Assembly: GCA_943350635.1 (NCBI GenBank)
Contig: CALRAI010000006.1
Coordinates: 1-38,858, forward strand
DNA from: Candidatus Uhrbacteria bacterium
Lineage (GTDB): Bacteria > Patescibacteriota > Patescibacteriia > UBA9934
Length of the DNA stretch: 38,858 nucleotides
Direction of reading: 5' to 3'
Part shown: positions 1-38,858 of the stretch, piece by piece
Position numbering within the stretch: position 1 is the stretch's first letter
How the letters are laid out: every line of letters begins with the position of its first letter
Position numbers and translations under genes: made by a program
Notes under the pieces: generated by a model
What the model saw: the letters and a program-made list of their open reading frames with translations, nothing else
The model's database searches: none
What the model was told of the DNA's origin: nothing

Positions 1-2
1 TT

Positions 3-65
3 GACGTTCACGAAATGGGCTTCACCGATTCCGAAAAAGAGGAGTTGTGCGCCGCGATGTCATAG
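3..65 (+). CDS. C-terminal fragment of a CDS truncated by the window edge (DVHEMGFTDSEKEELCAAMS*)
   Basis: Open frame from the window edge to TAG at 63-65; acidic, protein-like composition; no start visible. Confidence 0.3.
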   Translation, partial: DVHEMGFTDSEKEELCAAMS

Positions 66-200
66 AACTGATTGAAAATCTCGATTGAATCAAAAATGGC
101 CGCCGCAAGGGTGGTCATTTTTGGTACAGAAACAGTCCGATTTTTACGCCTCCCACGCCACGAGCGGCACGATGTCGTCCACGACGAGCTCGACGGGCTT

Positions 201-551
201 CTACTTAAAAGTGAGCGGAGCGTCCAGCGTCTTGAGCTCGCTTGTGAGTTTCATAAACATGTCGAACAAGCGCTCGGTAGGCACGGTGTTGAGCGGACGA
301 GTGGCCAGCTCGCCCTCGACGGCCTCCAGCTGTTTGGCGAACGATTCTATCCGCCGTTCCGCTCCCATGCGGTACTTCTCCCGCGTCGCCTCAAGCTCAA
401 TCTGCCGCATGTTGCCGAGGTGGTCTTTCAAGTCCTTGCTCCATGAAACGAGCGTACCCTTGCTCACGTTGAGCCGCGTCGAAATGGAGGCGAAACTGAT
501 GCCCTGTGCCCGGAGCTCCACGAACTGTTCCCTTACCGCTTGATCAATCAT
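201..551 (-). CDS. Helix-turn-helix protein (small-terminase/transposase-like HTH, 116 aa)
   Basis: ORF MIDQAVREQFVELRAQGISFASISTRLNVSKGTLVSWSKDL has an HTH-like N-terminus followed by a coiled region. Confidence 0.55.
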   Translation of the reverse strand: MIDQAVREQFVELRAQGISFASISTRLNVSKGTLVSWSKDLKDHLGNMRQIELEATREKYRMGAERRIESFAKQLEAVEGELATRPLNTVPTERLFDMFMKLTSELKTLDAPLTFK

Positions 552-593
552 AAATCTCGCTGTGCTTATTGCCGTTTCTTCCCATTCCCCGGT

Positions 594-767
594 TCATGCC
601 TTTTTGAGGGGAGAGATGACGGCATTGTGCCCCGGCTTCTCGCCGAGCGTCACGATAGTTCCATCCGGCGTTACGACCGTGCCAGTTGGCTTGTTTTCAA
701 CGGCGTTCGCCATGGTTTGCAAATTTGCCACCACATCGGTCAACGCATCTTTTTGGTTCGTATCCAT
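594..767 (-). CDS. Small hypothetical protein (57 aa: MDTNQKDALTDVVANLQTMANAVENKPTGTVVTPDGTIVTLGEKPGHNAVISPLKKA)
   Basis: Read directly on the minus strand upstream of the HTH ORF, same orientation; below the ORF-track cutoff. Confidence 0.4.
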   Translation of the reverse strand: MDTNQKDALTDVVANLQTMANAVENKPTGTVVTPDGTIVTLGEKPGHNAVISPLKKA

Positions 768-947
768 ACACTATTTATTTGTATTTACTCCCAAAATGGT
801 ACGCCGCGTCAGTACCTCACGGCAAGGGTCTGTGGGGTTGGCTCACGTTTCAAGAACGCGAGAATGTCACTATTCCACGCGGTGACAACCGGGAACAATT
901 CCCACGCCTGCGCTAGGAAGTTCGTGGCCATTGTCCTCGTGGTCACC

Positions 948-980
948 AAAAAAGCACCTTCCCTTGGGTAGGTGCTTTTT
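948..980. terminator. Rho-independent terminator-like hairpin (aaaaaagcacctt...taggtgcttttt)
   Basis: Inverted repeat AGCACCT/AGGTGCT flanked by A and T runs. Confidence 0.6.
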
Positions 981-1084
981 CTGATGGTGTGGTATCAAGA
1001 AGAAAGAAGGACAATCATTCCAGACGTCTATCGTGGACGCATGCCGATGGATTCAGAAAACGTTCGGCGAAGCACGGTGATTTC

Positions 1085-1303
1085 TTACGTTATCTCCCCG
1101 CTTTGTTTTCGTAAATCCTCTTCCCATGCTTTCAACTCCACAATCTGCTCATCTGGAAGATCGTCATGGACGATTTGCCAACGCGCCGTAAGTAACCATT
1201 CTCGAAGATTTGCAATCTTTTTTTCCAATGCTGGTATTTGGTGATCATTAAACGTTGCAGCAATCTCCTGATTTGTCATCTGTTGCAATGGTTTACCGGC
1301 CAT
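1085..1303 (-). CDS. Hypothetical protein (72 aa)
   Basis: ORF with coiled-coil-like charged composition; no family recognised. Confidence 0.4.
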   Translation of the reverse strand: MAGKPLQQMTNQEIAATFNDHQIPALEKKIANLREWLLTARWQIVHDDLPDEQIVELKAWEEDLRKQSGEIT

Positions 1304-1359
1304 AGTCGCAATGGTTTACCGGCCACAGTAGAATATTCAAGATTCAAGAACGAGTCCCA

Positions 1360-2418
1360 CTAAATCTGCTTCGACTCAAGAATACCGGATTTATACAGCT
1401 CCAAAAGCACAAGAAATGCCGCAAGCACCGTTGGTCCAAGCACAAATCCAATCGGACCAAATGCGTTCAATCCTCCAAGCATCGAAAGAAGAATAAGGAG
1501 TGCGTGCATTCGCGTTCTGCCGCCCACGATGATGGGTTGCAACAAATTATCGATAAGTCCAACGCAACACAAGGACCATATCAGCAAGCCAATAGCTTGC
1601 GGAACATGTCCGGACACAAACAGATATGCCACTGCCGGCAACATAATTACCGACGTTCCCACCATAGGAACCTGTGCAGCAATCACTACTAATCCGGCCC
1701 AAATCAACGGACCAGGCACACCAAAAATTGCCAAACCAACTCCAGCAATAACACCTTGAATCACCGCAACAATAAGTGATCCAAAAACAACACCACGTAC
1801 CGTTGCTACCAATCGTGCAGCAACCGCGTTATCGATAGAATGTTTTAGCGGGCTCAACAATACAAGCTCTGCCTTAATTTTTTCGCGATCAAGCAAAAAG
1901 AAATATAACGAAACAAAGAAAATAAACGTTTTGAATACAATATCCGCAGAGCTCGCAAAAATGGTTCCAATATTCTGCACCATCCATGTTGCTATCCCAC
2001 GAAGAATCTCCGCAGGATCGATAAGCGCAAGTTGCGACACAAGAATTGTGGGCAAGAGATCAAAAAACGGAAGCGAACGGAGCGTAAACGATTGCGTCCA
2101 CAACGGATTTGCTAACGTATCCTGTAATATCTGAACCGCTTGATCGGCAGTCAGGAGCGCGATAGTCGCCAATGGGAGCACAATTGCAGAAAGCACTAAG
2201 GCGATCATAATCAGCGCTGAAACTTTTGGATGCCCTGTCCATAACCGAATATGGTGCTCCAGCGGGGCAACAAGAATACCCACAATTGCTGCAGTAATAA
2301 GAACGATCACGAACGGTTCGAGTACTTTCCAGAACAGCAATCCTGCTCCAGCAAAAATCAAAAGAAAAAACCATTTCGCAATACGTTGATGATCGGACGA
2401 TGTTCCAAGTCTTGGCAT
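1360..2418 (-). CDS. AI-2E family transporter (multi-TM permease-like protein)
   Basis: ORF 1360..2436; likely start at 2418 (MPRLGTSSDHQR) with TATACT 8 nt upstream. Multiple TM segments and AI-2E-like C-terminus (GLIDNLLQPIIVGGRTRMHALLILLSMLGGLNAFGPIGFVLGP). Confidence 0.85.
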   Translation of the reverse strand: MPRLGTSSDHQRIAKWFFLLIFAGAGLLFWKVLEPFVIVLITAAIVGILVAPLEHHIRLWTGHPKVSALIMIALVLSAIVLPLATIALLTADQAVQILQDTLANPLWTQSFTLRSLPFFDLLPTILVSQLALIDPAEILRGIATWMVQNIGTIFASSADIVFKTFIFFVSLYFFLLDREKIKAELVLLSPLKHSIDNAVAARLVATVRGVVFGSLIVAVIQGVIAGVGLAIFGVPGPLIWAGLVVIAAQVPMVGTSVIMLPAVAYLFVSGHVPQAIGLLIWSLCCVGLIDNLLQPIIVGGRTRMHALLILLSMLGGLNAFGPIGFVLGPTVLAAFLVLLELYKSGILESKQI

Positions 2419-2434
2419 ATACCAAAAGTATAAC

Positions 2435-2460
2435 AAAAAATCTCCCGAAGGAGATTTTTT
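2435..2460 (-). terminator. Rho-independent terminator downstream of the RRM gene
   Basis: aaaaaatctcc-cgaa-ggagatttttt perfect hairpin. Confidence 0.75.
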
Positions 2461-2487
2461 GTATTCCGCACCAAGTCGCTTTGCGAA

Positions 2488-2745
2488 TTAATCGCGTGGG
2501 CGAGCCTGGGAAACGGAAATTGTGCGACCACCGAAATCGGTTTGGTCGAACATCTTCACTGCATTTTCCTGCTCTTCAGGTGTGTTGAATTCGACGAAGC
2601 CGAATCCACGCTTGCGGCCAGTTTCCTTCTCGATAGGGAGGAAAACGGAAACCACAGTACCTGCTGCGCTGAAAAGTGCCTTGAGTTCATCTTCGGTAGC
2701 TGCATACGGGATGCCGCCTACGAAAACGCGTGCGTTGTCTGCCAT
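2488..2745 (-). CDS. RNA-binding protein with a single RRM domain (85 aa)
   Basis: RVFVGGIPYAATEDELKALF (RNP2) and KRGFGFVEF (RNP1). Confidence 0.92.
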   Translation of the reverse strand: MADNARVFVGGIPYAATEDELKALFSAAGTVVSVFLPIEKETGRKRGFGFVEFNTPEEQENAVKMFDQTDFGGRTISVSQARPRD

Positions 2746-2936
2746 AATGGCTTAGTTACTTCTCCAGTGCCGTTCCCTGCTCCTCACGGAGAAGTAATGA
2801 CGTCACGGATGCTTAGCGACGACACTATAGCATAAATACTGTTGTAATGCAAGAATTCTTCCCCAGTACATCATATTCAATCGTAATACCAGGCTATTTC
2901 TTCAAAAAAACAATCCACATCTCCTTTCCAAACAAA

Positions 2937-3344
2937 ATGACGTACACTATACACAATATGTTTACGAAAAAGCGCGAAGCACCACGCGAGACGTTTGACT
3001 TCACGAGAAACGAAGGCCAACTTGCGGTAGATGTTATTGAAACACCGGATCGCGTCATTATTCGCTCAGCAATCGCGGGAGTATCAGAAAACGATCTCCA
3101 CATCACCATCAACGAAGACATGGTGACAATTCGCGGCGAACGATCTGTTGCAAAACTCCCCCTCAACGCCACAGTGCATTACGAAGAGTGCTTCTGGGGC
3201 GCGTTCTCCCGATCCATCATTCTTCCATGCCGCGTTACTCCAGACGACGCCGACGCAAGCCTAAAAAACGGTATCCTGACCATTATCCTCAATAAAGCTC
3301 GTGGCGATGTGCATTTGCCCGTTCGCAACGAACTGACCGTATGA
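2937..3344 (+). CDS. Hsp20/alpha-crystallin small heat-shock protein
   Basis: ORF 2847..3344, start at 2937 or 2958; DVIETPDRVIIRSAIAGVSENDLHITINEDMVTIRGER ... GAFSRSIILPCRVTPDDADASLKNGILTIILNKA is typical of the alpha-crystallin domain. Confidence 0.88.
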   Translation: MTYTIHNMFTKKREAPRETFDFTRNEGQLAVDVIETPDRVIIRSAIAGVSENDLHITINEDMVTIRGERSVAKLPLNATVHYEECFWGAFSRSIILPCRVTPDDADASLKNGILTIILNKARGDVHLPVRNELTV

Positions 3345-5188
3345 AAAAACCACACGCAACACACTGGATTGCGCTTGTTGGCATTGTTGCGGGAATGCTT
3401 ATCATCAGTCTTTGTGCCGCACACGCTCATACGACATATCGCAATAGGATCGTAAGCAATGTTCGTATAGCCGGTATCGATCTTTCTGGCATGGACGCTC
3501 TTGCGGCATCGTCGCTTCTTCAACGCGCCTATGCAGACATGATCACCAATGGGCTCGAAATAACGGTAGAAAATAGTACGAAAACTGTTGAGTTATTCTC
3601 CGCACAAAGCGATGACATCGCCTATAATTTACTCGACTGGGACGCGAATGCTGCAGTTCAAGAAGCACTCGTCGTCGGGCACCACACCAACATCGTTGCA
3701 GATAGTCTCCTAACGCTCTACTACGCGTGGTTTGGCCAAAAGTCATTCGGGGCGAATATTACCGTAAACACCACCAGACTCCGCGAAACGATGCTCGCCG
3801 CATTCCCTGAAGCACAGCTCCCGGCCACTGCAACAGATTTCGTCGTCAAACTCTCTCGAGGAAAAGAACCAGTCGTAACCGTTCGAGAGGGTGTCGACGG
3901 TCAAACACTCAATATCGACGGCGCTGCCATTCAAGCCATCCGACGCGATGCGCAAAATCTCTCCCTCAAACCACACGTCATTTCCGCAATTCCACTTGCG
4001 CCCTCCATGGCCCTAGCCGACGCAGAGACGCTTATTCCTGCAGCAATACAAGCGTTAACTTCAGCACCATACACCACGAGCGCCACCAATACTGAGAACA
4101 AAACGCAGGCATGGACCGTCAGCCAAAAAACCATTGCAGACTGGATTATTCCCACAAAACAAACCGATGGAACACTGAGCGTTGGGCTTGAATCAGAAAA
4201 GATGCTCAAATTTCTTACCGAAATTCACAACGCCATCGACGTTAGTGCAAAAAATGCACGTTTCACTATTAGCGACGGAAAAGTCAGTGAATTCCAGGGA
4301 AGCACGGAGGGCATCGTTCTTGACGACGACGCATTCTTTGCGCAGTTTGCATCCGCGCTTGGCACATCCACCACCAATACACCAATTACCATTGCTACAC
4401 GCACTGAGCTCCCAAGTGTCACCACAGAAAACGTAAATGGACTTGGAATCAGTCAAATTGTTGGAGAAGCAAGCACAACGTTCCCCCACTCCACCGCAAA
4501 TCGCGCACAAAATATTCAACACGGTGCTGAAAAACTCAACGGTATTCTTATTGCTCCAGGCGAAATTGTCTCAACACTTGCGCTTCTCCGACCCTTCACG
4601 CTCAGCGACGGGTACGTGTCCGAACTCGTCATTAAGGGTGACGAAATTAAGGCAGAAGTTGGAGGAGGATTGTGTCAGCTTGGCACCACAATGTTTCGCT
4701 CTGTCATGGCCACCGGACTTGAAGTAGTAAGTCGTCGGAATCATTCCCTCGCAATTTCCTATTATGACGACGCCACCAACGGCAATCCCGGAACAGACGC
4801 CACATTGTACGATCCCGCTCCAGATTTTACGTTCAAGAACGACATGGCGACGTACATTCTCCTCATCACCACCGTGAATATCGAAACCGAAACGGTCACC
4901 TTCACCTTTTGGGGTACGAAAGACGGCCGATCCGGTAGCTACTCACCGCCAGAAGTACTCACCCGTACTCCTGCCGGTGCCACCAGATATACAGACTCTG
5001 CAGCACTCGCACTAGGCGAAGAACGATGTCAAAACGCATTCCCTGGCTACACCACCACATTCGACTACACCATCATCTACGCAGACGGCACAACAAAAGT
5101 AACTCCGTTCTTATCCGATTATCGCGCACTTCCCAAAATGTGCGTCCGCGGCACCGCGGTGCAAACCGTAGCCACAACAGAAGAATAA
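3341..5188 (+). CDS. VanW family protein with N-terminal TM and peptidoglycan-binding-like region
   Basis: FPHSTANRAQNIQHGAEKLNGILIAPGEIVS...GGGLCQLGTTMFRSVMATGLEVVSRRNHSLAISYY is the VanW core; overlaps the hsp20 stop (ATGA). Confidence 0.88.
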   Translation: MKKPHATHWIALVGIVAGMLIISLCAAHAHTTYRNRIVSNVRIAGIDLSGMDALAASSLLQRAYADMITNGLEITVENSTKTVELFSAQSDDIAYNLLDWDANAAVQEALVVGHHTNIVADSLLTLYYAWFGQKSFGANITVNTTRLRETMLAAFPEAQLPATATDFVVKLSRGKEPVVTVREGVDGQTLNIDGAAIQAIRRDAQNLSLKPHVISAIPLAPSMALADAETLIPAAIQALTSAPYTTSATNTENKTQAWTVSQKTIADWIIPTKQTDGTLSVGLESEKMLKFLTEIHNAIDVSAKNARFTISDGKVSEFQGSTEGIVLDDDAFFAQFASALGTSTTNTPITIATRTELPSVTTENVNGLGISQIVGEASTTFPHSTANRAQNIQHGAEKLNGILIAPGEIVSTLALLRPFTLSDGYVSELVIKGDEIKAEVGGGLCQLGTTMFRSVMATGLEVVSRRNHSLAISYYDDATNGNPGTDATLYDPAPDFTFKNDMATYILLITTVNIETETVTFTFWGTKDGRSGSYSPPEVLTRTPAGATRYTDSAALALGEERCQNAFPGYTTTFDYTIIYADGTTKVTPFLSDYRALPKMCVRGTAVQTVATTEE

Positions 5189-5214
5189 ATATCCGTCGCC
5201 AAGAGCAAATCAAT

Positions 5215-5243
5215 TTGACACATTTCATACTATGTGTTACAAA
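5215..5243 (+). promoter_or_regulatory. Promoter of the padR operon (TTGACA-17-TACAAA)
   Basis: -35 TTGACA at 5215-5220, 17-nt spacer, -10 TACAAA at 5238-5243. Confidence 0.6.
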
Positions 5244-5248
5244 GTATG
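5226..5248. promoter_or_regulatory. Putative PadR operator, CATACTATGTGTTACAAAGTATG
   Basis: 9 of 10 bp inverted repeat (CATACTATGT / CATACTTTGT) overlapping the -10 of the promoter upstream of padR. Confidence 0.6.
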
Positions 5249-5273
5249 TAACGTAATGCATAACGTTTTATCT

Positions 5274-5397
5274 GGGGCTTTCTCGTTTGAGGCTAGTTTC
5301 GATGAAGATCGAGGAAAGCTTCCGAGACGTACTTCATGTGTACGTAGAGGAAGTTTCCGATGATCTGAATCGAAAATAGACCAAACAAGAAAGTCCC
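5274..5397 (+). ncRNA. ~124-nt long imperfect hairpin forming most of the padR 5' leader
   Basis: ggggctttctcgtttg pairs with caaacaagaaagtccc (15/16 allowing GU); pairing continues along both arms to an apex cgtacttcatgtgtacg. Confidence 0.5.
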
Positions 5398-5404
5398 ATC
5401 CACT

Positions 5405-5740
5405 ATGAAGTTCTCATCGGAGCTACTCAAAGGCACCGCAGAATTACTCGTCCTTCAAATTCTCGCAAAACATGGAGAATCGTACGGATACGAATTGGTT
5501 CGGTCAATCGCCGAATCGAGCAACAATGTGTTCGAATTTCAGGAAGGCACACTCTATCCCCTACTCTATCGTCTCGAAGCTCGCGGCTTCATCGGCAGTG
5601 AGGAGAAGCTCTCGCCGACGGGAAAGAAACGACGGTACTACAGCATTACTTCATCAGGTGCCGCAACACTCAAAGTACGCCGCACCGAACTGGGTGCATT
5701 CGTTCAAGGCCTCTCCACCGCTCTCGATCTTGCCGTATGA
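5405..5740 (+). CDS. PadR family transcriptional regulator
   Basis: LLKGTAELLVLQILAKHGESYGYELVRSIAESSNNVFEFQEGTLYPLLYRLEARGFI is the PadR winged helix. Confidence 0.93.
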   Translation: MKFSSELLKGTAELLVLQILAKHGESYGYELVRSIAESSNNVFEFQEGTLYPLLYRLEARGFIGSEEKLSPTGKKRRYYSITSSGAATLKVRRTELGAFVQGLSTALDLAV

Positions 5741-7284
5741 GCAACAGAACCGCGTTCTTCGACGCCTTAACCGAAGAGCTTCCGGACGATGTATGGGGAA
5801 ATCGTTTACACACAGAACTCGCCGCGCATCTTGAAGATGCGGTGTACTTTGGCGCACTCCAAGGAAAAAATGAAACCATCGCCGAAGAACAGGCGCTTGC
5901 CGACCTGGGCTCTCCTCATCTTATTCTCCAAGAATTCCGCCACGCTATGACCTACAAATCTCCGCAAGCCTTCGTACTCCACGCCATCGGCGTTGGACTC
6001 GCAGCGTCTCCATTACTCTATATCGTTACATTATTCCTTCGCGTTCCTCCAGTCTCAGCAATTTTCTTCTTATTGCTCGTTGCATTTTACGTGCATACAC
6101 TCTCTCCGATCCTTCGCCACATTGAGAGCCGATCATTCCAAAAGAACATGATCGCGATTGTCACAGGAATTCCTATTGCCATTGTAACGATTCCATTAAC
6201 CATCGCATTCTTCACTGCGCCAGCAAGTCTTCAAGACGCAAGTACTCCATTGTTTATGGTGATTCTTGGCGCAATTGGTGGAGTATTAAATATCGTCGCC
6301 GCCATTTTTGCAACGCGATACGTTCGCGCGCAGCAAGCAGCTGCAATAGAAAAAGGGAAATCGATCGAGCCGAAAAACAACACCCATCTTCGCACGCTAT
6401 CAATCGTTGCAATAGTATTCATCGCCACCTCAACGCTTCTTAAATGGTTCCCAGTAAAAAATCTTGCCATCATTCCAAAAATCCAATGGCTTTTTACCAC
6501 AATGATCACAGCAACAAATGCATTCTCTGGAGTAATCTCACCATTAAGCGGCATTTATATTACGGGAATCGTTGTAGGCGGTCTTGGCATTATTGGAACA
6601 TGTTTCGTTATTCAGTTCTTCGTTCACCGCACAAAACAAAAAACACAATCCTTCCCATGGTTATGGCTGGTAGCAATGGTATACGCCGTATCCTTGCTCA
6701 TGGTTCCTGCACCACTCAACACAGAACAAGTAAATGTTTCGTGGAATGTTCCGTATAAAAATGTTTCAGCAGTCATCGAACGCCAAGAACTCGGCCCGTT
6801 CTATATCATGGCTAAATACCTCAATCGAAATACCCAACAAGCATTCGAATATCATCTCTCAAGTCCCGATCTTGGAAATACTTTCGAGCTTCAACAATAT
6901 CCGGATCACGTGTTTACCCTGTCGAATATCTCCACCGTTGATTCGTACACAACAACGACACGAATCGAAGACACGGTCAGCTTTGGAGCGACGATGAATA
7001 CTGAAGGAATTTGGTGCCATTATTTCGCAAACAGTGCAGAAAGTACCGATCCGATAACGCCCACCGGCACAAGAAAAGAGCTCTGGAATGGCCCAACATA
7101 TTGCACCGACCTCTACGTCAACGACAAAAAAGTCTTCGATGCACCGCAGGGAATCGATATTGGCCGTGACGCATCCATCACCGTGAGCAACGATGGAAAA
7201 TGGCTCCTCTGGGCTCACGACACCGATACGTTCCTTCAAGGCTCCTTTACCCCAACCGAGGTGTATCTCATCGATCTTCGCTAA
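5737..7284 (+). CDS. Multi-TM membrane protein with N-terminal PadR-associated (permease-prefix/HAAS-like) domain
   Basis: ATGA overlap with padR; N-terminus FFDALTEELPDDVWGNRLHTELAAHLEDAVYFGALQGKNETIAEEQALADLGSPHLILQEF, then several TM segments and a soluble C-terminal domain. Confidence 0.6.
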   Translation: MSNRTAFFDALTEELPDDVWGNRLHTELAAHLEDAVYFGALQGKNETIAEEQALADLGSPHLILQEFRHAMTYKSPQAFVLHAIGVGLAASPLLYIVTLFLRVPPVSAIFFLLLVAFYVHTLSPILRHIESRSFQKNMIAIVTGIPIAIVTIPLTIAFFTAPASLQDASTPLFMVILGAIGGVLNIVAAIFATRYVRAQQAAAIEKGKSIEPKNNTHLRTLSIVAIVFIATSTLLKWFPVKNLAIIPKIQWLFTTMITATNAFSGVISPLSGIYITGIVVGGLGIIGTCFVIQFFVHRTKQKTQSFPWLWLVAMVYAVSLLMVPAPLNTEQVNVSWNVPYKNVSAVIERQELGPFYIMAKYLNRNTQQAFEYHLSSPDLGNTFELQQYPDHVFTLSNISTVDSYTTTTRIEDTVSFGATMNTEGIWCHYFANSAESTDPITPTGTRKELWNGPTYCTDLYVNDKKVFDAPQGIDIGRDASITVSNDGKWLLWAHDTDTFLQGSFTPTEVYLIDLR

Positions 7285-7300
7285 GCCAAAAAACAAACAA

Positions 7301-7333
7301 AAACCTCCGAAACCACTAGGGTCTCGGAGGTTT
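7301..7333 (+). terminator. Terminator-like hairpin aaacctccga...tcggaggttt
   Basis: Perfect inverted repeat AAACCTCCGA/TCGGAGGTTT downstream of the 515-aa ORF. Confidence 0.65.
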
Positions 7334-7344
7334 CTTTGATTTTA

Positions 7345-7466
7345 CCTCCCGTGCTTTATTCTGCGGTCAAGAAGATAAAAGTATTGAAACAGTTCAGCCG
7401 AAGCCAAAGTGCTCAAAAATCTTGTATCCCCATGCTTGTCGTGACCGCAGGATAAAGAGCAGGAGG
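7345..7466. repeat. ~122-nt imperfect intergenic palindrome
   Basis: cctcccgtgctttattctgcggtca and tgaccgcaggataaagagcaggagg are inverted (21/25) in the convergent intergenic region before clpP. Confidence 0.5.
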
Positions 7467-7483
7467 AAGTCAGTTTGTACCTT

Positions 7484-8068
7484 TTATCCGATCACTTTGT
7501 CAATAAGTCCATATTTTTGAGCCTCTTTCGCAGTCATGAAGTTATCGCGCTCCGTGTCGATCGCTACGGTCTTCATGGGTTTTCCCGTGTGTTTTGCCAA
7601 AATATCATTCAAACTGTCCCGAACCGCCAAAATTCGATCCGCATGAATCTTAATATCCGTTGCCTGCCCCTTCACACCGCCAAGCACCTGATGGATCATC
7701 ACTTCCGCATTTGGGAGCGCAAAACGTTTCCCAGGGGCTCCAGCGGCCAACAACACGGCACCCATGCTTGCCGCCATCCCGATACAGATCGTGGAAACCT
7801 TCGGCTGAATGTATTGCATGGTGTCGTAAATTGCTAATCCTGCCGTAACCGACCCTCCCGGAGAATTGATGTACATCGTAATCTCTTTTTCCTTGTCCTG
7901 GCTCTCCAAGAAAAGCAACTGCGCAATAACTGCGTTCGCTACGCTATCATCGATCTCGGTACCGAGAAAAACAATCCGATCCTTCAGCAATCGGGAATAA
8001 ATATCGTACGCTCGTTCACCGTTCGCGGTCTTCTCAATCACCGACGGAATAAGGTAGTTGTTTTGCAT
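7484..8068 (-). CDS. clpP: ATP-dependent Clp protease proteolytic subunit
   Basis: [23 protein letters not shown]...[20 protein letters not shown]...[35 protein letters not shown]. Confidence 0.97.
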
Positions 8069-8153
8069 AAAGTTAGGGAAAAATCACGTACCAAAATCAT
8101 ACCAACTTAGCAGTCTCTTGCCAAGACTGCTAACCTCATCGAAGCTTCACACT

Positions 8154-8801
8154 CTACAGCTCTACAATCCGCGTTGGCATCAATACTTCCGCAAACGCGT
8201 CAGAATGCGTAACAACAACAAAGCCCGTTCCTTCCGATCGGAGCTTCGCAATCGCGGCGGCGGCGATTGAGCAGGAGGCGGAATCGAGGCCAGAATCAAT
8301 TTCGTCGAGAAGAGCAAATTTTGGCTTCAAAAGAACAAGCTGAAAAAGCTCGGCGCGTTTTTTCTCACCACCAGACATAGAAAGATTCAACGTCTTGTGT
8401 GCAAAATCTTCAGGCAAACCAAGTTCAGCAAGAGTTTCGCGAATACGATGTTGCGCTTCGGGAACTTCGGCAATGCCGCACATCGTCTCCAATGCCGCAC
8501 GAGCAACCACACCGAGAGACACGCCGTCGATTGCAGGAGGCTCTTGATGCGCAAGAAAAATACCCGACCGTGCAATCTCGTACGTTTTCTTACCGATCAA
8601 CGACTCACCATTCACGGAAAAATCACCGGCGATAATCTCGACACCAGGCAATACCATCATCGCCGAAAGAAGCGAACTCTTCCCTGCGCCATTCTTTCCG
8701 CGAATCACAATCAGCTCCCCCGGCGCACAAACAAAAGAAATATCGGAAAGAATTTCTTTTCCGGCGCGAGCAATGAAAAGATGATCAACGACGAGACTCA
8801 T
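8154..8801 (-). CDS. sufC: Fe-S cluster assembly ATPase SufC
   Basis: Walker A GKNGAGKSS, LSMSGGEKKRAELFQ signature, LLDEIDSGLD Walker B; probable start MSLVVDHLF; located in a suf cluster. Confidence 0.93.
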   Translation of the reverse strand: MSLVVDHLFIARAGKEILSDISFVCAPGELIVIRGKNGAGKSSLLSAMMVLPGVEIIAGDFSVNGESLIGKKTYEIARSGIFLAHQEPPAIDGVSLGVVARAALETMCGIAEVPEAQHRIRETLAELGLPEDFAHKTLNLSMSGGEKKRAELFQLVLLKPKFALLDEIDSGLDSASCSIAAAAIAKLRSEGTGFVVVTHSDAFAEVLMPTRIVEL

Positions 8802-9157
8802 AGTTTGGAAATAGCATCTTGCAGTGCCTTGAGTGGTGTCGTCAAACATCGTTCACGGAGTGGACTCACAGCAACGCCGAGAAACGACCGCACCAAGTCA
8901 CCATTCATCGCCTTCGTCTGATCGATGGCGCCGATTACACGATCGACAATAACCGCAGCCGAGGCGCGACTAATTACGCAACCTTTCGCCTCAAACGACA
9001 CATCAACGATTGCATCATCAATCACCTTCAACCACACCGTGCACGCATCACCACAACTCGCATTCACTGCAGTGGCCGAAACCGTCGCATCCATCATCGG
9101 ATCCTTTCGATGAGAACGATTCGCAAGCGCGAGAAGATTTTCGTATTCAAGAAGCAT
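8798..9157 (-). CDS. sufU: Fe-S cluster assembly scaffold SufU (NifU-like)
   Basis: NASCGDACTVWLKV, GCVISRASA and RERCLTTPLKAL supply the three conserved Cys motifs. Confidence 0.9.
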   Translation of the reverse strand: MLLEYENLLALANRSHRKDPMMDATVSATAVNASCGDACTVWLKVIDDAIVDVSFEAKGCVISRASAAVIVDRVIGAIDQTKAMNGDLVRSFLGVAVSPLRERCLTTPLKALQDAISKL

Positions 9158-9158
9158 A

Positions 9159-10403
9159 TTATACCTTCAACTTCTTTACGATCACTTTCAAATTACTGAC
9201 GAGTGCCTCGACATCCTGCGCGTCGTTATACATTGCCAAACTTGCACGGAGAGTTCCGTATGATGACAGTTTTTCGACGAGTGGCACAGCACAATGATTC
9301 CCCGCACGAACACAAACACCCCGCTGACCAAGCATATCGGCGATATCGTGAGGGTGCATACCGTCGATCATAAAGGAAACGATCCCAACAGCACCTGGAG
9401 GATCGAAAACAGTGACATCGGGGATTGATCGGAGATCGGTGATAAGCCTTCGACGGAGCACATTCACTGGATCCCCGTATTCGCGAGGATGACACCACTG
9501 TGAATGATGCTGTCCCTGGATCCATTTCGCCGCCGCAGCGAATCCGATCGCACTTTCAACGTTTGGAGAACCGCCTTCGAATTTTTCGACTCCAGCTTTC
9601 CAAACGGCATCATCGGCTGTGATCGAATCCACCATTCCTCCACCAACAATCATTGGCTCTAGAGAATCGATGAGACTCGGGGAAAGAATCATCGCCGCGA
9701 TTCCTGCAGGGCCGTAACATTTGTGGGAACCGAAGACGAGAGCATCAGCGCCAAGATCGGCAATATTGATAGGAAGGTGTGCGGCAGCTTGTGCAGCGTC
9801 AACGATGATAATTGGCGCAAACCCCTCCTTACTCCCCCTTGGCAGAGGGAGGGTCCGAACGGCTCGTGTGAAATCTGCGATCGGCAACACTGTTCCCAAA
9901 ACATTCGACATCATCGTCATTGCGACAATCCTCGTCCGAGAGTCCATCATCGCAATTGCACCGTCAAGATCCAATGTAAAATCCGCTAACATTGGCATCG
10001 TTTTCACAATCACGCCTCGTTCTTTTGCAATGCGTCGCCACGGTAAAATATTCGCGTGGTGCTCAAATGGTGAAAGAAGAATTTCGTCACCAGGCTGCAA
10101 ACGATCACGTAATCCGAACGCAATCATGTTCAATCCTTCTGTCACACTCTTTGTAAAAACACAGCGTTCAGAATCGGCTCCGACGAAATGCGCAACGTTC
10201 GATCGTGCATCGTCGTATTGCTGTATCGTCTCTCCCGCCAAAGGATATAATCCACGTCCAACATTACTTCGACCACCAAGACGATACGCGTGCATCGCGT
10301 CAATTGCAGATTGATGGATCTGTGTTGTCGCGGCATTATCCAAATACGCCACGTCGCGACGAAGACCTGGAAATTGCACGCGAATATTTTCAAAATCGTT
10401 CAT
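9159..10403 (-). CDS. sufS: Cysteine desulfurase SufS
   Basis: VAYLDNAATTQIHQSAIDAM, GDEILLSPFEHHANILPW, FGSHKCYGPAGIAAM and GVCVRAGNHCA; start probably MMNDFEN. Confidence 0.93.
   Translation of the reverse strand: MNDFENIRVQFPGLRRDVAYLDNAATTQIHQSAIDAMHAYRLGGRSNVGRGLYPLAGETIQQYDDARSNVAHFVGADSERCVFTKSVTEGLNMIAFGLRDRLQPGDEILLSPFEHHANILPWRRIAKERGVIVKTMPMLADFTLDLDGAIAMMDSRTRIVAMTMMSNVLGTVLPIADFTRAVRTLPLPRGSKEGFAPIIIVDAAQAAAHLPINIADLGADALVFGSHKCYGPAGIAAMILSPSLIDSLEPMIVGGGMVDSITADDAVWKAGVEKFEGGSPNVESAIGFAAAAKWIQGQHHSQWCHPREYGDPVNVLRRRLITDLRSIPDVTVFDPPGAVGIVSFMIDGMHPHDIADMLGQRGVCVRAGNHCAVPLVEKLSSYGTLRASLAMYNDAQDVEALVSNLKVIVKKLKV
9461..9507. repeat. Palindromic repeat inside sufS (family A: ctggatccccgtattcgcgaggatgac)
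   Basis: cattcac...gtgaatg outer inverted repeat around tggatccccgtattcgcgaggatgac; the core recurs in smc at 26910-26939. Confidence 0.6.
9821..9853. repeat. Palindromic repeat inside sufS (family B: acccctccttactcccccttggcagagggaggg)
   Basis: CCCTCC...GGAGGG termini; related sequence in rnhB at 12896-12961. Confidence 0.6.
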
Positions 10404-11071
10404 CATATCGTCGCGTCCGTCATCGATCCTGCTGGGCATAACAAGCCATCAGCAATAATCGTCATCGCTTCATTACGATCAATTCCTCGGGTTGCACAAT
10501 ATGCTAACGCAGATGTGCTTGGGCGAGAAATGCTTACCGCATGTTTTGCCTTCACCATATTCGTCGCAATATCAAGCTCAGGAATCGCGCGAATGCTCGC
10601 AGATTCTCCCATAAGCATTCCACGAATCGTGGTTGAAATATTCCCACTGTTCACCGACTGGTGAACTACAACTCGTTCACGAACAACGGCACGAGCCGCA
10701 TCTTCCGCCACCACTCGGTTGTCGATAATACATCGCGAATCATTTCCAGAAATATCGACGTCATCGGAAATTTCACATCGTGCACTTCCCCTCATGCGAA
10801 TCGATGATGAAAGTTCAATGGATGTAGAGTCTCCGATCGCAGTAACTGCACGATCGATGACACAATCGGACTCGAGATCACCAACAACGAAAATCGAAAG
10901 CGATGCACCAGTGTGAACTCGCACAGCAATCGAGATCGAAGCATATAATGCAACATCGATCCGATGCGAAATATTCATTCCCGGCAATACATCGATATCC
11001 AAAACATACTCCGCGATTGACGACCGCACGATCGGTGACTCGGAAAGTGGCTTTTCATTGAACCCAATCAT
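10403..11071 (-). CDS. sufD: SufD-like (SufBD) protein, short form (222 aa)
   Basis: Position between sufB and sufS; beta-helix-like pattern, C-terminus KAKHAVSISRPSTSALAYCATRGIDRNEAMTIIADGLL typical of SufB/SufD. Confidence 0.8.
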   Translation of the reverse strand: MIGFNEKPLSESPIVRSSIAEYVLDIDVLPGMNISHRIDVALYASISIAVRVHTGASLSIFVVGDLESDCVIDRAVTAIGDSTSIELSSSIRMRGSARCEISDDVDISGNDSRCIIDNRVVAEDAARAVVRERVVVHQSVNSGNISTTIRGMLMGESASIRAIPELDIATNMVKAKHAVSISRPSTSALAYCATRGIDRNEAMTIIADGLLCPAGSMTDATI

Positions 11072-12450
11072 AGGCTTCCCTCCATTTCTAAATTCACAAG
11101 TTCTAGGAATTCGACAGCATATTCAAGCGGCAATTCCTTCACAATAGGATCAAAAAACCCGTTCACTATTGCGCGACGTGATGCTTCAGGATTCAATCCG
11201 CGTGTTGCGAGGTAGGCAAGCTGATCGTCATCAATCTTTCCTACGGTCGCTTCGTGAGTAATGGCACAATCTGGCGCAGCATCATCAATAATCGGAATCG
11301 TTTCTGCATGCGATTCGCCGTCTAACATCATCGTGTCGCAAACCACATTCACCGTGGATCCTTGTGCTCCCTTCGTCGCCAGTACTAAACCACGATACGT
11401 CGAAACTCCCCCACCAACCGCAATCGTTTTGGATCGTACGTTCGCGCTCGTCATAGGCGCCACGAGCACAACCTTATGCCCGGTGTCTTGATTCTGCCCC
11501 GGCCCCGCAAATGCAACGCCAAGAAAATCGGATTTCGATCGTGCACCTCGCAATACCGACATCGGATACAGCATCGTCACACCGCTTCCCATATTCCCGT
11601 TCACCCAAATAATCGATCCATCTTCATCAACCAACGCACGCTTCGTATTCAAATTAAACGTGTTCTTACTCCAATTTTCAATGGACGTGTATCGCACCGT
11701 TGCGCCATTCTTTACATGAATCTCGACACATCCAGCATGTAATGCAGCGCTATCGTATTTTGGTGCAGAACACCCTTCGATATAATGAGTCTCGCTCCCT
11801 TCATCAGCGATGATCAGCGTATGTTCAAACTGCCCGCCACGTTCCGCGTTCATTCGAAAATATGCTTGTAACGGAATCGTTACCTTCACATTCTTTGGCA
11901 CATAAATAAACGTTCCTCCGCTCCATACTGCCGCGTGTAATGCCGCAAAATAATGATCGTGAATAGGCACACAACTCGTCATGAAATATTGTTCGACGAG
12001 ATCGGAATATTCACGCACCGCAACATCCATATTCAAAAAAACGACTCCTTGGTCTGCAAGATCTTTTTGCAAATTGTGATACACGATTTCCGAATCGTAC
12101 TGCGCACCAACACCAGCCAAGCCATGACGTTCCGATTCGGGAATCCCAAGTTTCTCAAATGTTGTTCGGATTTCTTCTGGCACGTCATCCCAGGTTCGAT
12201 TCTCTTTAGAATTCGGCTGGATAAAGTACGAGATTGCTGTGAGATCGAGGCCATCGAGTGAAGGACCAAAGTTAGGAAGAGGCTTATTCGAAAGGTATTC
12301 CAGCGCTTTTAGTCGTTTCTCCGTCATCCACACTGGTTCGTCCTTCGATGATGCAATACGAAAAATACCCTCACGCGAAAGGCCAAGAGGGGCAGTATAT
12401 TTTGGAGCATGTGCACTTGCTGATTCGAGCGCTTCGCGCAGGGCATCCAT
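11068..12450 (-). CDS. sufB: Fe-S cluster assembly protein SufB
   Basis: GVVFLNMDVAVREYSDLVEQYFMTSCVPIHDHYFAALHAAVWSGGTFIYVPKNVKVTIPLQAYFRMNAERGGQFEHTLII; start probably MDALREALESAS at 12450. Confidence 0.95.
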   Translation of the reverse strand: MDALREALESASAHAPKYTAPLGLSREGIFRIASSKDEPVWMTEKRLKALEYLSNKPLPNFGPSLDGLDLTAISYFIQPNSKENRTWDDVPEEIRTTFEKLGIPESERHGLAGVGAQYDSEIVYHNLQKDLADQGVVFLNMDVAVREYSDLVEQYFMTSCVPIHDHYFAALHAAVWSGGTFIYVPKNVKVTIPLQAYFRMNAERGGQFEHTLIIADEGSETHYIEGCSAPKYDSAALHAGCVEIHVKNGATVRYTSIENWSKNTFNLNTKRALVDEDGSIIWVNGNMGSGVTMLYPMSVLRGARSKSDFLGVAFAGPGQNQDTGHKVVLVAPMTSANVRSKTIAVGGGVSTYRGLVLATKGAQGSTVNVVCDTMMLDGESHAETIPIIDDAAPDCAITHEATVGKIDDDQLAYLATRGLNPEASRRAIVNGFFDPIVKELPLEYAVEFLELVNLEMEGSL

Positions 12451-12490
12451 AGACTGCCACTGTAGCGAAAATTCCCGATCTGGTGAAGTG

Positions 12491-12610
12491 CTAGCTTGCA
12501 AACACGATTGCTGCAACACCCACAAGGAACGTAACAATCGCAAGAATCGTGGAAGCTTCAAGCACCGTTGCACGGGATTGTGCTGCTTTTGTTTGTCGTC
12601 GAACTGCCAT
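12491..12610 (-). CDS. Small single-TM protein (39 aa: MAVRRQTKAAQSRATVLEASTILAIVTFLVGVAAIVFAS)
   Basis: Basic N-terminus plus hydrophobic C-terminal helix; TATACT 8 nt upstream of ATG on the minus strand; sits between rnhB and sufB. Confidence 0.5.
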   Translation of the reverse strand: MAVRRQTKAAQSRATVLEASTILAIVTFLVGVAAIVFAS

Positions 12611-12626
12611 ATGCATCCAGTATACA

Positions 12627-13298
12627 TCATCCATGCCAAAAGGTTTTTCGATGAATTGGTGATAAGCCAAGAGCACGAATTGCAGCTTGATGCACTTTCG
12701 TTCCGTAGCCTTTATGCGACGAGAAATCGTAGCCCGGGAATTCAAGATCGAACTTCTCCATCAGCGTATCGCGATACTCCTTTGCAACAATCGATGCTGC
12801 GGCAATCGAAAAATTCTTGTCGTCACCACCGATGATGGTTTCTTGGGGGAGATCGAGAAGCGGAATACGTTGATTGCCATCGACGAGAACCAAGACCCCC
12901 TCCTTGCTCTCGTCCTCCTCGCCCAGCTTCAGGTTCGTCGAACGCCTTGGCAGAGAGAGGGACATAACCGCAGCCCTCATCGCCTTCAACGTTGCTTGAA
13001 GAATATTAATCTCATCGATGTCCTGCGCATCGATTTCAGCAATACCGACCGCGAGCGCTACAGAACGGATTGCTTCCGCCGTGGATCGTCGCCGCTCACG
13101 AGAAAGCGTCTTACTATCGCGAATCACAAACCGATCCGCAAGATTGCGTATCGGATCTGGATTCGACCAATCGAACATCACCGCGGCTGCAACAACAGGC
13201 CCTGCTAAACATCCACGACCAACCTCGTCAACGCCAATAGCGAAAATCCGCGACGTATTCCAAATAGCCAGTTCACGATCGTACGCAAGAGATTTCAT
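12627..13298 (-). CDS. rnhB: Ribonuclease HII
   Basis: FAIGVDEVGRGCLAGPVVAAAVMF, LVDGNQRIPLLDLPQETIIGGDDKNFSIAAASIVAKEYRDTLM; start MKSLAYDRE. Confidence 0.95.
   Translation of the reverse strand: MKSLAYDRELAIWNTSRIFAIGVDEVGRGCLAGPVVAAAVMFDWSNPDPIRNLADRFVIRDSKTLSRERRRSTAEAIRSVALAVGIAEIDAQDIDEINILQATLKAMRAAVMSLSLPRRSTNLKLGEEDESKEGVLVLVDGNQRIPLLDLPQETIIGGDDKNFSIAAASIVAKEYRDTLMEKFDLEFPGYDFSSHKGYGTKVHQAAIRALGLSPIHRKTFWHG
12896..12961. repeat. Palindromic repeat inside rnhB (family B with extra internal sequence, 66 nt)
   Basis: cccccTCCTTGCTCTC...CCTTGGCAGAGAGAGGG resembles the sufS element; encodes LPRRSTNLKLGEEDESKEG, absent from typical RNase HII. Confidence 0.6.
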
Positions 13299-13337
13299 AA
13301 CGGAATAATAACAAAAATGAACCGCTTTCACGATTCA

Positions 13338-13362
13338 TTTTTGGTCGGGCCAGAGGGGATCG
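13338..13362. repeat. Duplicate of the tRNA-Pro 3' end (25 bp direct repeat)
   Basis: tttttggtcgggccagaggggatcg identical to 13520-13544. Confidence 0.85.
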
Positions 13363-13493
13363 GCCTCGCCTCTCGGGTCGTCGACACTCCCCTCGGGCTG
13401 GCCACCGCCTCGCCATGTTCGCTAGTGCTCACATATGGCTCCGGCGTTCTCACCCCTACGCACGCCAAATTGTTGGCGTGCTCTGGCCAACAA

Positions 13494-13526
13494 AAAAAGT
13501 TGCAACAAAGGTTGCAACTTTTTTGG
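13494..13526 (-). terminator. Rho-independent terminator after tRNA-Pro
   Basis: aaaaaagttgcaac-aaag-gttgcaactttttt perfect hairpin. Confidence 0.75.
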
Positions 13527-13599
13527 TCGGGCCAGAGGGGATCGAACCCTCGACCTCCTGGTCCCAAACCAGGCGCGCTACCAGCTGCGCTATAGCCCG
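13524..13599 (-). tRNA. tRNA-Pro (anticodon TGG), CCA encoded
   Basis: CGGGCTATAGCGCAGCTGGTAGCGCGCCTGGTTTGGGACCAGGAGGTCGAGGGTTCGATCCCCTCTGGCCCGACCA folds as a cloverleaf. Confidence 0.97.
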
Positions 13600-13749
13600 A
13601 GGCTCGTTAATGTTCGGCGGAACCGAACGGAACGAAAACAAACACAAACCGATGTGAACGGGGAAAGGATACCTAAAATCGGATCGAGTGTAAAGCAGAA
13701 CCCCGCTGGCCTTTTCAAGCAAGCGGGGCACCGTACGTACGGGGTACAT

Positions 13750-14895
13750 CTACCACTCCCCCATCTGAATAAGGGAAAAGTAGAGATTCATCAGCCCCTT
13801 GTTGTGAACAACGTTACAACCATTTTCCGACATCAGCAGTGCTCGCGCAGCTTCTGGAGAAAACGCATACACGTAACCGTCCACCTCATCACTGTCAGGA
13901 TGCGTATTTGACGCGATGATCTGCACCACCTGTTCCACCGTTCCCGGGAAGCACACGGTGTAGAAAAACTCCGGAGAGCCTTCACGCGCAAGCTCACGAG
14001 CAAATCCCACACGAATGAACCGAAATCCATTCACATCGCCAATTTCCTCGTGATGCTCATCCATGATGCTCGCATCGAGCGCCGCAAACAGCTCGTGGTG
14101 TTTGGAGATTGCTGCCCAATTCACTCCGCCAGATGCGGCACAGACACGGCCACGATTCACGTGTGTCCTTCTTCCCCGACGGGTAATAACGAATACGTTG
14201 CTCGCCACACAGAAGATTACACTGCACACTCCCAGACTGAACTGGTAGTACCCGGCATGAAACGGCGAAAGCACACCATTCGCACGCTGTTCACTCTGTC
14301 GCATGGCATCGCGCAGTGTCACCATGCCAAAACGACTAATGAGCTCAGCGGCAAGCAACGAAAGCTCCACACCATCGTCATACCGCCGTTCAATACGAAC
14401 ATCCCCTGAATCCATGGAAGCTTTTGCGCCGCTCCACATACCAAGCGCCACCGTTGCCGTCCACGTTCCTCCTGCAGAAAGTCCGCAGAGATGCGCCTGC
14501 ACATCATCCTGCGCCGGCGTAAGACTCGTACGAAGATACACATACCGTACGAGAGACGCCGCAAGCGCAGAGCCTTCCTGCCGCCAATCGAGCGCACTAC
14601 GGCGTTGAGTAAGGATCGGAAGGTTTTGCGTGAATACCTCCGAGAATCCCATACCACCGTTCGTCCTATCACGAAGATCGGCAAACGGAAGTACACACCG
14701 CAGCCGAGAATCCGCCGCACCAATGAGCATTTCTGAGCAATAGCGGCTCAATACCGACTCCGACGAAACACCGATCAACGGAGAAGTCTCCGCCAATACT
14801 TCACCAGGCGCTGTCACCGTCCATCGATCAAACCGAATGCGTTCTCCACCGTCTCCCTGAAATTCTTCAGGAGCGATCTGCTGTACCACTTTCAT
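13750..14895 (-). CDS. Hypothetical protein (381 aa), SD-led
   Basis: Long ORF; ATG at 14895 preceded by CAGGAGTGCTC (SD); one hydrophobic segment (FSLGVCSVIFCVASNVFVI). Confidence 0.7.
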   Translation of the reverse strand: MKVVQQIAPEEFQGDGGERIRFDRWTVTAPGEVLAETSPLIGVSSESVLSRYCSEMLIGAADSRLRCVLPFADLRDRTNGGMGFSEVFTQNLPILTQRRSALDWRQEGSALAASLVRYVYLRTSLTPAQDDVQAHLCGLSAGGTWTATVALGMWSGAKASMDSGDVRIERRYDDGVELSLLAAELISRFGMVTLRDAMRQSEQRANGVLSPFHAGYYQFSLGVCSVIFCVASNVFVITRRGRRTHVNRGRVCAASGGVNWAAISKHHELFAALDASIMDEHHEEIGDVNGFRFIRVGFARELAREGSPEFFYTVCFPGTVEQVVQIIASNTHPDSDEVDGYVYAFSPEAARALLMSENGCNVVHNKGLMNLYFSLIQMGEW

Positions 14896-15061
14896 GAGCA
14901 CTCCTGTGTGCCATCTGATCCCGGAATGGGTGCACGATGGACATAAAATCCTCCCATAATTTCAAGAAAAGAACAAACAAAACATCGACCGCCGTGCATA
15001 GCCTACCTTGACCAAAGCGTAACGAATATCATATACTTCTCTCGCTTTTCCACTACATTTT

Positions 15062-15138
15062 GGGTGTGTAGCTCAGTTGGTTAGAGCGTCTCTCTGATAA
15101 GGAGAAGGTCGATGGTTCGAATCCATCCACACCCACCA
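15062..15138 (+). tRNA. tRNA-Ile (anticodon GAT), CCA encoded
   Basis: GGGTGTGTAGCTCAGTTGGTTAGAGCGTCTCTCTGATAAGGAGAAGGTCGATGGTTCGAATCCATCCACACCCACCA. Confidence 0.97.
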
Positions 15139-15142
15139 GTAT

Positions 15143-15264
15143 GGAAACTGCTTAAAATCGTCCATGACTTTGTCGTCGTCTGCGCTCCTCGCTCAACGTA
15201 CCAAGAAGTACGCCTCGCGATGTGCTCGACGTCTCCTCGTCCTGAACAATTTTAAGCAGTTTCC
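15143..15264. repeat. ~122-nt intergenic palindrome between tRNA-Ile and tRNA-Phe
   Basis: 16-bp perfect arms ggaaactgcttaaaat/attttaagcagtttcc with apex cgtaccaagaagtacg. Confidence 0.7.
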
Positions 15265-15271
15265 CCGCTAC

Positions 15272-15346
15272 GCCTGGGTAGCTCAGTGGTAGAGCAAGGG
15301 TCTGAAGAACCCTGTGTCGTCAGTTCGATTCTGACCCCAGGCACCA
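15272..15346 (+). tRNA. tRNA-Phe (anticodon GAA), CCA encoded
   Basis: GCCTGGGTAGCTCAGTGGTAGAGCAAGGGTCTGAAGAACCCTGTGTCGTCAGTTCGATTCTGACCCCAGGCACCA. Confidence 0.93.
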
Positions 15347-15376
15347 CAAAAAATCCGTCTCACGACGGGTTTTTTG
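15347..15376 (+). terminator. Rho-independent terminator after tRNA-Phe
   Basis: caaaaaatccgtctcacgacgggttttttg. Confidence 0.65.
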
Positions 15377-15391
15377 TTATACTTCCAGCAT

Positions 15392-15904
15392 ATGAACCAT
15401 CAAGATGCACTCGTCATCATCCTCAACGATTCTGGGAAGATTATCGGATCAAAACCAAGAAAGGACATCGATAAGATTAAGGACATCGTATGGTGTTGCG
15501 ATGTTCTGGTCATGAATGCAGAACACCAATTATTTCTCTCGAACATTCCCGCAGGTCATCTGTATTCTGGAACATGGGGATCAACAGCCGCAACAATGCT
15601 TCGGGAGAATGAGCTTCCTGGGGATGCCGCATTTCGCGCACTCGAGAAAGAACTCGGCATCGAAGATGTGTCCATTACCAACATTGGCGAAAAGTTCTTT
15701 ATCTATGACGACGGCGTCAAACGAAAGAAAACGATATATCTCTGCGAAACCGAAGACACTCCAACGCCAAACCCCAACGACATCGCAGACATTAGAGCTT
15801 GGACTCGCACCGATCTTGAATCCGCTATACTATCAAATCCGACCATGTTTTCAACAACATTTCTGCAAATTTGGAAACTTGTTAACTCAGAATTGCCTTT
15901 CTAA
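15392..15904 (+). CDS. NUDIX hydrolase (isopentenyl-diphosphate isomerase-like)
   Basis: GHLYSGTWGSTAATMLRENELPGDAAFRALEKELGIED resembles a Nudix box; start MNHQDALV with TATACT 8 nt upstream. Confidence 0.8.
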   Translation: MNHQDALVIILNDSGKIIGSKPRKDIDKIKDIVWCCDVLVMNAEHQLFLSNIPAGHLYSGTWGSTAATMLRENELPGDAAFRALEKELGIEDVSITNIGEKFFIYDDGVKRKKTIYLCETEDTPTPNPNDIADIRAWTRTDLESAILSNPTMFSTTFLQIWKLVNSELPF

Positions 15905-15907
15905 CTT

Positions 15908-16201
15908 ATGGATATCAATACCCTCCTTCACGAAGGTCGAACCATTTGGGGCAATCAAAAACTCACGCTCTCCGAAATCATCATTCGCCTCAACGTCAGC
16001 ACTGGCGATCTTTCTCGAATTGCACGAAATTCAAACAAAGACCAAGCGGCATTTACTCAAGAAGATCTTGAACGCGAACTCGGCAATATCATCTTTTCCA
16101 CCATTCGATGGTGTGACGATTTGGGACTTGATCCAAAAACATGCATCGAACGTGCGATTGAATGCCAAGAACGATTCGCGAAACAGAATTCAAGTCGATA
16201 G
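15908..16201 (+). CDS. MazG-like nucleotide pyrophosphohydrolase-type small protein
   Basis: DLERELGNIIFSTIRWCDDLGLDPKTCIERAIECQERFAKQN matches the MazG-like helical pattern. Confidence 0.65.
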   Translation: MDINTLLHEGRTIWGNQKLTLSEIIIRLNVSTGDLSRIARNSNKDQAAFTQEDLERELGNIIFSTIRWCDDLGLDPKTCIERAIECQERFAKQNSSR

Positions 16202-16345
16202 TCATCGTCAAAACACAAAACGCTTCATCGGCGTTTTTGATTTACGGACAACCTTGGCACCAGATAATACACAACTTTGTGATTACAACGTCCTGCTTCA
16301 TGGCTCTTGCGAGCAATGAAACATCGACCAATCAATGTTTCCATT

Positions 16346-17846
<1,501 letters not shown>

Positions 17847-18077
17847 ATCCACACTCTTGCGAATGAGGTTCTGTTAAGTGACCAATCTTGCGAAAGGTAT
17901 CAATTGTGGACGTTGTAATCACGTAATTGTTCATTACATGATGCTTGGTTGTTTGCTCTTCAGTTGTGAAGATACGACGTCCGTTGAGGCAGAAAATGCG
18001 TCAACGAATGTGGCAGTAGAGTAATGGAACGCCAAAATGCTGTCAAGCATGGAACGGTGCGTAAAATGTGGATGCTT

Positions 18078-18785
18078 TTATGTTTTCCGTCTTTTTTGCG
18101 ACTCCCCCGCTCGCCACTCCGCAATCTTTTTATGATTCCCGCCTAAAAGAACGCTTGGTACAGCCAAATCTTCCGTAATCTTCTTCCCGAGCGTTCGCGT
18201 ATACACTTCCGGCCTTGTGTACTGCGGGTACTCTAAAAACCCCTCCGTGTCGTGCGATTCCTCATGCAGCGTTTCCACATTCCCGAGAACGCCTGGGATC
18301 TGCCGTGCAATCGCATCGGTCATCACCAATGCCGGAAGCTCACCGCCGGTCAGCACAAAATTCCCAATCGATAACGCTTCATCAGCGACCACTTCCTCAA
18401 CTCGATGATCTATACCCTCATAGCGACCGCAAATAAAAATCACCTGATCATATCCCGCCAGTCGCTTGGCATCCGCCTGCGTAAACCGCTTCCCGCTTGC
18501 CGATGTCACAATCACTCTCACCATCGGAATATGTTTCCGTAAAAACTTTTTCCGCAAACGAATCGCCTCCACCGCATCATCAATGGGCTGCACCGTCATC
18601 ACCATCCCCGCCCCTCCCCCATACGGCGTATCATCAACTTTCTTGTGTTTATCCTTCGAAAACTTTCGCAAATTATGCCCCGTAATTTTGATCAACTTTT
18701 CCTTCTGCGCACGCCCCAAAATCGACGCCTTTGCATACGGCGACACGACTTCCGGAAAAAGAGCAATGATATCGAAATGGGTCAT
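18078..18785 (-). CDS. trmD: tRNA (guanine-N1)-methyltransferase
   Basis: MTHFDIIALFPEVVSPYAKASILGRAQKEKLIKI...DDTPYGGGAGMVM...ICGRYEGIDHRVEE...IGNFVLTGGELPAL. Confidence 0.97.
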   Translation of the reverse strand: MTHFDIIALFPEVVSPYAKASILGRAQKEKLIKITGHNLRKFSKDKHKKVDDTPYGGGAGMVMTVQPIDDAVEAIRLRKKFLRKHIPMVRVIVTSASGKRFTQADAKRLAGYDQVIFICGRYEGIDHRVEEVVADEALSIGNFVLTGGELPALVMTDAIARQIPGVLGNVETLHEESHDTEGFLEYPQYTRPEVYTRTLGKKITEDLAVPSVLLGGNHKKIAEWRAGESQKRRKT

Positions 18786-19051
18786 ATCTTCTCTCCAAAA
18801 ATATACGTACACCCATTCTCCCCCATTCTCACGGAATGCGCAGTGTTCGCAGGGATATCAAAACGATCACCGGGCTTGTATTCGCTCTCTTCGTCATTGA
18901 TGGTAATAAAAATATTCCCACTCACCACAATATGTGCCGTGTCGCCATCGTGTTGATGAGCAGGATAAATAACACTGGCGTTGTCGTGCCATTCATTTAT
19001 GTCGGAATATCCATCCGCGGATAACGTGGATCGTGCGTCGTCAATGATCAT
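18782..19051 (-). CDS. Cupin-domain protein (89 aa)
   Basis: PAHQHDGDTAHIVVSGNIFITINDEESEYKPGDRFDIPANTAHSVRMGENG; overlaps the trmD start. Confidence 0.8.
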   Translation of the reverse strand: MIIDDARSTLSADGYSDINEWHDNASVIYPAHQHDGDTAHIVVSGNIFITINDEESEYKPGDRFDIPANTAHSVRMGENGCTYIFGEKI

Positions 19052-19109
19052 AAAACAAAACTACCGTGCCCAATTATGGTACCACGGTAGCTCCAGAACG
19101 AAAGATGAA

Positions 19110-19481
19110 CTAGAAGGTAAGACTGTCAACAGAATCCGCGTCTTCGTCCTTTTGCTCAACGTCTCCAGCAAGTGCTGCTGCCACGGTTGCGGCTGCCGCA
19201 CCAGTATCGTCGCCCATTGCTGCACGACGAGTGCTCGATGCCGGAGCATCAATACGGAAGGAGACGCGCATATTTGCCTTTGCGCCAATGGTTGCAAGCA
19301 ACGTGCGAATCGCAACCGCAGTTTTTCCACTCTTTCCAATAACATACCCTGTGTCCTCTGGCGCAGTATGCACCGTAATCAACACACCTTGCTCGTCCAC
19401 TTTTCTATCCGATCGTACCTCTTCTGGTTTATTCACCAATGCTTTCACAATGAACTCCACAAACTGCTGATCAAACTCCAT
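19110..19481 (-). CDS. khpA: KH-domain RNA-binding protein (KhpA-like)
   Basis: QQFVEFIVKALVNKPEEV...VHTAPEDTGYVIGKSGKTAVAIRTLLATIGAK; adjacent to rpsP. Confidence 0.88.
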   Translation of the reverse strand: MEFDQQFVEFIVKALVNKPEEVRSDRKVDEQGVLITVHTAPEDTGYVIGKSGKTAVAIRTLLATIGAKANMRVSFRIDAPASSTRRAAMGDDTGAAAATVAAALAGDVEQKDEDADSVDSLTF

Positions 19482-19567
19482 AAAAACAGGATTTAAGATT
19501 CCAATGCCTCCATAATACAAAAAGCGACGTCCCATGGGAACGTCGCCCTGTGCATGATCGCTCATTC

Positions 19568-19888
19568 TTACGCTGCGGCCTTTGCTTTCTTGTCCGCAAT
19601 CGTCTTTGCACGAGCCTTTGTAATAGTGATTTTGTTCTCTTTCTTACCCTTCATCAATCCAAGATCGATAAACAGGTTCTTCACCGTTGCGCTTGGCTGT
19701 GCACCAACACTCAACCAATACTCAGCACGTTCCTTGTTCACGACGGTGTCCTTACGATCAGCACGTGGATCAAGATTCCCAATCACCTCAATTGCTGGTG
19801 ACCATGGATCTTTCGTTCCATCCTGCACAACGATTCGATAATATGGCTGCTTGCGCTTTCCTGTACGTGACAATCGAATAGTGGTCAT
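19568..19888 (-). CDS. rpsP: 30S ribosomal protein S16
   Basis: MTTIRLSRTGKRKQPYYRIVVQDGTKDPWSPAIEVIGNLDPRADRKDTVVNKERAEYWLSVGAQPSATVKNLF. Confidence 0.97.
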   Translation of the reverse strand: MTTIRLSRTGKRKQPYYRIVVQDGTKDPWSPAIEVIGNLDPRADRKDTVVNKERAEYWLSVGAQPSATVKNLFIDLGLMKGKKENKITITKARAKTIADKKAKAAA

Positions 19889-19956
19889 AGAAAAATACAC
19901 GAATGATGGCAATAGAATGCTCCACGGCCAAAAGTTTGTCAAGACCTGTAGGGGCA

Positions 19957-20097
19957 TTACCCTTCAAACTCCGAACAATTCATCACAATTCGGTACACGC
20001 ATTTCTCACTCCGGCAAATGACTTTGCACTTTTCGTTCTCACATTTCGCGCCACAGATCGGACACGTCATGGAGATATCAATGGTTTCGTTAGTCAT
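19957..20097 (-). CDS. Small zinc-ribbon-like protein (46 aa: MTNETIDISMTCPICGAKCENEKCKVICRSEKCVYRIVMNCSEFEG)
   Basis: Manual minus-strand translation; seven Cys including CPIC and CxxxxC spacing; not in the ORF track (<60 aa). Confidence 0.7.
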   Translation of the reverse strand: MTNETIDISMTCPICGAKCENEKCKVICRSEKCVYRIVMNCSEFEG

Positions 20098-20125
20098 ATA
20101 TTTGAATCTGTTACAATTTTACTAT

Positions 20126-20605
20126 ATGAAGCTTTACTTCGGTTTTGGCGCAAATTCTCACCCCGATATGATTCGGGCAATTACCGGCCAAGGCGCACTC
20201 AGTTTCCCGGCGACGATTACAGGATTCGCGCTGTGCATTGAGTCGTTTCAATACATCACCAAAGTAGCTCAAAATATTCTCCGAAATCATTGGGACGAAA
20301 GTTTTGTGTCCTACGGCATCGTCAAAAGATCGAAAGCCTCGGTTTCTGGTCGACTGTGGCTATTAACGAATGCGCAACGCGAGGCAATTCGAAACTGGGA
20401 AATTATTGGCGTTTGGAGCCACGAATGCTCGGTACAAGCAACCATCTCCCTTCTCGGCCTCCCGATTTCAATACCAGCCGAATCCGAAGAGCTCCTAGGG
20501 AATCACGTCACCATCGTTCCCGGCGATCATTACGAGCCATTTATTGTTCCCAAAGAAAAGATTCTCGCCGTTGCAACCGACGTTCGACGAACAACATTCG
20601 CGTAA
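20126..20605 (+). CDS. Gamma-glutamylcyclotransferase-like (GGCT/AIG2-type) protein
   Basis: MKLYFGFGANSHPDMIRAITGQ start motif; TACAAT 8 nt upstream of ATG. Confidence 0.65.
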   Translation: MKLYFGFGANSHPDMIRAITGQGALSFPATITGFALCIESFQYITKVAQNILRNHWDESFVSYGIVKRSKASVSGRLWLLTNAQREAIRNWEIIGVWSHECSVQATISLLGLPISIPAESEELLGNHVTIVPGDHYEPFIVPKEKILAVATDVRRTTFA

Positions 20606-20608
20606 TTG

Positions 20609-20637
20609 TTGACTTTTTAGGCGAATAACGGTATTCT
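20609..20637 (+). promoter_or_regulatory. Promoter TTGACT-17-TATTCT
   Basis: Consensus-like hexamers, 17-nt spacer, upstream of the SD-led gene at 20688. Confidence 0.6.
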
Positions 20638-20687
20638 TTCCGGTTGTCGACGCATTACGCGAACGATAGAACCCTCCAAGGAGCCTC

Positions 20688-21031
20688 ATGCAATACGTTC
20701 TTCAAATCAACCCACGTGGCGTCGGCCTCGTCCCCCCCACATCATTACCGGGTACATCGTCACCGCGAACTGGAGCATCACCAACTCACTGTTCGAGTCC
20801 ATGGACAGCGCAGCGGGCGAATGCCTGTTCATCTTTCGTGAAGCCAGGGACTGGGGACACGCTTGCAGAGTGGCTCGCCGCGCGATCAGCGAGATTCCGG
20901 ACCGCAAACTCCGGAGAATTTTCATCCGCGGCACCATGGTCGAGCCGCTCGAGAGCATCACCATAACCGGAACGATGCCCGAGAGCGGAGGAGTCCAGGG
21001 AAAGTACCTGGCGCAACTCTTGGTGGAATAG
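20688..21031 (+). CDS. Hypothetical protein split by an apparent -1 frameshift at a C7 tract
   Basis: Frame 0 MQYVLQINPRGVGLVPP then, after CCCCCCC, the -1 frame HIITGYIVTANWSITNSLFESMDSAAGECLFIFREARDWGHACRVARRAISEIPDRKLRRIFIRGTMVEPLESITITGTMPESGGVQGKYLAQLLVE*; SD AAGGAG upstream. Confidence 0.55.
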
Positions 21032-21158
21032 CCAACCACCGCACGCCTACACCGCATCCGTTCGAAGAGCCAATCCCGGCTCTCACGGGTGCGGCTTTTC
21101 GATTTACAAAGTGTAATTTTTATCTGTTACAATTACTTGAGAATATAATAATTGTGCT

Positions 21159-21989
21159 ATGTATTTTTTGAGTAAATCGAACGGCTGGCACTTCGATATT
21201 ACGATTATGATACTTTTAGTGATAGTTGTTTTTGCTATTCCGCCATTCAACGTACCAGAAAACGGAACACTCGTAACAGCGGCTACTGCTATTTTTGCAG
21301 TTGTTTCGGGATTTTTTATTGCCGATGCAATGGCAAATTACCTAACGCTACAAGGTTTAATTGCCGAAGAAAATTCTCTTCATATTTCCTTAATTAATGA
21401 TCTTGAGGATAAAAATCTCCTTCCTAAGGAAACTGAAAATATTCGAAAAGCTATTGATGCCTATCTCATTGCTCAACTTGATGTACCAGAACTTGATCAT
21501 GTTGCTTTCACAAAAGATGAATTTAATGCGCTAATCTGCTGTCTCCATGAGTATATTCAAAAGCTAAAGAATAACCACGAGACTTTATCAAACGATATTC
21601 AATCTAAACGTGCCGAAATGGTTCGAATTAATCAGGAAATTTCCCTCACGGCACATGTAAATCTTGGAGCTACTCACTGGCTTCTCCTCCTAACTCTTGC
21701 ATGCGTAGTTGCTATCACCGTACTTGCATTACGTGACGGAGGTATTCTTATGAACATCATCACGATCGGAATGCTTTTAGGAACTCAAGGGGTGCTCATA
21801 GTCTTGCGAGATGTAGATAATAATAGATTCCTACAAAAGAAACTTGCATTTAAAAATCCTCAACAAGTTTTTTCCACCCTAAAACGACCACCATACTATC
21901 CGCCGTCAAGTAAAAAGAATCAACGAACTCCAAATAGCAATGGGCACTATCGAATAAGAAATCCGGAAGGAAAAATTATACAAATCTAA
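21159..21989 (+). CDS. Membrane protein (276 aa; TM pairs flanking a coiled/helical domain, DUF4239/bestrophin-like topology)
   Basis: Two N-terminal and two C-terminal hydrophobic segments; TATAAT 9 nt upstream of ATG; AT-richer than neighbours. Confidence 0.65.
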   Translation: MYFLSKSNGWHFDITIMILLVIVVFAIPPFNVPENGTLVTAATAIFAVVSGFFIADAMANYLTLQGLIAEENSLHISLINDLEDKNLLPKETENIRKAIDAYLIAQLDVPELDHVAFTKDEFNALICCLHEYIQKLKNNHETLSNDIQSKRAEMVRINQEISLTAHVNLGATHWLLLLTLACVVAITVLALRDGGILMNIITIGMLLGTQGVLIVLRDVDNNRFLQKKLAFKNPQQVFSTLKRPPYYPPSSKKNQRTPNSNGHYRIRNPEGKIIQI

Positions 21990-22032
21990 TACATGCAATA
22001 AGGTTTTCTGAGCTCTGCTATACTTTCCTTAT

Positions 22033-22209
22033 ATGATCCCCGCTGGAATATTCCTTCTTCTCCTGGGCCTTGGCCTCTTTATTGGCGCCGGCATTCAACT
22101 CGACGACGCTCCCGGCGTTGAACGCAATCATCTCTTCATTATGCTCGCCGGCCTTGGCAGCATTATTGTTGGTGGAATTTTACTGTACGGAAAAGTGTTT
22201 GGAGGATAA
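22033..22209 (+). CDS. Small two-TM membrane protein (58 aa)
   Basis: MIPAGIFLLLLGLGLFIGAGIQLDDAPGVERNHLFIMLAGLGSIIVGGILLYGKVFGG*; TATACT immediately upstream; below ORF-track cutoff. Confidence 0.7.
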   Translation: MIPAGIFLLLLGLGLFIGAGIQLDDAPGVERNHLFIMLAGLGSIIVGGILLYGKVFGG

Positions 22210-22216
22210 TTGATTC

Positions 22217-22248
22217 AAAAAACATGACCGCAATGGTCATGTTTTTTT
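22217..22248. terminator. Bidirectional terminator
   Basis: aaaaaacatgacc-gcaa-tggtcatgtttttt between convergent genes. Confidence 0.8.
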
Positions 22249-22251
22249 CAC

Positions 22252-23307
22252 TTATATTTTCCTCCCCCGAATCGCCAAGAACATTGGCACTTCACGTCGT
22301 ACCCGATTCTCAGCCTTTGCTCGTGGCCCCGATGTTGATTCTTTGTGCGAAATCCATTCTTCCATGGCGTCGACGGCGAACCCTGCTGATGATAATGCCG
22401 TGATGTAGGACGAGATTGGACGGTGAAACGATGTGGTATTCACGGTTGGCGCATCGCCTGGATGCATTTGCATCGGAATCGCACTTTCCGTCATGTAACT
22501 ATCTACACGGCGATACATCAACTTCCGTTCATCTTCAAATCCCCAAGAGCTCTGACGAGGAATGCGGAATGCTGGATGATTGAGGACAATAACGAACGGC
22601 GCATTCTTGTTCAACATTCTGCTTACACTCGCAAATACCGCTGGCATGTCGTTGATGTTTTGGAGTGCAAGAACGAGTGCTGCACCGTCGAATCGGCGAT
22701 CACGAAGATTACGATCCGCATTCGCAGCGTCACCGACCAAAAATTCCGAGTTTCGAATATGTTTGTTCTGCGCTTGGCGAATCAGCGTTGGAGCCGCATC
22801 GATTCCCACCACAGCTCCCCCTTGCTTCACAATAAGATTTGCAAAACTTCCCTCACCACACGCAACGTCAAGAAATGTTTTTCCCGGACCAACACCAAGC
22901 ATACGCAACGCTCCCGGCCATACCACTTCACTCTGATACGTTCCTGGCGCAGAAAGATGCGTACCATACCATTCCGCAACATTCTCCCAACTGGTAGACG
23001 ACGCAGCACCAGCAGCACGCGGACCCGCTTTCCGTTGGTCGAATTTTGGACGATCGTCTCTCCTATCCGAAGCACGATGCACTCGTGGGCCAAATGGCAC
23101 CGCACGCGCACCACGCCTACCATCCTTCATATACGCTGGCTTGCTATTTGGACGTGGAGCCTGATCGAATCGCGCATCTGGTCGCGCATCGCGCGGAGCA
23201 CGATCAATACGCTGAACACCCTGCGTTCTTTTTCCACTCTGCGTACCTGTTGTTCCTTTTCCGCGACGAGCAAATGCCGGGCCTCGGCGTGACGATGTGT
23301 GTTCCAT
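22252..23307 (-). CDS. Class I SAM-dependent methyltransferase with Arg-rich N-terminal extension
   Basis: LGVGPGKTFLDVACGEGSFANLIVKQGGAVVGIDAAPTLIRQAQ (motif I); start probably MEHTSSRRGPAF. Confidence 0.82.
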   Translation of the reverse strand: MEHTSSRRGPAFARRGKGTTGTQSGKRTQGVQRIDRAPRDARPDARFDQAPRPNSKPAYMKDGRRGARAVPFGPRVHRASDRRDDRPKFDQRKAGPRAAGAASSTSWENVAEWYGTHLSAPGTYQSEVVWPGALRMLGVGPGKTFLDVACGEGSFANLIVKQGGAVVGIDAAPTLIRQAQNKHIRNSEFLVGDAANADRNLRDRRFDGAALVLALQNINDMPAVFASVSRMLNKNAPFVIVLNHPAFRIPRQSSWGFEDERKLMYRRVDSYMTESAIPMQMHPGDAPTVNTTSFHRPISSYITALSSAGFAVDAMEEWISHKESTSGPRAKAENRVRREVPMFLAIRGRKI

Positions 23308-23370
23308 AAAATGACAAAGATGAATTGCATGCACTATCGCAGAAATTTCACGTTCCGTCTATCAACACCT

Positions 23371-23398
23371 TTGACAACATTTTGTCTCCGAGTATACT
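23371..23398 (+). promoter_or_regulatory. Promoter TTGACA-16-TATACT
   Basis: -35 at 23371-23376, -10 at 23393-23398; predicted start site only a few nt before ATG 23409. Confidence 0.7.
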
Positions 23399-23408
23399 CA
23401 AATCAGAT

Positions 23409-23510
23409 ATGAACTCCCGATTCGCAAAATCCTTTACCTCGTTCTGGCATGGCTATTGGCATGCCACCATTTTGCGTTCGCCGGAATTCGCTGCTACTGC
23501 GCTTGCATAA
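23409..23510 (+). CDS. Putative leader peptide (33 aa: MNSRFAKSFTSFWHGYWHATILRSPEFAATALA)
   Basis: Short ORF directly after a strong promoter and just before a terminator; Trp codons 13 and 17. Confidence 0.5.
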   Translation: MNSRFAKSFTSFWHGYWHATILRSPEFAATALA

Positions 23511-23527
23511 TCAAGCACATATTGCAC

Positions 23528-23556
23528 AAAAAACCGCCGAACGCCGGCGGTTTTTT
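23528..23556 (+). terminator. Rho-independent terminator/attenuator
   Basis: aaaaaaccgccgaacgccggcggtttttt. Confidence 0.8.
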
Positions 23557-23628
23557 GATGCTTGAGCGTCAACTCCGCCGCTTCGCGCGCGCGGAGCGGT
23601 GAACCACCCACTCAAGTCCGGAGTCTCC

Positions 23629-24753
23629 ATGCCCTTTCTCATTCGCGTTCGCAACGATCTCTCGCTTGCAAACATCGTCAGCCTCTCCAACGCTGGTCGT
23701 TGTGTAATGAAAACGCCACACGTCGGCAATTGGTACGCCAACAACCTCGCTATTGCCTCTTTGGGCATCCGCATGAAGGTATGCGACCACACCCGCGGTG
23801 AGCGCGACAAAAACTTTCATCCGCACACCGTCATTCGCAACGGAACGCAAACGATTGTGGGAAGTTCGTCGCTCCTCATGACACATGCCGCTGTGGAACA
23901 CGCAATGGATGACGTGATGATTCCCGGCGAACGAATCGGGGAAGGCCACATGCGTGCGCTACAGAAGGCAATTCCCGAGCTCAACGCCGAACAACTGAAT
24001 GCGGAATTTCTTCCGCGAAATGCCGAACGCGCCCTGCGCATTGTGCGGTACTTCGCGGAACACTTTCCCATGCTCTTTGAACGACGGGTGCTTTCAAGCG
24101 GCAACACCATGCAAGAATCACTGCGCTCTGTGCAGCAACTCGATCGCAACGGTGTGTATGGCGTCACATCGCTCGCGGAAGGTTGGCTCATGCCTAACGC
24201 GCTAAACATCCTCATGGACGGCGCGATTGATGCGGCAACGATGGGAGAATGTGAAGTGTTCGCGCTCTCTGGGCCAGATATGTTCCGGTACATTCCGGAC
24301 ATGCAGGCACAACTCCACGAGCTTTACGACGGCTTGCGTAGCGTAATGCCGGAACTGCCGGAGACGATGACCTACCACGTGGTGCGCGTTGCAGAAATGC
24401 GATTCGCAGTACCAGAACGTCGGCGCCGTACGCTGGATACGCTCATCGACCAATACTGCAGGTACGAATCGATTCGCGGATCGTGGAATATGCAACTTCG
24501 TGACGCACGCGCACAAGAAAAAGCGGAAATGATCCTCGCAGCAAACACCGAACGCGCGGCAGCAACGCAGCAGCTTCGCAACGCAATCGGTGAATGTTCA
24601 GAACCGTTCTACGCAATTGCGGAAGGGACGTATCTCAGTCAGTACGACTTGCTGAGTCGCGACGAACGCATCGTAATTCATCCGTGGGCAATGGAAACGT
24701 CGCTCGCAGATGTGGAAACCGCAGTTCGAGTGATGATGAAGCTTCGCGGCTAA
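23629..24753 (+). CDS. Hypothetical protein (374 aa), SD-led
   Basis: Long ORF; ATG 23629 preceded by CCGGAGTCTCC; no family recognised. Confidence 0.7.
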   Translation: MPFLIRVRNDLSLANIVSLSNAGRCVMKTPHVGNWYANNLAIASLGIRMKVCDHTRGERDKNFHPHTVIRNGTQTIVGSSSLLMTHAAVEHAMDDVMIPGERIGEGHMRALQKAIPELNAEQLNAEFLPRNAERALRIVRYFAEHFPMLFERRVLSSGNTMQESLRSVQQLDRNGVYGVTSLAEGWLMPNALNILMDGAIDAATMGECEVFALSGPDMFRYIPDMQAQLHELYDGLRSVMPELPETMTYHVVRVAEMRFAVPERRRRTLDTLIDQYCRYESIRGSWNMQLRDARAQEKAEMILAANTERAAATQQLRNAIGECSEPFYAIAEGTYLSQYDLLSRDERIVIHPWAMETSLADVETAVRVMMKLRG

Positions 24754-24800
24754 CGCGTGGGGTCGGGAAACCGGCCCCACATGCTCTCTTTTCTCAATCT

Positions 24801-25760
24801 ATGACCAACATTCTCCAAAATATTCCGCTCATCGACTGTCACCAAGATCTCTTGGCGCACTTACGCTATCGCGATGTGTACAAACAAAACCAACAAACTG
24901 ATTACGCAATGCTTCAAAAACACAACGTGATCTGCACCGTGGCAACCGCATTCCCAATTCCGGAAAACGAAGCATGGTTCCACGCATCAGCAAACACGCT
25001 CATTGAACGCGATCTCATCGACTATCAGTCACACTGCGCCTGTATTCCATCGTGGTCGATTACAACAGGTGCAGAGAGTTTCAACACACTACAAAATGGA
25101 CTTCTCCTTCACATAGAAGGCTTGAATGTTTTTACCGGCACACCAGAAGACTGGGCACGACTCGACCGATGGTACACACTCGGACTCCGATCTGTTGGCA
25201 TTGTATGGAACCTCACCAATTCCCTCGGCGGCGGAACGAAAGACGCAACATCACGACTCACGCCACTGGGAAAATCCGTACTTCAGTATCTCGAGCGAAA
25301 ACACATGATCATCGACTTTGCCCACATGAACGAACCAACATTTTGGGACGCTGCCGATGCCACACAAGGACCAATCTACGTCAGCCACGCCAATGCTCAA
25401 GCGTTATGCAACTCACCTCGGAATCTCAACGACCATCAACTTCGTGCCATCGCACAACGCGACGGTTCTGTTGGAGTCATGTTTGCAAATCGATTCATCT
25501 GCGCGGATCGCAAAGCAACCATTGCTGACGTTGCGAATCACATTGAGCACATGCTCAATATTATGGGACCACGTCACGTTCACCTTGGTACAGATCTCGG
25601 CGGCATCATTAGTGGAACCATTGACGGTCTCGATACCGTAGCAGGAATTCCCGATCTCTTCGCCGAACTTCAACGCAGAAACATTCCCGAAGCAACTCTT
25701 ATCGCCATTGCACACAGCAACGCCACTCGCGCACTCTCCGCAATGCTCTCTCCCCTATGA
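24801..25760 (+). CDS. Membrane dipeptidase (peptidase M19 family)
   Basis: IPLIDCHQDLLAHLR, HMIIDFAHMNEPTFWDAADATQGPIYVSHANAQALCNSPRNLNDHQLRAIAQRDGSVGVMF, HVHLGTDLGGI. Confidence 0.88.
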   Translation: MTNILQNIPLIDCHQDLLAHLRYRDVYKQNQQTDYAMLQKHNVICTVATAFPIPENEAWFHASANTLIERDLIDYQSHCACIPSWSITTGAESFNTLQNGLLLHIEGLNVFTGTPEDWARLDRWYTLGLRSVGIVWNLTNSLGGGTKDATSRLTPLGKSVLQYLERKHMIIDFAHMNEPTFWDAADATQGPIYVSHANAQALCNSPRNLNDHQLRAIAQRDGSVGVMFANRFICADRKATIADVANHIEHMLNIMGPRHVHLGTDLGGIISGTIDGLDTVAGIPDLFAELQRRNIPEATLIAIAHSNATRALSAMLSPL

Positions 25761-26491
25761 TTGGCATATTTGACTCCGGCAGCGGCGGCATTTCTGTTCT
25801 TCGACATATCCGTCGTATGGCGCCTGCTGCAGATATTGTGTATTTCGCCGACACAAAACACATGCCATACGGCGAACGAACACCAGATGAGATTACAACG
25901 CTCACGCTAGCCGGCGTGCGTCAGCTTCGAGACGCTGGCGCCGACACCATTGTGATTGCGTGCAACAGTGCATCGTCAGTATTTCAACCGCTTACGCAAT
26001 TACTCCTTGGTGGAGCATCGTTTATAGACACCATAGAACCCACAGTACTGAGCGTACCCGCAAACGCAACACGACCAATTGGAATCGTGGCAACCCCCAC
26101 AACAATTCGTTCAAAAATCTTTCAGTCTCAATTTGCACGCTGCGGAATTCCTACCATCGATCTTCCAAGTGCAACACTCGCAACAGCCATTGAACATTCC
26201 GCATTCACCAACATTCGTCATATTATTCGCTCCATTATTCAAGACGCCGTTCGTCAACACTGCACAACGCTTCTCCTGTGTTGCACCCACTATCCGCTCG
26301 CATACGACATCTTTCTCCAAGAAATTCGTCGCTCCAACAACAATATTCTCCTTATTGATCCAACCATTGCCATTGCTCGCAGCGCCATATGTCGAGCGTC
26401 AACCGAAGGAACCGGAATATTCAAAGTTATTACCACCGAACCGTCCGAAACATTACATCATCATCTCCGTGCCGTTTCATCTCCCACATAA
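25757..26491 (+). CDS. murI: Glutamate racemase
   Basis: MIGIFDSGSGGISVLRHIRRMAPAADIVYFADTKHMPYGERTPDEI...IACNSASS...LLLCCTHYPL. Confidence 0.96.
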   Translation: MIGIFDSGSGGISVLRHIRRMAPAADIVYFADTKHMPYGERTPDEITTLTLAGVRQLRDAGADTIVIACNSASSVFQPLTQLLLGGASFIDTIEPTVLSVPANATRPIGIVATPTTIRSKIFQSQFARCGIPTIDLPSATLATAIEHSAFTNIRHIIRSIIQDAVRQHCTTLLLCCTHYPLAYDIFLQEIRRSNNNILLIDPTIAIARSAICRASTEGTGIFKVITTEPSETLHHHLRAVSSPT

Positions 26492-28773
26492 TCCTCCAAC
26501 TTCACACTCAGCAACTTACTCACTCCATCGTCCCCCATCGTTACGCCGTACAACACATCCGCCTTCTCCATGGTGGCGCGATTGTGAGTGATGACGATAA
26601 ATTGCGTAAGCTTGCGCAGTTCGTTGATAATATTTGCAAAGCGTACGGTGTTTGCCTCATCGAGTGCAGCATCAACCTCGTCGAGCACCACAAATGGCGC
26701 CGGGTTCGTTGCCATGATCGCAGAAACAAGGGCGATCGACGTGAGAGCGCGCTCACCACCGCTCAAAAGATTCAACGCCTTCAATCGTTTTCCCGGTGGC
26801 GTCGCTTGAATATCGATACCAACAACAGAATCCTTACGTTCCTGCACTCTCTTCGCGATCGATTCAAGGGTATCGACATTATCGTGATGAACCAACTCAG
26901 CCGAGGAGTCTGGATCCCCGCCTTCGCGAGGATGACCAGATTCGTCGGTATCGAGCTCTTCCTTGGTGAGCTTCACTAGTGAACATCGTCCTCCCCCAAA
27001 AAGAATCGCAAAGTACTTTTGGAATTCCGTCGCAATATTTTTGAACGCAACGTCGGACTGCGCACGGATCTGTTCATCAAGTTCGTCAATCACCTTTTCT
27101 GTCGAACCGATTGCTTGTCGGAGATCAGAAACCTGCGTCGACAAGAACGTTGATCGTTCTTCCGCTTCCGCAAACTCCTTCATGACCGATTCGTCGATTC
27201 CACCAATAAGTTCGAGTTGATGACGTAAACGAAGCAATCGATCGTGCGTTGGACCAATATCGAGGATCCGTTCGGGAGGAGCAACACTCATGATCGATTT
27301 CGCCTGATCCAATGTTCCATCCTCAATTTCCTTCTTCAATCCTTCAAGCCGCGTTTCCACACGCGCAAGATCGATAGCAACCACATTCGCCTGCGCTTCA
27401 AGCCCAGACAACTCCTGCTGTAACCGACGCACATCTTTCTGCAGCGAAAACACTTCCGACGTTGCGGCTACCGACTCTTTTGCTTTTACATCCATGGCAA
27501 GTTCCGATCGCTTCACAAAATCCTCAGCGGTTTTTACCGCAGTCATTGCGTGAGCAATTGCGGCAATCGACTCTGCGCTTTGCACAAAGTCTTCGGGATT
27601 TGGTCGCGTAAGTCGATCGCGCAGTTTCTTCGATCGCGCAGAAATTCCATCAAGATCCGCAATAATAGGCTCAAGATCGGCGAGCGTCGCAACAGTTTTC
27701 AATCGACCAAGCAACGATTCATGTGCAACAGAAACATCGCGAACCTCAGCGATGATATCCGGAAGTGGCAATGGAGCCCACGTGGATTGTGACTTCACTT
27801 TTGCAAGCTCAAGCTCTCGCTCAAGCGTAAAATGTGCACGTCGAGCCTCTGCTAAATCTTGCTGCGCTTTCTTATATTCTGCTTGTAAACTCTGCATCGA
27901 ATCCGCATCTGTCGAGCTCGCCGGCACCTGCACCTTTTCCAAGCCAATCAACTCTGCATCTTTTACGTCCAACTCTTTCTTCTTCGCAACAACCAACGAC
28001 GATGATGCCGATTGTCGAATTTCAACCGCATGTTTCTCGTCCATTCCATTCCACCACATCGTTCCATAATATGCCGCCGATAACGATCGAAGTTCTTCAG
28101 CAACGGCTTCACGTTCGTTTAACTTCTTTACCTGTCGTCGTAAAAGTGAAAGTCGAGGCTCAAGCTCACGCAACACCATCTCCACATCTGCCAAATTCTC
28201 GGCCGACTTCTGCAACTTCAACAACGCTTGATGACGCTTAATCTGCAACCCTCGAACACCCGTCGCGTCGTCAAAGAAAATCTTTCGTTCCTCTGGCGTC
28301 GCCGATAACACCTGATCGATCATGCCTTGGCCGATAACCGAATACGATCGCTGACCAACTCCAGCCTCCGCAAGTAACAACTGAATATCAGAAAGCCGCA
28401 CCGTCTGCCCATTCAAAAGATATTCCGATTCGCCATCACGATACAATCGTCGGCTGATCACAACCTCAGCAAAAGAAACATTCAACGACGTATCGGAGTT
28501 ATCAAACGTCAGACTCACTTCCGCAAATCCCGATCGCGAACGACCATCGGATCCAGAAAAAATGATGTCTTGCGCGGTTTTTCCCCGAAGCAACTTCATC
28601 GATTGTTCTCCAAGACACCACCGAATCGCGTCGGCGATATTGGACTTTCCACTTCCATTTGGCCCGACCACCACGGTAACCGCGTGATCCCCAGTTTTTG
28701 GTCCAGGAAATACCAAATGCGTTTTTTGGGCAAACGTCTTAAACCCCTGAATATCCATTCCCGACAAATACAT
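26461..28773 (-). CDS. smc: SMC-like chromosome-partition ATPase, short form (~770 aa)
   Basis: MYLSGMDIQGFKTFAQKT...VVGPNGSGKSNIADAIRWCLGEQSMKLLRG and LLSGGERALTSIALVSAIMATNPAPFVVLDEVDAALDEANT; no recognisable hinge. Confidence 0.9.
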   Translation of the reverse strand: MYLSGMDIQGFKTFAQKTHLVFPGPKTGDHAVTVVVGPNGSGKSNIADAIRWCLGEQSMKLLRGKTAQDIIFSGSDGRSRSGFAEVSLTFDNSDTSLNVSFAEVVISRRLYRDGESEYLLNGQTVRLSDIQLLLAEAGVGQRSYSVIGQGMIDQVLSATPEERKIFFDDATGVRGLQIKRHQALLKLQKSAENLADVEMVLRELEPRLSLLRRQVKKLNEREAVAEELRSLSAAYYGTMWWNGMDEKHAVEIRQSASSSLVVAKKKELDVKDAELIGLEKVQVPASSTDADSMQSLQAEYKKAQQDLAEARRAHFTLERELELAKVKSQSTWAPLPLPDIIAEVRDVSVAHESLLGRLKTVATLADLEPIIADLDGISARSKKLRDRLTRPNPEDFVQSAESIAAIAHAMTAVKTAEDFVKRSELAMDVKAKESVAATSEVFSLQKDVRRLQQELSGLEAQANVVAIDLARVETRLEGLKKEIEDGTLDQAKSIMSVAPPERILDIGPTHDRLLRLRHQLELIGGIDESVMKEFAEAEERSTFLSTQVSDLRQAIGSTEKVIDELDEQIRAQSDVAFKNIATEFQKYFAILFGGGRCSLVKLTKEELDTDESGHPREGGDPDSSAELVHHDNVDTLESIAKRVQERKDSVVGIDIQATPPGKRLKALNLLSGGERALTSIALVSAIMATNPAPFVVLDEVDAALDEANTVRFANIINELRKLTQFIVITHNRATMEKADVLYGVTMGDDGVSKLLSVKLEDYVGDETARR
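26910..26939. repeat. Palindromic repeat inside smc (family A: ctggatccccgccttcgcgaggatgaccag)
   Basis: Same core as the sufS element at 9461-9507; encodes SGHPREGGDPDS. Confidence 0.65.
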
Positions 28774-28855
28774 AGATGGACAAAGTGTATCAGAAGCCAT
28801 TTATACGGTCGATTCTTGTTTTTCAGCAGAGACCGAGGTACCATCACTCCCTGGT

Positions 28856-29872
28856 ATGAACACTATTCTCGTTCAAAACATCAGTGATCTGATACGCCGA
28901 TCACATCACATTCTTCTCATCACCGATGAGCGGATTGATGGTGACACTCTGGGCAGCACCATGGGGCTTTTTCATGTACTCACAAATGCCGGAAAGCGCG
29001 TGTCTGTCTTTTCTCCAAAACCGCTTCCCGAAACATTTCGCTATCTTCCCATGATCAACATCATTCAGCGCAACGACGCTGTTCTTAAACAACCAACCAT
29101 CGATCTTGCCATTGTGTGCGATTCTTCCGACGGCGTATTCCTTCCATCAGCGCTTTCAAAGATGTTCCACAAAGTTCCATTAATTTCTTTCGACCATCAC
29201 CTCACTAATCCCAACTACGGCACCATCAATGTGGTTGAGCCAACTGCCGCAAGCACTGCAGACGTGGTGTGGCGCTTTGTGAAGGCCGCTGGCTACACCA
29301 TCACCCCGAATGCCGCACAATGCCTTCTCACGGGAATCATTACAGACACACAGGTATTTTTTTCCGCAAATACTACAAACGCTGCAGTGAAAGCCGCAGC
29401 AGAACTTCTCAAGTACGGCGCCAAGCTTCCCGATATTATTCGCGCAAACTACGTAAACAAAACACCAAACTTTCTTCGCATTTGGGGAATCGCACTTGAA
29501 CGATTGTTTCCCGACGACGCATTTGGCGGCATTGCCACGGTGGTAACACAAAAAGACATTCTCGATATTGGAGCCTCAGCAGAAGAATGCGAAAGTATTG
29601 CCGGAGTAATATCCGAATTTCTCAATGCTGTACTCGACGACACACACGACATCATCGTCGTATACCGCGAAACCAACGACGGCCACGTAAAAGGCAGCGC
29701 ACGAGCGCGAACAAAGAATGTTGCCGCTGTTGCCGAACGACTCTACGGAGGCGGTGGCCACAAACTGGCAGCAGGATTCAAAATTATGAACGCACGAATG
29801 CAGGAACTCCCGAATCATCGATGGCACGTAGTCCGATCAACAGTCGATCGCATCAAAAAACCAGCCGCATAA
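28856..29872 (+). CDS. DHH/DHHA1 family phosphoesterase (NrnA-like)
   Basis: DERIDGDTLGSTMGLFHVL, LAIVCDSSDG, ISFDHHLTNPNYG, GSARARTKNVAAVAERLYGGGGHKLAAGFKI. Confidence 0.92.
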   Translation: MNTILVQNISDLIRRSHHILLITDERIDGDTLGSTMGLFHVLTNAGKRVSVFSPKPLPETFRYLPMINIIQRNDAVLKQPTIDLAIVCDSSDGVFLPSALSKMFHKVPLISFDHHLTNPNYGTINVVEPTAASTADVVWRFVKAAGYTITPNAAQCLLTGIITDTQVFFSANTTNAAVKAAAELLKYGAKLPDIIRANYVNKTPNFLRIWGIALERLFPDDAFGGIATVVTQKDILDIGASAEECESIAGVISEFLNAVLDDTHDIIVVYRETNDGHVKGSARARTKNVAAVAERLYGGGGHKLAAGFKIMNARMQELPNHRWHVVRSTVDRIKKPAA

Positions 29873-29887
29873 GCAGCTGGTTTTTTG
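29857..29887. terminator. Terminator hairpin between convergent genes
   Basis: aaaaaaccagccgcataagcagctggttttttg. Confidence 0.75.
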
Positions 29888-29896
29888 TACCGATCC

Positions 29897-32800
29897 TTAT
29901 TGAAGATTCGAATCAATGGTTGGCACTGCACTTTCCTCCGTTCCCGGATCGTAGCTTGTGCTACTCGTAATCTCTTCTCCAAACTGATAATTGCTAAAGA
30001 ATGCATCGGAAATTCCATCCACTTTTTCTGCCCAATCGGTTCCATACAACGCTGCTGCAGTTGTTTCAGCATCGATAGGACGAAGCACGCCGCCTTTGGT
30101 AACTGCGTATACCTTGTTCATTGTATCAAACTTCACCAATCGAACTCCTGGGCGGTACACGATGTTTGTACCAATGATGAGCGACTTCATGAAGTCGTCA
30201 CTCACCACCACAATACTGTCAAAATCAGTAAACCATGTGAAATACGCATTCTCACTTGGGAACACATGGCGTGAACCGTCCACCGCGCTATAGAAATACA
30301 CCGCCTTACAAGGATCGTTCACGTCTGAGTTGCTATAACACGCGAGTTTAATCAAGTTTCCTGGCTCCGCCGCTGCACTGCTATTCGTAACCGATTCCAC
30401 TACTGGAACTATAGCTGCCTCCGCATCTTCCACCGTAATAAATGTTGAATCACCTTGTGTAGCATTCCCTGCCGCATCCTTACAATACGCATTCACCACA
30501 GCAGTTCCCGACTGTGTAAATGTATACAGGTACGATGCGGTGCCGTTGGCAACGGTCATTGCACCAACATCCACACTGTCCACATACAACTCACAGCTCG
30601 TTACGCCTTCACTATCCGAAACTGATGCAGACAACGTTGTTGCAACCGTAGCAATAGTAGACGATGGCGTAATTGCGCCAACGGTTGGAGCCACAGTATC
30701 TGTAAGTGTCTCCTCCGCAGCACTCACCACAACATCAACAGATCCACCAATACCATCGTTTCCTACAGCATCGATACAATCCGCATACACGGAGAATGTT
30801 CCCGCTTCAGCAAATGTATACGATCGGCTAAATGTTGGCGTTACAGTGTCGAGCGTCATATCACCTTGATTTGCATTATCGACGAACAAACTACACGAAC
30901 TCACGCCGGAGTCGTCGGCTGCAGAAACAGAGAACGTAACCGCAGAATTCTGCGTAGCAATCAACGGACTAACAGATCCAATAGTTGGAACGGTAAGATC
31001 ACCTGTTGCTTTTGCTACATCGAAGGTAGTTGCCTCCACACTTGCTCCCACATTTCCGGCTGCATCCACGCATCCAACATACACCGTGTGCGAACCGTCA
31101 GTTTTTACCGTAACACTTGCCGTTGCAATACCCACACTCAACGCCATGGATCCCGCGTCTTCCTTGTCCAAATACACCGTACATTTTGTCACGCCAATAT
31201 TATCGACATACGTTGCAGATACCGTTACTGGAGCATCGACTACTGCTGTTACCGCAGGAATTGTTCCCACAAGTGGTGCGGTGGTGTCCTTCTTATCCCC
31301 CACGCGAACGAACGCGACCTTACTTTTTCCTACATTCCCTGCAGCATCGGCACAGAAAATGATAATCGTGTGATCACCGATATTGATAAATGAATAATCA
31401 GCATAAACCGTGCCTTTATCAAGCGTCATCAATCCACGATCAACTTCGTCAAGAGAATAGGTACAGCTTGTTACCGCAACATTATCTGTTGCAATTGCAC
31501 CAATCCGAACGGGGATTCCCACCGTTGCATCCTTAGGAATTACCTTACCGATCATTGGTGCAAGAGTATCCGCTACAGAAGTTGTTGTTTCTGGTGCAGT
31601 GGTCGTTGTGGAAGTAGACGTTCCTGTAGTAGACGTCTCTGTTGTTGTCGATGTACCAGGGGTTGTGGTTGTTGATCCAGAATTTGTTGGAGTTGTCGTC
31701 GTTGAAGTAGTCGACTTCGCAGGAACAGACACCGTGGTTCCAGCAGCTGCGGCATCGGCTACTGCTACCGTTGCTTCAGCACCGATAGCACGATTCTTCG
31801 CTGCGTCGCTACACAATACCGTTGCAAAATACGATCCCGGCTTTGCAAATTTATACACTGCAGATGCTGCGCCATTTGCAACCAAAGCAGGAATCTTTGC
31901 CATTGGCGTTCTGCCAAACGCGATCGCAATCACACAACTCAATCCAGTTTCCCCACTGTCGTCGCTCACCGTTGCAGAAAACGTTGTCGCAACTCCAGTG
32001 GTGGTTTGTATTGGAGTAACTGATCCAACAACAGGCACCGTCACATCGGACGAGGTCGACGGAGTTGTAGTTGTAGTGGTTGTTGCTGGAGTTTGTGTTG
32101 TTGTCGTTGAATCTGTCGTCGTCGTTGATGCAGGAGTTGTTCCTGTTTCCGTAGTCGTAGTGGAACCGGTTGCTGGGGTAGTGGAAGTATCCGTTGTCGT
32201 TGTACTATTTGTTGTCGTTCCTGTTCCTGTTGCTGGCGTGGTTGTGGACGCTGCACTCACGGTGATGGCTACCGGCTTTCCTTTTGCCGAGGTACCAGCG
32301 CTGTCGGTACACGCGGCGAACGCGGTATACACACCAGCTTTCTTAAACGTAAAGTCGATAGTTGCAATAGTAATGGCTGGGAGTGCCTTTGTTGTCATTG
32401 CAAAAGTGCTTATTACCTTATCGCTATTAGTTAACACAAGCGTACACACCATACCGTCGAGCGTCGTAGCCCCAGATATTGGTGCTTTCAAAGAAACTAC
32501 CGTGCCAACCGTTGCGAGCACTGGCGTGAGCTGACCAACAGCAAGCACTGTGTCTGTTGCTGTTGACGTTTGCTCAGTTGAAGACGTAGGGGTTTGTGTT
32601 GTTGTGGTAGTAGTTCCTGTAGTTGGTGTTTGAGTGGTTGTCGATGCCGCCGCAGATACAACAACATCAACCGATGTGCTGACCCCCTTATTCTTTGCAG
32701 CATCCAAACACGTCATCACTGCACCATATGTGCCGGCAACCTTAAATGTTTTTTCTACCAAAGCCACCATTGTTCCACTACTTTGCTGCAACGTTGCCGC

Positions 32801-34648
32801 GGCCCTCACAACAGCTCCCGTGCTATCGGTAAGCACTAAACCACACGAGACAACTGCTACATCGTCAGAAACGACTGAGGCTAATTTTACCAACGTACCA
32901 ACAGTCGCAATCAACGGAGATACCGCACCAACGCTTGGTGCAAGCGTATCTGTTGTTGATGTCGTTCCTGCAGGAGTGGTTGTTTGCGTATTCGTAGTGG
33001 ATCCCGTTGTTGGTGTGGTGGTAGTGGTAGTTGTTGTGGTCGTGGTCGTGGTTCCTGTAGTTGGCGTTTGAGTGGTGGTGGTTGCCGCTGCAGACACAAC
33101 GATATTAACCGATGTGCTGGTTCCCGAGTTCTTCGCAGCGTCCAAACACGTCATTACCGCACCATACGTGCCAGCAACCTTAAATGTTTTTTCTACCAAT
33201 GCCATCATCGTTCCCGTGCCCTGCTGCACTGTTGCCGCGACCTTCACAACAGTTCCCGTGCTATCAGTAAGCGCCAATCCACAGGATACAACTGCTACAT
33301 CGTCAGAAACAGCAGAAACCAGCTTCACTGCAGTACCCACAATAGCGACCAATGGAGACACCGCACTCACTTTTGGCGCAAGAGTATCTGTTGTTGATGT
33401 GGTCGTCGTGGTAGGCGCAGTTCCTCCGGGAGTGGTGGTCTGCGTCGTTGTTGTGGTTGATGCTGCGGCAGATACAACCACTGTTACCGATTTTCCTGCA
33501 CCAGTATTGCCGGCAGGATCTTTACAGCCAACCAGGGCCCCATAACTTCCAGAATCCTTAAAAGTATAGGAAAGGCTCGCGGTAGTTGCGGCGGCAAGCG
33601 CTGTTACCGTCATTGCTGTTTTCTCTACCGTTCCCGCACTATTCGTAAGAATGAAAAAACAGGAGGAAATCCCATTCGAGTCAGAAACCGTAGTAGAAAA
33701 TGTTTGTGCAGTACCAACAGTCGCAACCAAAGGAGAAACAACGCCAACCGTTGGACCAGTCGTATCAATTGTATTCGACGTTGTTGTTGATGTTGATGGA
33801 AGTACCGGAGAAACAGTTGTGCTCGTGGACGTTGAAGCAGCAGCGCTCACAACAATGCTTGTTGCTACGCTATTTCCACGATTTCCAGAAGGATCCGCAC
33901 ATCCGACTAACGCACTTACCGTTCCTGCCTCCGTAAATGTATGCGAAAACGAGGCCGACGTTACTCCTGCAACGCTCGTTGCGAGCGTCATCGTTTTTTT
34001 AACTGATGTCTGGGAACTGTTCGTCAAAATCAACGAGCACGATGACACACTCACATCATCTGATACTGTTGCTGAAATACTCACCGCAGTTCCAACCGTT
34101 GCCGTACTTGGAGTAACAGTGCCGATCGTTGGCGCGGTGGTATCGGCAGCAGTCGTTGTAGCAGCAGAAACAACCACCACGACTGTACTTCCTTGGGTTG
34201 CATTGCCCATAGGATCTTTACACGCTGCAGAAGCAACATATTTTCCAGCATCTTTAAATGTATAGGATGCACTTGCGGTTGTTACCGCAGCAAGCGCTGT
34301 TACCGTCATCGCAGTGCGCGTCGTCACCTGAGCACTATTCACAAGAATCAACAGACAAGAAGACACGGTACCACTCCCATCGGAAACTGTTGCGGAAAAC
34401 GTTGCCGCAGTACCCACAATTGCAACACGAGGAGCAACAACACTTACCACAGGACCAGTCGTATCAATAGTCGCGGTTGATCCGGTTGTCGGCAACGTTG
34501 AAAGACTTGTTGACGAACTTACCGTCGTTGTTGTGGAAGTTGTGGTCGTATCCGTTGATATTGGGATTGATAACGCCTGAGCAAAGTGCGGTGCGGGAAA
34601 CAGTGTCAACACAAGCAGTATTCCCGTCACCAATTTTCCAACAGACAT
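29897..34648 (-). CDS. Giant secreted surface protein: repeated Ig-like modules with Thr/Ser linkers and C-terminal surface-associated domain
   Basis: Signal peptide MSVGKLVTGILLVLTLFPAPHFAQA; repeated D(T)xAPxVGxVxPxxATVGT...VSDD modules; poly-Thr linkers; C-terminal domain VYFYSAVDGSRHVFPSENAYFTWF...GTNIVYRPGVRLVKFDTMNKVYAVTKGGVLRPIDAETTAAALYGTDWAEKVDGISDAFFSNY. Confidence 0.88.
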   Translation of the reverse strand: MSVGKLVTGILLVLTLFPAPHFAQALSIPISTDTTTTSTTTTVSSSTSLSTLPTTGSTATIDTTGPVVSVVAPRVAIVGTAATFSATVSDGSGTVSSCLLILVNSAQVTTRTAMTVTALAAVTTASASYTFKDAGKYVASAACKDPMGNATQGSTVVVVVSAATTTAADTTAPTIGTVTPSTATVGTAVSISATVSDDVSVSSCSLILTNSSQTSVKKTMTLATSVAGVTSASFSHTFTEAGTVSALVGCADPSGNRGNSVATSIVVSAAASTSTSTTVSPVLPSTSTTTSNTIDTTGPTVGVVSPLVATVGTAQTFSTTVSDSNGISSCFFILTNSAGTVEKTAMTVTALAAATTASLSYTFKDSGSYGALVGCKDPAGNTGAGKSVTVVVSAAASTTTTTQTTTPGGTAPTTTTTSTTDTLAPKVSAVSPLVAIVGTAVKLVSAVSDDVAVVSCGLALTDSTGTVVKVAATVQQGTGTMMALVEKTFKVAGTYGAVMTCLDAAKNSGTSTSVNIVVSAAATTTTQTPTTGTTTTTTTTTTTTTPTTGSTTNTQTTTPAGTTSTTDTLAPSVGAVSPLIATVGTLVKLASVVSDDVAVVSCGLVLTDSTGAVVRAAATLQQSSGTMVALVEKTFKVAGTYGAVMTCLDAAKNKGVSTSVDVVVSAAASTTTQTPTTGTTTTTTQTPTSSTEQTSTATDTVLAVGQLTPVLATVGTVVSLKAPISGATTLDGMVCTLVLTNSDKVISTFAMTTKALPAITIATIDFTFKKAGVYTAFAACTDSAGTSAKGKPVAITVSAASTTTPATGTGTTTNSTTTTDTSTTPATGSTTTTETGTTPASTTTTDSTTTTQTPATTTTTTTPSTSSDVTVPVVGSVTPIQTTTGVATTFSATVSDDSGETGLSCVIAIAFGRTPMAKIPALVANGAASAVYKFAKPGSYFATVLCSDAAKNRAIGAEATVAVADAAAAGTTVSVPAKSTTSTTTTPTNSGSTTTTPGTSTTTETSTTGTSTSTTTTAPETTTSVADTLAPMIGKVIPKDATVGIPVRIGAIATDNVAVTSCTYSLDEVDRGLMTLDKGTVYADYSFINIGDHTIIIFCADAAGNVGKSKVAFVRVGDKKDTTAPLVGTIPAVTAVVDAPVTVSATYVDNIGVTKCTVYLDKEDAGSMALSVGIATASVTVKTDGSHTVYVGCVDAAGNVGASVEATTFDVAKATGDLTVPTIGSVSPLIATQNSAVTFSVSAADDSGVSSCSLFVDNANQGDMTLDTVTPTFSRSYTFAEAGTFSVYADCIDAVGNDGIGGSVDVVVSAAEETLTDTVAPTVGAITPSSTIATVATTLSASVSDSEGVTSCELYVDSVDVGAMTVANGTASYLYTFTQSGTAVVNAYCKDAAGNATQGDSTFITVEDAEAAIVPVVESVTNSSAAAEPGNLIKLACYSNSDVNDPCKAVYFYSAVDGSRHVFPSENAYFTWFTDFDSIVVVSDDFMKSLIIGTNIVYRPGVRLVKFDTMNKVYAVTKGGVLRPIDAETTAAALYGTDWAEKVDGISDAFFSNYQFGEEITSSTSYDPGTEESAVPTIDSNLQ

Positions 34649-34733
34649 AAAAGCCAAAGATAAATATTGGCACAAGTATACCGCGGAAAGTTTTCGTGGA
34701 CGGAAAGTTATCAACGAAGGCATGCAATGCAAA

Positions 34734-34763
34734 AACTCCTCATCAAAAGACGAGGAGTTTTTG
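34734..34763 (-). terminator. Rho-independent terminator after tRNA-Gly
   Basis: aaaaactcctcatcaaaagacgaggagttttt. Confidence 0.75.
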
Positions 34764-34838
34764 TGGAGCGGGTAGAGGGAGTCGAACCCTCATCGCAAGT
34801 TTGGAAAACTCGAATAATAACCGCTATACGATACCCGC
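34764..34838 (-). tRNA. tRNA-Gly (anticodon TCC), CCA encoded
   Basis: GCGGGTATCGTATAGCGGTTATTATTCGAGTTTTCCAAACTTGCGATGAGGGTTCGACTCCCTCTACCCGCTCCA. Confidence 0.96.
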
Positions 34839-34927
34839 AAAGATATGCGCAAGTAGTGTAGCAAACATGCGAATGATTGAAAAGAAGCAGCTCCCATGCT
34901 AGGATTTTTCGGCCTTAGGAGGCATTC

Positions 34928-35371
34928 ATGACCCGTGTCGTCGTTCTTCATCTCCTGTGTCCTGGCGAAATTCAGGAACACCGTCACACACCGCTCGGCA
35001 AGGATCAGGTGCTCACCGCCGTTGGCCGACATCTGCACGACATCACCCTGGACGCCGCATATTGCAGTGACATGCTCGCCACCAAAGAAGCGGTCGAGAT
35101 CGTGCTCCAGCAGCGCGACGACAACCTGAACCCTGTTCAGCAGGACTGGTGCGTCGAATCGCTCACGCGCATCGCCACCGTTGTCACGAGCAACGTCGCT
35201 CACAACGATGAGATGCGACGCAAGCCTTGGCACGTGCTTGTTGGGCACAAAACGGAACACCTGGGCGAAGCAGACATCATGCAGTACACACTTCGTCACA
35301 ACGGCAACGAATGGCGGCTCATCTCGTCCATCCATATCCGTTGCCCGCAGGTGATTCGGAGCACCTCATGA
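34928..35371 (+). CDS. Degenerate histidine-phosphatase-like protein (147 aa)
   Basis: SD TTAGGAGG; TPLGKDQVLTAVGRHLHDITLDAAYCSDMLATKEAVEIVL resembles the family but N-terminus is VVVLHLLCPGE instead of RHG. Confidence 0.55.
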   Translation: MTRVVVLHLLCPGEIQEHRHTPLGKDQVLTAVGRHLHDITLDAAYCSDMLATKEAVEIVLQQRDDNLNPVQQDWCVESLTRIATVVTSNVAHNDEMRRKPWHVLVGHKTEHLGEADIMQYTLRHNGNEWRLISSIHIRCPQVIRSTS

Positions 35372-35982
35372 TCGCTCGATTCCTCATTGCTCGCCACGCG
35401 CAACCCACGAAGGACGAGCAAGATCTCACGGATCTCGGTCGGGACCAGGCCGCAGCTACTGCGGATGCTCACCTTCGTGAATACACGTACTTCGATAGTC
35501 TGGCATGGAGCGGCATGGCGCGCACACAGCGCACCCTCATTGGCGGACTTCTGTCGCGATGCAGCCGCATGGACGGCATGCACGAAGAATCCGAGCTCGG
35601 GTACAAGAACTCGTTCTTCGACCCCGATATTCCAGCGCGCCTCAAGTCACCAACCATCGATGCAAACGCAGCAAAGGCGCTCTACGATGCTCACGGCATG
35701 AGTGCGGTGTACCGGTTCCGACTGCTTTCGTTCATGGAGCGCACCATCCGGGAGCACTTCCTGGACAAGCACGTTCCGGCTCAGGCGCGCGACATCACGT
35801 GCCTGTGGGTTTCCCACGGCGGCGTGATTGAATCCATCGTGAATCCCGATATCAGCAAAGTGCCAGTGATTGGTCATGCCGACATCCTCCGGGTGGAATG
35901 GGTCGTGCAAGGGCTGAACGGCCAGATCACGTATCGCATGAGCACCACGGAGATTCTCCGCTGCCCAATCCGCACACCGTAG
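35368..35982 (+). CDS. Histidine phosphatase superfamily protein
   Basis: MIARFLIARHAQPTKDEQDLTDLGRDQAAATADAH...CLWVSHGGVIE; ATGA overlap with the upstream ORF. Confidence 0.75.
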   Translation: MIARFLIARHAQPTKDEQDLTDLGRDQAAATADAHLREYTYFDSLAWSGMARTQRTLIGGLLSRCSRMDGMHEESELGYKNSFFDPDIPARLKSPTIDANAAKALYDAHGMSAVYRFRLLSFMERTIREHFLDKHVPAQARDITCLWVSHGGVIESIVNPDISKVPVIGHADILRVEWVVQGLNGQITYRMSTTEILRCPIRTP

Positions 35983-36009
35983 CGTCAGCTCCCACCAACG
36001 CCACAACGA

Positions 36010-36047
36010 CAACGACCCCAGCTCACGCAGAGCCGGGGTCGTTTGCA
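36010..36047 (+). terminator. Terminator after the phosphatase pair
   Basis: acgaccccagctcacgcagagccggggtcgttt. Confidence 0.65.
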
Positions 36048-36066
36048 TAAATACAGTTCGAGGATT

Positions 36067-36216
36067 ATGGTGACTGTACGGGACATACCTCCCGTTTCAT
36101 TCTTAGCGAAAACCCATATGGACAACTGCTCCAAGTGCGGCATGGCGCTCAAAGTGGGAAAATGCAGTGGATGCGACAAGATGCCAAATGAGTGTGCCTG
36201 CGAGTCCAAGGCCTAG
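36067..36216 (+). CDS. Small zinc-binding-like protein (49 aa; possible start at 36118)
   Basis: MVTVRDIPPVSFLAKTHMDNCSKCGMALKVGKCSGCDKMPNECACESKA*; CxxC/CxxC plus CxC; followed by a terminator at about 36230-36262; below ORF-track cutoff. Confidence 0.6.
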   Translation: MVTVRDIPPVSFLAKTHMDNCSKCGMALKVGKCSGCDKMPNECACESKA

Positions 36217-36229
36217 ATGTAAAACATTG

Positions 36230-36262
36230 AAGAAGAACCACTGCATGTGGTTCTTTTTTATT
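36230..36262 (+). terminator. Rho-independent terminator
   Basis: aagaaccactgcatgtggttcttttttatt. Confidence 0.75.
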
Positions 36263-36282
36263 CAACAACCCATACTTCGACA

Positions 36283-37473
36283 TTAACCAATAATACGAAT
36301 GCCTCCAGAGTTCGCATCAGCTTCAATCATCACCCCATCGACAATCGATTCCAAAAGTTCTTTCACATTCGTCACGCACGGTTTACCCAGCTCGCGACAC
36401 ACAATTGCCGCATGACACAAAATACCGCCCCACGCCGTTACTACTCCCCCAGCTTTCATCATCAATGGGAGAAAATCCGGTGTGGTCATATCGGTGACGA
36501 GAATATCACCGAGTTCGATATCGGCGCCTGCAATATCAGCGGCTCGGATCACCCGAGCTCGGGCGGTGACGGAGCCGGGGGAGCCGATTTGGCCACGGAG
36601 TTTACCTACGAGAGATTCTTCACGTTCGTTCAAGATGACTGAAGGTTCTTTTCCCTCCACTATAATAGTTTGAATACGTTCTTTTCCGTCATTCTGAGCG
36701 CATGCGAAGAGTCTCTCGTCGGTTACTTCATTCGCATACACCTCTCCAAGAATCCGATTCCAGTCGATGAACCAGGTTCCGAATTGTTTTGACGAAGCAG
36801 TTTCGAAATACCCACAAAGATATTCCCCAAAAAACTTCGCATCGAATTCGACAACAAGCTTTTCGCGAACCGCAAGATCAGTAACACGCAGCATACCGAT
36901 CACTTCGAGAAGATGATTTTCAGCATCTTCATTTCTCGGGCTCGTCTCAATCGATGTCCCGTTCCATGAAAACGTGATCGGCTCCGTTCCTTCGTCGTAG
37001 AACCCTTGAGTCAATTGATTATGCGAGCCAGCAACAATCTGACCGAACGCACCGTGTTGGTTGACGACAAAAATCGTACTCCACACATGATCGGCAGGAT
37101 GCGGCACAAAATCTGCCTTGTATTTTTCTGGATCGATCTCTTGCAACGCAAACCACTTCATCGATTCTGCAATCGATGCTCCTCGTGTACGAAGCTTCGG
37201 CAATGCAGGATCGATCGGAATTAATCGCAACGCACACGATTCTTCACCCCGCGTTTCCAAAAACTCCACAAACCTTGGCGACGAATTCACAATCTCACTC
37301 GCCAGAAATTGCGTAGGCCGATCAAAAGGCAAACCAAAAAGTTCATTCAACACCGCCAATCTTTCCCGCTTCTCATTATCCTCCTTCCGATGCGCCTCCA
37401 CATTCTTCAATCCCATTCGCTGAAACCATTCCGTTAACGAGATTTGTGTTTTGTAGAGGGTAGAGAGGTCCAT
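36283..37473 (-). CDS. PEP-utilising enzyme (PEP-synthase-like mobile/phosphohistidine domain with novel N-terminal region)
   Basis: GSVTARARVIRAADIAGADIELGDILVTDMTTPDFLPLMMKAGGVVTAWGGILCHAAIVCRELGKPCVTNVKEL contains the catalytic His motif. Confidence 0.85.
   Translation of the reverse strand: MDLSTLYKTQISLTEWFQRMGLKNVEAHRKEDNEKRERLAVLNELFGLPFDRPTQFLASEIVNSSPRFVEFLETRGEESCALRLIPIDPALPKLRTRGASIAESMKWFALQEIDPEKYKADFVPHPADHVWSTIFVVNQHGAFGQIVAGSHNQLTQGFYDEGTEPITFSWNGTSIETSPRNEDAENHLLEVIGMLRVTDLAVREKLVVEFDAKFFGEYLCGYFETASSKQFGTWFIDWNRILGEVYANEVTDERLFACAQNDGKERIQTIIVEGKEPSVILNEREESLVGKLRGQIGSPGSVTARARVIRAADIAGADIELGDILVTDMTTPDFLPLMMKAGGVVTAWGGILCHAAIVCRELGKPCVTNVKELLESIVDGVMIEADANSGGIRIIG
36609..36718. 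repeat. ~110-nt palindromic element inside the PEP-utilising gene (family C)
   Basis: cgagagattcttcacgttcgttcaagatgac ... gtcattctgagcgcatgcgaagagtctctcg, ~30-bp imperfect terminal inverted repeats. Confidence 0.7.
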
Positions 37474-37475
37474 AT

Positions 37476-38414
37476 TTACAACGTCGTAATTGGTCTGCTT
37501 TGGAGGATATAGAACTCCCCCGCTTCCATGCCCCATTCGATGTCGCAGGGGAAGCCGTAGTGTTTTTCGATGAGGACGCAGAGATTGCCGATGACTTCGA
37601 TTTGCTTGGCGTGGAGCTTTGGAGCTTCGCGCTTATCCGACGGAACGTTAACCGTTTCGTTGCCATGTTCCCCGCGAACCAACATCGTTTCTTGTTCCGA
37701 CGTGTAGTTTTCAATAATGACATTCGTTTTCTTACTGACGATGTACGAATCCGGCGTCACGATTCCGCCAACAATAAATTCGCCAAGTCCCCAGCATGCT
37801 TCGATGATCATTTGATCGTGATCCTTCGTGACTGGGTGAACGGTGAACGCAATTCCCGCAACATCGGACTGCACCATCTTCTGAACAACAACTGCAACAG
37901 AAACGTGCGTCTCTCGCATTCCCTTTTCCATTCTATAAACGATCGCTCTTGGCGTGAACAAACTCGCCCAACACTTCTTGACGTTGCCGAGCAGGTTCTT
38001 CTCCGTGGTATTCAAATAACTCTCAAGCTCCCCCGCCCAGCTCGCCGTCGATGAATCTTCCGCAGTTGCCGATGATCGAACAGCGACAAATTCAGAATCA
38101 AGCGCCGCAAACGCGATGAGAATTTCTTCCTCAAGATCCTTCGGGAATCGCGCGTCGTGAATCAAATCATGCAACACCCTGGAAGCTCGTTCAACCGATG
38201 CTACATCTTCGTAATTCACCTTATTCAATTGTGCCTCGACCTCGGCCTTGAGTTCAGTCTCAATAAGGAACCGATCAAATGCATCCCGCAACACTACAAA
38301 CCCCGGCGGAACAGGAATTCCCGCCTGTGTCATTTCTCCCAATGATGCACCTTTACCGCCAGCGAGATGGACATCGTGCTTGTTTAATGACCTAAAAACA
38401 CGTACAAATTCCAT
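37476..38414 (-). CDS. Phosphoenolpyruvate synthase N-terminal (PPDK_N ATP-grasp) domain protein
   Basis: LAGGKGASLGEMTQAGIPVPPGFVVLRDAF...VRSSATAEDSSTASWAGELESYLN...WGLGEFIVGGIVTPDSYIV...DIEWGMEAGEFYILQSRPITTL. Confidence 0.93.
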   Translation of the reverse strand: MEFVRVFRSLNKHDVHLAGGKGASLGEMTQAGIPVPPGFVVLRDAFDRFLIETELKAEVEAQLNKVNYEDVASVERASRVLHDLIHDARFPKDLEEEILIAFAALDSEFVAVRSSATAEDSSTASWAGELESYLNTTEKNLLGNVKKCWASLFTPRAIVYRMEKGMRETHVSVAVVVQKMVQSDVAGIAFTVHPVTKDHDQMIIEACWGLGEFIVGGIVTPDSYIVSKKTNVIIENYTSEQETMLVRGEHGNETVNVPSDKREAPKLHAKQIEVIGNLCVLIEKHYGFPCDIEWGMEAGEFYILQSRPITTL

Positions 38415-38448
38415 AGGAGAAGCAAAATTTCTTTAATGGAATTCTACT

Positions 38449-38858
38449 ATGAAACTTCTCAAACCAACAGTGAAACGCGATCTGTGCCTTGTAAGCATCG
38501 AAGCATGGAAAAAGGGCTACGACGCATGGAATATTCCCGTTACGTTTTTCTTCGACGGGAGTCGTGTGCATTTTTATCATCTCCAAACCGATTTCGATCG
38601 GCTCAAAACCGAAATCACTCCGTCGATTATTCGCGACGAGGCGCTGTTTACCGCAAAGAACAATCGATTTTTCCTCGATGTTGCGGCGCTGAAAGATTTT
38701 GATCTTCATCCGTGGACACTTCAAAAATGCAGCGATCTTATTGGCAGCATCATGAGCTTCTATATCTTCGTCGTCAGCGACAAATTCGTAGAAGCAAAGC
38801 CCGAAGCATGGGAATCGCGAAAGGCTTCGGAAAGTATTTTGTACGAAGTCGATGAGGC
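38449..38858 (+). CDS. Partial CDS running off the window end, unknown function
   Basis: MKLLKPTVKRDLCLVSIEAWKKGYDAWNIPVTFFFDGSRVHFYHLQTDFDRLKTEITPSIIRDEALFTAKNNRFFLDVAAL... open to the end; divergent from the PEP-synthase-like gene. Confidence 0.7.
   Translation, partial: MKLLKPTVKRDLCLVSIEAWKKGYDAWNIPVTFFFDGSRVHFYHLQTDFDRLKTEITPSIIRDEALFTAKNNRFFLDVAALKDFDLHPWTLQKCSDLIGSIMSFYIFVVSDKFVEAKPEAWESRKASESILYEVDE

Follow-up and report, generated by a model that had tools for sequence, protein, structure and literature searches.

A gene for a 374-residue protein of an undescribed family, found in the genome of a Candidatus Uhrbacteria bacterium, is preceded by a promoter, a short open reading frame (ORF) with two tryptophan codons and an intrinsic terminator whose 5′ arm can pair with the leader instead. 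We interpret this arrangement, with a probability of roughly three in four, as a transcription attenuator of the ribosome-mediated kind. Charged tRNA-Trp is its most likely signal, and it would control an operon of three genes, which encode the undescribed protein, an M19 dipeptidase and an Asp/Glu racemase. The evidence comes from sequence comparison and RNA folding. The stretch of DNA that was analysed (38,858 nt, here called the window) makes up contig C6 in a genome assembly of 949 kb and 54 contigs, which is 97.7% complete.

Organization of the leader and its operon

The features of the locus are as follows.

23371..23398, forward strand: promoter, TTGACA (23371-23376), a 16-nt spacer and TATACT (23393-23398), with 11 of 12 consensus matches
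23409..23510, forward strand: putative leader ORF of 33 aa, MNSRFAKSFTSFWHGYWHATILRSPEFAATALA, with ATG at 23409 and TAA at 23508-23510; orthologous loci have a 20-45 codon ORF in the equivalent position
23423..23476, forward strand: segments 1:2, candidate anti-antiterminator, CGCAAAAT (23423-23430) paired with ATTTTGCG (23469-23476) in the minimum free energy (MFE) and centroid folds
23474..23484, forward strand: segment 2, 5′ strand of the candidate antiterminator, GCGTTCGCCGG, identified by its pairing with 23534-23544, by shuffles and arm swaps, and by the stalled-ribosome fold
23527..23557, forward strand: predicted intrinsic terminator, segments 3:4, CAAAAAACCGCCG-AACGC-CGGCGGTTTTTTG, from the folds
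23560..23617, forward strand: second stable stem-loop (z = -2.35), between the terminator and the Shine-Dalgarno sequence of the target gene
23629..24753, forward strand: target gene, 374 aa, undescribed family, with GGAG at 23620; 19-sequence alignment and AlphaFold2 model
24801..25760, forward strand: renal-type dipeptidase of family M19, second in the operon (PF01244, E=1e-64)
25757..26491, forward strand: Asp/Glu racemase, third gene of the operon (PF01177, E=7e-17)

The positions given by the original prediction for the promoter, ORF, terminator and gene were correct on re-examination, with the terminator stem now extended to 23527-23557. The -10 box ends 10 nt upstream of the leader ATG, and the leader ORF has no Shine-Dalgarno sequence; RNA polymerase would start just 5′ of the ATG, so that the leader peptide would be read from a nearly leaderless transcript. 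The promoter is the top of four promoter-like sites in a 10-kb scan, where 10.7 would be expected by chance, and the match by itself is therefore no proof of a promoter. Across positions 23300-23640, searches of Rfam at both thresholds gave no match to a leader, T-box or riboswitch family (Phe_leader scored 20.6 bits against a gathering score of 55). Near-identical terminators close another operon in the same genome and one in a sister species.

The two Trp codons of the leader lie at 23445-23447 and 23457-23459, and are flanked by a hairpin of TGGCATG (23445-23451) with CATGCCA (23460-23466) that is nested inside the 1:2 structure. Segment 2 begins 17 nt past the initial T of the second Trp codon, and GCGTTCGCCGG pairs at 10 of 11 positions with CCGCCGAACGC (23534-23544), which is segment 3, the 5′ arm plus loop of the terminator. 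Both this pairing and the 1:2 and TGGCATG/CATGCCA pairings had been proposed before, and all of them were recovered, the latter two in the MFE fold. The free leader RNA has an MFE of -55.1 kcal/mol (z = -5.0) and folds into the 1:2 structure and the terminator, with both hairpins present.

The proposed mechanism has three states. When tryptophan is ample, the ribosome would reach the stop codon and mask segment 2, so that the 3:4 terminator forms. When charged tRNA-Trp is scarce, the ribosome would stall at the second Trp codon and disrupt the 1:2 structure; segment 2 would then emerge just ahead of the stalled ribosome and pair with segment 3, and transcription would go on. If the leader were not translated at all, the 1:2 structure and the terminator would both form, making termination the default. 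Folding the RNA with ribosomes placed on it, a check suggested by the original prediction, gave corresponding structures: the 1:2 structure and terminator with no ribosome, the antiterminator with a ribosome at the last Trp codon, and the terminator with a ribosome at the stop codon. The window shows this three-state pattern, as do most Trp-bearing leaders among those listed, and the 1:2 pairing appears in the fold predicted for the window and in those for most of the others listed. In the G012 and G123 leaders, the antiterminator is favoured when the RNA is fully free of ribosomes.

Conservation of the layout across orthologous loci

All 19 main-family loci with upstream DNA (the window and 18 others) have a promoter, a short ORF and an intrinsic terminator, followed by the target gene. 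Because one of them (G606) has two leaders, these 19 loci contain 20 leaders. In the leaders other than that of the window that have their own intact promoter, the first base of TTGAC(A/G) lies 34-50 nt upstream of the leader start codon; the leader ORFs of the orthologous loci have 20-45 codons with almost no 5′ UTR before the ATG, and the terminator usually lies 16-38 nt downstream of the leader stop codon. When relatives were searched with the DNA of the window leader, the matches were terminators only, since the element is conserved in its layout and not in its sequence. Further, the distant homologue in G873 (L159) also has a promoter, a short ORF and a terminator. The long-form subfamily member in G807 has no such leader and has another ORF directly upstream, and for its close relative in G171 the upstream DNA covers 45 nt.

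Several loci elaborate on the layout. In G606 (L036 / L124), two leader-ORF and terminator units stand in tandem upstream of the target, the second of them lacking its own promoter, and in G012 a second terminator, closer to the gene, follows the leader's own. A paralogue in G375 (L023, upstream of 1501) has an inverted-repeat insertion, TATAGTCATCACATTATGAAAT ... ATTTCATAATGTGATGACTATA, between its promoter and its leader ORF. The stem-loop that follows the attenuator terminator is variable in sequence; its z score has a mean of -2.5 over 18 loci and falls below -1 at 14 of them; equivalents of the window's stem-loop at 23560-23617 were seen at L007, L013, L025, L027, L015, L016, L017, L018, L019, L032 and L033.

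Covariation of the predicted antiterminator pairing

The predicted antiterminator and terminator are mutually exclusive, and the 2:3 pairing covaries across the loci. In particular, the pairing between a leader and its own terminator 5′ arm was stronger than in most dinucleotide shuffles for all 19 leaders tested (p from 0.000 to 0.17), with the window's duplex at -15.9 kcal/mol (p=0.006). Across 16 non-redundant leaders, pairing with the own arm averaged -14.6 kcal/mol, compared to -9.4 kcal/mol for arms swapped in from other species, and own-arm pairing exceeded all 20,000 permutations (p<5e-5); these 16 leaders remained after near-copies were removed, and some are still related, which makes the effective sample smaller. 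The terminator hairpins were picked by hand and segment 2 was chosen by a best-match rule, which biases the results toward finding duplexes; the shuffles and arm swaps apply the identical rule and so control for this bias. Within a single genus, a compensatory change from T:A to C:G is seen between ATTGCCCG/CGGGCAA (G375) and ACTGCCCG/CGGGCAG (G302, G404).

Overall, these comparisons support a leader-peptide attenuation geometry of the trpL type, as had been claimed from the single sequence: the short ORF is present in every main-family locus with upstream DNA, the layout and the 2:3 pairing recur, and the pairing is kept while its sequence has wholly changed.

The amino acid that would be sensed

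Trp codons occur in 13 of the 16 non-redundant leaders (p=6e-4 versus random short ORFs), and relative to the long ORFs of the window genome the leaders are enriched 2.9-fold in Trp. The span from the A site of a ribosome to its leading edge is about 12-17 nt, and in 7 of the 16 leaders a Trp codon starts 12-17 nt upstream of segment 2, where shuffles gave a mean of 1.6 and never as many in 3000 trials (p<1/3000). On the protein tree, five changes are needed to account for which leaders have Trp at this stall distance, so the placement is not the quirk of one clade. Most leaders have one Trp codon and not a run, and in several others Trp is present but lies outside the stall distance.

A less probable account, and one that we consider unlikely, retains the ribosome-mediated attenuator with a signal other than tryptophan, such as generally slow translation, scarcity of His, Phe or Tyr, or arrest by a nascent peptide or an antibiotic, which would make the Trp codons incidental. 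His codons are present in 18 of 19 leaders and both Phe and Tyr codons in all 19, with 2- to 2.4-fold enrichments (His 2.4, Phe 2.4, Tyr 2.0). The leaders of G329, G351 and G732 are hydrophobic and have no Trp codon, so that another residue or signal must act there. An attenuator-like leader also precedes an ABC-F gene in the window genome, and an antibiotic-responsive attenuator is known before an ABC transporter operon of Bacillus subtilis (PMC4191407). However, at the footprint distance Trp alone shows significant placement, the same test giving p=0.10 for His, 0.25 for Phe and 0.48 for Tyr, which weakens the His and Tyr alternatives that the original prediction had allowed. In addition, the leader of G800, found after the placement test, has its sole Trp codon 12 nt upstream of an antiterminator paired at 11 of 11 positions (p=0.004), and thus shows the Trp placement again out of sample. 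Tryptophan as the sensed residue is therefore backed by codon position, although it is not universal.

The three Trp-less leaders, together with the Asn-rich leader of G873, suggest that the sensed residue may vary among lineages. The G873 (L159) leader, MHYSYANNNQNQSNDNILSAFFV, is rich in Asn and Gln codons and has no Trp, and its sensed residue may differ. The leaders of G329 and G351 can also be read in a Trp-rich alternative frame, which was rejected because by inspection it has no start codon.

It is very improbable that the leader is instead a small gene in its own right, for a short RNA or a small protein, and that the target is transcribed from another promoter. Its own promoter, the strong terminator and the very stable fold of the free RNA would suit such a gene, and the trp leader of Sinorhizobium meliloti does also act in trans (PMC7298713); yet the leader here is tied to one target gene across families without any conserved peptide or RNA sequence, its mutually exclusive pairings are conserved, and the 10-kb scan listed no promoter-like site in the interval from terminator to target. 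The chance that promoter-like and terminator-like matches, both common at random, were merely juxtaposed in one genome is negligible, as the arrangement is conserved in 19 loci with covariation and the window's leader-terminator pairing ranks third among the 45 terminators upstream of genes in its genome.

The target family

The target had been called an orphan gene, which is wrong since it has orthologues, though neither Pfam, NCBIfam, PHROGs nor the PDB holds a match to the protein by sequence. Searches of whole genomes placed members of the family in 21 of those covered (G000, G012, G302, G329, G351, G371, G375, G404, G407, G415, G123, G171, G211, G304, G373, G606, G688, G732, G800, G807 and G873). 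Its distribution is patchy, covering 2 of 23 genomes of the taxonomic family and 10 of 73 of the order. The window genome's relatives are 0.5-1.6 Mb in size, which, taken with the absence of trpA, suggests a member of the candidate phyla radiation. No relatives were found in viral contigs, and two Bacteroidota matches cover only 31-65 residues. Identity to the window protein is 20-42% across the family and 21-42% in the 19-sequence alignment; residues H107, G158, G185, GPDM 215-218 and Y221 are invariant, and H31xG33N34 is nearly so.

The AlphaFold2 model built from the 19 sequences is confident (pLDDT 90.8, pTM 0.89). Foldseek comparison of this model with the PDB and with viral models gave no match at E<=0.001. 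The best PDB structure was an arginyl-tRNA synthetase (ArgRS), which is not significant (E=0.04, probability 0.21); other weak matches were to cyclodipeptide synthase and pantothenate synthetase, which have HUP-type folds, and in the viral structure library to arginine-tRNA ligase and cytidyltransferases. The HxGN motif is placed after a predicted strand at 25-28, and its position and the strand order may hint at an aminoacyl-tRNA synthetase (aaRS)-like protein, which we take as a lead only. Assignment to the HUP or class I aaRS-like proteins was not supported: there is no significant fold match, and the synthetases do not come out high when the genome's ORFs are compared by profile.

Operon partners and genomic setting

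The first 4 nt of the racemase gene lie within the dipeptidase gene, and the racemase's nearest named model is glutamate racemase (TIGR00067), at 117.6 bits and below the cut-off of 146.65. An M19 dipeptidase lies downstream of the target in 15 genomes, and a racemase homologue was detected downstream at 12 loci. Where M19 is missing, its place is taken by an unrelated peptidase, either an S66 LD-carboxypeptidase (G606, G688) or an M15 D-Ala-D-Ala-type dipeptidase (G732). Peptidases of these S66 and M15 kinds, and some M19 enzymes, cleave bonds to D-residues, and so D-amino-acid-containing peptides would be the common theme of the operon's peptidases. The operon racemase is the sole PF01177 member in the window genome; the four sister species of the genus (G001-G004, 97-100% complete) have no PF01177 match and also lack the target, which is consistent with the operon being gained and lost as a unit.

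The trpA gene is absent from the window genome and present in 14 of 14 control genomes, and the organism is probably a tryptophan auxotroph. Because trpA is lacking, the metabolism of peptides or D-amino acids could plausibly be cued by scarcity of imported tryptophan. The genome's own tryptophanyl-tRNA synthetase (TrpRS) gene, trpS, has no such attenuator leader upstream. The 16S rRNA gene at 16347-17845 is solitary; the rest of the window contains neither a 23S nor a 5S match.

A broader and speculative proposal, which we hold to be doubtful, is that these leaders form a family of residue-specific attenuators, mostly for Trp and in some lineages for other residues (for example, the Asn-rich MHYSYANNNQNQSNDNILSAFFV of G873), and that each reports the supply of whichever amino acid a new HUP/aaRS-like enzyme uses. 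Together with a D-bond peptidase and an Asp/Glu racemase, this enzyme would give the candidate phyla radiation a so far undescribed pathway for amino acids or dipeptides, and the attenuator would be followed by a second RNA hairpin that is conserved.

Relation to known attenuators

Mycobacteria have leaderless, cysteine-responsive short ORFs. The window's leader ORF likewise appears leaderless and rich in the residue it would sense; unlike it, the mycobacterial ORFs sense cysteine, belong to actinobacteria and have no known relation to the window operon. Control of the trpL type is a classic device; the operon and the target family are undescribed, and the setting may be new. In trpL attenuators, the ribosome stalls at regulatory codons for the amino acid that is sensed, and the antiterminator forms (PMC1183508; PMC7298713). 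The window shares with those of Escherichia coli and S. meliloti a leader ORF with Trp codons, an exclusive antiterminator and terminator, and a segment 2 that is predicted to be freed on stalling; its probable nearly leaderless start also resembles S. meliloti rnTrpL, an RNA that starts at the trpL ATG (PMC7298713). Unlike trpL, its operon has no Trp biosynthesis genes and its genome has no trpA, Trp codons in this family are usually single rather than in a run, and there is neither an Rfam match nor a detected sequence relation.

Ribosome-mediated attenuation has also been described for an auxiliary TrpRS gene (Vecchione and Sello 2010, as cited in PMC4787780). As far as that citation describes it, the attenuated gene there, as here, is not a Trp biosynthetic one, but the window's target is no recognisable TrpRS. 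Like bmrCD of B. subtilis, the window has a leader peptide and ribosome-mediated attenuation, both putative here, before a non-biosynthetic operon; unlike it, bmrCD answers antibiotics and controls a multidrug ABC transporter (PMC4191407).

In the literature searched, mostly papers available without subscription, no report dealt with leader-peptide attenuation in Patescibacteria, and none with transcription attenuation in the candidate phyla radiation; the device may be previously unreported in this group. If the tryptophan-sensing attenuator is real, it places classic translation-coupled attenuation in bacteria with tiny genomes that are probably amino-acid auxotrophs. It would also offer a first functional handle on an unannotated protein family, as one that responds to Trp supply and has peptidase and racemase partners, and each leader's sensed residue would be a clue to what the undescribed enzyme uses.

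Other attenuator-like leaders in the genome

Two further loci in the window genome have similar parts. At L093 (contig C38), an attenuator-like leader of 30 aa, MIRSLAKLCQFRGAFTEAAFVLGIVLPCRA (~2477-2569, minus strand), and a terminator precede a gene for an ABC-F type ATPase (880-2316, minus strand), which has no close orthologue in the taxonomic family (best 31%); its leader-terminator pairing of -18 kcal/mol is the strongest in the genome scan. At L060 (contig C1, ~64650-64830, minus strand), a TTGACA promoter, a short ORF and a terminator, with a pairing of -15.3 kcal/mol, may form an attenuator for the GNAT-like acetyltransferase gene that they precede.
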